Of a DNA stretch of 64,000 nucleotides, positions 1-64,000 are shown piece after piece. The stretch's first letter is position 1. Each line of letters starts with the position of its first letter. The translations under genes were made by a program, and so were the position numbers. Source of the DNA: Candidatus Hydrogenedentota bacterium (GTDB lineage Bacteria; Hydrogenedentota; Hydrogenedentia; Hydrogenedentales; JAEUWI01); NCBI GenBank assembly GCA_019637335.1, contig JAHBVV010000013.1:1-64000 (forward strand), read 5' to 3'. The notes beneath the pieces were generated by a model that worked only from the letters and a program-made list of their open reading frames with translations, did not search any database and was not told the origin of the DNA.

Positions 1-11
1 ATAGCGTGCCG

Positions 12-938
12 CTATTCTGCCTCCGCCAACCGTAGCCACTCCCGGTACACGGCTTCAATGGCCTCCTTGCTGACCTCGCCGTCCCACAGCGCCGCGCCGT
101 AGCGCAACACCAGCGGCTTATCCGGCGTGACGTCCAGCGGCTCGCGCCAGAGGTTGATCGTGGCCGAGAGGTACGCGAAATGCTCCTTCATCGTGAACCA
201 GAGCGCCGGACGCACATTTCCGGGGGCATCAAACATCGCGACGGTCACCGGCTTTTCTCCGGCGGGCGCGGTATAGGCGCACCACGCGCCCGGCGTGAGG
301 TGTTCGTCGCCCCGCACCAGCTCGCCGAGCTCGCCGCCGGGCGTGATGAAGGCGCCCACCGTATCCATGGATTCCACGAAGCGCACGCCGAGCCCGTGGT
401 AGTGGGAGCCGCCGAGCGTGGCCTTCTCCTTCCCGGGCGGGACCGTGAAACGGGATTCCCACGTCAGCAGGGCGGGGGAGGGACCCGCAAAGACCGTGAT
501 GCTCCGCGCTTCCTGTAGCCGCGGTTCGCCCGAGTCCGGCCCGGTCCAGTCGACATGCTGGGTGAAGCGCGCAAACGCAACCCCACCGCGTTCGCCGGTT
601 TCCAGCCCTTCAAAGGCACGGTGGACCTGGCGGCCCGGCGTCTCGCGTTCCTCCCAGAAGTTCACGCCATCCACCTTGATGGCGTACATCATCGCGTGGT
701 GGTGCAGGTGGTCGTGGGGGGCGTCGCGCAGCACCTGGACACGGGCGGGCGAATACCACTCCTGGACGTATGGCTTGAAGGGAACGCCATCGAAGCGGTA
801 GCGGAGGAGGGGCGCGTCGCCGTGGCGAATCCAGATGGAGTCCCCTTCCTCGGCGACGGTGAGGGCGGGCGGCGGACTGGCCCCCGCGGAAAAAAAGGCG
901 ATCCCCACGACGGCAATCAGTGCGGCAGGCATTCCCAC
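12..938 (-). CDS. Secreted PmoA-like (DUF6807) protein
   Basis: This 308-residue protein has an N-terminal hydrophobic signal segment (about residues 3-22). Its body resembles the DUF6807/PmoA-like family often found near sugar catabolism genes in environmental bacteria. A His-rich stretch at about residues 76-82 (DHLHHHA) and the following WEE segment are typical of the family and could bind metal or sugar. A GTG start at 938 is kept because a strong AGGAGGT lies about six bases upstream; an ATG two codons inside (932) is the alternative. No enzymatic activity has been firmly assigned to the family, so the role in carbohydrate processing is inference. Confidence 0.75.
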   Translation of the reverse strand: MGMPAALIAVVGIAFFSAGASPPPALTVAEEGDSIWIRHGDAPLLRYRFDGVPFKPYVQEWYSPARVQVLRDAPHDHLHHHAMMYAIKVDGVNFWEERETPGRQVHRAFEGLETGERGGVAFARFTQHVDWTGPDSGEPRLQEARSITVFAGPSPALLTWESRFTVPPGKEKATLGGSHYHGLGVRFVESMDTVGAFITPGGELGELVRGDEHLTPGAWCAYTAPAGEKPVTVAMFDAPGNVRPALWFTMKEHFAYLSATINLWREPLDVTPDKPLVLRYGAALWDGEVSKEAIEAVYREWLRLAEAE

Positions 939-1025
939 GATACCACCTCCTTCCTGGGATGGAAGGTTATTCCCCAGAACTGACTTTCAGCATACACCTA
1001 TTGCCGGTGGGAGTCCAGCAGGCTG

Positions 1026-1403
1026 CTAGGGCCGAAATACGCTTAATTTGAGCTCGGCGATGCTCCGGTAGTCTTTGGCGTTGGCCGTGCAGAGCATACC
1101 GCCATCTTCCACCGCGGTGGCCGCAATGAGCGCGTCGGGGACGCCGATATTCGATTTCAGCGCGTACTCTTCCAGGTAGATTGAGGCGCGGTGGCCAATA
1201 TTTCCCGTCAGCGGGAGGATTTCAAAGTTCAATTCAGCGAGCACCGCCTTGGTGGCCTGTAACTCTTGCCTATTGCGAACGCCCCGGAGGAGCTCCATGT
1301 AGCTCACCACGGAAAGCGCAAGGCTATCCGCCTTATCGATGGCCGTCGCCGCCCGGGCATTGCCGCGCATGGCCCAGATGAGGACATCGGTGTCAAAGAT
1401 CAT
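1026..1403 (-). CDS. PIN-domain (VapC-like) toxin
   Basis: This is a PIN-domain ribonuclease of about 125 residues. It opens with the hallmark IFDTDVLIW, giving the first acidic residue, and carries further acidic positions (SYMELLRG, then PDALIAATA) in the usual order. The ATG at 1403 begins exactly at the PIN motif and overlaps the end of the upstream antitoxin by 11 bases, so I prefer it over an in-frame start further upstream. Family knowledge says such proteins cleave tRNA or other RNA when free of antitoxin. The RNA target cannot be read from sequence. Confidence 0.85.
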   Translation of the reverse strand: MIFDTDVLIWAMRGNARAATAIDKADSLALSVVSYMELLRGVRNRQELQATKAVLAELNFEILPLTGNIGHRASIYLEEYALKSNIGVPDALIAATAVEDGGMLCTANAKDYRSIAELKLSVFRP

Positions 1404-1641
1404 CGAAACGGCCTTTGCGCAGGGCGCGCACATGGGCGACGGGGTCGGAGATATCATCCCGGTCCGCCCACATGCCGAAGAATTCGAGGTCTTTTATGCT
1501 GGGGCGCTTCTTGGTATCCCGGATGGGCTCGATTCGCGCCACCGATTTTCCCCGGTTGGTAAGGGTGACCGTCTCGTTCCGCGCGATGGCGTCCAGAATC
1601 TTTTTGGGGTTGCGCCGCATATCCAGAATGGTTGCCTTCAT
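1393..1641 (-). CDS. Phd/YefM-type antitoxin
   Basis: This is an 82-residue protein whose N-terminal half has the Phd/YefM pattern: a beta strand, a helix (RRNPKKILDAIARNE), then TVTLTNRGKSVARIEPI. That fold binds operator DNA, while the charged C-terminus would wrap the toxin. It lies directly upstream of the PIN toxin with an 11-base overlap, the classical antitoxin-first order. Autoregulation of the pair is expected from the family. I did not see an unmistakable operator palindrome in the short upstream spacer. Confidence 0.85.
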   Translation of the reverse strand: MKATILDMRRNPKKILDAIARNETVTLTNRGKSVARIEPIRDTKKRPSIKDLEFFGMWADRDDISDPVAHVRALRKGRFDDL

Positions 1642-1786
1642 GGCTGGCCCTTTTTTTAGTGTGCACTTTAAGTATGTACTTTATGTGGCGTGCCTGTCAA
1701 TTGAATGCTGGACGAAGTGGACAGAGTGGACAACCAACGATGTCTACTCCGTCCACTCGCCGCGGCGAGTCCACCCCGTACACCAG

Positions 1787-1822
1787 ATAAAAAAGCGCCC
1801 GCGCGAAATCTCGCGCGGGCGC
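1787..1822 (-). terminator. Rho-independent terminator of clpB
   Basis: A 12-bp GC-rich stem (1795-1806 pairs with 1811-1822) has a four-base loop and is followed on the minus strand by a run of six T residues. It sits about 55 bases after the clpB stop. A second GC-rich stem without a T run (1834-1842 with 1854-1862) lies between it and the gene. Confidence 0.9.
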
Positions 1823-1877
1823 CTCAGATCTATGGCGGGGCCAGCCTCAACCCGGCCCCGCCTTAACCGCGTCTGCC

Positions 1878-4475
<2,598 letters not shown>

Positions 4476-4920
4476 GGTTCGCTGCTCCTCTCTCGTGCAG
4501 TTTTGTTCGGTTGTATAGGAGAAAGAGTCGTGCCAAGGTTTTGTCATTGGAAATAAACGACTTAGGGCGGGGCGATTGTGCCTGGTGCTTCAGAATAGAA
4601 CGGAGGTGTTTCGGGATGGAGCTCTCGGGTGTGCCAGGTAGTCTGACGCACCACCCATCACCTGTGCCACGCGATTCGGCTACGCCGATTCGTGTGCCGG
4701 TGTTCAGGTGATCTCAAGACTTGGAATTGGCGCGGGCGAGCGGCTTGCGCTCATCCGGGCTGCAAGAGGGTTGGTCCAGGCATTCGCTGGCGGTCCAGGC
4801 GGTTTTCACAACGGGCACACGAATTCTCCTGCGGCGAATCTTCGACCGACGTTGTCGGATCGCGTGGCACACTTGCAGGTTCGGGACTCTCTTGAGCCGG
4901 GCAGCAGGTGTTGGCGGACT
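4476..4920. other. Spacer upstream of clpB, no gene
   Basis: No convincing coding sequence is present. The part next to clpB should hold its promoter. On the minus strand 4520-4535 resembles a sigma-54 site (TGGCACG, four bases, TTTCT) but lacks the critical GC of the -12 element, so I do not call it. The remainder, up to the repeat at 4924, shows short GC-rich palindromic words only. Confidence 0.5.
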
Positions 4921-4923
4921 CCG

Positions 4924-5055
4924 CACCCACAAGCTCCGTCGCTACGCTCCTCCGCTTGAGGGTGGCACCCGTGGTGGGCTTGAGGGTGTTGCCCGTGGAG
5001 AGGTTGAGGGTGCCACCCTCAAGCGTCGCCGGGAACCGGCGTAAGCTTGTGGGTG
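4924..5055. repeat. REP/BIME-like inverted repeat, upstream of transposase
   Basis: This 132-bp element has two nested pairs of exact inverted segments: outer 12 bases (4924-4935 with 5044-5055) and inner 18 bases (4953-4970 with 5008-5025). The left arm recurs almost unchanged at 5716-5780. The arrangement matches the REP pairs that accompany REP-associated tyrosine transposases. It could form a stable cruciform or RNA hairpin. Confidence 0.85.
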
Positions 5056-5130
5056 TAAACACCATGAAGTAAACTTCCATTGTCTGCAAGACGGCAGCTT
5101 GGTTGTTACACACAATATGGGTGGCTACCT

Positions 5131-5691
5131 ATGAACCGCATTCCGCACCGAAAGCAGCGCGAGACATTTAACACCCCCGGCGAACCCCACGAACTCACCT
5201 TCACGTGTTTCAAATACCGAAAGTTTCTGCACAGAGATCGGACGCGATGGTACGTTATAGATGCTTTGTCCCGCTTTCCCGGGCAATTCGAGTTTGACCT
5301 CTGGGCCTATGTCATCATGCCGGAGCATGTTCACCTGATCGTCTTTCCTCGTCCGGACGAGTACGACATGTCTGCCTTCCTGAAGTCCTTCAAACAGTCC
5401 GTCGCCCGGCGGGCGATTAATTATCTGCGGCGTAATAATCCCGACGGTTTGAAACATTTGGCCACGGGCATGCCCAACACGCCCTATGCATTCTGGATGG
5501 ACGGCCCTGGTTATGATCGCAATGGAAAGAAGAAGGAAACCCTGGATACCATGGTGAGCTACATCCACAACAACCCGGTACGGCGAGGATTGGTGGAAGA
5601 GCCCGCGCAGTGGGAATGGTCCAGTGCCCGAGAGTGGCAGCAACCCGGTTCCGGTCATCTGCGGTTGGACCTTGATACTTATCCGTATTGA
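5131..5691 (+). CDS. REP-associated tyrosine transposase (TnpA_REP/RAYT, Y1 family)
   Basis: This is a 186-residue HUH single-strand nuclease/transposase related to IS200/IS605 TnpA. The metal-binding HUH motif is visible as PEHVHLI (His66, His68), and the catalytic tyrosine is in MVSYIHNNPVRRG (Tyr144), the signature of REP-associated enzymes. The start at 5131 (MNRIPHRK) is preferred over an upstream ATG at 5080 because conserved sequence begins here. Repeats at 4924-5055 and 5716-5780 bracket it. Known members act on REP hairpins and are usually single-copy and domesticated rather than typical mobile elements. The gene appears intact. Confidence 0.93.
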   Translation: MNRIPHRKQRETFNTPGEPHELTFTCFKYRKFLHRDRTRWYVIDALSRFPGQFEFDLWAYVIMPEHVHLIVFPRPDEYDMSAFLKSFKQSVARRAINYLRRNNPDGLKHLATGMPNTPYAFWMDGPGYDRNGKKKETLDTMVSYIHNNPVRRGLVEEPAQWEWSSAREWQQPGSGHLRLDLDTYPY

Positions 5692-5715
5692 GGGGGCAGG
5701 CCGTAAACGTGGGAA

Positions 5716-5780
5716 CCGCACCCACAAGCTCCGTCGCTACGCTCCTCCGCTTGAGGGTGGCGCCCGTGGTGGGCTTGAGC
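5716..5780. repeat. REP-like repeat copy, downstream of transposase
   Basis: This 65-bp segment matches 4921-4985 with a single mismatch, in direct orientation. It begins 24 bases after the transposase stop. Together the two copies bracket the transposase, making a complete RAYT-REP unit of about 860 bp. Confidence 0.88.
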
Positions 5781-5887
5781 GGGGCATTCGTGGCAAGCCT
5801 GCGGGTGCGGGTTGCTGGATACCCCTTCAAGACAAGCTACTTCTGTTATCATTTTCCAAAATGGCCGCCAAACCCGGAAGTACCCCC

Positions 5888-7699
5888 ATGCGACACACCC
5901 TCCTTGCCCTTCTCCTCACCGCCCTCGCCCAAACCTCAGCCCACCCCATCCCCGACGCCTGGACGCCCATCCTCCTTCCCGGCCATTCCGAGTTCACCTT
6001 CACGATGTACAGTACACCCAGCGACCTGGACGGCCTGAAGGAACTGGTGGCCGTGATGCAGCGCGAGCAATTGGGCAATGGCTTCGACCCCGGCCCGGCG
6101 GCGCATGCGAATTCGGCGGAACTACTCGAATACCTCGCCACCCTTGGCTGGCCCGCAGTGCTGTATCCCGGCTATCCGGGCTTTCAGATTGAAGGCGGGG
6201 TTTGTGCGTTTACGGACGCCGACGAAGCCGTGCTCCAGCGCTTTGCGGCGTCGGGCAACTTCCTCGCGGTGCAGCTGGGCGAGTGGGGCTACTACTTCCA
6301 CAACCTCTCGATGGATGAAGGCTACTGGCGCGCGCAGTTCGGCGACAAACTGGACCAGTACCGCCACGAAATGAAGCCGAAGGGACTGGCGGGTTATGAC
6401 GCGATGCCCGCGAGCAAGAAGGAGGCCCGCGATGTGCTCCGGCGCTATTTCCTCGCGCGGCAGCGGACCATGCGCGGGTGGAATCTGAGCGTTACGGGCC
6501 ACTCCCACTACGAAGCCTATGCGCCGGCGTGGGGTGCGCGGCTGATCGGCCTGGAAGTGGGGGAGAACATCGCCTTCGCGCAGTCGAAGCTTGCCTTCGC
6601 GCGCGGCGCCTCCCGGCAATCGGGCGTGCCCTGGTCCGTGCAGGTAAGCCCGTGGTTCCACGGCGCCTGCACAACGGCGGGGCCGCTCACGGGGGTGGGC
6701 GGCAGCGCGCGCGGGCTGGACGCGGGCCATTCGCTCAGCTTCTACACGCGGATGTGGCTCCACGCCTGGTTTGCGGGCGCGGCCATGGTGACGCCGGAGA
6801 ATAGTCTGGCCATTTTCTTCGAACCCGGCGAGCCCAGGTGGCGGCTGACGTCCCACGGCGAACGCGCAAAGGAGGTGTTTGCCTTCATGCGCAACCACGA
6901 CCGCGGTACGCCGTACACACCGATTGCCGTGGTGCTCGACGAGTACGCGGGCTACAACGGGTTCATGGCGAAGCCCTGGGGCATTCTGGAACCCACGCCG
7001 GGCGACACCGAGATCACCGACCTCTTCGAGGAGCAGTTGTTTCCCGGAACGGACCTCTTCCACGCGCCGCCGGTGGATCCCGAAAACCCCGAGGCGGGCT
7101 ACCTGCGCCCGACGCCCTACGGCGGGAGTTTTGATGTACTGCTGAGCTCGGCCCCGGCGAAAGCCCTCGCGAACTATCCGGTGCTGCTGTTGGCGGGTGA
7201 TATGGACTTCGACCCGCGGTTCGTGGCGTCGCTGTTCGACGTATTGCGCGCGGGAACGCGGCTCCTCATGCTCCCGCGCCACGCCGAGGCGCTCGGCGGG
7301 GATTTCGCGCGGCTGCAGGGGACGGGGACCGTCGAAGTGCTGGAGGAATGGGAAAATCCGGCGACGGGACGTCCCGCGGCGATCTCGAACGCGCGCCTGG
7401 CCGAATTGGTGGAGGAATTGCTTCCCGTAGCGGTGTCGGGCGACCCGGTGCAGTACCAGATCAACCGCAACGCCGCCGGGTGGGTCGTGGAACTGGTAAA
7501 CAACGACGGCGTCATCAAGCAGCGCGACACGCCCGCGGTGGTTGACCCGACCCGGGCGCTCTCGGTGACGCTGACGCCGCGCGCGCGGGTCCGCGAGGCG
7601 CGCGAGTGGACCGCCGATGGCGCGGTCCCGCTCCCCGCGCCGTACACGGTCGAAATACCGTCCGGCGAGACGCGCTTTGTGGAATTCGTCATCGAATAG
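5888..7699 (+). CDS. Secreted protein, possible glycosidase-like fold, function unknown
   Basis: The protein has 603 residues with a clear signal peptide (MRHTLLALLLTALAQTSA). I do not recognise a named family. The middle (about 120-360) has aromatic-rich segments such as GEWGYYFHNL and GHSHYEAYAPAWGA that recall TIM-barrel glycosidases. The segment near 430-500 (YPVLLLAGDMDFDPRF, then LLMLPRH) resembles the glutamine-amidotransferase-like domain found after the barrel in some glycosidases. A short beta domain ends the protein. The start at 5888 gives the cleanest signal peptide; 5861 is an alternative. A role in extracellular polysaccharide use is inference only. Confidence 0.6.
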   Translation: MRHTLLALLLTALAQTSAHPIPDAWTPILLPGHSEFTFTMYSTPSDLDGLKELVAVMQREQLGNGFDPGPAAHANSAELLEYLATLGWPAVLYPGYPGFQIEGGVCAFTDADEAVLQRFAASGNFLAVQLGEWGYYFHNLSMDEGYWRAQFGDKLDQYRHEMKPKGLAGYDAMPASKKEARDVLRRYFLARQRTMRGWNLSVTGHSHYEAYAPAWGARLIGLEVGENIAFAQSKLAFARGASRQSGVPWSVQVSPWFHGACTTAGPLTGVGGSARGLDAGHSLSFYTRMWLHAWFAGAAMVTPENSLAIFFEPGEPRWRLTSHGERAKEVFAFMRNHDRGTPYTPIAVVLDEYAGYNGFMAKPWGILEPTPGDTEITDLFEEQLFPGTDLFHAPPVDPENPEAGYLRPTPYGGSFDVLLSSAPAKALANYPVLLLAGDMDFDPRFVASLFDVLRAGTRLLMLPRHAEALGGDFARLQGTGTVEVLEEWENPATGRPAAISNARLAELVEELLPVAVSGDPVQYQINRNAAGWVVELVNNDGVIKQRDTPAVVDPTRALSVTLTPRARVREAREWTADGAVPLPAPYTVEIPSGETRFVEFVIE

Positions 7700-7719
7700 G
7701 CCCCCAAGTAATACTTTAG

Positions 7720-7985
7720 CGGAATGAAGTTGGCTTGAATCGTCTGAGGCACAATTCCGCGCCGCAATGTAAGTGCGGACCAATGGGAGCGCGGGCGGCC
7801 CGCCCGCACCGCGCCGAAGGCGCGAATTAGATACGTGATGATAGCCCGGGCCAAATCGTCTCGCCAGTCAAACGTGCCGATCCTGCGGACATTCCATGCA
7901 CCTCCGGTGCATTGCAGGCGGGGACGCCCTCCACGGCGCGTCTTCGACCTGCGCTCCCAGCCTTGCGCACTCTCGTCGCAGGATC
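7720..7985. repeat. Dispersed intergenic repeat (family shared with 14.8 kb)
   Basis: The 404-base spacer 7700-8103 holds no gene. Bases 7720-7815 share long blocks with 14792-14920: the words GCGGAATGAAGT, CCAATGGGAGC, CGGCCCGCCCGCA and GCGCCGAAGGCGC occur in the same order in both. Bases 7920-7970 look like a partial copy in reverse orientation. The element is AT-poor and palindrome-rich and probably spreads as a short non-autonomous repeat. Confidence 0.7.
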
Positions 7986-8044
7986 GTGGCAACACAACTA
8001 AAAAAACTGACGCCACTTCATACGGCTAAAATGTTACACCGATA

Positions 8045-8079
8045 ACAAAAGCGCCGCGGACCCCGGGGGCCCGCGGCGC
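8045..8079 (-). terminator. Rho-independent terminator of peroxiredoxin gene
   Basis: A 9-bp perfect stem (8051-8059 with 8071-8079) with an internal GC-rich loop is followed on the minus strand by TTTTGTTATC. It lies 25 bases after the peroxiredoxin stop codon. Confidence 0.8.
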
Positions 8080-8103
8080 GCACTATCGTGCCGGTAAGCG
8101 AAA

Positions 8104-8697
8104 TCAGGAAGCGTGCTTCGCCAGGTAATCGGCCACGCCGTCGGCGGAGGGCGTCATCGCCGCGTCGCCCTTGTTCCAGTTCGCCGGGCAGACTTCGCCG
8201 TGCTCTTCGGTGTACTGGAGCGCGTCGAGCAGGCGGATGGCCTCGTCCACGTTGCGGCCCAGCGGCAGGTTGTTGACCAGCGCGTGCTGCACAACGCCCT
8301 GGCGGTCGATGAGGAAGAGCCCGCGCAGGGCGATGGCGTCGTCCACCAGCACGCCGTATTCACGCGCGATGTTCTTCGTGAGATCGGCCACCAGCGGGTA
8401 CTGGATATTGCCGATGCCGCCCTTGTTCACCGGCGTGTTCTTCCACGCCCAGTGCGAGAAGTGCGAGTCCACCGAAACGCCCACGACCTCGCAATTGCGC
8501 CTCTTGAACTCGTCGAGCTTCTTGTCGAACGCGATGATCTCCGACGGGCACACGAAGGTGAAGTCGAGGGGATAGAAGAACAGCACGACATACTTGCCCT
8601 GGAGGCCGGACAGGCTGAAGGATTCGTTAAAGCTGTTGTCGGGCATCACGGCGGTGGCGGTGAAGTCCGGCGCGGGCCTGGTTACATGTACACTCAT
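8104..8697 (-). CDS. ahpC: AhpC/TSA-type 2-Cys peroxiredoxin
   Basis: This is a 197-residue typical 2-Cys peroxiredoxin that reduces hydrogen peroxide and organic peroxides. The peroxidatic cysteine is Cys50 in DFTFVCPSE and the resolving cysteine Cys170 in EVCPANW. A thioredoxin-fold core surrounds them, and length matches the family. No AhpF is adjacent, so the electron donor is probably thioredoxin or another reductase. An AAGGAG ribosome site lies upstream. The neighbouring ferritin and PerR genes suggest peroxide control, although I see no Per box immediately upstream of this gene itself. Confidence 0.95.
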   Translation of the reverse strand: MSVHVTRPAPDFTATAVMPDNSFNESFSLSGLQGKYVVLFFYPLDFTFVCPSEIIAFDKKLDEFKRRNCEVVGVSVDSHFSHWAWKNTPVNKGGIGNIQYPLVADLTKNIAREYGVLVDDAIALRGLFLIDRQGVVQHALVNNLPLGRNVDEAIRLLDALQYTEEHGEVCPANWNKGDAAMTPSADGVADYLAKHAS

Positions 8698-8825
8698 GGC
8701 ATTCGTACTCCTTTTGGGTCGTTGAAACGGTATCTGGATACAGATCTCTCCCAGATTGGAAGAGGTGTTTACACACTTGCCCCGCGTTCGGACGGATCCC
8801 GCCCGTATGGCAGGTAATTACGGAA

Positions 8826-8857
8826 CCCCGGCCGGCATCCCCGACACGCCGGTGGGG
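8826..8857 (-). terminator. Possible terminator hairpin after ferritin
   Basis: A GC-rich imperfect stem (8826-8836 with 8848-8857) lies eight bases past the ferritin stop. There is no T run, so it may be a Rho-independent terminator of poor quality or only an RNA-stabilising hairpin. Confidence 0.3.
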
Positions 8858-8864
8858 CAGTCTA

Positions 8865-9377
8865 TCACGCGGCGGGCGAATCCGCCGCGGCCTGGCGCTG
8901 CGCCAGCTCGCGGTCGATGAGGAACAGGCCGCTCGGCGCGCCCTCGACCAGTTTCAATTGCTGGACGATGCCGTCGGCGTTCGACTCCTCTTCAACCTGT
9001 TCGGTCACGAACCACTCTAGAAAGGCGTGGCTCGCGTGGTCTTTTTCGTTCACCGCCATCGTCGAAAGTTCGTTGATACACTTGCTGATATGGCACTCGT
9101 GCTTGTAGGCGTCTTCGAAGGCGGCGAGGGGGGTGGGCCACTCCGCGGGCGGCGCGGGTATCGCCTCCAGGATAACGCGGCCGCCCCGGTCGTTCAGGAA
9201 CTTGACCAGGCGCTGCGCGTGCCCCAGTTCTTCGCGGGTTTGCAGCGTCATCCAGTGCGCGAAGCCCTTGAGGCTCAAGTGATCGAAATAGTTGGCCATG
9301 GCGGCGTAGATGTAGGCGCTGGCGAGTTCTTCGTTGATCTGCTTGTTGAACGCATCCTGCATGGCCTGGCTGATCAT
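8865..9377 (-). CDS. ftnA: Ferritin (iron storage)
   Basis: This 170-residue, four-helix, non-haem ferritin oxidises Fe(II) and stores ferric mineral in a 24-mer shell. Ferroxidase ligands are in the expected places: Glu17, Glu50, His53 (TREELGHAQ), Glu94, Gln127 and Glu130. It lies 43 bases downstream of the PerR gene on the same strand, so the two are probably co-transcribed. This fits control of iron storage by peroxide. Nothing is missing or unusual in the sequence. Confidence 0.95.
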   Translation of the reverse strand: MISQAMQDAFNKQINEELASAYIYAAMANYFDHLSLKGFAHWMTLQTREELGHAQRLVKFLNDRGGRVILEAIPAPPAEWPTPLAAFEDAYKHECHISKCINELSTMAVNEKDHASHAFLEWFVTEQVEEESNADGIVQQLKLVEGAPSGLFLIDRELAQRQAAADSPAA

Positions 9378-9420
9378 GGCGTTTCCCTTCTTGCTGAACC
9401 GGTACGTTTGCTCGGCCGAA

Positions 9421-9807
9421 CTATCGGCACGCGGGGCACAGCCCCTCGAATTCTATGCGGTGTTCCAGAATCTGAAATCCATGCGCGCTCTTCCGGGGAC
9501 GCCGTATCCGCGTGCCCGCCGTCATGGGGACATCGTCCACCTTGCCGCACCGCTGGCAGCGCACGTGATAATGGGGCGATGTCTCGCCGTCAAAGCGCGC
9601 CTGCGCCCCACCCGATTCCAGCCGCCGAACCCGGCCCAACCGGGCGAGCACATCCAGATTCCGGTAGATCGTGCCCAGGCTGACATTGGGCAACTCCCGC
9701 CGGACTTCCTCATACAGCTCGTCGGCGGTCGGGTGGCTGTGGAGCCGGCAGAGCGTCTCCAGTATCACCGTTCGCTGCCGGGTCATCCGCTGTAGGGGTG
9801 AATTCAT
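9421..9807 (-). CDS. perR: PerR-type peroxide sensor, Fur family
   Basis: This is a 128-residue winged-helix metalloregulator. By alignment to Bacillus PerR, the regulatory-site ligands are present: His25, Asp73, His79, His81 and Asp92. The structural zinc cysteines are Cys84, Cys87, Cys124 and Cys127. The Asp at the last regulatory position, rather than the Glu of classical Fur, argues for PerR. In known PerR, Fe-catalysed oxidation of His25/His79 equivalents releases DNA. The gene is followed by ferritin and then AhpC, both standard PerR targets, and has a Per-box-like palindrome just upstream. Confidence 0.88.
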   Translation of the reverse strand: MNSPLQRMTRQRTVILETLCRLHSHPTADELYEEVRRELPNVSLGTIYRNLDVLARLGRVRRLESGGAQARFDGETSPHYHVRCQRCGKVDDVPMTAGTRIRRPRKSAHGFQILEHRIEFEGLCPACR

Positions 9808-9821
9808 GGCGCATTCCTAAA

Positions 9822-9836
9822 TAAGAATGATTATTA
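9822..9836 (-). promoter_or_regulatory. Per/Fur box-like operator upstream of perR
   Basis: Read on the minus strand this is TAATAATCATTCTTA, a 7-1-7 imperfect palindrome. It matches 11 of the 14 defined positions of the Bacillus Per box. It begins 15 bases upstream of the perR start in an AT-rich pocket that stands out from the GC-rich surroundings. Autoregulation of perR-ferritin is the natural reading. Confidence 0.7.
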
Positions 9837-9879
9837 ATAGCATATGCGGAGGCGTCAAGTCAATTTCTGTTCCAAAATC

Positions 9880-9905
9880 CAGCGCAACGCCACGTGGTGT
9901 TGCGC
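9880..9905 (-). terminator. Terminator-like hairpin after SpoIID operon
   Basis: A nearly perfect palindrome (9882-9893 with 9894-9905, one G-T pair) lies about 20 bases after the stop of the SpoIID-like gene. On the minus strand it is followed by a short ATTTTGG. The T run is weak, so function as a terminator is probable rather than certain. Confidence 0.5.
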
Positions 9906-9924
9906 CACCCGGATGGGCGTCCCC

Positions 9925-11571
9925 CTACAGGCGCGCCAGGGCCACCCCGGAAAAATAATGCCGCAGAATGGCCTCATAGCCCAGGTTTTCCCGCGCCATG
10001 CCATTCGCTCCGTGCTGGCACAGGCCCACGCCGTGGCCCCGGCCCGCGCCGCGAATATGCACTGTTCCACCTTGAATTGAAAAAGTGCACAGCGCGCTCG
10101 GCAGGTTTTCGAAAGCCCGCCGGATGTTCAACTCCTTGTTGATTACCGCGCTCTTTCGATCACCCACCACCCGAACCGACTTCAGGCGCCCGCTAACCCC
10201 GCGCTCCAGCGCCTCAATCGACCGAAGGTTGCCGATGCCGTAGTCGCGGTTGAATTGCGCCGAGAGCTTGGCGAGGGATATCGACCGGGTCCAGCGGTAG
10301 TAGTCCTTGTCGCCCGCACAGTAGGCATGGCCACCCGAATTCAGCCACCGCTCGGCGTGGTTATGGGACCCCCGCCGTTCGCCATCGCGCGAGTCCGGCC
10401 GCCCGCGCAGCGCGGGCTGGGCCGCGCCATCCCACACGTTCTCGTTGCTTTCCGTCCAGCCGCCGCAATTCGATGAAAAAACGGTCGGTACAATGCTCTT
10501 GTCCGCCGCGACGAGAATGATGCCCTCGGTTTCCTTCACGGCCTGATCCGTGCGGGGATCGTAGAGCCCGCGCCCGCCAAACGCGCGGCAGTGCTGCTCG
10601 ATGCAGAAGTCGTACCCGTCGAAAAAGTGTTTTCCGCGCGCGTGCACCAGGACTTCGCTCCGCGCGGCGACCGCCTGGGCCTTGAGCGCCTCCAGCGGCC
10701 AGGAGGCGTACATCTCGGCGGGGAGGATGCCGCGGAGGTACTCCTCCAGCGCGACCTCGCCCAGAAACGCGGTGTGCCCGGTATGATCGGCCAGAATTTC
10801 CATGGGAGCGGGAACCGTGACCGGCGGATGGCCCTTGCGCGCGTCCGGCAGGGTCAGCAGGCCCTCGGAGCGAACCGTCACCGGCGAGGCCGCGTGCAGC
10901 ACCTCGCCGCCGGTTGCGCTCCGGAAGGTGATGTTCGCCCGGGCGCGGTTGTCGACTTCTTCGCGGCTCCAGGCCCAGACCTTCTGGCCCTGCAACTGCT
11001 TCTTCAGGGCCTCCGCCTCGGCTTCCGAGGCGCAGCGCCGCACCGCGAGCCAGTAGAGGCGGTTGTCGTGCAGCGCGCCTCCGCTTCCGGCGACCGCATG
11101 TCCCATGGTGGTCACGCTGGGCGCGAAACCCTGCTTGCGCCAGTGCTCCAGGGCATCGCGCAGCGCCGCCGTTTCGTGGTGTTCGAAGGCCTTCACAAAG
11201 ACGGGCCACGATTTCTTCGCCGGGCCCAGTGTCCGCGCGGAGACCTTCCAGGTTCCCGCCGGGAGGCGTCTGAGGCCGATATCGTGGGCGGACACCACCA
11301 GTTCCTGCTCCGCGATGAGTACTTCTTCCTGGGTGGACTGAAGGTATTGCAAGCGGACGCGGAAGCTCTCGCGCGCCGGCGGGCGCAAACCGGCCTCCAC
11401 GGTGTCCTCCCGGGTGGGCGGCGGAGTGGCCCCGGTATCGCGGCGCGGCGGTGGGCTGCTGGAGTGGCCGCAGCCGGAAAGAATAAGGATCGCCGCCACG
11501 GGGGCCACAGCAAACGCCAGGCGCGCAATACGGCCATACGACTGCATTATTTGAATGGCGTATTTCCTCAC
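9925..11571 (-). CDS. SpoIID/LytB-domain lipoprotein (peptidoglycan lytic transglycosylase-like)
   Basis: The protein has 548 residues with a lipoprotein signal ending in LILSGC, so it should be anchored to a membrane facing the periplasm. A SPOR-like segment (about 160-210, LYWLAVRRCASEAEAEAL) may bind denuded glycan. The C-terminal half is a SpoIID domain: LPAEMYASWPLEALKAQAVA carries the glutamate that is catalytic in SpoIID, and GRGHGVGLCQHGANGMA is the family's closing motif. Known SpoIID proteins cleave glycan strands and leave anhydroMurNAc ends. The GTG start overlaps the stop of the kinase-MurQ gene (GTGA), implying coupled translation; an ATG at 11547 is possible. Confidence 0.88.
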   Translation of the reverse strand: MRKYAIQIMQSYGRIARLAFAVAPVAAILILSGCGHSSSPPPRRDTGATPPPTREDTVEAGLRPPARESFRVRLQYLQSTQEEVLIAEQELVVSAHDIGLRRLPAGTWKVSARTLGPAKKSWPVFVKAFEHHETAALRDALEHWRKQGFAPSVTTMGHAVAGSGGALHDNRLYWLAVRRCASEAEAEALKKQLQGQKVWAWSREEVDNRARANITFRSATGGEVLHAASPVTVRSEGLLTLPDARKGHPPVTVPAPMEILADHTGHTAFLGEVALEEYLRGILPAEMYASWPLEALKAQAVAARSEVLVHARGKHFFDGYDFCIEQHCRAFGGRGLYDPRTDQAVKETEGIILVAADKSIVPTVFSSNCGGWTESNENVWDGAAQPALRGRPDSRDGERRGSHNHAERWLNSGGHAYCAGDKDYYRWTRSISLAKLSAQFNRDYGIGNLRSIEALERGVSGRLKSVRVVGDRKSAVINKELNIRRAFENLPSALCTFSIQGGTVHIRGAGRGHGVGLCQHGANGMARENLGYEAILRHYFSGVALARL

Positions 11572-13382
11572 GGGGCGTCCCGCAGTGCCTGGCGCAGCTG
11601 ACCGCCGGCTTCCGCGAACTGGCGATCAGCCTCGGCGATGGAAACGCCGCGCATCAGGGCGATCAGTGCGACCGGAATGCGGTAGTCCGCGTGTTCGAGG
11701 GCGTCCCGAGCGGCTTCCGGGCTGGTACGCGCGAGCGCGGCCACCATACCCTCGGCGCGGCGGCGCAGCTTGGCGTTCGACGCGCGCATGGACACCATTC
11801 GCCCTTCATAGACGAAGCCTGCCAGGGCCATGGCGCCGGTCGAAATGATGTTGAGGGCGACCTTCGTCGCCGTGCCGGCGTTGAGGCGGGTGGAGCCCGG
11901 CAGGAGTTCAGGGCCGGTGGGCAATGTGATGCAGTAATCCGCCGTGTTCTCCGGGATCTGTGGGTTGCAGCAGAGGAGGGCGGTGGGAATGCCCGCGCGC
12001 CGGGCCGCTTCGAGCGCCGCGCGCACATAGGGGGTCGTGCCCGAGGCCGCAATGCCCACGACGAAGTCGTCCGGCCCCGGCGCGTGGGCGAACAGATCCT
12101 TCACGCCGAGCTCCGTGTCGTCCTCCGCGCCCTCGGCCCCGTCGCGCAGGGCCCCATCGCCGCCCGCCATAATACCCACCACGCGATCCGCCGGTACGCC
12201 AAAGGTCGGGGGGCATTCCGAGGCGTCCAGCACGCCGAGCCGCCCGCTGGTGCCCGCGCCAAGGTAAAACAGCCGCCCGCCGCGCCGCAGGGTGTCGCCC
12301 GCGCGCCGCACGGCCGCCGCCAGGTTGTGGGCCTGTTGCCGCAACGCGCGCCCGACCATGGCTTCGTGCCCGATCATCGCGTCCACGAAGGCCTCCGGCG
12401 TCATGCTGTCGATCGGATCCTGGCCACGGCACACCCCTTCCGTCGGGGACTGCGCCGAGACATCCGGGGAGAACAGGTGACACCAGTCCTCATTGCCGGA
12501 CAGATTTCGCAGCTCGACGGCGGCACGGTGGCTTCGGTGGCGCAGGGGCGTGGGCACGAGGCGGCGTTCCATACCCACGGCGTTGAAGTAGGTTTCGCGG
12601 AAGAGGCCGCAATGTTCGATGACGCCGCCCTGCGTAATCAGGGGCACGGGATCGGCGCCGGGCAGTTGGAAGAGGGCGGCGAGCGTCAACGAGGCCAGCT
12701 GCCGGGCCTGCGCCGTGATACAGCCGCGCGCAACGGCGTCGCCTTCGTCCGCCGCCTCGCAGACGGTCCGCGCCAGGGCGGCCAGCTCTTGCCGGGTCGC
12801 CGCCAGGGACCAGGGGATCAACTCCTCGGTATCGTCGAGCTTGAGCATTTCGGGGATGCGCTGCTCCAGCGATGTTCGGGCGCCCGCGCGGTCTTCGGCG
12901 CGCGCAATGGCCCGCAGCGCGCTCACGGCGATGTGGTACGCGCTGCCTTCGTCGCCCATGACCGGGCCGCGCCCGCCCACGCGGTGGAAGTGCTGCTGTC
13001 CGTCGTGGATGAGAATGGATGCGCCCGTGCCCGCGATGACGAGCATGCCCGGGCTGTCCGGGAAGTGCGCGTACGCCAGGGGATGCAGGTCGGTGGTGAT
13101 GCAAAGCGCGCCCAGGCGCGGAACCGCCGCAAGCTGGGCGGCGATATCCTGCCCGATGCGCCGCGACATGACCCCGGCTATACCGGCGAGCACGGTGACG
13201 CCGGTCTGATCCGACGGGATGAGTTCGCGTGCGAGTGAGGCGATAACGCCGGCCGTGGTGGCCACGCCGTAGGCGAGCGGGTTCGAAGGGCCGGCCTCGG
13301 TCTCCGCCACGAGGCGATCGCCGTCGTAGAGCCCGGCCGTGGTCCGCGTGCCGCCGCCCTCGATTGCCAGATACCACCCCAT
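11568..13382 (-). CDS. murQ: Fused BadF-type amino-sugar kinase and MurQ etherase
   Basis: This 604-residue protein joins two recycling enzymes. Residues 1-290 are an ASKHA kinase of the BadF/N-acetylglucosamine-kinase type (EGGGTRT at 8-14, AGTGAS at 117-122, GDEGSAY at 143-149). Residues about 320-600 are N-acetylmuramic acid 6-phosphate etherase with GAGTSGRLGVLDASECPPT; Glu389 and Glu420 match the catalytic glutamates of E. coli MurQ. Together they could phosphorylate MurNAc and then remove lactate to give GlcNAc-6-phosphate. The ATG at 13382 shares its A with the upstream stop codon (ATGA). I infer MurNAc rather than GlcNAc as kinase substrate from the fusion. Confidence 0.92.
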   Translation of the reverse strand: MGWYLAIEGGGTRTTAGLYDGDRLVAETEAGPSNPLAYGVATTAGVIASLARELIPSDQTGVTVLAGIAGVMSRRIGQDIAAQLAAVPRLGALCITTDLHPLAYAHFPDSPGMLVIAGTGASILIHDGQQHFHRVGGRGPVMGDEGSAYHIAVSALRAIARAEDRAGARTSLEQRIPEMLKLDDTEELIPWSLAATRQELAALARTVCEAADEGDAVARGCITAQARQLASLTLAALFQLPGADPVPLITQGGVIEHCGLFRETYFNAVGMERRLVPTPLRHRSHRAAVELRNLSGNEDWCHLFSPDVSAQSPTEGVCRGQDPIDSMTPEAFVDAMIGHEAMVGRALRQQAHNLAAAVRRAGDTLRRGGRLFYLGAGTSGRLGVLDASECPPTFGVPADRVVGIMAGGDGALRDGAEGAEDDTELGVKDLFAHAPGPDDFVVGIAASGTTPYVRAALEAARRAGIPTALLCCNPQIPENTADYCITLPTGPELLPGSTRLNAGTATKVALNIISTGAMALAGFVYEGRMVSMRASNAKLRRRAEGMVAALARTSPEAARDALEHADYRIPVALIALMRGVSIAEADRQFAEAGGQLRQALRDAP

Positions 13383-14659
13383 CAGGAGGCCTCCCTGCCC
13401 GGCGCGTTCCAGCCGGGGCAGTAGCGCGCGATTGCGCCGGGGCGCAACGTCCCGTGCTTCGCAATATCGTTCAAGAGAAATGCGCTCGGGTTCGGCGTTC
13501 GGGCGAGCGTCTCGCGATCCACGTGCACCAGCCCGTAGCGGCGCCGGTAGCCGTGACAGCCCTCGAAGCCGTCCAGCAGCGAACGGTGGCAGTATCCGAG
13601 AATCCTGTGGCCCCTTGCGCGCGCCTCCAGCACGGCGGTGGCATGGTCCGCAATGAAGGCGCAGCGCTCCGCATCGTCCTCGGTGGCGATGCCGCAAGTT
13701 ACCAGGATGGGGACGTTCCAGTGTCCGGCGCGATCCAGTGCGCCCGGGAGAGCGTCCGGCGCGGGGAGGCCTTCATCCGGAAATGCCGCGCGTCCATCCG
13801 GGCCCGCGTACCGGGCAAAGCGCGATGCCGGGCGCGTGGGGGAGGCGAAAACCGAGCGCCGCCCGGGAAGGGAGAGGGCGACAAAGTCGAAGGGGGGCGC
13901 GCTGCCAAGGTCCGCCGCCAGCGCATCCGCGTATTCCCGCTCCCGGGCCCATTGCTGCCAGCGCGTGGCCCGGAGATCCCAGGGGCTGTGCGGATCGAGG
14001 GGTTCCAGGGCAGGCGCGGCGATCGAAATGCCCAACTGGTGCGCGCCGCCTTGCTCGCGGAGGAAGTTGCGCGCGCGCAGATGGACCGCGCGAAGTTGCG
14101 CCGCCGCCTTCCGGGTGAATCGGCGGGCGCCCGCGGGCCGGGGCCAGCGGCAATCGCCATAGGCCATCCGCCGCCACAACGCGGGATCGTGTATCGGACC
14201 CCAGTGGCGGCAGTGGGGTGAGAGGGCTTCGAAAACCCGCTCCAGATAGCCCTGGAACCAATCCCCCGCCGCCGGATTCGCCCAAGCGCCGGCATCGGCG
14301 AACCACGCGGGCAGGCTTTGCTCCTGGAGCACTGCGACGGGTGTGACGCCCTGGCGGCCCATCGTTTGGAATACGTCCCGGTAATGGGCCAGCACGCTTT
14401 CATCGATGCGGTCGGGCGCGGGGGCGACGCGCGCCCAGGAAAGGCTGTATTGAAGGACGCTCAGCCCGAGCTTGTGCGCCAGCGCGATGTCGTCGCGCGC
14501 GCGGTTGAGGTGATCCGCCGCAACCTCGGAGGTCGCGCCGCCCGCGATCCGGCCCGGGCGCTGTTCGAAACGCCACCAGTCCGAGTCGAAATCCCGGCCC
14601 TCCACGGCATGGGCATTCAGGGTGGCCCCCCAGAGCAGGCTGTCGTCGGCATTCGGCAC
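13382..14659 (-). CDS. GH1-family beta-glucosidase homologue lacking catalytic glutamates
   Basis: The 425-residue protein follows the glycoside hydrolase family 1 fold through its length: LGLSVLQYSLSWARVAPAP near residue 65, a barrel core, and GYCHRSLLDGFEG near 355 followed by YGLVHVDRETLARTPN. The two catalytic motifs are altered. The acid/base NEP is His157-Asp158-Pro159, and the nucleophile ITENG is reduced to VTCG at 320-323, so no glutamate is available. It heads an overlapping set with the kinase-MurQ and SpoIID genes. It may be a sugar-binding pseudoenzyme or use another mechanism. No frameshift is evident. Confidence 0.85.
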   Translation of the reverse strand: MPNADDSLLWGATLNAHAVEGRDFDSDWWRFEQRPGRIAGGATSEVAADHLNRARDDIALAHKLGLSVLQYSLSWARVAPAPDRIDESVLAHYRDVFQTMGRQGVTPVAVLQEQSLPAWFADAGAWANPAAGDWFQGYLERVFEALSPHCRHWGPIHDPALWRRMAYGDCRWPRPAGARRFTRKAAAQLRAVHLRARNFLREQGGAHQLGISIAAPALEPLDPHSPWDLRATRWQQWAREREYADALAADLGSAPPFDFVALSLPGRRSVFASPTRPASRFARYAGPDGRAAFPDEGLPAPDALPGALDRAGHWNVPILVTCGIATEDDAERCAFIADHATAVLEARARGHRILGYCHRSLLDGFEGCHGYRRRYGLVHVDRETLARTPNPSAFLLNDIAKHGTLRPGAIARYCPGWNAPGREAS

Positions 14660-14782
14660 GTGAACGGAGACTTCCCCAACATGTTAAGAATTGCGGGTCA
14701 TTTTGTGCGCATTGTACCCGGCGCGGCGCGCAGCCGCAAAAAATAACCGGGCGATAGCACTGAATTGGGCGCTGGATCGTTG

Positions 14783-14925
14783 TAAGCATTCAGCGGAATG
14801 AAGTCTGGATTGATTCTTCCACGACACAAACCCGCTCCGCAACGGCAGCGCGGGCCAATGGGAGCACGGGTCGAAGATGCGCCGTGGTGGACGGCCCGCC
14901 CGCATGGCGCCGAAGGCGCAAAAAA
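14783..14925. repeat. Dispersed intergenic repeat, second copy
   Basis: The 326-base spacer 14660-14985 contains no gene. It holds a relative of the repeat at 7720-7815 with the same ordered blocks (GCGGAATGAAGT, CCAATGGGAGC, CGGCCCGCCCGCA, GCGCCGAAGGCGC), ending directly at the fdxA terminator. The bases before it, next to the GH1-like gene start, may contain that operon's promoter. Confidence 0.7.
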
Positions 14926-14959
14926 GAACGCGGGGAAGCAGCCGAAGTGCTTCCCCGCG
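14919..14959 (-). terminator. Rho-independent terminator of fdxA
   Basis: A perfect 12-bp stem (14929-14940 with 14948-14959) with a seven-base loop is followed on the minus strand by TTCTTTTTTG. It begins 26 bases after the ferredoxin stop. Confidence 0.9.
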
Positions 14960-14985
14960 GGCGTTTACTCGCTCTGGCGCGCCGC

Positions 14986-15321
14986 TCAGCTTGCCGGGTT
15001 TGGACTGAACTCGGAGGCCTTGTCCTCCTTGTCCTTGTACTCGTCGGCGGTGTCGAGCGGGTCCTTGCCCTCTTCGATGAGCGGCCACTCGGCGGCGTAC
15101 TGCTTGTTGAGCTCGATGTAGCTCTGCCACTTCTCGGGGACTTCGTCTTCGGAGAAAATGGCCGTCACCGGGCACTCGTCGACGCATACGCCGCAATCGA
15201 TGCATTCTTCCGGATCGATAACGAGCATGTTTTCACCTTCGTGGAAGCACGCGACGGGGCACACGTCCACACAGTCGGTGTATTTGCACTTGATGCATGG
15301 TTCGGTAACAACAAAACCCAT
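14986..15321 (-). CDS. fdxA: Seven-iron (3Fe-4S/4Fe-4S) ferredoxin FdxA
   Basis: This 111-residue cytoplasmic electron carrier has the cysteine pattern of Azotobacter FdxA: Cys9, Cys12, Cys17, Cys21 and Cys25 in the first half and Cys40, Cys43, Cys46 and Cys50 in the second. Cys9, Cys17 and Cys50 should hold the 3Fe-4S cluster, and Cys21 with the CxxCxxC group the 4Fe-4S. The acidic C-terminal tail is typical. The start at 15321 (MGFVVTEP) is the family start; a longer frame adds 17 unrelated residues. It appears monocistronic with its own terminator. Its partner enzyme is not evident. Confidence 0.95.
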
Positions 15322-15529
15322 GATACATTCTCCTGGTCTATCGCGGTTAGTCCGCGACACGGGTCTGATCAAAGTTATGTGCGGGCCGAAATCGACTCAG
15401 CCTGAGTTGATTCTAACAATGGATCCGCCACGGTATCAACGGAATCGCTATACAGCTGTTTACGCCGTTTAACAATTCCATGCGCACTTCCCGCGCCCCG
15501 GGCATGCGCGGCCGGGCCGTGGGGCCGCG

Positions 15530-16657
15530 CTATTGCCGCTGGCTTTTTTCCGCGTCGTGCGTGAACTTGTCACAAAGCGGGTACGTTCGGGAATCCGATT
15601 GCTCGTCGAACTCGCGCAGCAGGTCGCGTTGTTTTTTCGAAAGCTTCTGGGGCGTCTCCACGACGATCCGCACGATCTGGTCGCCCTGGCGGTAGCCGCG
15701 CAGATCCGGCATACCCAGCCCGCGCAATCGGAGCTGGGCGCCCGTCTGGGCGCCGGCGGGGATCTTGAGCTCCGCCTCGCCTTCGAGGGTGGGTACCCGC
15801 ACGGAGGCCCCGAGCGCGGCCTGGCTGAAGGTCACCGGTATCTCGCAGTGGATGGTGGCGCCGTCGCGCTCGAAAAACGGGTGTTTCTGGACCTCGATGA
15901 AGATGTACAGGTCGCCCCGCCGACCGCCGCCGTGGCCCGCTTCTCCCTCCCCCGTGACGCGCAGCCGCGATCCGGAATCGACACCGGCGGGCACGTCCAC
16001 GGAAAGTTCGCGCGTGCCTTTGGTCTGGCCCTTGCCGTTGCACGCGCCGCAAGGCTTGGAAATCGTTTTGCCCGCGCCCTGGCAGTGGGGGCAGGTGCGG
16101 GTCACGCTGAAAAAGCCGTGGGCGACGCGCACCTGGCCCGCGCCGTGGCAGTGGGGGCAGGTTTCCGGCCGGGATCCCGGGGCGGCGCCGGATCCCTTGC
16201 AGTCGCCGCACGCTTCCCGGCGGTTGTAGCGGATTTTCTTTTTCGTGCCGAACGCGGCGTCCTCCAGCGTAATGGAGAGGCGCAGTTCGAGGTCGTTGCC
16301 CGCCTGGGAGCCACCCGGCCCGCGCTTGCCGCCCTGGCCGAAGAGCATGTCGAAGAAATCTTCGAATGGCGCCTCGAAGCCGCCCCCGCCCCCGCCGCCG
16401 AAGCCCTGGCCCCCGAAGCCGCTGAAGCCCTGGCCGTCGGCGGATCCGAAGCGGTCGTACTGGGCGCGTTTGTCGGGGCTCTTGAGCACGTCGTACGCGG
16501 CGTTGATCTGCTTGAGCTTCTCTTCCGCCTCCTTGTCGCCCCCGGTCTTGTCCGGGTGGTACTTGTGGGCGAGTTTCAGGTAGGCCTTGCGGATTTGCTC
16601 CTGCGTGGCGGACCGGTCAACGCCGAGAATTTCGTATAGGTCAGTCGATTTTGGCAT
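15530..16657 (-). CDS. dnaJ: Co-chaperone DnaJ (Hsp40)
   Basis: This 375-residue class A J-protein delivers unfolded clients to DnaK and stimulates its ATPase. The J domain with HPD occupies residues 1-70. A Gly/Phe-rich linker (GFGGQGFGGGGGGGF) follows, then four zinc-finger repeats (CGDCKGSG, CPHCHGAG, CPHCQGAG, CGACNGKG), then the two beta client-binding domains. It is the last gene of hrcA-grpE-dnaK-dnaJ, 92 bases after dnaK. The final tail is Ser/Lys-rich and poorly conserved. Confidence 0.97.
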   Translation of the reverse strand: MPKSTDLYEILGVDRSATQEQIRKAYLKLAHKYHPDKTGGDKEAEEKLKQINAAYDVLKSPDKRAQYDRFGSADGQGFSGFGGQGFGGGGGGGFEAPFEDFFDMLFGQGGKRGPGGSQAGNDLELRLSITLEDAAFGTKKKIRYNRREACGDCKGSGAAPGSRPETCPHCHGAGQVRVAHGFFSVTRTCPHCQGAGKTISKPCGACNGKGQTKGTRELSVDVPAGVDSGSRLRVTGEGEAGHGGGRRGDLYIFIEVQKHPFFERDGATIHCEIPVTFSQAALGASVRVPTLEGEAELKIPAGAQTGAQLRLRGLGMPDLRGYRQGDQIVRIVVETPQKLSKKQRDLLREFDEQSDSRTYPLCDKFTHDAEKSQRQ

Positions 16658-16749
16658 GGATTCCGGTTCCAGGACACGTTGTAGAAGGTAAACCCATGGC
16701 CCGCGCGCGGCCGGCCATGGGCAAGTCTACACCAAGTGCGTGTCAAGCG

Positions 16750-18675
16750 CTACTTGTTCTTGTCGTCGTCGTCCACCACGGTGAAGTCGGCGTCCACCGT
16801 GTCGCCGGCGTCGTCAGCGGGGCCTTCCGCCGCGCCGGCCTGACCCGGGGCCGCGCCGCCGTCCTGGCCGCCCGCGCCGCCCGCCTTGTACATGGCCTCG
16901 GCGAGTTTGTGGGAGGCTTTCGTCAGGTTCTCGGCCGCGGCTTCAATAGCCGCCGTGTCTTCGCCTTCCAGCGCCTTCTTCACGCCCGCGATGGCGGCCT
17001 CCACCTCGCTTTTCTCCGCCGCCCCGATCTTGTCCGCGTTTTCGCTGAGCAGCTTTTCCGTCTGGTACACCAGGCTGTCGGCGTTGTTTCGCGTTTCGAT
17101 CTTCTTCTTCTTGGCCTTGTCCTCGTCCGCGTGGACCTCGGCCTCGCTCACCATCTTGTTGATCTCGTCCTCCGACAATCCGCTGGAGGTCTCGATCTTG
17201 ATCTTCTGTTCCTTGCCGGTCGCCAGGTCCTTCGCCGAGGCGTGAAAGATGCCGTTGGCGTCGAGGTCGAAGGAAACTTCGATCTGCGGGATGCCGCGCG
17301 GCGCCGACGGAATGCCCATCAGGTCGAAGCGCGCCAGCGTGCGGTTGTCCGACGCCATCTCGCGTTCGCCCTGCAGCACGTGGATCGTGACCGCCGTCTG
17401 GTTGTCCGCCGCAGTCGAGAAGATCTGCCGCTTCGTCACCGGGATGGTGGTGTTCCGGTCGATCAGCTTCGTGCAGACGCCGCCGAGCGTTTCAATGCCG
17501 AGCGACAGCGGGGTGACGTCGAGCAGGAGCACATCCTTGACGTCGCCGGAGAGCACACCGGCCTGGATCGCCGCGCCGATCGCCACGACTTCGTCCGGGT
17601 TCACCCCGCGGTGGGGCGCCTTGCCGAAGATGCTCTCCACCACCTTGCCGACGGCGGGCATGCGGGTCATGCCCCCGACGAGAATGACTTCGTCGATGTC
17701 GGAGGCGCTCAGGCCGGCGTCTTCCAGCGCGCGGAAGCAGGGGTTCTTGCTCCGCTGGAGAAGGTGGTCGGCCAGCTGCTCGAACCTGGCGCGCGTCAGC
17801 GTGTAGTTCAGGTGCTTCGGGCCCGACGCGTCCGCCGTGATGAACGGCAGGTTGACGTCCGTGCTCATCGCGCTCGAAAGCTCGCACTTGGCCTTTTCGG
17901 CGCCTTCCTTCAGCCGCTGGAGGGCCATGGGGTCCTTGCGCAGGTCGATGCCCTGCTCCTTCTGGAATTCCTCGGCCAGCCAATTGATGATGACCTGGTC
18001 GAAGTCGTCGCCGCCCAGGTGCGTGTCGCCGCTCGTGCTCAGCACCTCGAAGCTGTCGTCGCCGATCGCGAGAATGGAGATATCGAAGGTCCCGCCGCCG
18101 AGGTCATACACCGCCACCTTCTCGTCCTTCTTCCGCTCCAGGCCGTAGGCCAGCGCCGCCGCGGTGGGCTCATTGATGATCCGCAGCACTTCGAGGCCCG
18201 CGATCCGGCCCGCGTCTTTCGTCGCCTGGCGCTGCGCGTCGTTGAAATACGCGGGCACCGTGACGACCGCCTGGGTCACCGTCGTCCCCAGGTAGGATTC
18301 CGCCGTCTCCTTCATCTTCTGAAGGATCATGGCGGAAATCTCCGGCGGGCGGTAGCTCTCGCCCATGATTTCGACCTGGCAGTCGCCCGAGGAGGTCTCG
18401 CCGACCTTGTACGGCACGATCTTTTCCTCTTCCTTCACTTCATCGTGCCGGCGGCCCATGAATCGCTTGATCGAGAAGATGGTGTTGGTCGGGTTGGTTA
18501 CCGCCTGGCGCTTGGCCACGGCGCCGATCAACCGCTCGCCGTCCTTGTTGAACGCAACCACCGATGGCGTGGTGCGGTTTCCCTCGGAATTGGCGATGAC
18601 AACGGGCTCACCGCCTTCCATCACCGCTACGCAGGAATTGGTGGTGCCCAAGTCAATTCCAATTACTTTGCCCAT
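16750..18675 (-). CDS. dnaK: Chaperone DnaK (Hsp70)
   Basis: The 641-residue Hsp70 starts with the canonical [17 protein letters not shown] and contains the ATPase phosphate loops ([12 protein letters not shown] near 195, GGMTRMP near 335), the hydrophobic [13 protein letters not shown] linker, the substrate-binding beta domain and the helical lid. A Gly/Ala/Asp-rich tail ends in DDDDKNK. The ATG at 18675 is unambiguous. It lies 92 bases downstream of grpE in the CIRCE-controlled operon. Confidence 0.98.
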
Positions 18676-18767
18676 GGTTTCTCAGCCTCCTTCGGATTCA
18701 TCCCGAGCCGGGTTTGTAAGTTTAGCATGTATATCAACCGGGGTTCAGCGCCCGCCGGGACGCGCGA

Positions 18768-19469
18768 TTACGGCTCGCCGCCGCCCGGCGCGTCACCCGC
18801 CCTGACTTCGTCCGGTTCAAGGGGCGTGACGGGCGCCGGGGCGCCGCTGCTCACCACGACCTGGCTTGGCCGGAGCACGTAGTCGCCCAGGCGGTAGCCG
18901 CGCTGGAATTCTTCCATCACCGTGTCCGCCGGATACTGGTCCGAGGGCTGGTGCGTCAGCGCCTCGTGTACGTTTGGATCAAAGTTTTCGCCGACCGACG
19001 GGATCGGTTCCAGGCCCTGATCCGCCAATACATTCGAAAACTGCTTCACAATCATCTCGACGCCCTGCGCGAAGCCGTCGCTCTTGATGTCGGCATGGCT
19101 CAACGCGCGTTCCAGATTGTCAACAATCGGCAGCAGGCTGCGCATCAGGCCCTGGGCGGCCGTTTTCCGGAGCTGCTCGCCCTCGCGCAACATCCGCTTG
19201 CGGTAGTTGTCGAATTCCGCCCGCGCGCGCAGCAACTGATCCTTCAACTCGTCGCGCTCGCGCTCCAGCGCTTCCAGCGCGGCTTCCGCCGCGCTCAGTA
19301 CGTTCTCGCCCTCGCCCGCTTCCGATATCTCGGCTTCGGGGATGGTCTCGTCCTCGGATTCCGGCTCGGGCGCGGCTTCGCCGGGCGCTTCCTCGTCCAG
19401 CGGCGCTTCCCGCCGAGTTTCCAGTTTCTCGTTCAACTCCATGGCTTTCTTCTTCTTGCGCTTCTTCAT
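18768..19469 (-). CDS. grpE: Nucleotide exchange factor GrpE
   Basis: This 233-residue protein exchanges ADP on DnaK. A Lys-rich start and a very acidic, probably disordered stretch (about 15-60) precede the long dimerising helix (ELKDQLLRARAEFDNYRKRM). The C-terminal beta domain carries FDPNVHEALTHQPSD and the closing GYRLGDYVLRPSQVVVS, both family signatures. Gene order between hrcA and dnaK is standard. The extra C-terminal tail (about 25 residues, Pro/Glu/Gly-rich) is not conserved. Confidence 0.96.
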   Translation of the reverse strand: MKKRKKKKAMELNEKLETRREAPLDEEAPGEAAPEPESEDETIPEAEISEAGEGENVLSAAEAALEALERERDELKDQLLRARAEFDNYRKRMLREGEQLRKTAAQGLMRSLLPIVDNLERALSHADIKSDGFAQGVEMIVKQFSNVLADQGLEPIPSVGENFDPNVHEALTHQPSDQYPADTVMEEFQRGYRLGDYVLRPSQVVVSSGAPAPVTPLEPDEVRAGDAPGGGEP

Positions 19470-19524
19470 TACAACTCTTCTGTTGACCGGCGTCCTGCCG
19501 GGGAGTAGGGGACATTGCGCGGGC

Positions 19525-20577
19525 TCATTGCGACAGGCGCGTCAGTATCCGCCCGACCATGCCGGCCGTGTAGTCCACTATGGCGGTGAGCCGCGAATAG
19601 GGCATCCGGCGCGGCCCCAGCACGCCGATCATGCCGACCGGCTCGCCCTTACAGTAATAGGGCGACGCAATCACGCTGATGTCGTCCAGGCCGGACGCGC
19701 CCTCGATGCGCCCGATATGAATCGAACTGTTGACCCGATCCCGATCGGAGAGCGCGTGGCGGAGCATGTCCAGCAGAACAGTGCGCTCCTCCATCAGGCC
19801 CAGCACCTCGCGCGCCTTGCCCAGGTCCTGGAATTCAGGCTGATCAAACAAGTGCGACGCGCCCTCCAGGTACAGTTGCGCCGGCCGCTGGGGCGGCGCC
19901 AGACCAAGCACCCTGAGCGCCAACTCGGCAATCTTGCGCTGTTCGTCCAGGAAGTCCTTGAGCCGGCTTTCGATAGTCTTCGCAAGCCCGTCAAGCCGCG
20001 CGCCATACAAGTGATCATTCAAGAACTGCGTAAGCTTCTGTAACTCTTCGGGATAAATCCCCTCTTTCAACTGGACGGTAAGCGTCCGAACCCGGCTGTA
20101 GTTGTCCACTATCAGGATCGCGACCCGCTCGGGCCCGACCTGCATAACCTCCAGGCGTTTCACATACGCGTGATCGTCGCTGGGCGCCTCGGCCAGCCCC
20201 GCCTGATTGGAGATCAGCGCCAGGAGCTGGCTCGTATGCCGCAACACATCGTCCGCGTCGCTGAGCCGTTCGGTGAATTCCTCCTCGATGCGGCTCCGCT
20301 CGCGAATCGTAAGTTCATGCACCTGCATGAGATAATTCACATAGTAGCGGTACCCGGCGTCCGTGGGAATTCGCCCCGAACTGGTGTGGATTTGCTGGAG
20401 AAACCCCAGCTCCTCCAAATCCGCCATCACGTTGCGGACCGTGGCCGGGCTGAGCCCGAGATCGAATCGCTTTACCACGGAGCGAGAGCCTACGGGCTCG
20501 GCCGACAGAATATAGCTGTTTACAACGGCCTGCAGTATAAGCTGTTCACGTTCATTGAGATCGCGCACATCCGTCAT
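19525..20577 (-). CDS. hrcA: Heat-inducible repressor HrcA
   Basis: The 350-residue repressor of class I heat-shock genes binds CIRCE and depends on chaperones for folding. An N-terminal winged helix (LNEREQLILQAVVNSYI, then PVGSRSVVKRFDLGLSPATVRNVMADLEELG) is followed by a GAF-like domain and a C-terminal region with SPYYCKGEPVGMIGVLGP. I place the start at ATG 20577 rather than the in-frame ATG at 20604, because the latter lies inside the CIRCE operator and the shorter form matches family length. It is first gene of the operon. Confidence 0.95.
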   Translation of the reverse strand: MTDVRDLNEREQLILQAVVNSYILSAEPVGSRSVVKRFDLGLSPATVRNVMADLEELGFLQQIHTSSGRIPTDAGYRYYVNYLMQVHELTIRERSRIEEEFTERLSDADDVLRHTSQLLALISNQAGLAEAPSDDHAYVKRLEVMQVGPERVAILIVDNYSRVRTLTVQLKEGIYPEELQKLTQFLNDHLYGARLDGLAKTIESRLKDFLDEQRKIAELALRVLGLAPPQRPAQLYLEGASHLFDQPEFQDLGKAREVLGLMEERTVLLDMLRHALSDRDRVNSSIHIGRIEGASGLDDISVIASPYYCKGEPVGMIGVLGPRRMPYSRLTAIVDYTAGMVGRILTRLSQ

Positions 20578-20593
20578 GGCGGGGTACCTGGGT

Positions 20594-20620
20594 TTAGCAC
20601 TCATCCTGTTCGAGTGCTAA
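20594..20620 (-). promoter_or_regulatory. CIRCE operator of hrcA-grpE-dnaK-dnaJ
   Basis: A perfect CIRCE: TTAGCACTC (20594-20602), nine spacer bases, GAGTGCTAA (20612-20620). It ends 17 bases upstream of the preferred hrcA start, in the leader position where HrcA is known to block transcription. Confidence 0.97.
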
Positions 20621-20746
20621 CAGCTGACCCAAGTCTAACATACGCCCGAGGGTGTGTCAAGCCAACTGCCAGGGCAATCATTTAAGCCCGATCAAGGTAT
20701 TTGGGCGTAAACTTGAGTTGATTTGGAGCCTTGAATCAATGAAAGT

Positions 20747-20812
20747 GAGCGTGTTGGAGCGCCGGCATCTTTGCCGGCAAGGATGCCAGCGCTCCAACAC
20801 GCGCTCTTTTTT
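20747..20812 (+). terminator. Strong hairpin with T run, no gene upstream
   Basis: Long arms (about 20747-20769 with 20782-20806, one small bulge) flank a nested GCCGGC-type loop and are followed on the plus strand by six T residues. It looks like a Rho-independent terminator, but the only upstream gene (hrcA) is on the other strand. The rest of 20621-21004 contains no gene. It could terminate a small RNA, act as a leader attenuator for cfa, or be a dispersed hairpin repeat. Confidence 0.55.
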
Positions 20813-21004
20813 ACATTTCAGGTGGTTCGTATGGCGCTCGGCTCGGGCAGGACGTTTGAATTCGATTGCCCTGAGCCAACCGCCCCGGTCCCGCGCAGTC
20901 GCCGGGCACGTTGCGCCGGGCGCCCGGCGGTCGATATAAGGATAGGCCTTCGTCGGGTTCAATCGGGTTTAGTTGTTGCTTTGGGTTGGGAGGTACGGTA
21001 CAGA

Positions 21005-22156
21005 ATGGAACATCATGGTCAGGCCCCAATCGTGTTTCGCGCCGCCGGCTCGCCCCGGGATACGGTGCGGGACCTGCTGGCGACGGTGGACATCCGCGAG
21101 AACGGCGATCGTCCCTGGGATCTTCGCGTGCACGATCCGCGGGTCTACCGCCGCTTTCTGCGGGAGGGCCGCCTCGGCCTGGGCGAAAGCTATATGGACG
21201 GCGATTGGGATTGCGACGACCTGGCGGAGCTGTTTAACCGGGTGCTTCGCGCCGATTTCACCGATCGCGTGGACTGGTGGCGCGTGATCATACCGGTGCT
21301 GCGGGCCCATCTCGAAAACCCCCAGCGCCGATCGCGCGCGCGGGAGGTGGCGGAGCGGCACTACGATCTCGGGAACAATCTTTTCGAGAAGATGCTCGAC
21401 CCGCGCATGGTCTATTCCTGTGCCTACTGGAAGAACGCGGCGGATCTGGCGACCGCCCAGGAACACAAGCTGGACCTGGTCTGCCGCAAACTGGGGCTGC
21501 AACCGGGCATGCGCGTTCTGGATGTCGGGTGTGGCTGGGGATCCTTTGCGGCCTTCGCGGCGGAACGGTACGGGGTGGAGGTGGACGGCATCACCATCTC
21601 GGTCGAGCAGCGGGCGCTGGCGGAAGCGCGCTGCGCGGGGCATCCGGTCCGCATTCATCTCCAGGACTACCGCGACTGCAACGGCCAGTGGGACCGGGTC
21701 GTCTCCATCGGCATGCTGGAGCATGTCGGCGTCAAGAACTACGCGGCGTACATGGACCGCGTGCGCGGGTGGCTCACGCCGGACGGCCTGGCGCTCGTAC
21801 ACAGCATCGTGGGGCGCTATCCGGTGCGCCGGGGCGATCCGTGGGTCACGAAATACATCTTTCCCAATGGCATGACGCCGACGCCCAGCCAGCTCGGCGC
21901 GGCGCTGGAGCGGCGGCTGGTCCTGGAGGATGTGCACAACATCGGCGCGGACTACGACCGGACGCTGTTGGCGTGGTGGGAGAATTTCGACCGCCACTGG
22001 CCCGAACTGCGCGATCAGTATGGCGATCGCTTCTACCGCATGTGGCGTTACTTTTTGCACTACACCGCGGGCTCCTTCCGCGCGCGCTACAACAACGTCT
22101 GGCAGATGGTGCTTTCGCCCCGGGGCGTCCCGGGCGGCTACGAGGCCGTGCGCTGA
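21005..22156 (+). CDS. cfa: Cyclopropane-fatty-acyl-phospholipid synthase
   Basis: This 383-residue S-adenosylmethionine-dependent enzyme adds a methylene bridge to unsaturated acyl chains of membrane phospholipids. The N-terminal region (GLGESYMDGDWDCDDL near 58) and the SAM-binding loop VLDVGCGWGSFAAFAAERYG (about 175) are diagnostic. RHYDLGNNLFEKMLDPRMVYSCAYW, with the family's YDLGN and MVYSCAYW words, precedes them. GMLEHVGVKNY and the C-terminal RMWRYFLHYTAGSFRAR complete the family. The ATG at 21005 is chosen by homology. The stop overlaps the start of the next gene (TGATG). Confidence 0.95.
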   Translation: MEHHGQAPIVFRAAGSPRDTVRDLLATVDIRENGDRPWDLRVHDPRVYRRFLREGRLGLGESYMDGDWDCDDLAELFNRVLRADFTDRVDWWRVIIPVLRAHLENPQRRSRAREVAERHYDLGNNLFEKMLDPRMVYSCAYWKNAADLATAQEHKLDLVCRKLGLQPGMRVLDVGCGWGSFAAFAAERYGVEVDGITISVEQRALAEARCAGHPVRIHLQDYRDCNGQWDRVVSIGMLEHVGVKNYAAYMDRVRGWLTPDGLALVHSIVGRYPVRRGDPWVTKYIFPNGMTPTPSQLGAALERRLVLEDVHNIGADYDRTLLAWWENFDRHWPELRDQYGDRFYRMWRYFLHYTAGSFRARYNNVWQMVLSPRGVPGGYEAVR

Positions 22157-23253
22157 TGCGCGTCCTGTTCAACGCCATGCAGGCTGGCAACCAGAGTGGC
22201 ACGGGCCGCTACGTGGAGGAGCTCATCCCGCACCTGCTAGCGCTCGAGAACCCGCCCGAACTTACCGTGTGGTGGCCGGAGCGGGCGCCCGCGCCCAGCT
22301 GGGCCGATCGCGTGGATCTCGTCCCGCAGCGGCGCGGACTCTGGAACCGGCTTGCCCTGGAGCGGGCGGCGCAGCGGGCCCGCGACCGCTTTGACATTGT
22401 GCACTACCCCGCCAGCATCGGCCCGCTGGACGGGGGGGACAACGTCGTGTTGACGGTCCACGATTGCATTTTCATGCGGCATCCGGAATGGTTCCGGTGG
22501 GAACGCGCGCGCTATTACCGCTGGGCGGGGCTTCGGAGCGCGCGGCGCGCGGGGCGCATCATCGCCGATTCGGAGGCGACCGCCGGCGACGTGGCGGCGT
22601 ACATGGGTATCCCGCGCGATCGCATTGACGTGGTTCCGCTCGCCGCCAGCGATCGATTTCGCCCGGCGCCCGTGGAGGAGATTGCCGCCGCGCGCGCGCG
22701 GCATGGACTCCCGGAACGCTTCGTGCTCTACACGGGCACCCTGGAGCCGCGCAAGAACCTGGCCGCCCTCGTTCGCGCGTGGGACGCCGCGGCGAAGGAC
22801 ATTCCCGACGCGCTGGTGATCGCCGGCCGCGCGGGATGGAAGACGTCGGGCCTGCATGAAGCAATCCGCGCCGCGCGCCACCGGGAACGCATCCTGCTGA
22901 CCGGGTTTATTCCAGACGCGGACCTGCCCGCGCTCCTCAGCGGCGCGCGCGCCTTTGTCTGGCCGAGCCGCTACGAGGGCTTCGGCCTTCCCGTGCTCGA
23001 AGCGATGGCGTGCGGCGCGCCCGTGATAACCGCCGACTGTTCCAGCCTGCCCGAGGTCGCCGGCGACGCGGCGGTGCTGGTCGATCCCAACGATGAGGCG
23101 GCCCTTTCCCGGGCGATCCGCGCGATCTGCCTCGACGATGAAGCGCGCGCGCGGCTGTCCGTCTCCGGACTGCGCCGCGCCTCCGAATTCACGTGGCGGC
23201 GCTGCGCCGAGCAGACGTGCGCCACGTACGCGCGGGTCATTCAATCGCGGTAG
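22156..23253 (+). CDS. Glycosyltransferase family 4
   Basis: The 365-residue GT-B glycosyltransferase has the N-terminal acceptor domain with SGTGRYVEELIPHLL and the nucleotide-sugar domain with LYTGTLEPRKNLAALVRAW, then RYEGFGLPVLEAMACGAPVI carrying the conserved glutamates. It is predicted cytoplasmic or membrane-associated, using NDP-sugar donors. The ATG overlaps the cfa stop by one base, implying coupled translation. The pairing with a lipid-modifying enzyme hints at glycolipid or envelope work, but donor and acceptor are not readable from sequence. Confidence 0.9.
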   Translation: MRVLFNAMQAGNQSGTGRYVEELIPHLLALENPPELTVWWPERAPAPSWADRVDLVPQRRGLWNRLALERAAQRARDRFDIVHYPASIGPLDGGDNVVLTVHDCIFMRHPEWFRWERARYYRWAGLRSARRAGRIIADSEATAGDVAAYMGIPRDRIDVVPLAASDRFRPAPVEEIAAARARHGLPERFVLYTGTLEPRKNLAALVRAWDAAAKDIPDALVIAGRAGWKTSGLHEAIRAARHRERILLTGFIPDADLPALLSGARAFVWPSRYEGFGLPVLEAMACGAPVITADCSSLPEVAGDAAVLVDPNDEAALSRAIRAICLDDEARARLSVSGLRRASEFTWRRCAEQTCATYARVIQSR

Positions 23254-23277
23254 ACCCACAACCGGCCACAACCCCGG

Positions 23278-24885
23278 CTACCGGTTGAGCCGCATCCGGA
23301 CTTTTTCCGCCGTCGGATAGCCCGCGGGATGCGCCGCGTGCGCGGGCGCGTGGTCCCCCCGCGCCGTGACGGGCCTCACCGATCCGGAGGGGGCGGATGG
23401 GCGGGAAACCTGGCCCGCCGGGGACCCGGGGGGCGGAGTCGTCGCGGACTGCGGCCCGAGCGGCGGGAGGGTGAGGCGCTGCCGGCCCTCCGTGTCCAGG
23501 CGCTCGCGGACCTGCTGTTTGATCGGGTTGGCAATCCGATCCTCGTAGCGCTGTTCGAGGCGGCCGAGGCCCTTGCGCTGGCGCACGAAGCGGCCGTAGT
23601 CCTCGTCCACCTCGACCCGAAACGCGACGTCGCGCGCGGCCAGCTCGTGCTTCAGGCGCGGAGAAAAGTCTCCCATCGTCCACACCGCGAAAGGCGCGTC
23701 GGGCGCGAAGTCCCGCCCCATCTCCGAAGCCATGGAGAAATGGATATCCGCTTCGCGCGTCCAGATAAGGTAGTCCTGAATCATGGGGGCGACCACGGGG
23801 CCGTCCTCAATCTCGAAGACCAGGACGCCATCCCAGTGCTGGAGGCGTTCCAGGGGCTCGGCGCCGTTGTGGTGCAGCGCGAGCACCTGCGCGAGCCGCA
23901 CGGCGGTCCGTGCGTATTCCGCGCTGTCAATCGTGTTGGCCCAGTCCACAAACGCCGCCCGATCCGCCACGCCCGGCATCGCGCGCAACGCCTCGGCGAC
24001 GCCCTCGCGCATCCGTCCACTGAAATGCGGGTGATTCCGGAACTCCTGAATCATGCCGCGCGGCACGTCGATTTTTCGGAGCATGCGCCGCGCCGTGCGC
24101 GGAAACACGTCCTTCCGGAGCGCGGCCACGGCCCGGCCCAGGTTGCCGTCGCCGATGTTTCCCACCTCGGTGCTGAGATCATAGGTTATATCCACATAGG
24201 CGTCGCCCACCTCGGGAACCAGGCCGCCCATCCACACGCCCCACCCGACTCGTCTTAACTCGTCGCGCAGGGCCGCGTTGTCCGTATCGTCATCCACATT
24301 CAGCCGTCGGGCAAGCAGCTTCCGCGCGCCATCTATCCCCAGGCTCCGGCGGATGTACACCCGCGGCCCGTACTCGAACAGGTCACCCGCCGCCGCAAGT
24401 TTCCCCGCGTAGTCCGCGATTTCGCTGGGCACCGCCTCGATCGCATACAGCGGGTCAAATACAACCCGCTTCAGCTTTCGGTACGGCGCTGACGCGAGCT
24501 GCTTCATGCTGTAGTTGAACCCCACGAGGGCCCCGGTGCGCTTGGGCGTATCCTGAAGCAGGTCCAGCGCGCGCAACTCCTGGATAGCCACGATCAGCGC
24601 GTCTTTTCCCAATGCCTCGGCGTCGCCCAGCGGCGACCGGATCACGTAGTGGTTGGTCGCGCCATCGTTGCGAACCTCGGGGTCCACGGTGAACAACTCC
24701 CCCGTCAGGAGGTACTCCGGGAGCAGGTCCGCCGCGTTCAGCACCGGGGGCGTCTCGTAATCGCCTTCGAGGGCGGGCGCGCCCGTGCCGGGATCGGGTT
24801 GGCCCTGCGCCCAGGCGCCCGGGGCGAGACCCAGCACAAATATCAGGGCCAGCGGCGCCCGGCGGCGGAGTTCGGCGATACGCAT
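23278..24885 (-). CDS. Secreted protein of unknown function
   Basis: The protein has 535 residues with a signal peptide (about residues 1-27, APLALIFVLGLAPGAWAQ). I recognise no family. The mature part is mostly helical and charged, with about 330 residues of ordered sequence rich in Asp/Arg and a Pro/Thr/Ser-rich, probably disordered tail (about 465-520). Many lines such as YVDITYDLSTEVGNIGDGNLG suggest a folded envelope protein. It is convergent with the GT4 gene, 24 bases apart, and divergent from the GT2-methyltransferase. The start at 24885 is chosen for the signal peptide. Confidence 0.7.
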   Translation of the reverse strand: MRIAELRRRAPLALIFVLGLAPGAWAQGQPDPGTGAPALEGDYETPPVLNAADLLPEYLLTGELFTVDPEVRNDGATNHYVIRSPLGDAEALGKDALIVAIQELRALDLLQDTPKRTGALVGFNYSMKQLASAPYRKLKRVVFDPLYAIEAVPSEIADYAGKLAAAGDLFEYGPRVYIRRSLGIDGARKLLARRLNVDDDTDNAALRDELRRVGWGVWMGGLVPEVGDAYVDITYDLSTEVGNIGDGNLGRAVAALRKDVFPRTARRMLRKIDVPRGMIQEFRNHPHFSGRMREGVAEALRAMPGVADRAAFVDWANTIDSAEYARTAVRLAQVLALHHNGAEPLERLQHWDGVLVFEIEDGPVVAPMIQDYLIWTREADIHFSMASEMGRDFAPDAPFAVWTMGDFSPRLKHELAARDVAFRVEVDEDYGRFVRQRKGLGRLEQRYEDRIANPIKQQVRERLDTEGRQRLTLPPLGPQSATTPPPGSPAGQVSRPSAPSGSVRPVTARGDHAPAHAAHPAGYPTAEKVRMRLNR

Positions 24886-25015
24886 CCTGCAAAGCCTCCA
24901 CAGTGGCGGCGGTTTCGCCCGGGGCATGCCCGAGTGGCGCCGCAACGAAAGAATATAATCCAGTATAACAGGCCCGGGCGGATCCCGAGACCGCACTCAT
25001 GGTAGAGTGTGCGCC

Positions 25016-26341
25016 ATGTCACGCACCACCCAAAACGCCGCCATCGACCTATCGATCATCATACCCAGCAAGAACGAAGGGCCGAACCTCGACGCGTTGT
25101 TGCCCGCCCTTCAGGAGGCCCTGCGGGAACTCGATATTCACGCCGAGATCCTGGTCGTCGATGCGGCGTCGGACGATGGCGCGCCGGATATTGTCGCCTC
25201 GCATGGCGCCCGATACCTGGCGGAACAGGGAACAGGATATGGCAACGCCATATTGACCGGCGCGCGCCATGCCCTCGGTAGGTATATTCTGACCATGGAC
25301 GCGGATCATTCACATCCCGCACGGTTTATTTCCGACCTCTGGCATGCGCGGGAGCGCGCGGATCTGATCATCGCCTCGCGCTATACGGTCGGCGGCAGCG
25401 CGGATCAGCCCTTTATCCGGTTGTGTCTGAGCAAGCTGCTCAACGCGTTTTTTCGGATTGGTCTGGATTTGCCTGCGTCGGATCTTTCCAGCGGTTTTCG
25501 ACTGTATCACAGCCGCGTTTTTCGTCGGTTTGAGCCAAAATACACGAGTTTCGTGATGCTTGTGGAAGTCCTCCTCCACGCGCTACGGGACGGGCGCGAC
25601 GTCGCAGAAATCCCATTCCAATACGCACCCCGCGACCACGGCGTCTCCAACGCGCGCGTCATCCTGTTCGGCATCGAGTACTGCCGGCTCTTCCACCAGA
25701 TGTGGCGCATACGAAATTCCTGCACCTTTCCCGATTACGACTGGCGCGCCTACCGAAGCCGGATTCCGTTGCAGCGCTGGTGGCACCACCGGCGGGTCCA
25801 TCATATTCTGCGCTTCACCGCCGGTGAGCTCCCGCTTATCGATGTGGGGTGCGGGAGTTCGCGAATCCTGGGGATGCTGCCGCCCGGCGCCGTGGGGGTG
25901 GATATGCACCTGGGGAAGCTCCGCTTCCAGCGGCGGTCCGGGAAGCCGCGGCTCCAGGCCGATGGTTGCCGGCTGCCGTTTGCCGATGCCACCGTGGGGA
26001 CCATCGTGAATTCGCAGGTCATCGAACACATTCCGGACGAGGGCGGCGCGCTGCTCGACGAGTTCGCGCGGGTGCTGCGGCCCGGCGGAGAGTTGATCAT
26101 CGGCACGCCGGACTACGGGCGGTGGGAATGGCGCGTGACGGAGTGGGTATACGACCGGGTCGTGCCGGACGCCTATGGGCAGGAGCACGTGAACCCCTAT
26201 ACATTCGAGACGCTCACCAGCGCGTTGCGGGCGCGGGGTTTTGAAATCCTTGACCACGCGTACATCGCCCGGGGCGAGTTGATTGTGAAGGCGCGAAAGC
26301 ACGGCGATCCGGTGGGGGATATCGATGCCATGGCGATATAG
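25016..26341 (+). CDS. GT2 glycosyltransferase fused to SAM methyltransferase
   Basis: The protein has 441 residues in two parts. Residues about 10-230 are a family 2 GT-A transferase of the dolichyl-phosphate-mannose-synthase type (LSIIIPSKNEGPNLDALLPA, MDADHSHP as the metal-binding DxD region, SSGFRLYHSRVF). Residues about 265-430 are a class I SAM methyltransferase (LIDVGCGSSRIL, then QVIEHIPDEGGALLDEFARVLRPGGELIIGTPDY). No membrane segments are seen between them. The fusion suggests transfer of a sugar to a lipid or glycan and methylation of the product or carrier; this is inference. The ATG at 25016 is preferred; a GTG three codons upstream is possible. Confidence 0.88.
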   Translation: MSRTTQNAAIDLSIIIPSKNEGPNLDALLPALQEALRELDIHAEILVVDAASDDGAPDIVASHGARYLAEQGTGYGNAILTGARHALGRYILTMDADHSHPARFISDLWHARERADLIIASRYTVGGSADQPFIRLCLSKLLNAFFRIGLDLPASDLSSGFRLYHSRVFRRFEPKYTSFVMLVEVLLHALRDGRDVAEIPFQYAPRDHGVSNARVILFGIEYCRLFHQMWRIRNSCTFPDYDWRAYRSRIPLQRWWHHRRVHHILRFTAGELPLIDVGCGSSRILGMLPPGAVGVDMHLGKLRFQRRSGKPRLQADGCRLPFADATVGTIVNSQVIEHIPDEGGALLDEFARVLRPGGELIIGTPDYGRWEWRVTEWVYDRVVPDAYGQEHVNPYTFETLTSALRARGFEILDHAYIARGELIVKARKHGDPVGDIDAMAI

Positions 26342-26359
26342 CCCGGCATTCCTGTGGCT

Positions 26360-26843
26360 CATCCGGTTTGAGGGTACATCGGCAACGATGGCGGCAAATA
26401 GGAGTAGTTTGCTGGGTTCTCTTTTCCGGGCGGCGATGCTATGAGCGGATAGAAGATTCTCTGGAGCTTGTCTGTAGCGCAGACGGTATACTCGGCAGCA
26501 GAAACGCATTCTTTCGGCCCGAAGGGCCAACGCAGTTTTCAGCCCCGGGCAACGCCCGGGGTTTGAGCGGCGGGTTTGTTGTACGCCCTGAAAGGGCAGC
26601 ACAGTTGAACTTCAGAAACGCTGGACTGGATCACCACTGCGCTGCCCTTTCAGGGCGGGGAACGTGGTGTCCCCGTGTTCCCCGGGCGTTGCCCAGGGCT
26701 GGGAGCTGCACTGGCCCTTCGGGCCGAAAGACCAGTCGATACGATTACTCCGACAGAGGCCCCAACCAGCATACATTGGCGGTTCCGGATAATTCGGGCA
26801 CGGAGAAACGCCTGTGAATAGTCCCGTACGCTCAAACCGGATG
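26360..26843. repeat. 484-bp imperfect inverted repeat (MITE-like or structured RNA)
   Basis: The spacer between two convergent genes is filled by a long imperfect palindrome. Ends match over 18 bases with one mismatch (26360-26377 with 26826-26843). Inner pairs are 26511-26529 with 26712-26730, 26545-26561 with 26680-26696 approximately, and 26584-26600 with 26641-26657. The centre is near 26620. No open reading frame inside looks real. I saw no clear target duplication. It could be a non-autonomous transposon or a large hairpin working as a two-way terminator. Confidence 0.8.
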
Positions 26844-26853
26844 ATCCATTTCT

Positions 26854-28272
26854 TCACTCCCCCCGCATCTCCATCTCGGCGCGCTCTCTTGCCAGGATGT
26901 CGAGCGCCTCCGCCGGCGGTACGGCATTGGGCGGGCTGAGGTAGCTGCCCAGCACCCCCGCCAGCGCCGCGCAAATCACGGCCGGTATGCTGGGGTTGCC
27001 CCAGAAAGCGATCCAGGCGGGCACGTTCAGGACTACAATGGCGCAGAGGGCGCCACCGGCCAAGGCGGCGATACCGCCCTGCCAGGTGGCCCGCTTCCAG
27101 TACCGGCCCATCATGGCGCAGACAAACAGGCCGCTCAGCACCAGCGATATCATGTACTGGATGTAGTCGATGATGCCGGTGGCGGCGAGGGTAAAGAGCA
27201 GCGCCAGTCCGGTAATGCCCGCCACACCCCAGCGCGACGCGGCGACGGCCTTTTCGCGGGCGGGCATGCGACCGGCAAACAGGATCCATACGTCGCGCAG
27301 CAGGATGGACACCGCCGCAATGACATCCGAACTGGCTGAAGACAGGGTGGCGCTCAGCCCGGCGATCAGGACTGCGAGACCCAGGCCGGCGGGCAGCACC
27401 TCCGAGGCGACGAAGGGGAAGGCGAAATTGGCGTTTTCGAGGCCGGGGTCGAGTTGGAAAGCGGCCATGCCGATGATGGCGGGAATGAAGGAAAAAAGAA
27501 GATACAGGAGGCCGCTCAGGTAAAAGCTCCTCTTGACCGTCTGTTCGGAGTCGGACGAATAGATGCGCTGGCGAAATGCCGGGGTGGCCATCACGCCCAC
27601 AAAAATGGCGAACGCCAGTGACGCCGAGGGCAACAATTGCCCGCCCCGAAGAAAAGCAAATTGCTCCGGCTGCGCAAAGTCGACCACTCCGCTGAATCCG
27701 CCTGTCCCCGCGACGGCCATGCCCGCAATGAGCAAGAAGCCCACAAACAAAACGACGGCCTGCAAGGTGTCGGTCCACACCACCGCCATGTAGCCGCCGA
27801 TAACGACATAAACCCCAAATCCCAGGGCGACGATGATCTTGGCGTAGAGCAGGTCGATGCCCACAACCCAGGCCAGGTACATGCCGCCGCCCAGGATGTG
27901 CGCCCCAAGCCAGCCCGCCGAGGCAAGCACCATGATCAGGGCGATCAGGCTTTTGAGGGTCTTGTTGGCGCCGTAATAAAAAGCGATCTCCTCCGCAAAG
28001 GTCATGAAATTGTACCTCCGCACATGACCAAACAGCGCCGCCAGCAGCAGGATGCCCGCCGCGCCGCCGATGCCATAGAGGGAACCGGCCCAGCCGTCGC
28101 TGTACCCTTTACCGATCGCGCCCATGCTCGACCCGGTGCCCACCATCGTGGCGACGGTGGTGCCGAGCATGAGAAAAAGCGGCACGCGGCGATCGCCGAG
28201 CAGAAAATCTTCCCCCGATGCCTGCCGGCGGGAGAGGCGGACGCTCAGGGCAATCAGTGCGGCGATGTACAC
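26854..28272 (-). CDS. Sodium:solute symporter (SSS family), start uncertain
   Basis: This is an inner-membrane transporter of the SSS/SLC5 family with about 12-13 hydrophobic segments across 472 residues. Family motifs are GTGSSMGAIGKGYSDG near 45, GGYMAVVWTDTLQAVVLFVG near 160 and LIAGLSATLSSASSDVIAAVS near 310, which forms part of the sodium site. The GTG at 28272 falls inside the first membrane helix: in-frame codons upstream continue it (GLFLTAFLV) but reach a stop without an ATG, GTG or TTG. A strong ribosome site with ATG lies about 95 bases upstream in another frame, so a frameshift or unusual start is possible. The substrate is unknown. Confidence 0.85.
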   Translation of the reverse strand: MYIAALIALSVRLSRRQASGEDFLLGDRRVPLFLMLGTTVATMVGTGSSMGAIGKGYSDGWAGSLYGIGGAAGILLLAALFGHVRRYNFMTFAEEIAFYYGANKTLKSLIALIMVLASAGWLGAHILGGGMYLAWVVGIDLLYAKIIVALGFGVYVVIGGYMAVVWTDTLQAVVLFVGFLLIAGMAVAGTGGFSGVVDFAQPEQFAFLRGGQLLPSASLAFAIFVGVMATPAFRQRIYSSDSEQTVKRSFYLSGLLYLLFSFIPAIIGMAAFQLDPGLENANFAFPFVASEVLPAGLGLAVLIAGLSATLSSASSDVIAAVSILLRDVWILFAGRMPAREKAVAASRWGVAGITGLALLFTLAATGIIDYIQYMISLVLSGLFVCAMMGRYWKRATWQGGIAALAGGALCAIVVLNVPAWIAFWGNPSIPAVICAALAGVLGSYLSPPNAVPPAEALDILARERAEMEMRGE

Positions 28273-28646
28273 CAGGAAAGCGGTCAGAAACAGGCCGGCA
28301 CTTATGGGCGGTATAGTTCGGCTGTGGGAGGATAGGGATTCAATAACGATGCGGTTGCCGAAATTCCCATGCGCTTTGATTCTTCCCCCTCGGAGCAGCG
28401 GGCCTGCGCGAGGAACGGCGCATGGCTGTTCTCACGCCCGCCAACGGCCAAGTTAAGAAACATGGGGCTACCCTCCAGACTATCTCCTGCCCCCGATATA
28501 CACCAGACGCCGCGCGGCCTTCAATGCGCGGTTCAGCGCGGCGGATGATTCCGGCGCCCGGGACACGGTACAATACCGGTTCGCTCCACGCGCCCGATCA
28601 GTGGCGCGTGATTCCACACATAATCCCCACACGAGGTTCTGTTTCC
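28273..28646. other. Divergent spacer between symporter and PHP gene
   Basis: This 374-base region holds the likely true N-terminal codons of the symporter on the minus strand (up to about 28370, including a purine-rich ribosome site followed by an ATG in another frame). Nearer 28647 it must contain the promoter of the PHP gene on the plus strand. No other gene is seen. Confidence 0.45.
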
Positions 28647-30008
28647 ATGTCCGCAAACCGCGACGCGCTCGAAGCCCAGTTGAATGATTTCTCCGCCGAA
28701 AAGCGCGAGGAGGCGCTCGATGCGCTGCTCGATCTTGCCGCGGACGGCCTCATTGAACTGCCGGAACCAACCCGGGCCTTTAACCTGCACTGCCACTCCT
28801 TTTTCTCCTTCAACGGCTACGGCTATTCACCCACAGCCCTCGCCTGGATCGCCCGGTGTAAAGGGCTGTCCGCGCTGGGTATCGTTGACTTTGACGTGGT
28901 GGACGGCGTGGACGAATTCCTCTCCGCCTGCAAGCTGCTGGGCATCCGCGCCGGCGCGGGCATGGAAACCCGCATCTTCATTCCGGAATTCGCCGACCGG
29001 GTCATCAATTCTCCCGGCGAGCCGGGCATCTGTTACTACATGGCGTCCGGGCTTACGACCTCCAACGTTTCGGACGGCGCCCTGGTGCACGAGCTCAAGC
29101 GGATCTCCGCCGGGCGCACCCGCAATCTGGTCGAGCGCGTGAATACCCTGCTCGACGCCACCGCCCTGGATTTCGAGGCCGATGTGCTGCCGCTTACGCC
29201 GAACGGCAACGCGACCGAGCGGCATGTATGCGCGGCATACGACGCCCGGGCGAAAGCCGCGTTTCCCGATCCCGCCGACCGCGCCGCCTACTGGGCGAAG
29301 AAGCTCGATACGCCGGTGGAGAAGATTGCGGCAATTCTCGATGACGGGCCCGCGCTTCAGGGGCTCATCCGCTCCAAGACCATGAAGTCCGGCGGCGTGG
29401 GGTATGTCCAGCCGGATGGCGCGGACTTCCCCCGGATGGAGCAGGTGAACCAGTTCGCGGTCGAGTCGGGCGGCTTTCCCATGCACACCTGGCTCGATGG
29501 CCTTTCGGACGGGGAACAGGCCATCGAGGAGTTGCTGGACCTGGCGATGGGCAAGGGCGCCGCCGCGCTGAACATCATTCCTGATCGCAACTGGAACATC
29601 GCCGATCCGGCGGTGCGCGCGAAAAAAGTGGAAGCCCTTCACCATGTCGTGCGCATCGCGAGCGATCGCAACCTGCCGGTCATGGTTGGCACCGAGCTTA
29701 ACGCCCACGGGCAGCCCTTCGCCGACAATTTCGACGCGCCCGAGATGGCGCCGCTGTTCGATAGCTTCCAGCGGGGCGCGTTTATCCTGCACGCCCACAC
29801 CGTGTTGCAGAGCGTCGGGGGCATGGGCTATCTCAGTCCCTGGGCGGCCCGCCATTTTCCGGGCGCGGTCGAACGAAACGCCTGGTTCGCGAAGCTCGGC
29901 GCCGAGGTGCTCTACCCCGATGTCGTCGCGGCCGAGATGGTGGATGACGAACTGGCGCCGGACCGCGTGCTCGAGATTCTGAGCGCCGTCGATCCCACAG
30001 ACGTGTGA
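28647..30008 (+). CDS. PHP-domain metal-dependent hydrolase-like protein
   Basis: This 453-residue protein opens with a helical segment and then FNLHCHSFFSFN (His48, His50), the first metal motif of PHP phosphoesterases, followed by GIVDFDVVDGVDEF, GAGMETRIF and, late in the sequence, MVGTELNAHGQPF and ILHAHTVLQSVGG. These supply the His/Asp/Glu ligands expected of a trinuclear site. No polymerase or histidinol-phosphatase partner is fused. The ATG at 28647 is chosen because conserved sequence starts there. The HAD gene follows 95 bases on. A sugar- or nucleotide-phosphate substrate is plausible but unproven. Confidence 0.8.
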   Translation: MSANRDALEAQLNDFSAEKREEALDALLDLAADGLIELPEPTRAFNLHCHSFFSFNGYGYSPTALAWIARCKGLSALGIVDFDVVDGVDEFLSACKLLGIRAGAGMETRIFIPEFADRVINSPGEPGICYYMASGLTTSNVSDGALVHELKRISAGRTRNLVERVNTLLDATALDFEADVLPLTPNGNATERHVCAAYDARAKAAFPDPADRAAYWAKKLDTPVEKIAAILDDGPALQGLIRSKTMKSGGVGYVQPDGADFPRMEQVNQFAVESGGFPMHTWLDGLSDGEQAIEELLDLAMGKGAAALNIIPDRNWNIADPAVRAKKVEALHHVVRIASDRNLPVMVGTELNAHGQPFADNFDAPEMAPLFDSFQRGAFILHAHTVLQSVGGMGYLSPWAARHFPGAVERNAWFAKLGAEVLYPDVVAAEMVDDELAPDRVLEILSAVDPTDV

Positions 30009-30103
30009 CGCGGTCGCGGCGGCGCGACGCGGCCGGGCTTGAAGCGTAGTCGGGCGTGCGCTACCGTAATGCGACCCGATAACACTTCACAAGGATCCCG
30101 CCG

Positions 30104-31060
30104 ATGAGCGACAAGGGCCTCTTTCTTCAGAACATCATTGCGATTATCTGGGACTTCGACAAGACCCTGACCCCGCAGTACATGCAGGCGCCGCTTTTTC
30201 GTGCGTACGGCGTGAACGAGAAGCAGTTCTGGAAAGAGGTGAACCGGCTCCCCGCCTTCTACCAGCGCGCCGGGGTGCACCTGCATCCCGACACCTGTTA
30301 TCTTGGCCATCTCCTCACGTATGTGAAGGAGGGCATCATGCCCGATCTCACCAACGCGCGCCTGCGCGAACTCGGGGCTGAAATCGAGTTCTTCCCCGGG
30401 ATCCCGCAGCTCTTCGGGGAGCTGAAGGATATTTTGCTCGCGCCGGAGTACCAGGAGGGCGACTTGCGGCTCGAGCACTACGTGGTGAGCACGGGGATCG
30501 CGGAAATGATCCGCGGTTCCCGCATTGCCGATTACCTGAGCGGCATCTGGGCCTCGGAATTCATCGAAGCGCCCGCGCGGCCCGGCGAAGACCTGGACGG
30601 AATGCCCGGATCCGGGCCGATTTCACAGATCGCCGGCTTTCTGGATAACACGACGAAGACCCGCGCCATCTTCGAAATCAACAAGGGGGTGCACAAGCTC
30701 AAGGGCGTGTCGGTGAATGACCTCATTCCCGAGGAAGACCGGCGCGTGCCCATGAAGAACATGATCTACGTGGCGGATGGCCCGAGCGATATCCCGAGTT
30801 TTTCCGTGGTGCGCAAGCACGGCGGCCTCGCGTATGCGGTTTTCCAGCAGGAATCGGAATCCCAGTTTGCCCAGGTCGTGGATCTGCTTCACGCGGACCG
30901 CGTAGACGCCTACGGCCCCGCCGACTACACCAGCCACAGCCAAACCGCCATGTGGCTCCGGCTCCAGGTGCGCAAGATCGCCAACCGCATGTTGGCCGAG
31001 CGGGAAAAGGCGCTGCACAGCCGCCGGGGCGGCAGCCCGGTTCACCTGGGCGAGGAATAG
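30104..31060 (+). CDS. HAD-superfamily hydrolase
   Basis: The protein has 318 residues and starts with the HAD motif I WDFDKTLT (nucleophile Asp17, Asp19). A helical cap (about 30-100) follows, then motif II YVVSTGIAEMI near 128 and the C-terminal YVADGPSDIPSFSVV (motif IV acidic pair) near 225. The fold predicts a magnesium-dependent phosphatase. The ribosome site AAGGATCCC precedes the ATG. Proximity to the PHP protein, also a predicted phosphoesterase, suggests an operon. No specific substrate can be read. Confidence 0.88.
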   Translation: MSDKGLFLQNIIAIIWDFDKTLTPQYMQAPLFRAYGVNEKQFWKEVNRLPAFYQRAGVHLHPDTCYLGHLLTYVKEGIMPDLTNARLRELGAEIEFFPGIPQLFGELKDILLAPEYQEGDLRLEHYVVSTGIAEMIRGSRIADYLSGIWASEFIEAPARPGEDLDGMPGSGPISQIAGFLDNTTKTRAIFEINKGVHKLKGVSVNDLIPEEDRRVPMKNMIYVADGPSDIPSFSVVRKHGGLAYAVFQQESESQFAQVVDLLHADRVDAYGPADYTSHSQTAMWLRLQVRKIANRMLAEREKALHSRRGGSPVHLGEE

Positions 31061-31062
31061 CG

Positions 31063-31100
31063 AAAAAAAAGCGGCTGGACGCCCGGGGGCGTCCAGCCGC
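31063..31100 (-). terminator. Terminator of prepilin gene, shared with HAD gene
   Basis: A perfect 13-bp stem (31071-31083 with 31088-31100) with a four-base loop is followed on the minus strand by eight T residues. It lies 22 bases after the prepilin-like stop and 10 bases after the convergent HAD stop, so it may work in both directions but is best for the minus strand. Confidence 0.92.
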
Positions 31101-31122
31101 GAAATCGCGCAAGGCAGACCGA

Positions 31123-32175
31123 TCAGCCGGCCGCGCCAACCACCCACGCCATCGCGGGGGAAGTGAAGTCCTTACCGGGATACTTTTCGAACGCCACGTG
31201 GCCATCCATGTAGAGGATGTTGGAGCCGCCGGGAATGTGGTTGTACAGTTCCGGCACCGTACCCATGAGGTCGCTCACCATCGGAATCTGGCTCTGGGCC
31301 TGCGCGGACGCGCCCGGATTGTTGATGTCCGTGATCAGGAAGCGCTCGACGCCTTCACGGAGGCGCAGGATGGTGTTGCCCGAACCGCCGCTGCCGAAGT
31401 TCTGGTTGCACAGTGAAACGCCCAGCGCGCCCGCTATAGCGTTCACTTCCGTACCGCAGAGGTTGATGTCCGAATCAAATTTCGCCGCCTGGAGATTGTA
31501 ATTGACTTCGTTGGCGGAGCCGGTCGGAATCGTCGCATGAACGCCTGCGATGTATGCGAACGCACCCAGAATCTGGCCGGAGATCATGGTGCCCGCGGGA
31601 GGCGGCGCGCTGCCGAAGGCCACCAGCACGGCGCCGGGTACGTTTTCGGCGTCCGCTTGATCGAGCAGCCAGCCCATGTAGTAATAGCTCTCGTCCGCCG
31701 CTGCCCAGCCGGCCGCCTGGCCGCCATAATTGGACAGGCTGAACGAGTTGCACGGGATGTGCAGCCAGGGTTCGCCCGTGGTCGGGTTATTCACCAGGCC
31801 GGGATCCGGTTCCGACGGGCAAACAATGACGTTCGCATCGGTCAGGTACTCGGGAAAAATGTGATCGGGCTGCGCGAAGTACGCCGTACGGCCTCGACCG
31901 GTGAAGGGCAACTGCGCGTTCGGCACGCCCGGGGTCACGTTGCAGTTGTAGCCCGGTTTGCCCTGAGCCTGGGCGATACGCGGAAACTTTTCGCCCGTAG
32001 ACTCGTTGGCGTACATCTTGAATACCAACCCCAACTGCTTCAGGTTATTCTGGCAGCTCGCGCGCCGCGCGGCCTCGCGGGCGCGCGCCAGCGCGGGAAG
32101 CAGAATCGCGGCGAGAATGCCGATGATCGCGATGACCACCAGCAACTCGATCAAAGTAAAGCCTTTGCGTTTCAT
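31123..32175 (-). CDS. Type II secretion/type IV pilin-like protein, DUF1559-like
   Basis: The protein has 350 residues and begins [19 protein letters not shown], the prepilin peptidase site (cleavage after Gly5) and hydrophobic pilin helix. [22 protein letters not shown] follows, typical of the very abundant DUF1559 pseudopilins of planctomycete-like bacteria. The C-terminus contains [16 protein letters not shown], the usual closing motif of that group. It is exported and assembled or embedded at the membrane. The ATG at 32175, with AAGGA upstream, is chosen over a longer frame whose extra residues are not pilin-like. Confidence 0.92.
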
Positions 32176-32370
32176 TACTCTCGTTCCTTGCATAAGTTCC
32201 AGTTGAACACAGTGTAAAACCAATGATGACCACGGAATTATCCGGTCAGGCTGAACCCACCGGCGGACCGGTACGCCTTCGATGGCGCTTTGCTGAGTAT
32301 TCACCTCCTTTCGGTCCAAGGCCGACTACAACGCCCCCAAAGCTGGAGCCGAATTCGCCTCGCTCAGCCC

Positions 32371-32400
32371 TATTATTATGGAATCGGCACTTTTTGTCAA
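32371..32400 (-). promoter_or_regulatory. Sigma-70-like promoter for prepilin gene
   Basis: On the minus strand TTGACA (32395-32400) is followed after 16 to 17 bases by TAATAAT (32371-32379). A leader of about 190 bases then precedes the prepilin ATG and includes an AAAGGAGGTGA word that has no suitable start codon behind it. Confidence 0.65.
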
Positions 32401-32721
32401 TGGGGTACTTACCGATAAGTAGGTCGGCAACATGAAATGTCGATTTTCAAGGAATTCGGCCAAGTGCAGTACAGTCAGGGGTACCGATTCAGGATGTCGT
32501 CGATATCGATGATTTTGGATACCTTCAGGCTCGCACCAGGACGGTGTCGGTTGAACCGATAGAGGCTTAAAACGAGATATTATTGAAATATATGCGGAAT
32601 AAACACAATAATAAGGATAAGCGATGTATATCGGGTAGGCAAGATTCCCGCTTCCCTTCCACGCTACCTTTCGGCCGCCTCAATGCCGCCAACACGATTC
32701 CACCGCCTGGTCATCGGGCAG
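32401..32721. other. AT-richer intergenic stretch, no gene
   Basis: The area between the divergent prepilin and dps promoters is clearly less GC-rich than its surroundings, especially 32480-32640. I see no open reading frame with family resemblance, no tRNA and no clear riboswitch. It may be a transcription-control region or a remnant of foreign DNA. Confidence 0.4.
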
Positions 32722-32750
32722 TTGACAAAAGCGCTGGGGCATGTTATATT
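32722..32750 (+). promoter_or_regulatory. Consensus sigma-70 promoter for dps-perR2
   Basis: TTGACA (32722-32727), 17 bases, TATATT (32745-32750). A strong AGGAGG ribosome site at 32768-32773 and the dps ATG at 32783 follow. This is the clearest promoter in the window and predicts high expression unless repressed. Confidence 0.85.
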
Positions 32751-32782
32751 AGATTCAGTCCAAACAAAGGAGGTTCTGAAAT

Positions 32783-33253
32783 ATGAAACTGCATTCTCAA
32801 ACCCTTCCCGAAGATATCGCCCGGCAGGTGGCCGCACCCCTTCAAGAGACCGTGGTAGACTATATCAGTCTGGCGTCCGTGGCGCGGCAGGCCCACTGGG
32901 CCGTGGTCGGCCGCGAGTTCCGATCCTTCCACGGATACATGGACGAACTGGGCGCCGAACTGGCCACCTTGATCGACGAGACGGCCGAGCGCATGCTTGC
33001 GGTGGGCGAATTGCCGCGCGGTCAGGTACAGTATGTGGCCGAGCACACGGGTGTGGAGCCCTTGCCGGCGGACTTCATCCAGAAGGGCGATCTGGTGACG
33101 GCGCTGAGCGAGCGGATAGTCGCGGTGGTCAAGCGTATCCGCGCTCGGATAGAGGTAGCCGAAAAGCTCGACCCGGTCAGCGCCGATCTGTTGATTGGCG
33201 CGGCGGCGGGTCTGGAGAAAACGTTGTGGATGTTGCAGGCGGAAAACAAATAG
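32783..33253 (+). CDS. dps: Dps-family DNA-binding ferritin
   Basis: This 156-residue dodecameric mini-ferritin protects DNA by oxidising Fe(II) with hydrogen peroxide. All inter-subunit ferroxidase residues of E. coli Dps have equivalents with identical spacing: His38, His50, Asp54, Asp65 and Glu69. It has a perfect promoter and ribosome site. A Fur/PerR-family regulator starts only five bases after its stop, so the two form an operon. N-terminal lysines, which some Dps proteins use to bind DNA, are few here. Confidence 0.92.
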   Translation: MKLHSQTLPEDIARQVAAPLQETVVDYISLASVARQAHWAVVGREFRSFHGYMDELGAELATLIDETAERMLAVGELPRGQVQYVAEHTGVEPLPADFIQKGDLVTALSERIVAVVKRIRARIEVAEKLDPVSADLLIGAAAGLEKTLWMLQAENK

Positions 33254-33258
33254 ACGCC

Positions 33259-33696
33259 GTGTCCGTGGAAGACCGGATCCGGACGGCCGGACTCCGGGTC
33301 ACGGGCCCGCGCGTTCAGGTGTTCAAGCTGCTTGAAACCCTGGGCGGCCACCACAGCGCCGACGATCTGGTGCAGCGGCTGGCCGTCCAGGGGGCGGGGC
33401 TTTCCCGGGCGTCGGTGTTCAACGTGTTGAACGACCTGACCAAGTGCGGGCTGATCATGCTGTGCGACGCGGGGCCGGGCCGGGCCTACTACGAAGTCTA
33501 TGACCGGTGGCACCACCACTTTGTCTGCCGGCAGTGCGGCGAGATCTACGATGTGCCGTGCGCGGTGAATGCCAAGCCCTGTCTCGAGGCGTCCCTTCCC
33601 GGGCCGGGCTTTGCGGTGGACGAGGCCCAGGTGATCTTTCGCGGGCTCTGCCCGATCTGCAATCCGGCGCCCGAGCCGGGACTTGTAATGGCCTGA
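33259..33696 (+). CDS. Second Fur/PerR-family regulator
   Basis: This 145-residue winged-helix metalloregulator is encoded from a GTG five bases after the dps stop (a second GTG follows at 33265). The DNA-binding part is LRVTGPRVQVFKLLETLGGHHS to SRASVFNVLNDLTKCGLI. The metal-binding part has WHHHFVCRQCGEIYDVP and a closing LCPIC. Compared with PerR, the two core histidines and the late Asp are kept, but the position of Asp85 is Glu. Zinc-site cysteines are complete. Regulation of dps in response to iron or peroxide is the likely role. Confidence 0.87.
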   Translation: MSVEDRIRTAGLRVTGPRVQVFKLLETLGGHHSADDLVQRLAVQGAGLSRASVFNVLNDLTKCGLIMLCDAGPGRAYYEVYDRWHHHFVCRQCGEIYDVPCAVNAKPCLEASLPGPGFAVDEAQVIFRGLCPICNPAPEPGLVMA

Positions 33697-33713
33697 CCCT
33701 TCGCCCGGGCGCG

Positions 33714-35468
33714 TCAGGTGGCGCGGGTATCGAGATGGCTGGGGAGCCATCCGACGATAACCTGTTGCGACTCTTCGTGCCAGAAGAAGTAAATGCGCAG
33801 GCAATGTATGGCCTCGCGGGCGTTACCGCGCTTGAGGTGGGATTCGAGGAACTGGCGCGACCCCGAGTGTGGCGGGTAGTCCACGAAATAGGTCTCCCCC
33901 TCTTCGCCCGCGCGGTGCTTTCGCAGGGAACCGCTACATTCCAGCCCCTGCCGCATCAGCCCGTCCTCCCAGCGCTTGTTCGCGCCGTTGTGGCCGAGGC
34001 GCATGTCGCGGTAGGGGCCGGCCAGCAGTTCCAACGCCGCGCAGACGCGACCGATGTCGTCGTACTCCGCTTTTTTCAGGGCGCGTGCCGCGCGCGGGTG
34101 CAGTTCGAGGCGGCCCACGAAGCGCTCGCCAATCCAGGTCGCCAGCTCCCGATATTCCGTGGGCAGGGGACGCTCCGCGGCGGGTTCCGGCAGATTCTGC
34201 GTGGCCAGTGTGGCGCGCAGGGATTCGTTGTACGCACGGAGCCGCGCGTTTTCCTCGCGGAAATAGTCCCGCTCGTGCTCAGCGGTCTCGGCAAGCGCCA
34301 TGGCCGTTTCGGACTCGTCCCGGGCTTCCCGCGCCTGCTCCCGGAGGGCCTCGATTTCGTTTTCGTAGAGTTCGCGCCAGGCCTCTCCGTCCTCGCCTTG
34401 TCTGCGGATATAGGCCGCGCGGATCGTCCGCGCCTCCGGCACGAATATGCAGTCGCGCCAGTTCACCCGTTTGTTCGCGGCGTGTTCCCGCAGGCGCGCT
34501 ACGAGGAAGCGCTCGAAAGCCGTTGGGCCCGCGTGCTCGCCGCGGTAGTCTTCGTGGCGCCAGCGCCGGATCTTCTCCGGGCGCGCGAGCGGGTGCATGG
34601 CCGCCGTGTCCTCATCGTAGTCGAGCCCCGGCATGTAGGTGCGCACGGCGCCGCGTCCGGCGGCCCAGGTCTCGCCCGCCAAGTCGGACCAGTGCATCTC
34701 GAGGTGCGGCGGGAGCGTGGCGACGTAGGCGAAGCCCTGCACGTGGCTCGCGAGGTTCTCCGGGTCGATGAAGAACGCGGGCGCGCCGTCGCGGGCGGAC
34801 TGCGTCAGGAGCACGGCGGGCATATTGCGCGTGGGGTCCAGCAGGAAGTCCTCGAAGTCCTGCAGGGCGGCGAAGTTTTCCAGATGCCACGGGCGCCCGT
34901 TGATCAGGCGCGCTTCGGCCAGCGGGAAGCGCGCCGCGAGGTCCACAACGACCCGGGGGCGGGTCAGGGTGATGGGATCGCGGGCGTAGTCCAGCGAGGC
35001 GCACTGCACGCGCACGCCGAAGGAAAGCCGGTTCTCCACGCGGCGCAGGGCGATGTCGGTGGTCCATGTGCGCCCGGGCACGGCGGCCTGCCCCGCCAGG
35101 GGGGCGTCCGGCTGTTCGAGGCGAACGGCCCACACGCCCTCCTCGGGGACGGGCGCGGCGGACAGCTTCTGGCCGTGTTCGTCGCACTCGAAGGGTTCGC
35201 CCGCGAAGGCCTCGGGCGGCAGGTCCACCGGGAATTTGCCCTGGAGCCAGTCGAGGATGATCTGCCGGGAGTCCCGGAGGACTTCTCCCGGATCCGCGAT
35301 GCGCACGGGGCGGATGTAGGCCGCAAGCTGGAAGGCCGTGCGGATCTGCGCGCGACCGGGGCGGATGCTCATGCGTTCGGGTGCGGGTTCGGGCGACACG
35401 TCGGAATTTCCCCTCCGGGCTGCGTCCACGGGCTCCGGCGCGTTTTCGCGCGGCCCCGCGCTAAGCAT
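33714..35468 (-). CDS. Unknown 584-residue protein, coiled coil with C-terminal conserved domain
   Basis: I do not recognise a named family. From the N-terminus: a disordered Pro/Glu-rich stretch, a beta-rich region (about 40-220, WTTDIALRRVENRLSFGV), a segment ending VRTYMPGLDYDEDTAAMH (about 290), a helical coiled coil (about 365-430) and a compact end domain (about 440-584) closing with IYFFWHEESQQVIVGWLPSHLDT. The end domain has small-toxin-like proportions. The layout recalls single-gene defence or stress effectors, but this is a guess. No signal peptide. ATG at 35372 (MSIRPGRA) is an alternative start. It stands alone beside a minisatellite and is convergent with perR2, 17 bases apart. 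Confidence 0.65.
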   Translation of the reverse strand: MLSAGPRENAPEPVDAARRGNSDVSPEPAPERMSIRPGRAQIRTAFQLAAYIRPVRIADPGEVLRDSRQIILDWLQGKFPVDLPPEAFAGEPFECDEHGQKLSAAPVPEEGVWAVRLEQPDAPLAGQAAVPGRTWTTDIALRRVENRLSFGVRVQCASLDYARDPITLTRPRVVVDLAARFPLAEARLINGRPWHLENFAALQDFEDFLLDPTRNMPAVLLTQSARDGAPAFFIDPENLASHVQGFAYVATLPPHLEMHWSDLAGETWAAGRGAVRTYMPGLDYDEDTAAMHPLARPEKIRRWRHEDYRGEHAGPTAFERFLVARLREHAANKRVNWRDCIFVPEARTIRAAYIRRQGEDGEAWRELYENEIEALREQAREARDESETAMALAETAEHERDYFREENARLRAYNESLRATLATQNLPEPAAERPLPTEYRELATWIGERFVGRLELHPRAARALKKAEYDDIGRVCAALELLAGPYRDMRLGHNGANKRWEDGLMRQGLECSGSLRKHRAGEEGETYFVDYPPHSGSRQFLESHLKRGNAREAIHCLRIYFFWHEESQQVIVGWLPSHLDTRAT

Positions 35469-35505
35469 AGCCCGTGCGCGGCGGTTTTACAAGTGGTGGG
35501 GCGTG

Positions 35506-35614
35506 GACAGTTGACAGTTGACAGTTGACAGTTGACAGTTGACGGCAGGGACGGCAGGGACGGCAGGGACGGCAGGGGCGGCAGGGGCGGCAGGGGCGGC
35601 AGGGGCGGCAGGGG
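35506..35614. repeat. Two adjacent minisatellites
   Basis: First array: GACAGTT repeated five times plus GAC (35506-35543). Second array: GGCAGGGAC three times, then GGCAGGGGC four times and a partial unit (35544-35614). They lie in the 200-base spacer upstream of the unknown 584-residue protein. The GACAGTT word recurs at 39963. Confidence 0.95.
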
Positions 35615-35672
35615 TTCGCGGTGACTAAAGAAGACCACGCGGCCTCGCGGCTTGTTGCGTCGTGGCGTTTTG

Positions 35673-38552
35673 TCAGTCGAGTGCGAGTTCCACGCGGGTC
35701 TCGTGGCCGGAGATGAGTTCCGCTTCGGTTTCGGTGGAGCTGGCCGAGCGATCCGCGTTGTGGGCCTGAATGTGGACGGGTCCGGGCGGCGCATTTGGCC
35801 GGCGCGCCACGCCCTCATCGTTTGTGAAGATTGTTTCCGGCCCTGAGTCGAAGGTCAGCGTCACCATCGCGCGGGACACGGGCTGGCCATCCTGTGTGAC
35901 GGCGACGTGCAGTTCCGCAGCGGACACCAACTGGATTTCGAATGGCGCGTCTGTGTTCGCGAGCAGAATCTCTCCCACGCCTTCCACCGGGTGAATTGCG
36001 CTCAGGTGCAGGGGCTTTCCGGGTTCGGGGGCGTGGAGGGAGAAGGCGCCGTCCGGCCCGGAGGTTGCGGGCGCGTGGCTGGCCATAACCATGGCGTTTC
36101 GAGGCAGCGGCCCGTGGAAGACGAAGGCGCCGCCCACGCCCGCGCCGCCTGGGCCGATTACTCGGCCTTGAACCGCTTCGCGGGGCGTCAGCGTGATGAC
36201 GATGTCGTCTTGCAGCCCGCCTGGCCGCGCAGCGGGCGGGTGCGCGCGCCCCACCGCGTATCCCTGCGCGCGCGCGACGATGTCGTGGCTGCCGGCTTCC
36301 ACGGTGAGTTCGAAAGCGCCGTGCTCGTTGGCGAAGCTCTTCCAGGCGGCGTTCATGGCGCCGTAGGCGCCTGGAATCGCGCCGCGCCCGACGGCTGCGG
36401 CCTCGAACGCGGTTACAGGCTGTCCGTCCGGGCGCAGGACGACCCCGCGCAACCGGGCCATACCGCTTACCACCAGCACCACGCCGCTGTCGCCGGCGGA
36501 GACCAGTTCACCAGGATTCGTGGGGTGGCCCTGGAGCGATGCCGTGAGGCGGTAGTTTCCCTCCGACAGGCCGGCAAACCTGAATGCGCCGCCGGGTCCC
36601 GATCGCGTGCCGGACTGCATCAGGTACTGGCGTTCGCCCAATTCCTTCATCAGCGTTACGGAGGCTCCGATTACAGGGGCGCCGTCCTGGTCGACGGTCG
36701 TTCCGGAAATTTCCAGCAGGTCACCGCCTTTGTAGATCAGGCGGAGATCCCTCACTTGCTGGCCGGGCTTCAGGGTGAGCGCCATCAGGGTCTGTTGTTC
36801 GCCGTGCCCCGGGGTCGCGGTCAATTCGTAGGCGCCCGGGGGCATGTTTGGAAACACGAAGCGCCCGTCTGGGCCGGTATGCGTGGCGTTGGGCACGGCG
36901 AAGTGCCCTTTTTCCGACGTTATGGCCGCCATCCGCGCGACGACGGGCCGATTGCGGCTGTCCACGACCATGCCTGCGATAAGGCCGTCCCGCGGCACAT
37001 CCAGCGCCAGGTCGATCCCGTCAAGCCCCTCCGGCGGAACGAACAGCGGGCCATAGACGCTGCTTGCCGCGCCCGCCGCGGTCGCCTGGATGGTAATTTC
37101 CTGCCCCGGCTGAATGTTTGCCAGCGTATACGCGCCATCTGGCCCGCTCGTGCCCATGTCCTGCCAGCCTTGGGCCCTGCCGCGCACATCCGCGCCGGCC
37201 ACCGGCTCGCCGGCGGCGTCGAGGACGCGCCCGCTTACCGTGATACCGCGCAGGAGAAAAATGTCGATGCCTTCGCGGATCATGCCGGGCTCCACGCCGG
37301 CGGTGGGGAAGTTTCTCGATCCGCCAATATTGGGAAAGCCGGCCACGCGGCCCGGGTTCAGGCTGTAGTTCCCGGCGGACAGGCCGGTGATTTCATAGGC
37401 GCCGTTTTCAGCGCTCGGGCTGGAGACGATACGAAAGCTGCGGCCCGCCTCGGGCATCGCGGTGACTTCCACGCCCGGGATACCCGCCCCGCTTTCCTGG
37501 TCCAAGACGCGGCCACGGACTATGCCGCCGGGCGTCAATTCGATAGCGAGATCTTCGATCGGACGGTTTGACAAGGTCAGCTGAAGCGGGGCGGCGGACA
37601 TTACGTTGCCGTCTTTCCGCGCGCTCAACAGGTAGTCGCCCGGCCCCACGGCGCCGAAGATGAATCGCCCATCCGCGCGGCTGTTGGCCGCGATCTCCGG
37701 CGACGGCGTCTCGTCCCCCTTGAGAAGGAGCCGCGCGCCTTCCACGGGTTCTCCATCCAGCGTGACGGCGCCGGCAATGGCCAGCCCGGGTTCGAGCCGG
37801 ATTTCCAGATCCGGCGTGCCGGACGCGACCTCCGCGATCCGCTTTGGCGCATAGCCCTCCGCGACCGCCTCGATATCCCAGGTTCCGGGGCTGACATAGG
37901 AAAACTCGAAGCGGCCATCCGGATCGCTGCGTACCGAAGCGCCGCGCACGAGGTGCGGGGAGATGCGCTTGCCGCCGTGCAGCAGCGGCGACAGGATTGC
38001 ATCCGCGACGGGGGTTCCCGCCGGATCCAGCACCACGCCCGCGATGGGTCCGGACGCATGCAACACAATCGCGCGGTTCGCGACGGGCGATCCGGGTTCC
38101 AGCAGGACAGTCTCCTGCGCCGCTTCGCCGCCGAGGTTGGCCTGCAACAGATGCCACCCCAGCGGCAGCGATTCGAGGGTGAACACCCCGGAGTCGCCGG
38201 CCACGGCGGCAGGCGGCTCTCCACGGGGCGCCTCCGGCGGCCAGTTTCGCGGCACGAACACCGCTTGAACCCGCGCCCCAACGGCCAGGGAACCGTCCGG
38301 GCGATATACGACGCCGTGGATCGCGCCGGGGTCTTCAACCGTTGGGCTGGGTGTATTCCGTTCATCGATCCGCGGCGTCTCGGAAACCTGGCTTGTGGGA
38401 GCGCCTTCGGCCCGCGTTACGGTTGCGCGTGTGTCCGTGGATGAAATCGTCGGCTCGGGTTCGCGACCACGCCCGGCGTAATAAAGAAGGAATACGGCGG
38501 CCAGGAACGCCACGGCAATCAAAGGCAGTTTCCAAGAGCACTTGGTATTCAT
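35673..38552 (-). CDS. Membrane-anchored protein with many carboxypeptidase-regulatory-like repeats
   Basis: This 959-residue protein has a single N-terminal membrane segment (about 8-26, LPLIAVAFLAAVFLLYYAG) and a long extracytoplasmic part. It is built of roughly nine or ten beta-sandwich repeats of the carboxypeptidase D regulatory type, each with the pattern GxVxDxxGxPVxGAxV, then GxYxLxxLxPGxYxLxA (for example ISGTTVDQDGAPVIGASVTL). There is no catalytic domain. Such proteins are usually surface adhesins, scaffolds or carbohydrate/protein-binding modules. The secreted gene at 38672-39772 is immediately upstream, 119 bases away, on the same strand. Confidence 0.85.
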   Translation of the reverse strand: MNTKCSWKLPLIAVAFLAAVFLLYYAGRGREPEPTISSTDTRATVTRAEGAPTSQVSETPRIDERNTPSPTVEDPGAIHGVVYRPDGSLAVGARVQAVFVPRNWPPEAPRGEPPAAVAGDSGVFTLESLPLGWHLLQANLGGEAAQETVLLEPGSPVANRAIVLHASGPIAGVVLDPAGTPVADAILSPLLHGGKRISPHLVRGASVRSDPDGRFEFSYVSPGTWDIEAVAEGYAPKRIAEVASGTPDLEIRLEPGLAIAGAVTLDGEPVEGARLLLKGDETPSPEIAANSRADGRFIFGAVGPGDYLLSARKDGNVMSAAPLQLTLSNRPIEDLAIELTPGGIVRGRVLDQESGAGIPGVEVTAMPEAGRSFRIVSSPSAENGAYEITGLSAGNYSLNPGRVAGFPNIGGSRNFPTAGVEPGMIREGIDIFLLRGITVSGRVLDAAGEPVAGADVRGRAQGWQDMGTSGPDGAYTLANIQPGQEITIQATAAGAASSVYGPLFVPPEGLDGIDLALDVPRDGLIAGMVVDSRNRPVVARMAAITSEKGHFAVPNATHTGPDGRFVFPNMPPGAYELTATPGHGEQQTLMALTLKPGQQVRDLRLIYKGGDLLEISGTTVDQDGAPVIGASVTLMKELGERQYLMQSGTRSGPGGAFRFAGLSEGNYRLTASLQGHPTNPGELVSAGDSGVVLVVSGMARLRGVVLRPDGQPVTAFEAAAVGRGAIPGAYGAMNAAWKSFANEHGAFELTVEAGSHDIVARAQGYAVGRAHPPAARPGGLQDDIVITLTPREAVQGRVIGPGGAGVGGAFVFHGPLPRNAMVMASHAPATSGPDGAFSLHAPEPGKPLHLSAIHPVEGVGEILLANTDAPFEIQLVSAAELHVAVTQDGQPVSRAMVTLTFDSGPETIFTNDEGVARRPNAPPGPVHIQAHNADRSASSTETEAELISGHETRVELALD

Positions 38553-38671
38553 TGTTGGCTTCCGGCTTTCGGTGTTAACGCATATTCGCGGGATATCCCC
38601 GGGGGACGAATTGGCTTGGCATGGGGTACGTACTCAAAAGCGCAGTCTTGTGCGCCGCGCTCGATCCGAAT

Positions 38672-39772
38672 TCAAGGAAATGGAGGAAGTGCCGAAGGCT
38701 CATGACCGAAGCTATCGGTTGCGCCCCGCATGAGTTCCTCGCGCGCTTTTTCAAACTCAATCCGCGCATCGGAAGGGAGCTTATCAAGAGGGACCCACTC
38801 TCCGGCCCAATACGCTTTCTCCGTGCGCTCCCGCCCGCCGGGGGAAAAGTCGGTCAGTTGCGTTTCTTCCTTTTCGAAGGCCATAGCCTCTATGGTGAAG
38901 CGCGACTCCGGTATTTCCTCGCCGAGGCGCACCGCGTTGACGGTGAACTCGGCATTTTCGGTATTGGCAAAGCGGGAAATCCGTCCGGATTTCGGGAACC
39001 ACTGTCCACCCGGGAGTTGCTGTAGTTCAGTTGTGGTTTCATGAGATTGGGAAAATCCCCGGAACTCCGTCACCAGGTAGCCGCGAGACGCATCCACGAC
39101 GAATTCATACCAGGGTCCCGTGCGTTTTCCGCGGATGCGGTCCGATCGGATCAGATATTGCGTTGATGCGCCGGCTTCCTGAGTTGTTATGGTCCAGTTA
39201 TACATAGGGGGGTCATACTTATTTTGGATTTCATAGGCTTCGCTGACACGCAGTGAGCCCACGCTAAAGCCAAATTGGAGTATGTCGGGATTGGGAAACA
39301 TCGGGAGGAAGGTCTCGACGGGGATGTATAGGTCCTGCCGGCTGTCATAGCGGTAGATGTGCAGGAACTTGGGCCGCTTCCAGAACATCGCCAGGTAGCG
39401 GTCGTTTGCGACCACGATACAACTGACATCACTGGTGCGTCCGGTTCCCCGCCAGACGTGCTTCAGGTCCAGATCCTGATGGTAGGAATCGCCCCGGCGC
39501 CAGAGTCGGGTGTGCCCCTCGGAGATCATGGCGTTGTCGGGGGCGTCTTTGACGGCCGTTGAATCGGGCGCGGCCCCGGATGTTTTGCGCCAGGTAAACT
39601 CCACATACATGGGGTCCGTTCGGTCCAGGGCTGCGTCACACTGTGCAATGACCGATCTCAGGAGATCCAGATCTGTATTCGATTGCGCCCTGGCGGCCGC
39701 CGTGAGAAGGGTGGCCAGGAGAATCGCGGCAAAGGCGGGGATTCGGCGGGATCGGGTACTCGGGTTGTTCAT
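38672..39772 (-). CDS. Secreted protein of unknown function, possibly LolA-like fold
   Basis: The protein has 366 residues with a signal peptide (about 10-30, IPAFAAILLATLLTAAARA). The mature part has alternating strands with many aromatic and charged residues (EFTWRKTS, RYDSRQDLYIPVETFLPMFPNP, YEFVVDASRGYLVTEFRGF). This strand-rich pattern recalls LolA/LolB-like half-barrels common in envelope proteins of planctomycete-type bacteria, but I cannot confirm it. It sits upstream of the carboxypeptidase-regulatory-repeat gene and is probably co-transcribed with it. Confidence 0.65.
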   Translation of the reverse strand: MNNPSTRSRRIPAFAAILLATLLTAAARAQSNTDLDLLRSVIAQCDAALDRTDPMYVEFTWRKTSGAAPDSTAVKDAPDNAMISEGHTRLWRRGDSYHQDLDLKHVWRGTGRTSDVSCIVVANDRYLAMFWKRPKFLHIYRYDSRQDLYIPVETFLPMFPNPDILQFGFSVGSLRVSEAYEIQNKYDPPMYNWTITTQEAGASTQYLIRSDRIRGKRTGPWYEFVVDASRGYLVTEFRGFSQSHETTTELQQLPGGQWFPKSGRISRFANTENAEFTVNAVRLGEEIPESRFTIEAMAFEKEETQLTDFSPGGRERTEKAYWAGEWVPLDKLPSDARIEFEKAREELMRGATDSFGHEPSALPPFP

Positions 39773-40092
39773 CGCAGTACTCCCTCACCTTGAGTTTGCA
39801 ATCGTCAACTGCCGTACTTGGGTAGTCTGGCACGGATTTCGGGGAATTGCAATACTGAATTTTTTTTGGAGGTTTCAGGGCCGGAATGCTGAATGGTTCT
39901 TGTTGGGGTGTTCCGAGGAGCGGAACGGGATGCATTCCCACGGGGGACCGTGGGAACGAGATCGACAGTTGACAGTTGGCTTTAGGCTTTAGACTGGAGG
40001 CTTTAGGCTGGATGCTACAGGGCACGGTCAATCCGCCTGCGGCGGACAGGGCCGCTTGGCCGTGGCACACCCGAAGGGGGTGGGGGCTTTTG
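39773..40092. other. Spacer with GACAGTT and GGCTTTA repeats, no gene
   Basis: This 320-base gap holds no gene. At 39963-40012 two GACAGTT units are followed by several copies of a GGCTTTA word, linking it to the minisatellite at 35506. A CCGCCTGCGGCGG palindrome lies at 40028-40040. The promoter of the 38672-39772 gene should be near 39780-39870, where the sequence is AT-richer. Confidence 0.6.
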
Positions 40093-41211
40093 TCAGATGT
40101 GCAGGGCGCGGGGGGCGCCGGTTCCGGTGCTTTCGAGGGGCGGGTTGCCTTCCCAGACGCCGGGGATATCGCGCTGGCAGCGGGGGCAGTTGCGTCCGGC
40201 CATGCGGTTCTGGACGACGTAGAAGCCGTGGCGGCGGATGAGGATTTCGCCGCAGCCGGGGCAGGCGGTGTGTTCGCGATCGCCGAACTGGCCGGGGAGG
40301 TTGCCGGGGTAAACGAAGTTGAGTCCGGCTTCGCGCCCGATTTCCCAGGCGCGTTTGAGGGTTTCGGCGGGGGTGCGCCCGGTGTCGTTCATCTTGTAGT
40401 CGGGGTGGAAGGCGGTGATGTGCCAGGGGATGTCGGGGGAGATGCCGGCGAGGAAACGGGCGATGTCGCCGAGCTCTTCGTCGGTGTCGTTGAATTCGGG
40501 GATAACGAGGGTGACAATTTCGACCCAGAAGCCGAGGGTGTGGAGGCGTCCGATGGTGTCGAGGACGGTCTGGAGCTTGCAGCCGAGCTGGCGGTAGGAG
40601 CGGTCCTGGAAGCTCTTGAGGTCGACTTTGTAGAGGGAGACCCAGGGCTGGAGGAATTCGATGACTTCGGGGGTGGCGTTGCCGTTGCTGACGAAGCCGC
40701 AGACGATTTCGGCCTTGTGCGCCTCCTCGAATACGGCGGCCGCCCAGTCGGCGGTGATGAGGGGTTCGTTGTAGGTGCTGACGATGACCGGCGCCTCTTC
40801 CTGGACGGCGCGCGCGACGAGTTGCTTGGGGGTGACGAAGCGGGGCATGGCCACGGCGGCCTCGTCGCGGAGGGCCTGGCTGGTGACCCAGTTCTGGCAG
40901 TAGGCGCAGTGGAGGTCGCAGCCGAGCATGCCGAAGGAGAGGGCGTCGCGCCCCGGGAAGGCGTGGTAGAAGGGCTTTTTCTCGATGGGGTCGACCTGGA
41001 GTCCGGCGACGTAGCCCCAGGGGACGTGGAGGGCGCCGCCCTGGTTGAAGCGGACCTTGCAGACGCCGGCGCGTCCGGGGCGGATGAGGCAGCGGTGGCC
41101 GCAGGCGACGCAGCGTATGGCGCCGTCCTTTTCGGGGATCGCGAGCGCGGGCGGGGCCGTGCTCGTGTGGTTTTCGAGCAATTCCTTCAATCCGAGCATG
41201 GCGTTTGTCAT
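40093..41211 (-). CDS. amrS: AmmeMemoRadiSam system radical SAM enzyme AmrS
   Basis: The protein has 372 residues. The N-terminal zinc-ribbon-like part has CVACGHRCLI and GRAGVCKVR. The radical SAM cluster motif is CDLHCAYC (Cys98, Cys102, Cys105), followed by STYNEPLI and the barrel. The C-terminus has a second ribbon (CPGCGEILIRRHGF to CPRCQRDIPG). This matches the AmrS/PFL-activase-like member of the AmmeMemoRadiSam set. AMMECR1 and Memo partners are not adjacent in this window. The family is linked to a poorly understood modification chemistry. The gene is divergent from yjbQ. Confidence 0.93.
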   Translation of the reverse strand: MTNAMLGLKELLENHTSTAPPALAIPEKDGAIRCVACGHRCLIRPGRAGVCKVRFNQGGALHVPWGYVAGLQVDPIEKKPFYHAFPGRDALSFGMLGCDLHCAYCQNWVTSQALRDEAAVAMPRFVTPKQLVARAVQEEAPVIVSTYNEPLITADWAAAVFEEAHKAEIVCGFVSNGNATPEVIEFLQPWVSLYKVDLKSFQDRSYRQLGCKLQTVLDTIGRLHTLGFWVEIVTLVIPEFNDTDEELGDIARFLAGISPDIPWHITAFHPDYKMNDTGRTPAETLKRAWEIGREAGLNFVYPGNLPGQFGDREHTACPGCGEILIRRHGFYVVQNRMAGRNCPRCQRDIPGVWEGNPPLESTGTGAPRALHI

Positions 41212-41314
41212 GGTGGCCTCCTCGGCGGCGTGGTCCGCCGGCTGCCTGGCGGCGCTGCATTCCCTCTTCCCGCTATTGTATCATGCCGGGCGGGGGGCGG
41301 CGGAAAGGATTGGC

Positions 41315-41731
41315 ATGACGCACCAGGACGATATCGCGCTGGAAACGCGGCGCGAGGGAGAAATGCACGACATCACGGCGGAGGTCGCGCGGATCGTGCG
41401 GGCTTCGGGCATCCAGACGGGCACGGCGCACGTGTTTAATGTGGGCAGCACGGCGGCCATCGGGACCATCGAGTTTGAGCCGGGGCTGGCGCACGACCTG
41501 CCGCACGAACTGGGGCGCCTGTTTCCCCCGGGAACGCATTACGGGCACGAGAAGGCGTGGCATGATGGGAACGGTCATTCGCACTTGCAGGCGACGTTGC
41601 TGGGCCCGGATCTGACGGTTCCGGTGCGCGGAGGAGCGCTGGTGCTGGGGACGTGGCAGCAGATCTTTCACCTGGAGTGCGATATCAAGCCGCGGCGGCG
41701 GACCGTGGTGGTTACGGTGACGGGGGATTGA
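41315..41731 (+). CDS. yjbQ: YjbQ/UPF0047 family protein (secondary thiamine-phosphate synthase-like)
   Basis: This small beta-barrel protein of 138 residues has family hallmarks GTAHVFNVGSTAAIGTIEFEP, HDLPHELGRLFP, HYGHEKAWHDGNGHSHLQATLLGP and the closing GTWQQIFHLECDIKPRRR. The histidines form the presumed active site. A weak thiamine-phosphate synthase activity is known for the E. coli protein, but the true function is not settled. The ATG at 41315 follows AAAGGAT. It is divergent from AmrS with a 103-base shared promoter region. Confidence 0.92.
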   Translation: MTHQDDIALETRREGEMHDITAEVARIVRASGIQTGTAHVFNVGSTAAIGTIEFEPGLAHDLPHELGRLFPPGTHYGHEKAWHDGNGHSHLQATLLGPDLTVPVRGGALVLGTWQQIFHLECDIKPRRRTVVVTVTGD

Positions 41732-42655
41732 GGGGGTTGCGGGGGTGGGGAATGCAGGACGTGGCAGCCGCTGGCCGCAACCGAAAAGGGGATCACCACG
41801 AAGGGCGCGAAGGTCGCGAAGAAGAAATGCGAAGCGCTTTAACCGCAGAGAACGCAAAGAGCGCATAGGGTGATTTATTGTACGCAGATGGATAAGGTGG
41901 TTGAGTGACGGCGCGCTTTTTTTAACCACGAATGAACACCAATGCACACGAATGCATTCGGAATAGCTGCGGGCGGCGGTCAGGTTTCTGGTTCATCCGA
42001 TTTTGGCGTACTTGGACCGCCGATTAGTGTCTGGCGAATGAAGATAACTCCAGTCTCTACATGGGCGGCCAAATTGGGTCAGCCTTCCAGGCTGACGCAA
42101 GGCACGCCCCGGATCCGGCGAGGCTCGTTGGGCCTGAAATTACTCGCCGTGAATTTCGTCTGCGCGGCCCCGGCCGAAGGAGGTTGGGCATCTTGCCCGA
42201 CGCAAGGTGAGCGCGGGAAAGAAAGCAGCCGTGGGGTTTGTATCCATGGCGCCGCGCCACTTTGCCGGCGAATGTGTCGGCTGTATTGACTTGTAGCGTT
42301 TGTTGTGTCAGGCAGGGATGCCTAACCTCCTGTTGCGCCGCTCGTTTGAGGGATTGTTGGCGGAATTTTGGTGATCGTTGCTCCCGGCACACGAAGGCGC
42401 CGGGGCGCCATCGCGTGGCACAGGGGATTGTCGCGATGTTGGAGGATTGGGGTTGCGCCGCTGCGGGTATGCCCGCGATCCTGGACCGCGAAATGCGTCT
42501 GTGGCATTGGCAGGAGGCAGGGGCATTGGGATCCTGGGCTGCCGCCGTGTCAGGCAAGATGCCTGATCCGCCTACGGCGGACTTTCAGCCCACGTTGGCG
42601 CACCATGGAACGCGTCAGTCACGCTTCACTGCTCAGGTCTCCCCAGCTCCGCGAC
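41732..42655. other. Gene-free 0.9-kb spacer with degenerate dispersed repeats
   Basis: No reading frame here is convincing. Recognisable dispersed words are CCACGAAGGGCGCGAAGGTCGCGAAG (as two shorter overlapping units near 41795), AACCGCAGAGAACGCAAAG near 41840 and AACCACGAATGAACACCAATG near 41924, all typical of short repeat families that fill spacers in environmental bacteria. From 42090 to 42600 several CAGGCA-ATGCCT and CGCCTACGGCGG mini-palindromes recur. I read the region as a graveyard of small repeats between yjbQ and the epimerase gene. Confidence 0.55.
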
Positions 42656-43651
42656 CTAGCGTTCGCCGAGGTAGGCGTTGAGGTTGGCGGCGTAGTAGTC
42701 GCGGGTGCGGGCGAGGCCTTCTTCGAGCGGTACGCGGGGGCTCCAGCCGATGGCTTCGCGGATGCGCGCGCTGGAGATGGACACGTCGCCGACGTCCATG
42801 GCCTTCCAGTCGTCGGGCCAGGGGACGCGCACGACGGATCCGCGCCCGGTGACGGCGACGACCTTCTCGGCGAAATCGGCGATGGCGTATTCGTCGTCGC
42901 CGGCGGCGAAGTAGACTTCGCCGGCGGTCTCGGGGGCCAGGGCGACTTCGATGAGGGCCTCCACGCAGTCCTCCACATAGAGGACGTTGCGCCGCTGCGC
43001 GCCTTCGCCGTAGAGGGTGAGGTTTTTCCCCTGGAGGGCCAGGCCGATGAAGAAGTTGAGCACGCCGGCGTCGCTGCTGCGAATATTGGCGCGCGGACCG
43101 TAGATGTTCGCCAGGCGCACGACGGTCGCGCGCACGCCGTGGACGTGGTGGTAGATCAGGTGGTACTTCTCGGCGACGCTCTTGTTGGCCGAGTAGATGT
43201 CCAGCGGGAACTCGGGGTGCAGTTCATCAATCGGGCTGACCCGCATCGCGCCACACTGCGTGCTGGTGCCGATATAGACCACGCGCGCGCCGGGATTGTC
43301 CCTTCGGATGGATTCGAGAACGTTCATCGATCCCTTGCAGTTGATGTTGATGTCGAGGAAGGGATCCTGCAGCGAGTAGCTGTGCGAGGTGTGGCCCGCG
43401 CAGTGGAAGACGAGATCCTGATCGCGGACGGCGCGGTTGATCAGGTTGTAGTCGCGGATGTCGTTGTGGATGACGCGGATGCGGTCGCGGGAACCGTCGA
43501 GGTTGTGCGGGTTACCCCCGCCGTGGTCGAGGAGCGAGTCGTAGACCGTGACCTCCGCGCCGCGGTCCGCGCAGCGGATGGCCAGGTTGCTTCCGATGAA
43601 GCCCAGCCCGCCGAGCACGAGCACGCGTTTGCCAGCCAGCGCCCTGTCCAA
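42656..43651 (-). CDS. NAD-dependent nucleotide-sugar epimerase/dehydratase
   Basis: This 331-residue extended short-chain dehydrogenase has the NAD-binding [11 protein letters not shown] near residue 14, the TSTQ region near 128 and the catalytic YxxxK as [12 protein letters not shown] near 154. The later [24 protein letters not shown] resembles UDP-glucose epimerase or dTDP-glucose dehydratase relatives. The cofactor stays in the cytoplasm; the substrate is a nucleotide sugar. It lies 36 bases downstream of deoC. The exact reaction (4-epimerase or 4,6-dehydratase) is undecided. Confidence 0.9.
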
Positions 43652-43687
43652 TGGCCCGATCCTCCCTTGTGGCGCGAACGCCGCCCG

Positions 43688-44332
43688 CTACTCCGGGATG
43701 TCTTCGAGTATCTCGATGCCCGCGCTGGTGCCGATGCGCGAGGCGCCGGCGCGCAGCATGGTCATGGCATCGCCGAAGGTGCGTATACCGCCGGCGGCCT
43801 TGACGCCGAGCGCGTCGCCGACGGCGGTCTTCATGAGGTGCACGTCCTCGGCGGTGGCCCCTCCGCTGCCGAAGCCGGTGGCGGTTTTGACGTAGGCGGC
43901 GCCGGCGCGGCGGCTCATCTCGCAGACGGCGATCTTCTCGTCGCGGGTGAGGTAGCTACACTCGAGAATGACCTTGACGGGCGTGCCGGAAATGGCCTTG
44001 ACGACGGCGGCGATCTCGCGTTCGACGTAGCTGGGATAACCCGACTTCAGGGCGCCGATGTTGATCACCATGTCGATTTCGGTGGCGCCGTTGCGGACGG
44101 CGTCGCGCGCCTCTTCCACCTTCATCTGCGCGGTGCTCGCGCCGAGGGGGAAGGCGATGCAGGCGTTAACGCCGACCGCGCTGCCCGCCAGTTTTTTGGC
44201 GCAGAACGAGGTCCACGCGGGATTGACGGTTACGGTGGCGAACTTGTACTGGAGGGCTTCCTCGCAGAGTTCGCGGATGTCCACCTCGGTGGCGTACGCC
44301 CGGAGCATGGTGTGGTCGATAAGCCGGGCCAT
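43688..44332 (-). CDS. deoC: Deoxyribose-phosphate aldolase
   Basis: The 214-residue class I aldolase cleaves 2-deoxyribose-5-phosphate to glyceraldehyde-3-phosphate and acetaldehyde. Family sequences are LIDHTMLRAYATEVDI at the start, FPLGASTAQMKVEEARDAVRNGATEIDMVINIG, and VKTATGFGSGGATAEDVHLM with the Schiff-base lysine, then KAAGGIRTFGDA. The ATG at 44332 is chosen because it begins the conserved LIDHT region; the longer frame adds 43 non-homologous residues. It is upstream of the epimerase and downstream of the ABC permease, all on the minus strand. Whether it joins the exporter operon is unclear (118-base gap). Confidence 0.95.
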   Translation of the reverse strand: MARLIDHTMLRAYATEVDIRELCEEALQYKFATVTVNPAWTSFCAKKLAGSAVGVNACIAFPLGASTAQMKVEEARDAVRNGATEIDMVINIGALKSGYPSYVEREIAAVVKAISGTPVKVILECSYLTRDEKIAVCEMSRRAGAAYVKTATGFGSGGATAEDVHLMKTAVGDALGVKAAGGIRTFGDAMTMLRAGASRIGTSAGIEILEDIPE

Positions 44333-44450
44333 ATTTGCGCGTTTCAAGTCGAGAATTCCTTCGTGGGCCGGCGTGCGCCGGGGCGTGCCGCGATGCGTGG
44401 ACGGTATCGTATCATGGAGACCCGCGCTGACTGCAATTTCATTGCCGCCT

Positions 44451-47400
44451 TCACTCACCACGCAGCGCGTCGAAGCGTTCGCGCCGGTAGCCGAGCAGGA
44501 TGGCCGCCGCGGTGCATCCGCCGGACAGCGCGAAGACGAGCAGGGCCAGGTTGATCTGCGTGGCGGCGTTGACGGGGCTGTTGGTGGCGAGTATGGCGGG
44601 GATCACGGCGAGCGAGGCGGCGAGCAGGCCCGCGCCGAGTCCCGCCGCAAGGAGGAAACCGTACTCCAGGTAGAGCAGGCGGACGATGGCCGCGTGGCGG
44701 AATCCGAGCGCGCCGAGCATGGCGAGTTCGCCGCGCCGCTCCAGCAGGTTACGCAGCACGACCACGCCCATGCCCGCGCTGCCGATGGCGAGGCCGAGGC
44801 CGCCGAGCACGAGGAACATGGCGAGGTAGGTGGTCTCCACGGCGTAGAATTCCTGGATGCGTTCCACGGGGGGGATGGAGTCCAGCCCGAAGCGGTCAAA
44901 GCCTCGGTTTAGCTCCTGGGTCAGTGTCTCCAGCCGATCGCCCGGCGCGTCGATGAGAAACATCCGGAAACCATCCTCCGCGGGGAAGAGGCGCGTGAAG
45001 TTTTCGTCGCTCATGAGAATCTTGCCCTGGAATACGCTCAGGCGCATCGGCAGCGCGCCCACGAGCTTCACGCGGACCTCCTGTCCCGCTTCGTCCTGGT
45101 AGACGAGGTAGTCGCCCTTCTCCGGGTGCGCGGTTTTCTTGAGGGTCCACATGGCGGTGTTCGCGTCGCCCGCGAGCGCGGGGATGGCGCCGTCCGCGAG
45201 CGGCGTGTTGAGGCGGTTCCAGAGTTCTTCGGCTTCGTCTTCGGGAGCAAAGGCCTTGCGCGCCGCGAACTCGGCCACGTTTACGCCGAGGATCCCGGGG
45301 CGCTGCGCGTGGTTCAGGTTGAGGCAGCTGGCGTCGTCGCCATCGCGCACTTTCAGCGATGCGACGTCGATATCCGGGTCGTTCTTCAGGCGTTCCGGCG
45401 TTTCGAGCAGGGGAAAGGTGGACTCGGCGAGGAGCGCGAAGCCGCCGGTTCCCGAAGAGCGCAGGTGGGCGGTGGCGTAGAGGTCTTCATGCATCGCGGA
45501 GACGGCGAAGACGAGGAAGGCGCCGCCGCCGAGCAGCGCGACCGTGGCCAGGCTGCGTCCCCGCCGCCGGGCCACGTTCTGGAGGGCGAGCGCGGGCAGG
45601 GTCAGCCGGCTTGTGGCACGATCGCGGACCAGGGCGAGGAGTGCATAGCGGCAGAGGCCGAAGGCGGAGAGCAGGAGGATCGTGCCGGCGCCGAAGCCGA
45701 TGAGCGCGGCGTTGTGGGCGGAGAAGAGTAGCGGAAAGAGCATAACCAGGATCGCGATCGCGCAACCGGCGATCCCGAGATAGAACGTCAGGCGCGGCGC
45801 GCGCCCTGCCCCGGACGCGACGAGGGATTGGGAGAAGTCGATGGTGAGGAGCTCCCGGGCGGGCCGCTTCATGTGTTTGCGGAGCGCGGCGAACATGGTG
45901 GCGAGCGCGCAGGCGAAGCTGATGGCGGCGCCCAGGGTTAGGCTTGAGCCGGTGGCGTGGTACTGAATTGAGGCGTTCGCGAGCGCGCCCTGCCAGTAGT
46001 TGGCGAGGCCGTAGAGCAGGCCGCGCGTGTAGAACGTGGCGAGTACCGCGCCGAGCAGGGCGCCCGCAAGCGCCACCGCCGCGCCCTCGGCCAGGTAGAG
46101 GCGGCGGACCTGCGCGTGGCGGAATCCGACGGCGAGCAGCATGCCGATCTGGGCCATGCGGTGCTGGATGCCGAAGACGAAGAGGAGGCCGGTGAGGAGC
46201 AGCGCGGCGGCGATGAGGAAGAAGCTCATGCCGATGAAGAGGCCGCCGAAGTCCATGGCCTGATCGACGGCGGCGAGGGCCTGTTCCTTCACGGGGATAA
46301 AGACCATGCCGGCGTAGGCCGGGTCCATCTCGGCGCGGAGATGTTCCTTCGCGCGTTCGGCGACATCCGCGCCGCCCGTGTAACGCACGGCGGTCAGATC
46401 GCCGAAGCGATTGCCCCACATGGCCTGACCGGCGGCCAGGGTGACGATGGCCTTCGGGGTCTGGCGGTAGGCGTCCCAGTATTCCTCGTTGGCCTCGTCC
46501 GCGAGCTTCTCGTCCTCCATCGGGAGGCCGATATCCCAGTCCGCGCAACTGTCGACATCGGTCAGGCCGGGAAATTCGGGGGCCAGGTCCCGTTCGATGG
46601 CGACCTCGTCCATGGGGAGGATGGCGCGAACGACGAAATCGCGGGTGCGCTCCTCGAAGTCGTTGTTCGGCAACAGCGCGGAGTAGGCCATGGTGATGGG
46701 ATTGCCGGGTTTCGCGCCGATCTCATCCGCGAGCCACTGGTTGATGAGTAACTCGTCGTCGCGCATGTCTTCCGGGGCTGGGCCGGCCACGACGAAGGAG
46801 TAGGGGGTTGCGCGCCCGCCGGTTTCGAGGCTGTTGACGAGGTAGGTGAGCGTGCCCCGGGCCCCTTCGAAGCCGCGGGCGGCTCGGGCGGCCTCTTCGG
46901 GCAGGAAGACCCGGTCCGCCTCCAATTGCACGATGCCGCCGGGATGCTCCGAGAAGCGGAGGCCGAGATCCTCCGGGGTCCAGACGGTTGCCAGGGCGCT
47001 TTCGAGCGCGGCGGTATCGGATCCCGCCGCGGCGAAGAGGACGTTTGCGCGACCCGGCAAGTCGATGTAGCCCTGCAGCGAGGCCAGGTCCACAAAGGCG
47101 TTGTAAGGCGCGACCTGCGTCGCGGAGAGGCTGTAGCGGCCTATCTCCTCGTCGGAAAGGACCGCGGCAACCGTGTACACGCGGCGGACGGAGCGATCCT
47201 CGTCGCGGGCCGAAAGGCCGGCGTCGCGCGGGAGCAGGGAGGGCTTTTCCACCCGCAAATCGACTTCGTCGCCGGCCTCGACGCCGAGGGCTTCGGCGAG
47301 CTTGGCGCCGAGCGCGGTTTCGTTGGGGCCGAGCGCGCGATCGGCGCCGGCGGCGAGCGCCCAGAATCGTGTGTCCACGCCGAGGACTTCGACCCGGTTG

Positions 47401-47714
47401 ATCTGTTGGCGCTCGTCAGCGGTTTCGCCCTGGTAGATGGCCATGCCGCGGAGGTGGAGCGCCGGGGCGGTCATTACGCCGGCCTCCGATTCGATGGCCG
47501 GGGCGAGGCGATCGGCGAAATACTGGCCGCGGGTGGCGATGGCGTGTTCGATACCGCCCAGCCGGAGCTCGGCGAAGCGGCGCAGGGAGTAGTCCACGGA
47601 ATCGCCGACGAGCAACGAACCGGTGAGGACGGCGGCGGCGAGCGTGACCCCGGCGAGCACGCCGGCGTGCATGCGCGCGTAGTGGCGGAGGCTGTCGAGG
47701 ACGAGGCGCAGCAT
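44451..47714 (-). CDS. Large FtsX-family ABC permease
   Basis: This 1,087-residue inner-membrane protein has an N-terminal helix (HAGVLAGVTLAAAVLTGSLLVG), a long periplasmic domain (about 40-470), three helices of a first FtsX domain (about 488-620), a second group near 650-710, another large periplasmic part, and a final FtsX triplet (about 960-1,075). The design matches tandem FtsX permeases with MacB/LolCE-like mechanotransmission, not a typical importer. It overlaps the ATPase gene (ATGA), so both are translated together. The cargo could be a lipoprotein, lipid or peptide; no direct evidence. Confidence 0.9.
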   Translation of the reverse strand: MLRLVLDSLRHYARMHAGVLAGVTLAAAVLTGSLLVGDSVDYSLRRFAELRLGGIEHAIATRGQYFADRLAPAIESEAGVMTAPALHLRGMAIYQGETADERQQINRVEVLGVDTRFWALAAGADRALGPNETALGAKLAEALGVEAGDEVDLRVEKPSLLPRDAGLSARDEDRSVRRVYTVAAVLSDEEIGRYSLSATQVAPYNAFVDLASLQGYIDLPGRANVLFAAAGSDTAALESALATVWTPEDLGLRFSEHPGGIVQLEADRVFLPEEAARAARGFEGARGTLTYLVNSLETGGRATPYSFVVAGPAPEDMRDDELLINQWLADEIGAKPGNPITMAYSALLPNNDFEERTRDFVVRAILPMDEVAIERDLAPEFPGLTDVDSCADWDIGLPMEDEKLADEANEEYWDAYRQTPKAIVTLAAGQAMWGNRFGDLTAVRYTGGADVAERAKEHLRAEMDPAYAGMVFIPVKEQALAAVDQAMDFGGLFIGMSFFLIAAALLLTGLLFVFGIQHRMAQIGMLLAVGFRHAQVRRLYLAEGAAVALAGALLGAVLATFYTRGLLYGLANYWQGALANASIQYHATGSSLTLGAAISFACALATMFAALRKHMKRPARELLTIDFSQSLVASGAGRAPRLTFYLGIAGCAIAILVMLFPLLFSAHNAALIGFGAGTILLLSAFGLCRYALLALVRDRATSRLTLPALALQNVARRRGRSLATVALLGGGAFLVFAVSAMHEDLYATAHLRSSGTGGFALLAESTFPLLETPERLKNDPDIDVASLKVRDGDDASCLNLNHAQRPGILGVNVAEFAARKAFAPEDEAEELWNRLNTPLADGAIPALAGDANTAMWTLKKTAHPEKGDYLVYQDEAGQEVRVKLVGALPMRLSVFQGKILMSDENFTRLFPAEDGFRMFLIDAPGDRLETLTQELNRGFDRFGLDSIPPVERIQEFYAVETTYLAMFLVLGGLGLAIGSAGMGVVVLRNLLERRGELAMLGALGFRHAAIVRLLYLEYGFLLAAGLGAGLLAASLAVIPAILATNSPVNAATQINLALLVFALSGGCTAAAILLGYRRERFDALRGE

Positions 47715-48403
47715 CAGGCGGCCTCATCGCGCAGCGCGCCGCCGGCGAGGGCGTAGATCCGCGCCATTTTCCGGGCGACGTCGGGGGCATGGGTCACCAC
47801 GATGAGCGCCATGCCTTCTTCCGCGTTCAATTCGAGCATGAGATCCGTGAGGGCCTCCGCGCCCTCCTGGCTGAGCGATCCGGTGGGCTCGTCGGCGAGG
47901 AGCAGGGCGGGCCGGTTGATGAGCGCGCGCACGACGGCGACCCGCTGCCGTTCGCCGCCGGAGAGCTGGCCGGGCCGGGCATGCATCCGATCGGCCAGGC
48001 CAACCCGTTCCAGCAGCTTTGCGGCGCGATCCGCCACGTCGCCGGCGTCGCGCTGGACGAGGGTTGGCACGAGCACGTTTTCCAGCGCGGTGCACTGCGG
48101 GAGGAGGTGGTGGTGCTGAAACACGAAGCCGATGGCGCTGTTCCGGAAGGCGGCGCGCCGGGCCTCGTCGAATCCGTCGAGGCGGTCGCCGCGAAAGAGG
48201 ATCGCGCCGCTGGTGGGCGTGTCGAGGAGTCCCGCCAGGTTCAGCAGGGTGCTCTTGCCGCAGCCGGAAGGGCCCACGATGGCGACCGTTTCACCGGTCG
48301 TGACGGTCAGATTGGCGCCCTGCAATACGGCGGTGGTGGGGTCCGCCGGGTCGTAGGTCTTGCTGATATCCCGCAGTTCGATCAGGGGGGCGGTATCGGT
48401 CAC
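47714..48403 (-). CDS. ABC transporter ATP-binding protein (LolD/MacB-type)
   Basis: The 229-residue cytoplasmic ATPase has Walker A GPSGCGKST near 44-52, the Q loop FQHHHLLPQCTALENVLVP, signature LSGGERQRV, Walker B ALLLADEPTG and the switch histidine in VVTHAPDVA. The sequence between A and Q loops resembles LolD/MacB rather than importer ATPases. The stop overlaps the permease start by four bases. It follows the beta-propeller gene after 51 bases in a four-gene operon. Confidence 0.95.
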   Translation of the reverse strand: MTDTAPLIELRDISKTYDPADPTTAVLQGANLTVTTGETVAIVGPSGCGKSTLLNLAGLLDTPTSGAILFRGDRLDGFDEARRAAFRNSAIGFVFQHHHLLPQCTALENVLVPTLVQRDAGDVADRAAKLLERVGLADRMHARPGQLSGGERQRVAVVRALINRPALLLADEPTGSLSQEGAEALTDLMLELNAEEGMALIVVTHAPDVARKMARIYALAGGALRDEAA

Positions 48404-48454
48404 GGTCTGTAGCCTCTCGTCATGGTGTGGGGTCCTGGATGCGGTTTCAGCGTG

Positions 48455-49807
48455 TCAGGCGCCCGGGGCGCCGAATGCCGACAGGGATCCATCCTTACCG
48501 CCCACGACAATCTTATTGTTGATGATGGAAGGCGCGGTGATTTCGTCGCTGACCTCGTAGGACCAGAGCAGTTCGCCGCTCGCCAGCGCGAGCATGTAGA
48601 GCACGCCGTCCGCGCCGAAAATCACTTTGTCGCGGGCGATGACCGGGGAGGTCGGCAGGCCCTTGGCGTCAAATTTCCAGCGCTGCTCGCCGGTTGCGCG
48701 GTCGAGGCAATACACGAACTCGTCCATGCTGCCGTAGACGACGCGATCCGGGCTTACGGCGGGTGTGGTGAAGACTTCGGCGCGGGTGTCGTCGTTGGTC
48801 CAGACGATTTCGCCCGAGGCGAGGTCGGCGTGGATGAATCTTCCGCTGTGGCTTCCGGAGAAAACGGAATTGCCGCGTATGGCCACGCCGCCGGCGACCT
48901 GGGAGTCGTCGCCGACGGCCATGTTCTTCAGGATGGATCCGTCGGCCGCGCTGATGGTGTGCAGCGCGGAAGCGCAACTTCCAAAGGCGATGATCCCGTC
49001 ACCCGCGGCGGGGGACCCATCACATCGGTCGATGGGCTCGCTTCTCCAGAGCGGGGTCCCGTCCGCGAGGGCGAGGCAGTGCAGGGCGCCGTCATCCTGT
49101 CCGACGACATAGACCCGCGCTTCGGGAAGGGCTTCGGAAGCGGGCTGGTAGGTGATCGCCCCGAGAATGGCGCTCTCGATGTCGCGCTTCCACTTGATGT
49201 CGCCGGAAGCGGCGTCAAAGGCGTACACGACGCCGGCCATCGTGCCCACGAACACGGTGGATTCGAAGCAGGAGACGGGCGCGTCGATGCGCGCGGGTTG
49301 CTCGGCGTTTTCATTGATCGCGGGGCGCGTGAGTTGCTTTGACCAGACTTTCTTGCCGGTGAAGTCGACCGCGACCACCTCGCCCCGGCTGGTTGCGAAA
49401 TGGAGCAGTGACTCCGATGCGACAGGGCCCTGCAATATGGGCGTGCTTGTCTGGAAGCGCCACAGGCGCGCGGGGGCGTCGGGCAGTTCCGCGTTCGAGA
49501 GGCCGGCCAGGTTGGCGTCGCCGTGATAGGTGGACCAGGTCGCGGCGGCGCGATCGGGGCCCTCGTCCGGGGGGAGGGCGACCGGCTGTGGCGGCGCAGC
49601 TTGTTGCGCGGCTGGCGGTTCGGGATCTTCCGCTGGCGCGGGATCGGGCGCGCCCGCCGGGGGCATGTCGCTGGAGGCCACGGAATCGCTTGCGGGCGGT
49701 TGGGAGGGGGCCTCCACGGGAGCGAACCAGCCCTGGAAGAAGCCCCAGAGCAGCACAATCAACATGATGACGAAAAACGGCGCCATCGAAATCAGTTTGT
49801 CTTTCAT
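48455..49807 (-). CDS. Membrane-anchored PQQ-like beta-propeller protein
   Basis: The protein has 450 residues with an uncleaved N-terminal membrane anchor (about 8-26, PFFVIMLIVLLWGFFQGW). A disordered Pro/Ala/Asp-rich stalk (about 30-85) leads to an eight-blade-type propeller of repeats such as GEVVAVDFTGKKVWSK and DEFVYCLDRATGEQRWKF, the pattern of BamB/PQQ-like domains. Residues that would bind PQQ and calcium in true quinoproteins are not evident, so it is more likely a scaffold than a dehydrogenase. The ATG at 49807 overlaps the GT4 stop (ATGA). Confidence 0.85.
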   Translation of the reverse strand: MKDKLISMAPFFVIMLIVLLWGFFQGWFAPVEAPSQPPASDSVASSDMPPAGAPDPAPAEDPEPPAAQQAAPPQPVALPPDEGPDRAAATWSTYHGDANLAGLSNAELPDAPARLWRFQTSTPILQGPVASESLLHFATSRGEVVAVDFTGKKVWSKQLTRPAINENAEQPARIDAPVSCFESTVFVGTMAGVVYAFDAASGDIKWKRDIESAILGAITYQPASEALPEARVYVVGQDDGALHCLALADGTPLWRSEPIDRCDGSPAAGDGIIAFGSCASALHTISAADGSILKNMAVGDDSQVAGGVAIRGNSVFSGSHSGRFIHADLASGEIVWTNDDTRAEVFTTPAVSPDRVVYGSMDEFVYCLDRATGEQRWKFDAKGLPTSPVIARDKVIFGADGVLYMLALASGELLWSYEVSDEITAPSIINNKIVVGGKDGSLSAFGAPGA

Positions 49808-51093
49808 CCTTGGGTCACCTTTGAATACAGGGCGATCATGTCCGCCGCCATGCGCCGGGTGGAGAAACTGCGGGCAACGCCTTCCCGGCCCTGGTGGCCG
49901 AGCGCGCGGGCCCGATCCGCATCGAGCAGCAGCCCCTCCAGCGCCGCCGCGAGCGCGTGTGCGCCGCCCTCGTAGAGCACGCCGCCGCCCGCCGCCTCGA
50001 CGATCTCGGGATAGGCTCCGGCGCGCGGCTGCACGACGGGCACGCCGGCGGCCAACGCCTCGATGATGAAGAGACCGAACGCCTCGCCCTCGGCGTTTGG
50101 CACGCACATGGCCGACAGCGATTGTATGAAGGCGCGGCGGTGTTCCACGTCGAACTCATCGAGGAATTCGGCGTCTTCGTCGAATCCGTGTTTGTGAAGT
50201 TTGCGTTTCAGGTACTTGACGTAGGTCACGTCCGCGCCCACTTGGCCGCCGGTCGCGCGGAGCTTCAGTTTCTTGAGGCGCGGGTGTTGTTTCAGCTCGA
50301 TGAAGGCGTCCACGAGCGTGCCCAGGCCGAGAGACTCGGTCATTTTCGAGAGGTAGCCGATCACGGGCGGTTCGAGCGTCATGGGGGCCTGCGGGACGTC
50401 ATCGCACTGGATGCCCAGGTGGATGATGTGTACCTTCTCCGGCGGGAGTTCAACGCGCGCCATCATTTCGTCGGCATACCAGCGGCTGACGGCCACAAAG
50501 GCGTCGATGTCGCCGGCGCGCTGGCCCATGGCCTCCCAGCAGAGCCGGTTATAGGGATCATCGATCGCGTCGAGCCAGGGCTTTTCGTCCTGCAGGCTGC
50601 ACAGGAGCGGCACATTCAGGCGGCTCTTGATGGCGCCCGCCATGCCGAGCAGCAGCGCGTTGGACAGGTGGACGACATCGGGCCGCTCCTGATCGGCGAG
50701 CCAGGCGATCATCCGGTCGAGTTCTTTTTTCTGGTTGCCCTCGGGGCCCTGGAGCATGGAAAGGGTCATGGGGCCGAGGCCGGCGGCTTCCGTTGTGCCC
50801 TCTTTTTTCGCGGCGCCTTTCAGGAGCCAGGCGGTGTCGAAGAGCTTGTCCAGCCAGCGCGGCGTTTTCCGGAAGAGGGCGAATTTCTGCTGGAGATAGC
50901 AGTTGATCCCGCCGAAGAATACTGGCACGCCCTTGCTCAACTCGTCCGAATCCACCAGGACCGGCAAATAGACCGGCACCATCAGCACTTCGTGGCCCTG
51001 CCGGCGCAGTTCCCGCACGAGCTCGATGTCGCGCATGCAATTCTGGCAATAGAAGGTGCCGCCGGTGCCGGGAACGATATACACAATCTTCAT
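49804..51093 (-). CDS. Glycosyltransferase family 4, first gene of exporter operon
   Basis: The 429-residue GT-B glycosyltransferase starts MKIVYIVPGTGGTFYCQNCMRDIELVRELRRQGHEV with the donor-side glycine loop and two cysteines. The C-terminal domain has GYLSKMTESLGLGTLVDAFIELK and the nucleotide-sugar motif EAFGLFIIEALAAGVPVVQPRAGAYPEI. It is predicted cytoplasmic. Overlap with the following propeller gene and near-continuity with the ABC genes indicate one transcript, so glycosylation and export may be linked. The acceptor is unknown. It is divergent from the secreted propeller gene at 51358. Confidence 0.9.
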   Translation of the reverse strand: MKIVYIVPGTGGTFYCQNCMRDIELVRELRRQGHEVLMVPVYLPVLVDSDELSKGVPVFFGGINCYLQQKFALFRKTPRWLDKLFDTAWLLKGAAKKEGTTEAAGLGPMTLSMLQGPEGNQKKELDRMIAWLADQERPDVVHLSNALLLGMAGAIKSRLNVPLLCSLQDEKPWLDAIDDPYNRLCWEAMGQRAGDIDAFVAVSRWYADEMMARVELPPEKVHIIHLGIQCDDVPQAPMTLEPPVIGYLSKMTESLGLGTLVDAFIELKQHPRLKKLKLRATGGQVGADVTYVKYLKRKLHKHGFDEDAEFLDEFDVEHRRAFIQSLSAMCVPNAEGEAFGLFIIEALAAGVPVVQPRAGAYPEIVEAAGGGVLYEGGAHALAAALEGLLLDADRARALGHQGREGVARSFSTRRMAADMIALYSKVTQG

Positions 51094-51357
51094 GTCGTGG
51101 CGGTGTCCTTATTTCCCGCGCCGCGCTCGGACGTTTGGGTTCTTGCGGCACATTCCGCGGCGTTTGGGCGCTGGCGGTATGTTGCAGGCGCGGGCGCGGT
51201 TCCTTTAGAGTTGTATTCAGGCTGCGGGCACAGTATGTCGCTTGGGTGTTCCGCCGCCTCTTCTGGCGTCATTATAGGGCGCCCGGTAGCAGGGCCGCCA
51301 ACCGGGTCCGCCAAACACGGGCGGAAACCAAGCCCCATTCGGGTAAAGGAATTCTTC

Positions 51358-52668
51358 ATGCTGTATTCAACGCTCTACCGGACTGGATTGTGCTCTTTGT
51401 TGGCGATTGCCGCGGGTCTCTGCGCGGGCGCCGAGGACTGGCCGCATTGGCGCGGCCCCAACCACAACGGAACGGCGGAGGCCTCGGGCCTGCCGGGGCA
51501 GTGGAACCAGCAGAATATCGTTTGGAAGACCCCGATGCCGGGGCAAAGCTCCGCGTCTCCCATCGTTATCGGAGACCGGATATTCTGCACCTCCAACAGC
51601 GCGGATCTGACCACACTCTCCGGCCTGTGCCTGAGCCGGGACACGGGCGAGGTGCTGTGGCAGAAGGAATTTGTGCGGGGCGTTGAGCAGCCGCGGCGGA
51701 ACACGCTGGCGTCCCCCTCGCCGGTTTCCGACGGCACGCACGTGTACTTCATGTTCGGCACGGGCGACCTGATCGCGTGTGATCTGGATGGCAACGTGAA
51801 GTGGACGAAGAGCCTGGAAAAGGAATACGGCCCGATCAGCCCGCAATTCGGGTACAGCTCCACGCCGCTGTTGTTCAAAGGGAACCTTTACATTATGATC
51901 ATCCGCGGCCAGTGGGATCGCGCGCAGCTCGACGATTTCACGGACGAGGACTCGTACGTGATCTGCATGAACCCGGCGAACGGCGAGGTGATCTGGCGGA
52001 CCCACCGCAATAGCGACGGGCGCGACGAGGCGATGGATTCCTACGCGAGCCCGATGCCCTACGAGCATGGCGGCGTTTCGGCGATTCTGACCCAGGGCGC
52101 AAATTATGTGATTGCGCACGACGCGGCGACGGGCAAGGAACTCTGGCGCCAGAACCACAACCCGGACATGGGCCGGATGTGGCGGCTGATCCCCTCGCCG
52201 ATGGCGGCGGACGAGCTGGTGATCGGGGTGCAGCCGCGGGGCCAGGCCGCGTTCGCGATCCTGCCGGAAGAAGGCAAGACGATCGCCTACAAGGATTCGA
52301 AGTGGATCTTCGACGAGAAGACGACGGACGTTCCGTGTCCGGTCTATTACGGCGGGCGGGTTTACCTGCTGAACGGCGTGCGCGGGCTCCTGTTCTGCCT
52401 GGACCCGAAGACGGGCGAGCTGCTGTGGACCGGGGACTTGAGTAACGAAAACTACAGCCGCGTGTGGGCGTCGCCGGTGGCCGCGGACGGGAAGATGTAC
52501 TGTATGACGGAGGAGGGTCAAGTGATTACGCTGGCGATTGGCGACGAATTCAAGGTGCTTTCCCGGAACATGCTCGGCGGGAGGGAGTGCAAGGCCACGA
52601 TCGCGATTTCCGGCGACAGGCTTTTCGCTCGCACGTCGGACGCGCTGTATTGCATCGCCAATAAGTAA
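51358..52668 (+). CDS. Secreted PQQ-like beta-propeller protein
   Basis: The protein has 436 residues with a signal peptide (about 1-24). WPHWRGPNHNGTAEASGLP after it is the usual opening of secreted PQQ-like propellers in planctomycete-type bacteria. Repeats include VLWQKEF, VKWTKSL, VIWRTHR, LLWTGDL, each the Trp-containing outer strand of a blade, for about seven or eight blades. The start at 51358 follows AAAGGAATT. The ArsF-like/ArsG-like pair begins 48 bases after its stop. A periplasmic scaffold role is more likely than quinoprotein activity. Confidence 0.85.
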   Translation: MLYSTLYRTGLCSLLAIAAGLCAGAEDWPHWRGPNHNGTAEASGLPGQWNQQNIVWKTPMPGQSSASPIVIGDRIFCTSNSADLTTLSGLCLSRDTGEVLWQKEFVRGVEQPRRNTLASPSPVSDGTHVYFMFGTGDLIACDLDGNVKWTKSLEKEYGPISPQFGYSSTPLLFKGNLYIMIIRGQWDRAQLDDFTDEDSYVICMNPANGEVIWRTHRNSDGRDEAMDSYASPMPYEHGGVSAILTQGANYVIAHDAATGKELWRQNHNPDMGRMWRLIPSPMAADELVIGVQPRGQAAFAILPEEGKTIAYKDSKWIFDEKTTDVPCPVYYGGRVYLLNGVRGLLFCLDPKTGELLWTGDLSNENYSRVWASPVAADGKMYCMTEEGQVITLAIGDEFKVLSRNMLGGRECKATIAISGDRLFARTSDALYCIANK

Positions 52669-52716
52669 GAGCAGGAATAACAGACCGGGCGTGCGGGCGG
52701 GGGCCCCGCGGCCGGA

Positions 52717-53229
52717 TTGGCGGTACCAGTGATTCTCCTCAAGCGAATAACGGCGGGCGCGCTATTGGCTTTCGCGGCGGGAAGTCTGGCCTACGTGATT
52801 GCCGGTGGGCCGGCGGGGGAATCGGGGCGGGGCGCGCGAACGGTTGGGGTGTCCCCGGGCGCGGCGGACCCGGCCGCGCCCCCGGATCTCATCGTCTACT
52901 ACATGGACATGGGCAAGGACTGCACCACGTGCCTTTACCTGGAATCCTACACCCGGGAGACGCTGGAGCGGCATTTTGCGGACGCGCTGGCGTCCGGCCG
53001 CATCGAATGGCGCCGGCGCGACCTGAATGATCCGTCCAACGCCCACTATATTCGCGAGTTCCGGCTCTACACGAAGTCGGTGGTGCTGGTTCGGCAGGTG
53101 AACGGGGATCCGGTGCGCCACGAGAGCCTCAGCCGCATCTGGGAGCTGGTGTACGACAAGGAAGCGTTTCAGGCGTATATCCAGCGCGAAGTGAGGCGCT
53201 TTCTGGACGATCCCGAGGCGCTGGAATGA
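52717..53229 (+). CDS. ArsF-family thioredoxin-like protein
   Basis: The protein has 170 residues with one N-terminal hydrophobic segment (about 6-29, ITAGALLAFAAGSLAYVIAG) and a soluble domain. It contains MDMGKDCTTCLYLESYTRETL with a CxxC (CTTC) and YTKSVVLVRQVNGDPVR, as in the nitroreductase subunit ArsF family of organoarsenical operons. A thioredoxin-like redox role at the membrane is the cautious reading. The start is a TTG (GTG at 52729 is an alternative) with only a weak ribosome site. It overlaps the next gene by four bases (ATGA). Confidence 0.8.
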   Translation: MAVPVILLKRITAGALLAFAAGSLAYVIAGGPAGESGRGARTVGVSPGAADPAAPPDLIVYYMDMGKDCTTCLYLESYTRETLERHFADALASGRIEWRRRDLNDPSNAHYIREFRLYTKSVVLVRQVNGDPVRHESLSRIWELVYDKEAFQAYIQREVRRFLDDPEALE

Positions 53230-53915
53230 GCGGGATACTGGCGGCGGCCGGGCCGTGTTTCTTGCTCGGGATCATGACGGCCATCAGCCCCTGTCTCTTC
53301 GCGACGAACGTCGCGGCGATCACGTTTATCGCGCGGCGCATTGATCGGCCTCGTCTGCTCCTGCTGGCGGGCGCGGGGTACACCCTGGGACAGGCGGCGG
53401 CGTTTCTGCTGCTCTCGGGCGCGGTAATCTGGAGCCTGGTGACGATCGAGCCGGTTTCGTACTGGCTTCAGCGGTACATGTTTCGCGTGCTGGGGCCGAT
53501 CTTGATTGTGGCGGGCCTGTTTCTAATCGAATTGATCTGGGCCGATCTCGGCACGGGCCGCCTTCGCGCCTTCGCACAGCGTCAGGGGAAACGGGGCGGC
53601 TTCGCGACGGCGGTGCTCCTGGGCTTTCTATTCGCCATTGCGTTCTGCCCGACGTCCGCCGCGCTGTTCTTCGGGGGGCTCATCCCGCTGGCGCTGTCGC
53701 ACGAGTCGAGCGTGGCGCTGCCGCTGGCCTACGCGGCGGGGGTCTCGGCGCCGGTGCTCGGCATTGTGCTCGTTGCGGGGCTCGCTGCGAACGTGCTTCA
53801 GCGTTTCGCGGGCCGCGTGCGGGGGGTGGACCGGTGGATGCGCCGGATTGCCGGGGCCGTTTTCATCGGGCTGGGATTCTATTTCACGCTGCGGTATTCC
53901 CTGGGTCTTTGGTAG
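53226..53915 (+). CDS. ArsG/CcdA-like membrane thiol-redox or efflux protein
   Basis: The protein has 229 residues with six hydrophobic helices. The first pair has GPCFLLGIMTAISPCLFAT and the fourth AIAFCPTSAALFFGGLIPLAL, each with a Cys-Pro at equivalent places. This is the duplicated-cysteine pattern of CcdA/DsbD transmembrane reductases and the related ArsG permease family. It is coupled by overlap to the ArsF-like CxxC protein. Together they should move electrons or a thiol-linked compound across the inner membrane. Arsenic specificity is not shown. Confidence 0.85.
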   Translation: MSGILAAAGPCFLLGIMTAISPCLFATNVAAITFIARRIDRPRLLLLAGAGYTLGQAAAFLLLSGAVIWSLVTIEPVSYWLQRYMFRVLGPILIVAGLFLIELIWADLGTGRLRAFAQRQGKRGGFATAVLLGFLFAIAFCPTSAALFFGGLIPLALSHESSVALPLAYAAGVSAPVLGIVLVAGLAANVLQRFAGRVRGVDRWMRRIAGAVFIGLGFYFTLRYSLGLW

Positions 53916-53943
53916 GGCGCCGGGGGGAATGTCTGGGGCCCTG

Positions 53944-54220
53944 TTGCGCCTTCGGCGCGGTGGACAGCCGGACGGCTATCCTGCTTTTTGCGGACCGGAA
54001 TGTTCGCGGGCCTTGTGCGCCTTCGGCGCAGTACACAGGCGGGACGCCCGCCTCCGGCGCGTCATGGACCTGTGCCACTTTCCTTTCGAGGTGGTTTTGG
54101 TGGGGGGCAGGGGAACTTTTGGAGATGGGCTCACGTTGCCGCGGACACGAATGTCCGCGATCCTTTGCGGCTTCGGCGCATTGGACAGCCGGGACGGCCA
54201 TCCTACTTTTTGCGGACGGG
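53944..54220. repeat. Three related repeat units in a gene-free spacer
   Basis: The 345-base spacer between convergent genes (53916-54260) holds no gene. Units at about 53944-54000, 54011-54060 and 54165-54220 share a CGCCTTCGGCGC-type head, ACAGCCGGGACGGCC and TACTTTTTGCGGAC. The head is the reverse complement of GCGCCGAAGGCGC seen in repeats at 7.8 and 14.9 kb, so these may be one family. Confidence 0.7.
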
Positions 54221-54260
54221 TTGAGTGTGCGCGGTGGCGGGTATGTCTGTGTCCCCGGGT

Positions 54261-55490
54261 TTACTTTGCGGCGATGTCGTAGGACCAGAGGTATTCGCCG
54301 CGGCGGATGTAGAGGCGTCCATCGGCGATCACGGGGTGCGCCCAGTGCTTTGCGTCGCCTTTTTCCACCTTGAAGTGGCCGGTTCGCTCGAACTTTTCCG
54401 GGGTGGCCCGGACGAGGTTCACGATGCCTTTGGCGGGGCCTTCGTAGGCGTAGAGCATGCCGTCGGCGTAGACGATTGCGCTTTCCGCGACGTCCGGCGA
54501 GCGCCACATGATCTCGCCTGTCTCCAGGTTGAAGCAGAAGATCTCGCGGCCGGAGCGGTGGGAGGTTCCGTAGATGTAGCCGTCTTTCAGGACCACGCCG
54601 CCGTGCAGCGTGTCCATCTCGGTGTCGGTCCAGATCGGGGTGATTTCCGAGCCGTCTTCCGAGAGGCGCAGCGCGACGCCGCCCATCTGGCTGCCGGCGA
54701 CGAAGAAGAGGATTCCGTTTTCGTAGACGGGGGTATTGGCATGGATGTCCCAGCGATCGGGGTGGTCGCGCGTCCAGAGCACCTCGCCCGTGTCGGGGTT
54801 TGCGCCCACCAGGCCCTTCGCGGACATGCTGACGAGGATGCGGCGCCCGTTGTGCACGATGATGTCGGGCGAACAGTAGGCGGAGGGATCGCTGAAGCCC
54901 TTGCTGGTCCAGGCGGTTTCGCCGGTGTGCTTGTCGAGGGCCGCGAGGCCGGCATCGGGGCCGCCGGGCGCGCAGTAGACATAGCGTTCGTCCACGAGGG
55001 GTGACTCGGCGATGTCCCACTGGATCTGTGTGCCGTTGAAGCGGTCCATGAGGTCCACCCGCCAGGTGATCGCGGGCGTTTTCAGGTCGAAGCGGTAGAC
55101 CACGCCCGGCCCGGAGATGAGGTAGCCCGCGTCGCCCTCCACGGTAAGGGTGGAGCGTGCGCCGGGGGCCTGGGAGTCGTCGCTCTCGAGGCCGTAGGGG
55201 AGCCGCCACTTCTCGCTTCCATCGAGGTTCAGGGCGAAGAGAACGCCCTGGTCCCCTTCCAGCATGCCGGGCACGTAGATGGTGTCTCCGACCACGGTTG
55301 GCGAGGCGTAACCCATGCCGATGAAGTCCACTTCCCAATGCAGCGCCGGGCCGCCTTCGGGCCAGGCCTTCAGCAGGCCAGTGTCCTCGAAATGGCCGGT
55401 ACGATCGGGGCCGCGGAACTGGGGCGCATCGGCGGCGTTTGCGGCGGCGGCCAGAACGATCAGGGCGGGGACAGCGCATAGACGGGCCAT
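54261..55490 (-). CDS. Secreted PQQ-like beta-propeller protein, last gene of redox operon
   Basis: The protein has 409 residues with a signal peptide (MARLCAVPALIVLAAAANA) and then APQFRGPDRTGHFEDTGL. Blade strands such as KWRLPYG, ITWRVDL, VLWTRDH and IMWRSPD give a seven- or eight-bladed PQQ-like propeller with no obvious cofactor site. It follows the hybrid 2Fe-2S/GltD-like gene by 53 bases on the same strand, so it is part of the 54-64 kb cluster. The ATG at 55490 is chosen for the signal peptide. It is probably periplasmic. Confidence 0.85.
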   Translation of the reverse strand: MARLCAVPALIVLAAAANAADAPQFRGPDRTGHFEDTGLLKAWPEGGPALHWEVDFIGMGYASPTVVGDTIYVPGMLEGDQGVLFALNLDGSEKWRLPYGLESDDSQAPGARSTLTVEGDAGYLISGPGVVYRFDLKTPAITWRVDLMDRFNGTQIQWDIAESPLVDERYVYCAPGGPDAGLAALDKHTGETAWTSKGFSDPSAYCSPDIIVHNGRRILVSMSAKGLVGANPDTGEVLWTRDHPDRWDIHANTPVYENGILFFVAGSQMGGVALRLSEDGSEITPIWTDTEMDTLHGGVVLKDGYIYGTSHRSGREIFCFNLETGEIMWRSPDVAESAIVYADGMLYAYEGPAKGIVNLVRATPEKFERTGHFKVEKGDAKHWAHPVIADGRLYIRRGEYLWSYDIAAK

Positions 55491-55543
55491 GGGATGGGTA
55501 CTCCTGGTTTCAGAAAGGGTTCGAGGCGCAGCGGGGGAGCGGT

Positions 55544-57058
55544 CTAGAGTTCGATCCAGACCGTGGTGTGGCAGTTCTCGATGTCTTCCTTGTCCCGGAA
55601 GGCGATGGCCGCCGTGGGGCAGGCCGCGACGCATTCGGCGGCGGACTTGCGCAGGCCCTCGTCGAGCGAGCGCTCGAAGGGGACCTTGATCTCCATTTCG
55701 AAGCCGCGCCCGCTGAAGGCGAGGCCGATTTCCTCGCCGTGCATGCGCGCTATTTCGACGCAGAGGCCGCAGCGGATGCATTTGCCTGGCTCCAGGTAGA
55801 CATCGCCGCCGAGGCCGACGAAGCGGACATCCTTGGTCTCGGTGGTGTTGTATTTTCGCTGCTCCGCGCCGTATTCGTGCGACCACTTGCGGAGCGTGCA
55901 GGTGACGCGCTTGCGGCAGTCGCAGTGGAGGCAGCGGCCGGCTTCCTTTCTGGAATCGCCCAGCGGCTCTTCTTCCAGGATTGGCTTGACCAGCATGGCC
56001 TCCTTGTTTTCGTTGTGATCGCGCATGTCCTCCATCTCCGCCTTCACCATTTTGCCGATGCGCGATTCGAAGAGCTCCTTTTCCGGCTGGGGGTCGACGC
56101 TGGTCATGTAGCGGTCGACCCAGGCGGCGGTGGTCTTGCCGTTGCCCACGGCCATGACGGTGAGCTTGTGTTCCTTCGCCAGGAAGACCTTGCCGGCGGC
56201 CTTGCCCAGGCTGGTGCAGGCGAGGATCACGGCGTCGTAATCCTCCTTGAGCGCCTCCAGCATCTCCTCGTCGACGCGGGTGTTGTAGCGGAAGTCGATA
56301 CCCATCCGCGTAATGAAGGCGATCTCCGTGTCCAGCACGTGTTTCGGGAGCTTGTCATCGTCCCAGTCGCGCAGCTTGCCGCCGGCCTTCTCGTCTTTCT
56401 CGTACATGGTGACGGCGTGGCCGCGTTTGCGCAGGACCCAGGCGGCGGCCATACCGGTGGCGCCCGCGCCCACGATGGCGACTTTTTTGCCGGAATCGGG
56501 CGGGCATTCGAGGAGTTCGGGGTTCTCCTGGAGCGATTTTTCCGCGACGTTCCGGTGGAGCATGCGGATTTTCATGGTCTCGTCGTAGCTTTTGCGGCGG
56601 CAGGGGTTCTCGCAGGGGGCGGGGCAGACGTAGCCGAGCGTCCAGGGGATGACCAGCCCGTTGTGGATCGTATACGCCGCTTCGTCGAATTCGCCTTCGT
56701 AGATCTGGCGCATCATGACGGGGATATTCATCGAAGCGGGGCAGGTGTGCGCGCAGGGGGCTTCGCAATCGCCGATGTGCTCGCTCAGGATGAGTTCGAG
56801 CACTTCCTTACGCGCCTCGCAGACATCGCCAGTGTCGGTTTCGATTTCCATGCCGTCCTGGGCGAGCGTGGAGCAGGAGGAGTGGAGCTGGCCGGTCTTG
56901 GTGTTGCGCACCGTGCAGAGCATGCACGAGTTCATGGGGCGGACGCCTTCCCAGTAGCACAGCGTGGGGATTTCGATCCCGAGTTGCCGCGCGGCCTGGA
57001 GCAGGGTCTGGCCCTGTTCGACCTCGATCGCCTGGTTGTTGATGGTCACGGTTGGCAT
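55544..57058 (-). CDS. Hybrid 2Fe-2S / GltD-like / 4Fe-4S oxidoreductase subunit
   Basis: The protein has 504 residues in three parts. Residues 1-75 are a NuoG/HydA-type 2Fe-2S domain (Cys34, Cys45, Cys48, Cys62). Residues about 85-310 resemble the glutamate synthase small subunit: cluster cysteines Cys98, Cys102, Cys106, Cys145, Cys149, Cys153 and the FAD loop VGAGATGMAAA (197-202). The end has CLHCDC, then CIRCGLC (427-433) and CVAACP (476-480) for further clusters. The NAD(P)H-binding Rossmann domain of GltD is not found, and the usual FAD-closing AGD motif reads AVGNG. It lies 12 bases after NuoE-NuoF, which could supply NADH. Confidence 0.85.
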   Translation of the reverse strand: MPTVTINNQAIEVEQGQTLLQAARQLGIEIPTLCYWEGVRPMNSCMLCTVRNTKTGQLHSSCSTLAQDGMEIETDTGDVCEARKEVLELILSEHIGDCEAPCAHTCPASMNIPVMMRQIYEGEFDEAAYTIHNGLVIPWTLGYVCPAPCENPCRRKSYDETMKIRMLHRNVAEKSLQENPELLECPPDSGKKVAIVGAGATGMAAAWVLRKRGHAVTMYEKDEKAGGKLRDWDDDKLPKHVLDTEIAFITRMGIDFRYNTRVDEEMLEALKEDYDAVILACTSLGKAAGKVFLAKEHKLTVMAVGNGKTTAAWVDRYMTSVDPQPEKELFESRIGKMVKAEMEDMRDHNENKEAMLVKPILEEEPLGDSRKEAGRCLHCDCRKRVTCTLRKWSHEYGAEQRKYNTTETKDVRFVGLGGDVYLEPGKCIRCGLCVEIARMHGEEIGLAFSGRGFEMEIKVPFERSLDEGLRKSAAECVAACPTAAIAFRDKEDIENCHTTVWIEL

Positions 57059-57070
57059 GGATAGCTCCTG

Positions 57071-59521
57071 TCAGCCTCTTGACCCGGCCTTAATTGCGTC
57101 CACCGGGCAGGCCACCAGGCAGTAATCGCAGCGGGTGCATATACTCAAGTCAATGTGGTGCATCTTGTAGGGGCCGCCGTCGATACAGTCGACCGGGCAA
57201 ACCTGCGCGCACTTGGTGCAGCCGATGCAGTTGTCCTCGACCCAGTAGTCGATGAGGGGCTTGCACTTGCCGGCGGGGCATTTCCCGTTCACGTGCGCCT
57301 CGAACTCGTCGCGGAAGTACATGAGGGCGGTGAGGACGGGGTTCGGGGCGGTCTTGCCGAGTCCGCAGAGGCTCTGGCTCTTCACGACCTTGCCGAGCTG
57401 CTCCATGAGCTCCAGGTCCTGGGCCTTGCCCTGGCCGTTGCACAGGCGCGTGAGCATTTCTTTCAGGCGCATGGTGCCGATGCGGCAGGGGGAGCACTTG
57501 CCGCAGGATTCGTCCTGGGTGAATGAGAGGAAATAGCGGGCCATTTCCACGATACAGTCGGAGTCGTCCAGGACGACCATGCCGCCGGAGCCCATCATGG
57601 CGCCGACCTCGACGAGGGCTTCGTAGTCCACGGGGGTGTCGGCCAGGGATTCGGGAATGCAGCCGCCGGAGGGGCCGCCGACGAGCATGGCCTTGAATTT
57701 CCGGCCATCGGCGATGCCGCCGCCGATGTCTTCGACAATCTGGCGGATGGTGATGCCCATGGGCACCTCGATGAGGCCGCCGTTGCGGATTTTCCCGGCC
57801 AGGGAGAACACCTTGGTGCCCTTGCTCTTTTCGGTGCCGAGTTTCGCGAACTCCTGCGCGCCTTTGCGGACGATCCAGGGCACGACGGCGAGGGTTTCGG
57901 TGTTGTTAATGAGGGTGGGGCAGCCGTAGAGCCCGCAGGTCGCCGGGAAGGGCGGGCGCATCGTGGGCATGCCGCGCTTCCCTTCGAGGGAGGCGATCAG
58001 GGCGGTTTCCTCGCCGCAGACAAAGGCGCCGGCGCCTTCCTTCACGCGCAGGTGCAGGTTCTTGCCGGAGCCGAGGAAATTGTCGCCGAGGATGCCGGCT
58101 TCCATGCAGTCGTTGATCGCGCGGCGCATCTGTTTTGTGGCGAGGGGGTACTCCGCGCGGATGTAGAGGATGCCTTCATCCGAGCCGACCGCCAGGGCGC
58201 TGATGATCATGCCCTCGATCACGCGGAAGGCGTAGGACTCGAGGATCATGCGGTCCATGAAGGCGCCCGGATCGCCCTCGTCACCGTTGCAGATGATATA
58301 TTTCTTGCCGGTGGGGGCCGGGGCGTCGTGGACGAACTGCCATTTGCGCCCCGTGGGGAAACCGGCGCCGCCGCGGCCGCGCAGGCCGCTTTCGAGGATC
58401 TCGTCGATAATGCGCTGTGGCGTCCAGGCCTGATCGCTCCGGGGGAGGTCGCGCAGGGACTTGCCCTGGTGGCGCGCCAGGAGAATATCGCCGGTGATTC
58501 GCCCGAAGAGGCAGCGCTCCAGCGCGGCGAAGCCGCCCTTCTTCAAGTATTCGTCGAGGTTGTGCGGGTCGATCTCGCCGTGGTGCTCGGTGGCGATGTG
58601 CAGCTGGTTGCCCAGGAAGGCGGTGACCTGCGGGTCGCGCACCACGCCGTCGTGCCGCTTCACGGCGTCCTCGCTGGTGTCGGCATCCACATAGAGATTG
58701 TCGGCCCAGCGGAGCGCGGCGGAACGCAGGCGCGCGATGGGATTCTTCGGGGCGAAGTGGCGCGAGATAATGGTGGGCACATCGTCCACGGTAACCCGGA
58801 GGTACATGGCGGGCGGCTTGTCCCCCTCGACAATTTCGAGTACCGGGACCTGGTGGCACATGTGCACGCAACTCACGTGTTTTACCGGCACGGTGGAGTG
58901 GATGGACGCGAGGGCCTCTTCGACCGCGGCATCGATGCGGTCGGTGCCGCCGGCGACGCAGCACGAGTCGAGCCCGATACGGATTTCGGCCCCGTTTTCG
59001 ACCACCTCGCGTTTAATCTCGTTGTGCCGATCGCCTTTCCGGCCCTCGCGCTGCTCGAAGTCGCGCATGGTGGCCTTGACGGAATCGGGGGCGACGTTGG
59101 CGTAGGTGACGCCATCGACCTGCATGGCGGGGGCCAGGGAGCAGCAGCCGATACAGGCCACTTTCTGGATGGTGTACTTGCCGTCGGCGTCGGTGTCTTC
59201 GCCCTTTTTGAGGTTGAGGTGCTCCGCCATTGCCTCGTGCACGTCCTCGGAACCCTTGACGTGGCAGGCGGTGCCATCGCACAGGCTGATGACGTGTTCG
59301 CCGACCGGGTCGCGGCGGAACTGCGAGTAGAAGGAGGCGACGCCCTCGATGGAGGCGGGGGTGATGTCGGTCAAATCACAGACGCGCTGGAGCGCATCGC
59401 CCGGGAGGTAGCGGTATTCCGACTGGATCGCCTGGAGGATCGGGATCACCGCTTCCGGGCCGTGTCCGGCTTTTTCGACAATTGCGTCGATTCGGGTCAG
59501 GTCTACCGTTGCCTGTGTCAT
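57071..59521 (-). CDS. Fused NuoE-NuoF NADH-oxidising subunit
   Basis: The protein has 816 residues. NuoE occupies 1-160 with its 2Fe-2S cysteines Cys81, Cys86, Cys123 and Cys127. A second thioredoxin-like 2Fe-2S domain (about 175-255; Cys187/188, Cys218, Cys222) follows. NuoF fills about 280-740: FMN/NADH loops GRGGAGFPTG and CNGDEGDPGAF, GAGAFVCGEETAL, and the N3 cluster ESCGKCSPCR with Cys719. Two 4Fe-4S ferredoxin motifs end the protein (Cys765-775, Cys795-805). This matches HydC-HydB-like subunits of NAD-linked hydrogenases and formate dehydrogenases. No hydrogenase is adjacent. The start overlaps the propeller stop (ATGA). Confidence 0.95.
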   Translation of the reverse strand: MTQATVDLTRIDAIVEKAGHGPEAVIPILQAIQSEYRYLPGDALQRVCDLTDITPASIEGVASFYSQFRRDPVGEHVISLCDGTACHVKGSEDVHEAMAEHLNLKKGEDTDADGKYTIQKVACIGCCSLAPAMQVDGVTYANVAPDSVKATMRDFEQREGRKGDRHNEIKREVVENGAEIRIGLDSCCVAGGTDRIDAAVEEALASIHSTVPVKHVSCVHMCHQVPVLEIVEGDKPPAMYLRVTVDDVPTIISRHFAPKNPIARLRSAALRWADNLYVDADTSEDAVKRHDGVVRDPQVTAFLGNQLHIATEHHGEIDPHNLDEYLKKGGFAALERCLFGRITGDILLARHQGKSLRDLPRSDQAWTPQRIIDEILESGLRGRGGAGFPTGRKWQFVHDAPAPTGKKYIICNGDEGDPGAFMDRMILESYAFRVIEGMIISALAVGSDEGILYIRAEYPLATKQMRRAINDCMEAGILGDNFLGSGKNLHLRVKEGAGAFVCGEETALIASLEGKRGMPTMRPPFPATCGLYGCPTLINNTETLAVVPWIVRKGAQEFAKLGTEKSKGTKVFSLAGKIRNGGLIEVPMGITIRQIVEDIGGGIADGRKFKAMLVGGPSGGCIPESLADTPVDYEALVEVGAMMGSGGMVVLDDSDCIVEMARYFLSFTQDESCGKCSPCRIGTMRLKEMLTRLCNGQGKAQDLELMEQLGKVVKSQSLCGLGKTAPNPVLTALMYFRDEFEAHVNGKCPAGKCKPLIDYWVEDNCIGCTKCAQVCPVDCIDGGPYKMHHIDLSICTRCDYCLVACPVDAIKAGSRG

Positions 59522-61278
59522 GGCGCCTCGATACAGTAAAGTTTTTCCGGGGTTCGCAGATACACCCGGTTATCCATAAAGGCGGGCGTCGCAAACGCGG
59601 GCTCGCCGAGGCTGAACCGTGCCAGCTCCTCATACGCGCTTCCGGTGCGGAAGACGTACATATTCCCCTTCAGGTCGGCGATATAGATGCGGTCGCCCAC
59701 GAGGATCGGGGATGCGTAAAAGCCGTCTTCCACTTCCTCCACCCACAGGGTTTCCCCGGTCTTCGCGTCCAGGCAGACGATGTCTCCGATGGCGGTGCCG
59801 AAGTAGAAGCGATCGCCGTCGCCGACGGGGCTGGAGACTTCGGGAAGCAGCTCGTTGAATTCCCAGGAGACCGTGGCGGTGACGGCGCCTTCGGCGCCTT
59901 CCAGGGTAACGCCGGAGGCGACCGCGTATTCGTTGGCGACGAAGACCATGCCGTTGGCGTAGGCGGGCGAGGGGGAGACCTCGCCGCCGAGGCACTTGAC
60001 GGACCAGAGCAGGTTGCCGGTAACCGGGTCGTAGCCGTCGGCGTCCTGTTCCGAAGCGAGGATCACCTGGGGGCCAAAGGTTGTCTGGGCGAGGATGGGC
60101 GAGGCCCAGGAAATCTTGTTGCGTTCGGCGACCCAGGCATCTTTTCCGGTGCTGATATTCACGCCATGGAGTTTTGGTTCCACGGCCTGGTCGTACTGGA
60201 CGTAAAGGATGTCTCCGTAGGCGAGGAGGGAGGAGGAGTGGCCGTAGTGGTTGTCGGGGATGCCGAAGCTCCGGCCCCAGCGCTGGTTGCCTTCCTGGTC
60301 GAGCGCGACGAGGTCGCCGTTTGCGAATAGCGCGAAGACGAGATCGCCATGGGCGGCCATGGTGGAGGCGGCGTGTCCGGTGTCCTCCATGACGTCGGGG
60401 GCCTCTCGCGGCGAGGTCGGCAATGCGTTGATGGTTTTTTTCCAAACGAGATCGCCGGTTTCGGTATCGTAACATGCGACCTCGCGCACGGTTTCGTCGG
60501 CGCTGGAGATGTAGAGGCGGTTGCCCCAGATGACGGGCGAGTTGTGGCCCGGCATAGTGAGATCGGCGGACCAGCGGACGCCCTCGCCGCTCTCCACATC
60601 CCAGGAGACGGGGGCGGTGGTGAAGTGGGCGACGCCGTTGGCGCCGGGCCCGCGGAAGCTGGGCCAGTTGACGAGCATTTCGTCCCACGCCGGCGCGGTG
60701 ACGGCGGCGGCGGCCTGGCCCGCGCCCGCGGCGCTCTCCGCGCCGCCTTCCGCGGCGGCCGGTTGCGCGAGCAGCTCGGCTGTGAGCGCGGTCTCGCTGA
60801 AGTATGAGGTCATCATGCCTCCCGCCAGCAGGCCGATGCCGGCCCAGGTAATCAAATGGCGCGATTGCGCGTAGGCCAGGAACTCCTTGTCGGCCGTCGG
60901 CACGTCCGCCAGTTCGGGCAATTGGGGGCGCCAGCGCATCATGTTCTTGAACGCGATCAGGAAGATGGAGACACTGCCCAGAAGCACCCAGGCGCCGATG
61001 CGCAGGTGCGTCTGGCTTGTGAAAAACGCCTTCCGGGTGATCAGGTCCAGATCGCGGATTCGCTGGGCCAGGGCCTCGTCCTTCTCCGGGGCGTTTGCGT
61101 ACTCCACGCGCAGGTAGGTCAACAATTCGTGGTTGACCGGGTCGGCGCGCTTGATCATCCAGTAATTGACGATGATCAGGATAAACACCAGCAGGGAAAA
61201 GAGGCCCGCAACGATTGTAATTGTACTAGAGAGACGCCAGAGGAAGTCGCTCTTGTCAAACTCCCTTTTTTCAAGCAT
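59518..61278 (-). CDS. Membrane-anchored PQQ-like beta-propeller with multi-helix N-terminus
   Basis: The protein has 586 residues. Three hydrophobic segments (about 16-42, 94-111 and 140-162) are separated by a charged loop, then an Ala/Gly-rich linker (about 172-195) leads to a propeller (about 205-586) that opens WPSFRGPGANGVAHF. Trp-containing strands LVWKKTI, NQRWGRS, LLWSVKC, TLWVEEV mark the blades. The N-terminal helices differ from the simpler anchors of the other propellers in this window, suggesting docking to a membrane redox complex. It sits between NapH-like and NuoE-NuoF genes with overlap downstream and nine bases upstream. Confidence 0.85.
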   Translation of the reverse strand: MLEKREFDKSDFLWRLSSTITIVAGLFSLLVFILIIVNYWMIKRADPVNHELLTYLRVEYANAPEKDEALAQRIRDLDLITRKAFFTSQTHLRIGAWVLLGSVSIFLIAFKNMMRWRPQLPELADVPTADKEFLAYAQSRHLITWAGIGLLAGGMMTSYFSETALTAELLAQPAAAEGGAESAAGAGQAAAAVTAPAWDEMLVNWPSFRGPGANGVAHFTTAPVSWDVESGEGVRWSADLTMPGHNSPVIWGNRLYISSADETVREVACYDTETGDLVWKKTINALPTSPREAPDVMEDTGHAASTMAAHGDLVFALFANGDLVALDQEGNQRWGRSFGIPDNHYGHSSSLLAYGDILYVQYDQAVEPKLHGVNISTGKDAWVAERNKISWASPILAQTTFGPQVILASEQDADGYDPVTGNLLWSVKCLGGEVSPSPAYANGMVFVANEYAVASGVTLEGAEGAVTATVSWEFNELLPEVSSPVGDGDRFYFGTAIGDIVCLDAKTGETLWVEEVEDGFYASPILVGDRIYIADLKGNMYVFRTGSAYEELARFSLGEPAFATPAFMDNRVYLRTPEKLYCIEAP

Positions 61279-61287
61279 TCGGAAAAA

Positions 61288-62553
61288 CTACGCTCCTTCT
61301 TCAACTGGGCAATACGGATAACAACGCCCGCAGCTGAAGCAGGTTTCCTTATGCGGTTCGAAGATCGTACGTTTCTTGATGACCGACAGTTCGATCAGCT
61401 TGATGCTGATGATCAGGGCCAGGAACGCGCCCAGGAGCGCGCCGCCCGTCTTGAACTGTTCCTTTATCGCCAGCGACTCCGCATGGAGTTGCGCCGCCGT
61501 CTTCCCTTCGACGCGGAAGGTATCTGCTTGCAAGTTGCCGCGCTCGGTGATAATACCACGATCCTCGAGCGCAATGCGCTCGCTGAGGCTTACGGTGGGG
61601 TGCATGCGCGAAAGGGGCTCATACATCATGTACCCGCCGAGGGCCCCGAGCAGGATGAACACCGGGGCGAGAAAGACGAGCCCGCGGATGCGTTTCTTGC
61701 CCTGCGCGGGGTCTTCCACGAGGTGGCGCGGCGTGGGCATGTCGATGGCGTTGTAGGGGCAGGAATCCTCGCAGAGGCGGCATTCCACGCACGGGGAGGG
61801 GGGGATCTGGAGGTGGAACTTGGAGAAGCGGGACATCCAGCCCAGCAGCACGCCGTAGGGGCAGAGGAACCGGCAGTAGGGCCGTGCGATGAAAACGCCG
61901 ATCAGGAGGATCAGTGCGGCGGCGATGAGCATGCCGAAGTTGTCGTTCAGCCGGTAGAGGCGCACGAAGGGGTCGTAGCGGCAAATCAGGAAGCCGGCGC
62001 CGGTGGCGACGCCGAGAATCGCGAGGCCGAGGTAGATGTACTTGCCCAGGCCCAGGACGCGCTCCAGGGCCGGTGAAATCCGGATGGGGGCAATGGCCAC
62101 GAGCTCCTGCATGGCCCCGAGCGGGCAGACGGAGGCGCAGAACACGCGGCCGAAGAACAGGGAGAAGAGCAGGGGCAATACGAAGAAAGCGACAATGATC
62201 CAGGAAACCGCCACATCGGGCAGGAAAATGGCGGCGGCGACGTTTTGCGTCGAGCCGACGGGGCATATGCAGCCCTGGCGGTAAAATCCGAAGAAGAGCA
62301 GGGAAAACACACTGACCCCGAAGAGGCCGCGCCGCGATCGGGCCTTGAACACGAGCCAGGTGGTGAGGGAGAGCGCGCCGAACAGAATGAGCGCTTCCCA
62401 CCAGGTATTGCGCCCGTCCGGGGGCGGTATGAAGAGGTACGGCATGGCGTACTCGGTCTCGAAGTCCGGCGGCGCGAACTTGAGCTCGATAGCGTGTGCC
62501 GTGCTTACGAGGAATGCGGCGGCGGCCGCGATGGGTGCAACTGGGGTTCTCAT
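61288..62553 (-). CDS. NapH/NosR-like membrane polyferredoxin
   Basis: This 421-residue inner-membrane protein has a signal segment, about seven to eight helices and several cysteine motifs: CICP (95-98), CASVCP (139-144) and CRFLCP (227-232), which in NapH/NosR proteins lie at membrane edges; CVECRLCEDSCP (255-266) for one 4Fe-4S; and a C-terminal CFSCGRCYPYCP (405-416) for another. The FMN domain of NosR is absent. Such proteins take electrons from quinol and hand them to periplasmic or cytoplasmic FeS partners. The ATG at 62553 overlaps the upstream gene stop (ATGA). Confidence 0.9.
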   Translation of the reverse strand: MRTPVAPIAAAAAFLVSTAHAIELKFAPPDFETEYAMPYLFIPPPDGRNTWWEALILFGALSLTTWLVFKARSRRGLFGVSVFSLLFFGFYRQGCICPVGSTQNVAAAIFLPDVAVSWIIVAFFVLPLLFSLFFGRVFCASVCPLGAMQELVAIAPIRISPALERVLGLGKYIYLGLAILGVATGAGFLICRYDPFVRLYRLNDNFGMLIAAALILLIGVFIARPYCRFLCPYGVLLGWMSRFSKFHLQIPPSPCVECRLCEDSCPYNAIDMPTPRHLVEDPAQGKKRIRGLVFLAPVFILLGALGGYMMYEPLSRMHPTVSLSERIALEDRGIITERGNLQADTFRVEGKTAAQLHAESLAIKEQFKTGGALLGAFLALIISIKLIELSVIKKRTIFEPHKETCFSCGRCYPYCPVEEGA

Positions 62554-63122
62554 GACAGTGCCGGTGGGTGGGCGAGGTAGGTGTCGCCGGTCAGGAACAT
62601 ATAGGGCTGGGACTGGGGAACTTCGCTGAAGCAATCGGAGGGGCAGGATTTCGCGATCGAACATTCGTTGCAGTTGATGCAGATGTCCTGCCGGATTTGC
62701 AGGTAGAAGGATCCGTTGCCGAAAATGAGGCAGGCTTTAACGCACTTGGCGCAGCCAATGCACTTGTCTTCGTGGATCTTGTACTCGTAGTACGGGGCCT
62801 CGATGTATTTCCGCTCGATCGCGGCGGTGGGGCAGAGCTGGTTTTCCGCGCCCGAGTCGAGATCGCGCGATCCCGGCTGGAGGTAGCCGAAGCACAGGTC
62901 GCAGTAGCCGCAGATATCGAACTGGTTGAGGCATTTGACCGCGCTGGGGTTCAGGACGCAGTGGGTGGTGCACTGGCCGCACTGCGTGCACTTGGCCGGG
63001 TCGAGCTGCCAGTACTTCGCCTCGGCCTTCTCGCCCACGGCCATCCAGGTCGCACCGGTGAACGCCGCCGCGCCGGTAAAGCGCATGAAATCACGCCGGT
63101 CGATTTTTTTTCGCTCGCTCAT
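62550..63122 (-). CDS. Tat-exported polyferredoxin (NapG-like)
   Basis: The protein has 190 residues with a twin-arginine signal (KKIDRRDFMRFTGAAAFTGA) and about 18 cysteines arranged for four 4Fe-4S clusters: CTQCGQCTTHC (45-55), CGYCDLC (71-77) with Cys64 and Cys97, CIGCAKCVKAC (121-131), and CINCNECSIAKSCPSDC (148-164). It resembles NapG, the periplasmic partner of NapH, and should take folded FeS clusters across the membrane. The start at 63122 gives the Tat signal; the reading frame upstream is unrelated. It overlaps the small gene upstream by about 32 bases and the NapH-like gene downstream by four. Confidence 0.9.
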   Translation of the reverse strand: MSERKKIDRRDFMRFTGAAAFTGATWMAVGEKAEAKYWQLDPAKCTQCGQCTTHCVLNPSAVKCLNQFDICGYCDLCFGYLQPGSRDLDSGAENQLCPTAAIERKYIEAPYYEYKIHEDKCIGCAKCVKACLIFGNGSFYLQIRQDICINCNECSIAKSCPSDCFSEVPQSQPYMFLTGDTYLAHPPALS

Positions 63123-63318
63123 CGGGATCCAGCCCTTTCTCCGGCAGGGAACAGCTATGGTTGGCCCAGCACTCATTACAGAGCGTGGTGGTCTCAAAAC
63201 ATTCCTCGGGGCTTCGGGAGCCATGGACCGCGGCCAGCGCCACGCCGCCCATGCCCAGCATTGCGCCCCTGCGCACGAGACTGTTCAGGAACTCTTGCCG
63301 GTTCATATCCTGAGTCAT
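63091..63318 (-). CDS. Small Tat-like cysteine protein of unknown function
   Basis: The protein has 75 residues. It begins MTQDMNRQEFLNSLVRRGAM, a twin-arginine-like signal with a Gly-rich hydrophobic stretch (LGMGGVALAAVHG). The mature part is only about 40 residues with CFETTTLCNECWANHSC (Cys40, Cys47, Cys50, Cys56), which could bind one FeS cluster or metal. A strong GGAGGTGAG ribosome site supports the start at 63318. I know no family. The overlap with the polyferredoxin gene indicates a genuine, co-translated gene. Confidence 0.8.
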   Translation of the reverse strand: MTQDMNRQEFLNSLVRRGAMLGMGGVALAAVHGSRSPEECFETTTLCNECWANHSCSLPEKGLDPDERAKKNRPA

Positions 63319-63376
63319 CGATCTCACCTCCTCGGGGCGGCCGCGCGCCGGTTGTGGCGCGGGAGCGATCCCCGGT

Positions 63377-64000
63377 TCACTGCGTGTTGGGCTTCGCCGC
63401 CATCTTCGTTTCGTTCGCCTCGAAAATGCGGACGCTGTTTTTCTTCGGATCGAGCACGAGGATCCGGTCGTCGGGGTCAACGGCCAGGTCGCCGATGCCC
63501 TGGGGGAGCTGGAACGCGCTGGAGCCGACGACCAACTCCTCGAATTCGCCGGAAGTCACTTCGAAAATCTTGACCCGCACGGGGCCCTTTTCGCCGGTTA
63601 CCAGGCGGCCCTCGCTGTTGAACGCGATTTGGACGGGGTTGCAGCAGCCCGAGAAGCTGTCGAGCCGGGTCACATCCGCGCGGTACCAGGAGGTCACGAT
63701 ATCCCCGTTGCTGCGGTAGCGCTCGAGGCCGAGCTTGCCGGGATTGACAACCCAGAGGTGCCCGTCGCTGTCGAACGCCAGGTCGAAGTAGGGGCTGGGC
63801 ACTTCGAGGCCCGGAACGTCGCGCGCCTCGTCGGTCTCGCCGATGCGATTGAGCACGGTTCCGTTGTAGTCGATCCGGAGCACGCACCGGCTTGCGGCGT
63901 CGGCCAGGAAGATCTCGTCTTCGCCCGCCGCGATGGCGGTAATGAGGGAGCGCGCGGTGAAATCGCCCCAGACGGCCTCAATCTTTCGGTCGGTTCCGAT
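63377..64000 (-). CDS. NHL-repeat protein, partial (continues past the right edge)
   Basis: The visible 207 residues form the C-terminal part of a beta-propeller of NHL repeats: strands with LADAASRCVLRIDYNG, DLAFDSDGHLWVVNPGKLGLERY, QIAFNSEGRLVTGEKGPVRVKIFE and DLAVDPDDRILVLDPKKNSVRIFE. There is no start codon or signal in the window because the gene runs off the edge. It is followed 58 bases later by the small Tat-like Cys gene on the same strand and so belongs to the redox cluster. A periplasmic location is likely but the signal is not visible. Confidence 0.85.
   Translation of the reverse strand: MGTDRKIEAVWGDFTARSLITAIAAGEDEIFLADAASRCVLRIDYNGTVLNRIGETDEARDVPGLEVPSPYFDLAFDSDGHLWVVNPGKLGLERYRSNGDIVTSWYRADVTRLDSFSGCCNPVQIAFNSEGRLVTGEKGPVRVKIFEVTSGEFEELVVGSSAFQLPQGIGDLAVDPDDRILVLDPKKNSVRIFEANETKMAAKPNTQ

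Follow-up and report, generated by a model that had tools for sequence, protein, structure and literature searches.

The window that was analysed in this work, a stretch of 64,000 nucleotides from a Candidatus Hydrogenedentota bacterium, contains a locus that probably represents the form taken in this phylum by a peptidoglycan amino-sugar recycling operon, with a glycoside hydrolase family 1 (GH1) protein that would tune or scaffold the pathway. The fusion protein encoded by this operon, consisting of a sugar kinase and the etherase MurQ, and the operon itself are a variation on known peptidoglycan recycling. The GH1 protein, which lacks the catalytic nucleophile throughout the phylum and is referred to below as pseudo-GH1, is the real surprise of the locus and the part of it that a specialist would not expect.

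Organization of the Locus

The domains encoded by the locus were assigned using Pfam and NCBIfam models, and all four of them were confirmed.

13382..14659, minus strand: pseudo-GH1, a GH1-family protein without the catalytic nucleophile (pseudo-glycosidase); PF00232, 3e-47; no apparent signal peptide
12480..13382, minus strand: N-terminal BadF/NagK/MurK-type sugar kinase domain of the fusion; PF01869, 2e-17; Asp98 and GGRG..GDEGS
11568..12445, minus strand: C-terminal MurQ (MurNAc-6-phosphate etherase) domain of the fusion; PRK05441, 1e-99; Glu389 and Glu420
9925..11571, minus strand: SpoIID/LytB-domain protein with an LSGC lipobox, a putative lytic transglycosylase; PF08486, 2e-21; TIGR02669, 5e-54

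The three genes (13382–14659, 11568–13382, and 9925–11571) are consecutive on the minus strand and overlap end to start, as an earlier reading of the sequence alone (the sequence-only reading) had claimed. The stop codon of the pseudo-GH1 gene shares 1 nt with the start of the fusion (TGATG), and the stop codon of the fusion overlaps by 4 nt with the GTG start of SpoIID (GTGA), a start which is not certain. The description of these genes in that reading as a cell-wall recycling set was largely right as regards peptidoglycan sugars, but the anhydroMurNAc kinase AnmK was missed and the GH1-like protein misjudged. Directly downstream of SpoIID (8104–9807, minus strand) lies an iron/oxidative-stress set comprised of a Fur-family regulator, a ferritin and an AhpC/TSA peroxiredoxin; Fur is also found downstream in two other genomes (G035 and G037). 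Additionally, the plus strand carries an ORF of 691 aa (5624–7699) with no Pfam match.

The Kinase-MurQ Fusion

The proposal of a kinase-MurQ fusion is borne out by the presence in one ORF of matches to the BcrAD_BadFG model PF01869 (64.3 bits versus a cut-off of 31.5) and the MurQ model PRK05441 (332.9 bits versus a cut-off of 168), with the catalytic residues in place; a second MurQ model, TIGR00274, scored just under its cut-off (283 versus 302 bits). The residues D98, E389, and E420 are invariant among the aligned fusions. In the N-terminal half, the catalytic Asp (D98) and the glycine-rich GGRG..GDEGS motif, which corresponds to the phosphate-binding loops, are conserved as expected of a BadF/NagK/MurK sugar kinase. 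The C-terminal half retains both catalytic glutamates, and its predicted function is that of an etherase. These glutamates are spaced 31 residues apart, as are E83 and E114 in E. coli MurQ.

In sequence searches against known structures, the C-terminal half matched MurQ (4s12, 4lzj), and the kinase half matched the S. tokodaii hexokinase, the MurNAc/GlcNAc kinase 8zo3 (C. acetobutylicum MurK) and human NagK. An AlphaFold model of the fusion, based upon 12 sequences (pLDDT 83), contains two complete domains, and the linker between them, at approximately residues 297–319, is of low confidence. When this model was compared using Foldseek, its halves matched MurQ (4s12, 4lzj) and the MurK proteins of C. 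acetobutylicum and T. forsythia. The start of the fusion is placed at the ATG at 13382. A longer ORF reaching to a TTG at 13697 was rejected as an over-extension, since this ATG stands immediately ahead of the first motif of the kinase. No prior description of MurK-MurQ fusions was found in the open-access papers searched.

Distribution of the Fusion and the Cassette

The presence or absence of these genes was determined by sequence searches of 68 genomes of Candidatus Hydrogenedentota, including that of the window. The fusion or its parts were matched in 58 of these (E 1e-10 or better, the weakest matches being to distant BadF kinases only), and a recognisable fused kinase-MurQ ORF was present at 42 loci. 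Among the loci where the neighbourhood was testable, the GH1-like gene was located directly upstream of the fusion in 23 of 39 and SpoIID directly downstream of it in 23 of 37; the latter count answers in the affirmative the check, suggested earlier, of whether SpoIID and the fusion co-occur in relatives. AnmK was found no more than 3 kb downstream of the fusion in 25 of the 37 loci, and either SpoIID or AnmK followed it in 30 of them. The full order of pseudo-GH1, MurK/MurQ, SpoIID, and AnmK was observed in nine genomes. Where SpoIID is located apart from the fusion, it still precedes AnmK (G009, G013, G014, G022, G027, G042, G048, G056, and G061), and in G044 and G059 pseudo-GH1 stands immediately before the SpoIID-AnmK pair. 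The recurrence of the same gene order across the phylum indicates that the arrangement is not due to chance. The sequence-only reading knew of no standard cassette that links a glycan-cutting lipoprotein to such a fusion, but within Candidatus Hydrogenedentota the order is standard and the fusion widespread.

In a quick phylogenetic tree, the MurQ domains from Hydrogenedentota formed one group with an SH-aLRT support of 98, with the exception of the sequence from G059, and this grouping is consistent with a fusion that was ancestral to the phylum. The same fusion, in one ORF with the same domain order and 34–38% identity, is present at nine loci in Verrucomicrobiota (L088–L096), at none of which pseudo-GH1, SpoIID or AnmK was found in flanks of up to 9 kb. 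Examples of the kinase and MurQ as separate adjoining genes were found in Bacillota, Planctomycetota, and Pseudomonadota. A search of genome contigs with the single sequence of the fusion gave no match, whereas an alignment-based search was successful. At four other loci (L101, L102, L103, and L152; Gemmatimonadota and one other bacterium), AnmK begins immediately after MurQ or overlaps its end.

SpoIID, AnmK, and the Proposed Pathway

The SpoIID protein has the domain and the conserved catalytic Glu of a SpoIID/LytB lytic transglycosylase, for which cleavage of glycan strands is predicted. By alignment to solved SpoIID chains this Glu lies in a PAEM motif at about residue 286, and a motif scan identified PAEM or PSEM in 21 of 24 relatives. 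The claim that SpoIID is a lipoprotein agrees with the LSGC sequence present here, but in a quick motif scan a lipobox-like motif was seen in few of the relatives. In Waddlia, SpoIID acts as a lytic transglycosylase on sacculi and as a muramidase on denuded glycans (PMC6635528).

AnmK is present in 67 of the 68 genomes and is the fourth member of the cassette in relatives; the window shows three of the four, and the copy of AnmK in the window genome is located on another contig (C7:145587). In E. coli, anhydro ends are converted via AnmK to MurNAc-6-phosphate, from which MurQ forms GlcNAc-6-phosphate (described in PMC5371407). The Hydrogenedentota cassette resembles this catabolic route and differs from it in that SpoIID is the linked glycan cutter, MurQ is fused to a kinase, and pseudo-GH1 is added. 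The idea that SpoIID, which in the sequence-only reading would release anhydroMurNAc or MurNAc fragments, feeds the fused kinase directly was set aside, save for possible muramidase products, in favour of AnmK, which is a regular neighbour in relatives and should take the anhydro products.

Another potential source of muramic acid is NamZ (exo-muramidase family), which is found in 61 of the 68 genomes including that of the window. In two relatives, NamZ lies behind a PF00144 serine beta-lactamase-family domain in one ORF (L249:4855–7059 and L236:2529–4889), and the lengths of the ORFs suggest that this fusion is common in the phylum. In G049 it lies close to the cassette, and in G027 it lies close to pseudo-GH1. 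The window genome also contains NagB and two NagA-family proteins, the scores of which are under the curated cut-off. In both GH3 proteins of this genome the KHFPGHG motif is missing, and no cytosolic NagZ was recognised. This absence, the low NagA scores and the lack of an importer inside the cassette count against the pathway proposed below.

The content and order of the genes, their conservation, the catalytic residues and the loss of the GH1 nucleophile are seen in the sequences themselves. We infer every enzymatic step of the following pathway, as well as uptake and the role of pseudo-GH1, from the families to which these proteins belong. Outside the cytoplasm, SpoIID would cut glycan strands into fragments ending in anhydroMurNAc and perhaps in MurNAc. 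AnmK would then convert anhydroMurNAc to MurNAc-6-phosphate, and the fused kinase would phosphorylate free MurNAc (e.g., that from NamZ) and/or GlcNAc. The fused MurQ would remove D-lactate from the MurNAc-6-phosphate of both routes, yielding GlcNAc-6-phosphate for NagA/NagB. Pseudo-GH1, an apparently cytoplasmic pseudo-glycosidase, most likely binds an amino sugar, a muropeptide or a partner enzyme and would tune or scaffold the pathway. No prior description of SpoIID together with AnmK or an etherase, or of recycling in Hydrogenedentes, was found in the open-access papers searched.

A close resemblance in the pairing of kinase and etherase is that to the murTKQ operon of T. forsythia (PMC5790795, PMC10465942), where a sugar kinase acting on MurNAc is followed by MurQ, their joint product being GlcNAc-6-phosphate. 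In T. forsythia, however, MurK and MurQ are separate neighbouring proteins accompanied by the transporter MurT, whereas here they are one polypeptide, no importer is present inside the cassette, and pseudo-GH1, SpoIID, and AnmK join it.

Substrate of the Fused Kinase

In T. forsythia MurK, a Thr precedes the catalytic Asp, and the small residues S133-P134-L135 admit the lactyl group (PMC10465942). The window kinase likewise has a Thr ahead of its catalytic Asp, and its lactyl-pocket positions are GGR rather than SPL; neither the Glu nor the His that is said to block MurNAc is present. This combination is compatible with the use of MurNAc but is not diagnostic of it as opposed to GlcNAc. It is possible, although somewhat doubtful, that the fused kinase acts on GlcNAc and that muramic acid is handled by MurQ alone, so that the fusion would join the streams of GlcNAc and AnmK-derived MurNAc-6-phosphate, both ending in GlcNAc-6-phosphate, rather than perform two successive steps on MurNAc. 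In favour of this, AnmK as a regular partner in the cassette would already supply MurNAc-6-phosphate, both GlcNAc kinases and the dual-specificity MurK of C. acetobutylicum are similar to the fused kinase, and in some genomes the kinase occurs without MurQ. The Thr shared with T. forsythia MurK argues against a kinase for GlcNAc, as do the frequency of the MurNAc-releasing NamZ in the phylum and its proximity to the cassette or to pseudo-GH1 in the two genomes noted above.

Pseudo-GH1 is found beside an unfused kinase in G048, G064, G065, and G066 (L078–L081), genomes in which no match for MurQ was detected. In these genomes, either MurNAc-6-phosphate must have some other fate or GlcNAc is the substrate of the kinase. 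They also indicate that the parts of the cassette can separate, which counts against the interpretation of the locus as a recycling operon.

A GH1 Protein without a Nucleophile

Pseudo-GH1 clearly belongs to the GH1 sequence family (Glyco_hydro_1, 161.5 bits versus a cut-off of 22.6). It had been read as a plain member of this family, but the nucleophile Glu of the (I/V)TENG motif is present in 0 of 36 relatives, where this position is mostly Gly, and the protein is therefore not a classical GH1 glycosidase. In the window protein, the position is a Cys, accompanied by a one-residue deletion. Of the canonical GH1 proteins of this phylum, five could be aligned and all of these carry the ITENG nucleophile, a sixth being truncated. 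Pseudo-GH1 shares its sequence family with the GH1 beta-glucosidases and with Klotho, a GH1-family receptor that is among its matches in the PDB and is catalytically impaired. It differs from these in being bacterial, apparently cytoplasmic, and tied to amino-sugar recycling genes, and in the family-wide loss of the nucleophile. No prior description of GH1 pseudoenzymes was found in the open-access papers searched.

The loss of both catalytic residues or their variability, the further losses in the window copy (W367G and the deletion at the nucleophile), and the 19 genomes that carry a kinase/MurQ locus without pseudo-GH1 could be taken to mean that this protein was once a glycosidase, is now a relic in decay, and persists by its position in the operon only. 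However, its reading frames are intact across the phylum, and its dN/dS values of 0.08–0.25 (nine pairs, counting method) are similar to those of the neighbouring genes and indicate purifying selection; these values are rough, as several pairs are near synonymous saturation, but the least diverged pairs are in agreement (0.10 and 0.18). Pseudo-GH1 also has near-invariant residues of its own which are absent from canonical GH1 (D27, W29, E32-Q33-R34, W119, P155, W172-P173, and W227; this count excludes five members of high divergence). This evidence of selection weakens the interpretation as a relic, which we consider very improbable.

Kinase/MurQ or SpoIID is present in all 36 genomes with pseudo-GH1 versus 22 of the 32 without it (Fisher 2e-4, phylogeny not being corrected for). 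In G059 and G061, copies of pseudo-GH1 (L180 and L185) are oriented divergently to a galactokinase-like GHMP kinase. We conclude that pseudo-GH1 is a retained pseudo-glycosidase that would have a role in the recycling pathway.

For this role, regulation, scaffolding or ligand sensing is likelier, while non-canonical catalysis is the bolder suggestion. It is unlikely, though conceivable, that pseudo-GH1 is an active amino-sugar hydrolase in which the 2-acetamido group of the substrate replaces the nucleophile and which takes the place of NagZ in the cytosol by cleaving GlcNAc-MurNAc or GlcNAc-anhydroMurNAc. Complete loss is confined to the nucleophile, the acid/base Glu (NEP) being retained in 21 of 34 readable relatives; this would suit such a mechanism, as would the near-invariant residues, the linkage to amino-sugar genes and the want of a NagZ motif in the window genome. 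Against it, the acid/base position is T, R, H, Q, N, A or D in the other 13 of 34 (Asp in the window protein) with unchanged synteny, and GH3 proteins with the NagZ motif occur in other members that also have pseudo-GH1. Taking the two kinds of role together, we tentatively propose, at somewhat less than even likelihood, that pseudo-GH1 may be a peptidoglycan-recycling component of a new kind with the fold of GH1. It would then either sense muropeptides or amino sugars and regulate the MurK-MurQ fusion, or be a hydrolase that lacks the nucleophile and relies on substrate-assisted catalysis.

Significance

Knowledge of peptidoglycan recycling comes mostly from a small number of model groups, and the present work describes a compact cassette for it from an uncultured phylum. 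In this cassette, kinase and etherase are one protein, and two routes to MurNAc-6-phosphate, via AnmK and possibly MurK, would meet at one MurQ. It would be a mistake to annotate the pseudo-GH1 family as beta-glucosidases. The loss of the nucleophile and the company of this protein in relatives suggest that it took on a new, non-standard job, and a nucleophile-less GH1 under purifying selection provides a testable case of a glycosidase fold that may have been re-used in amino-sugar metabolism.
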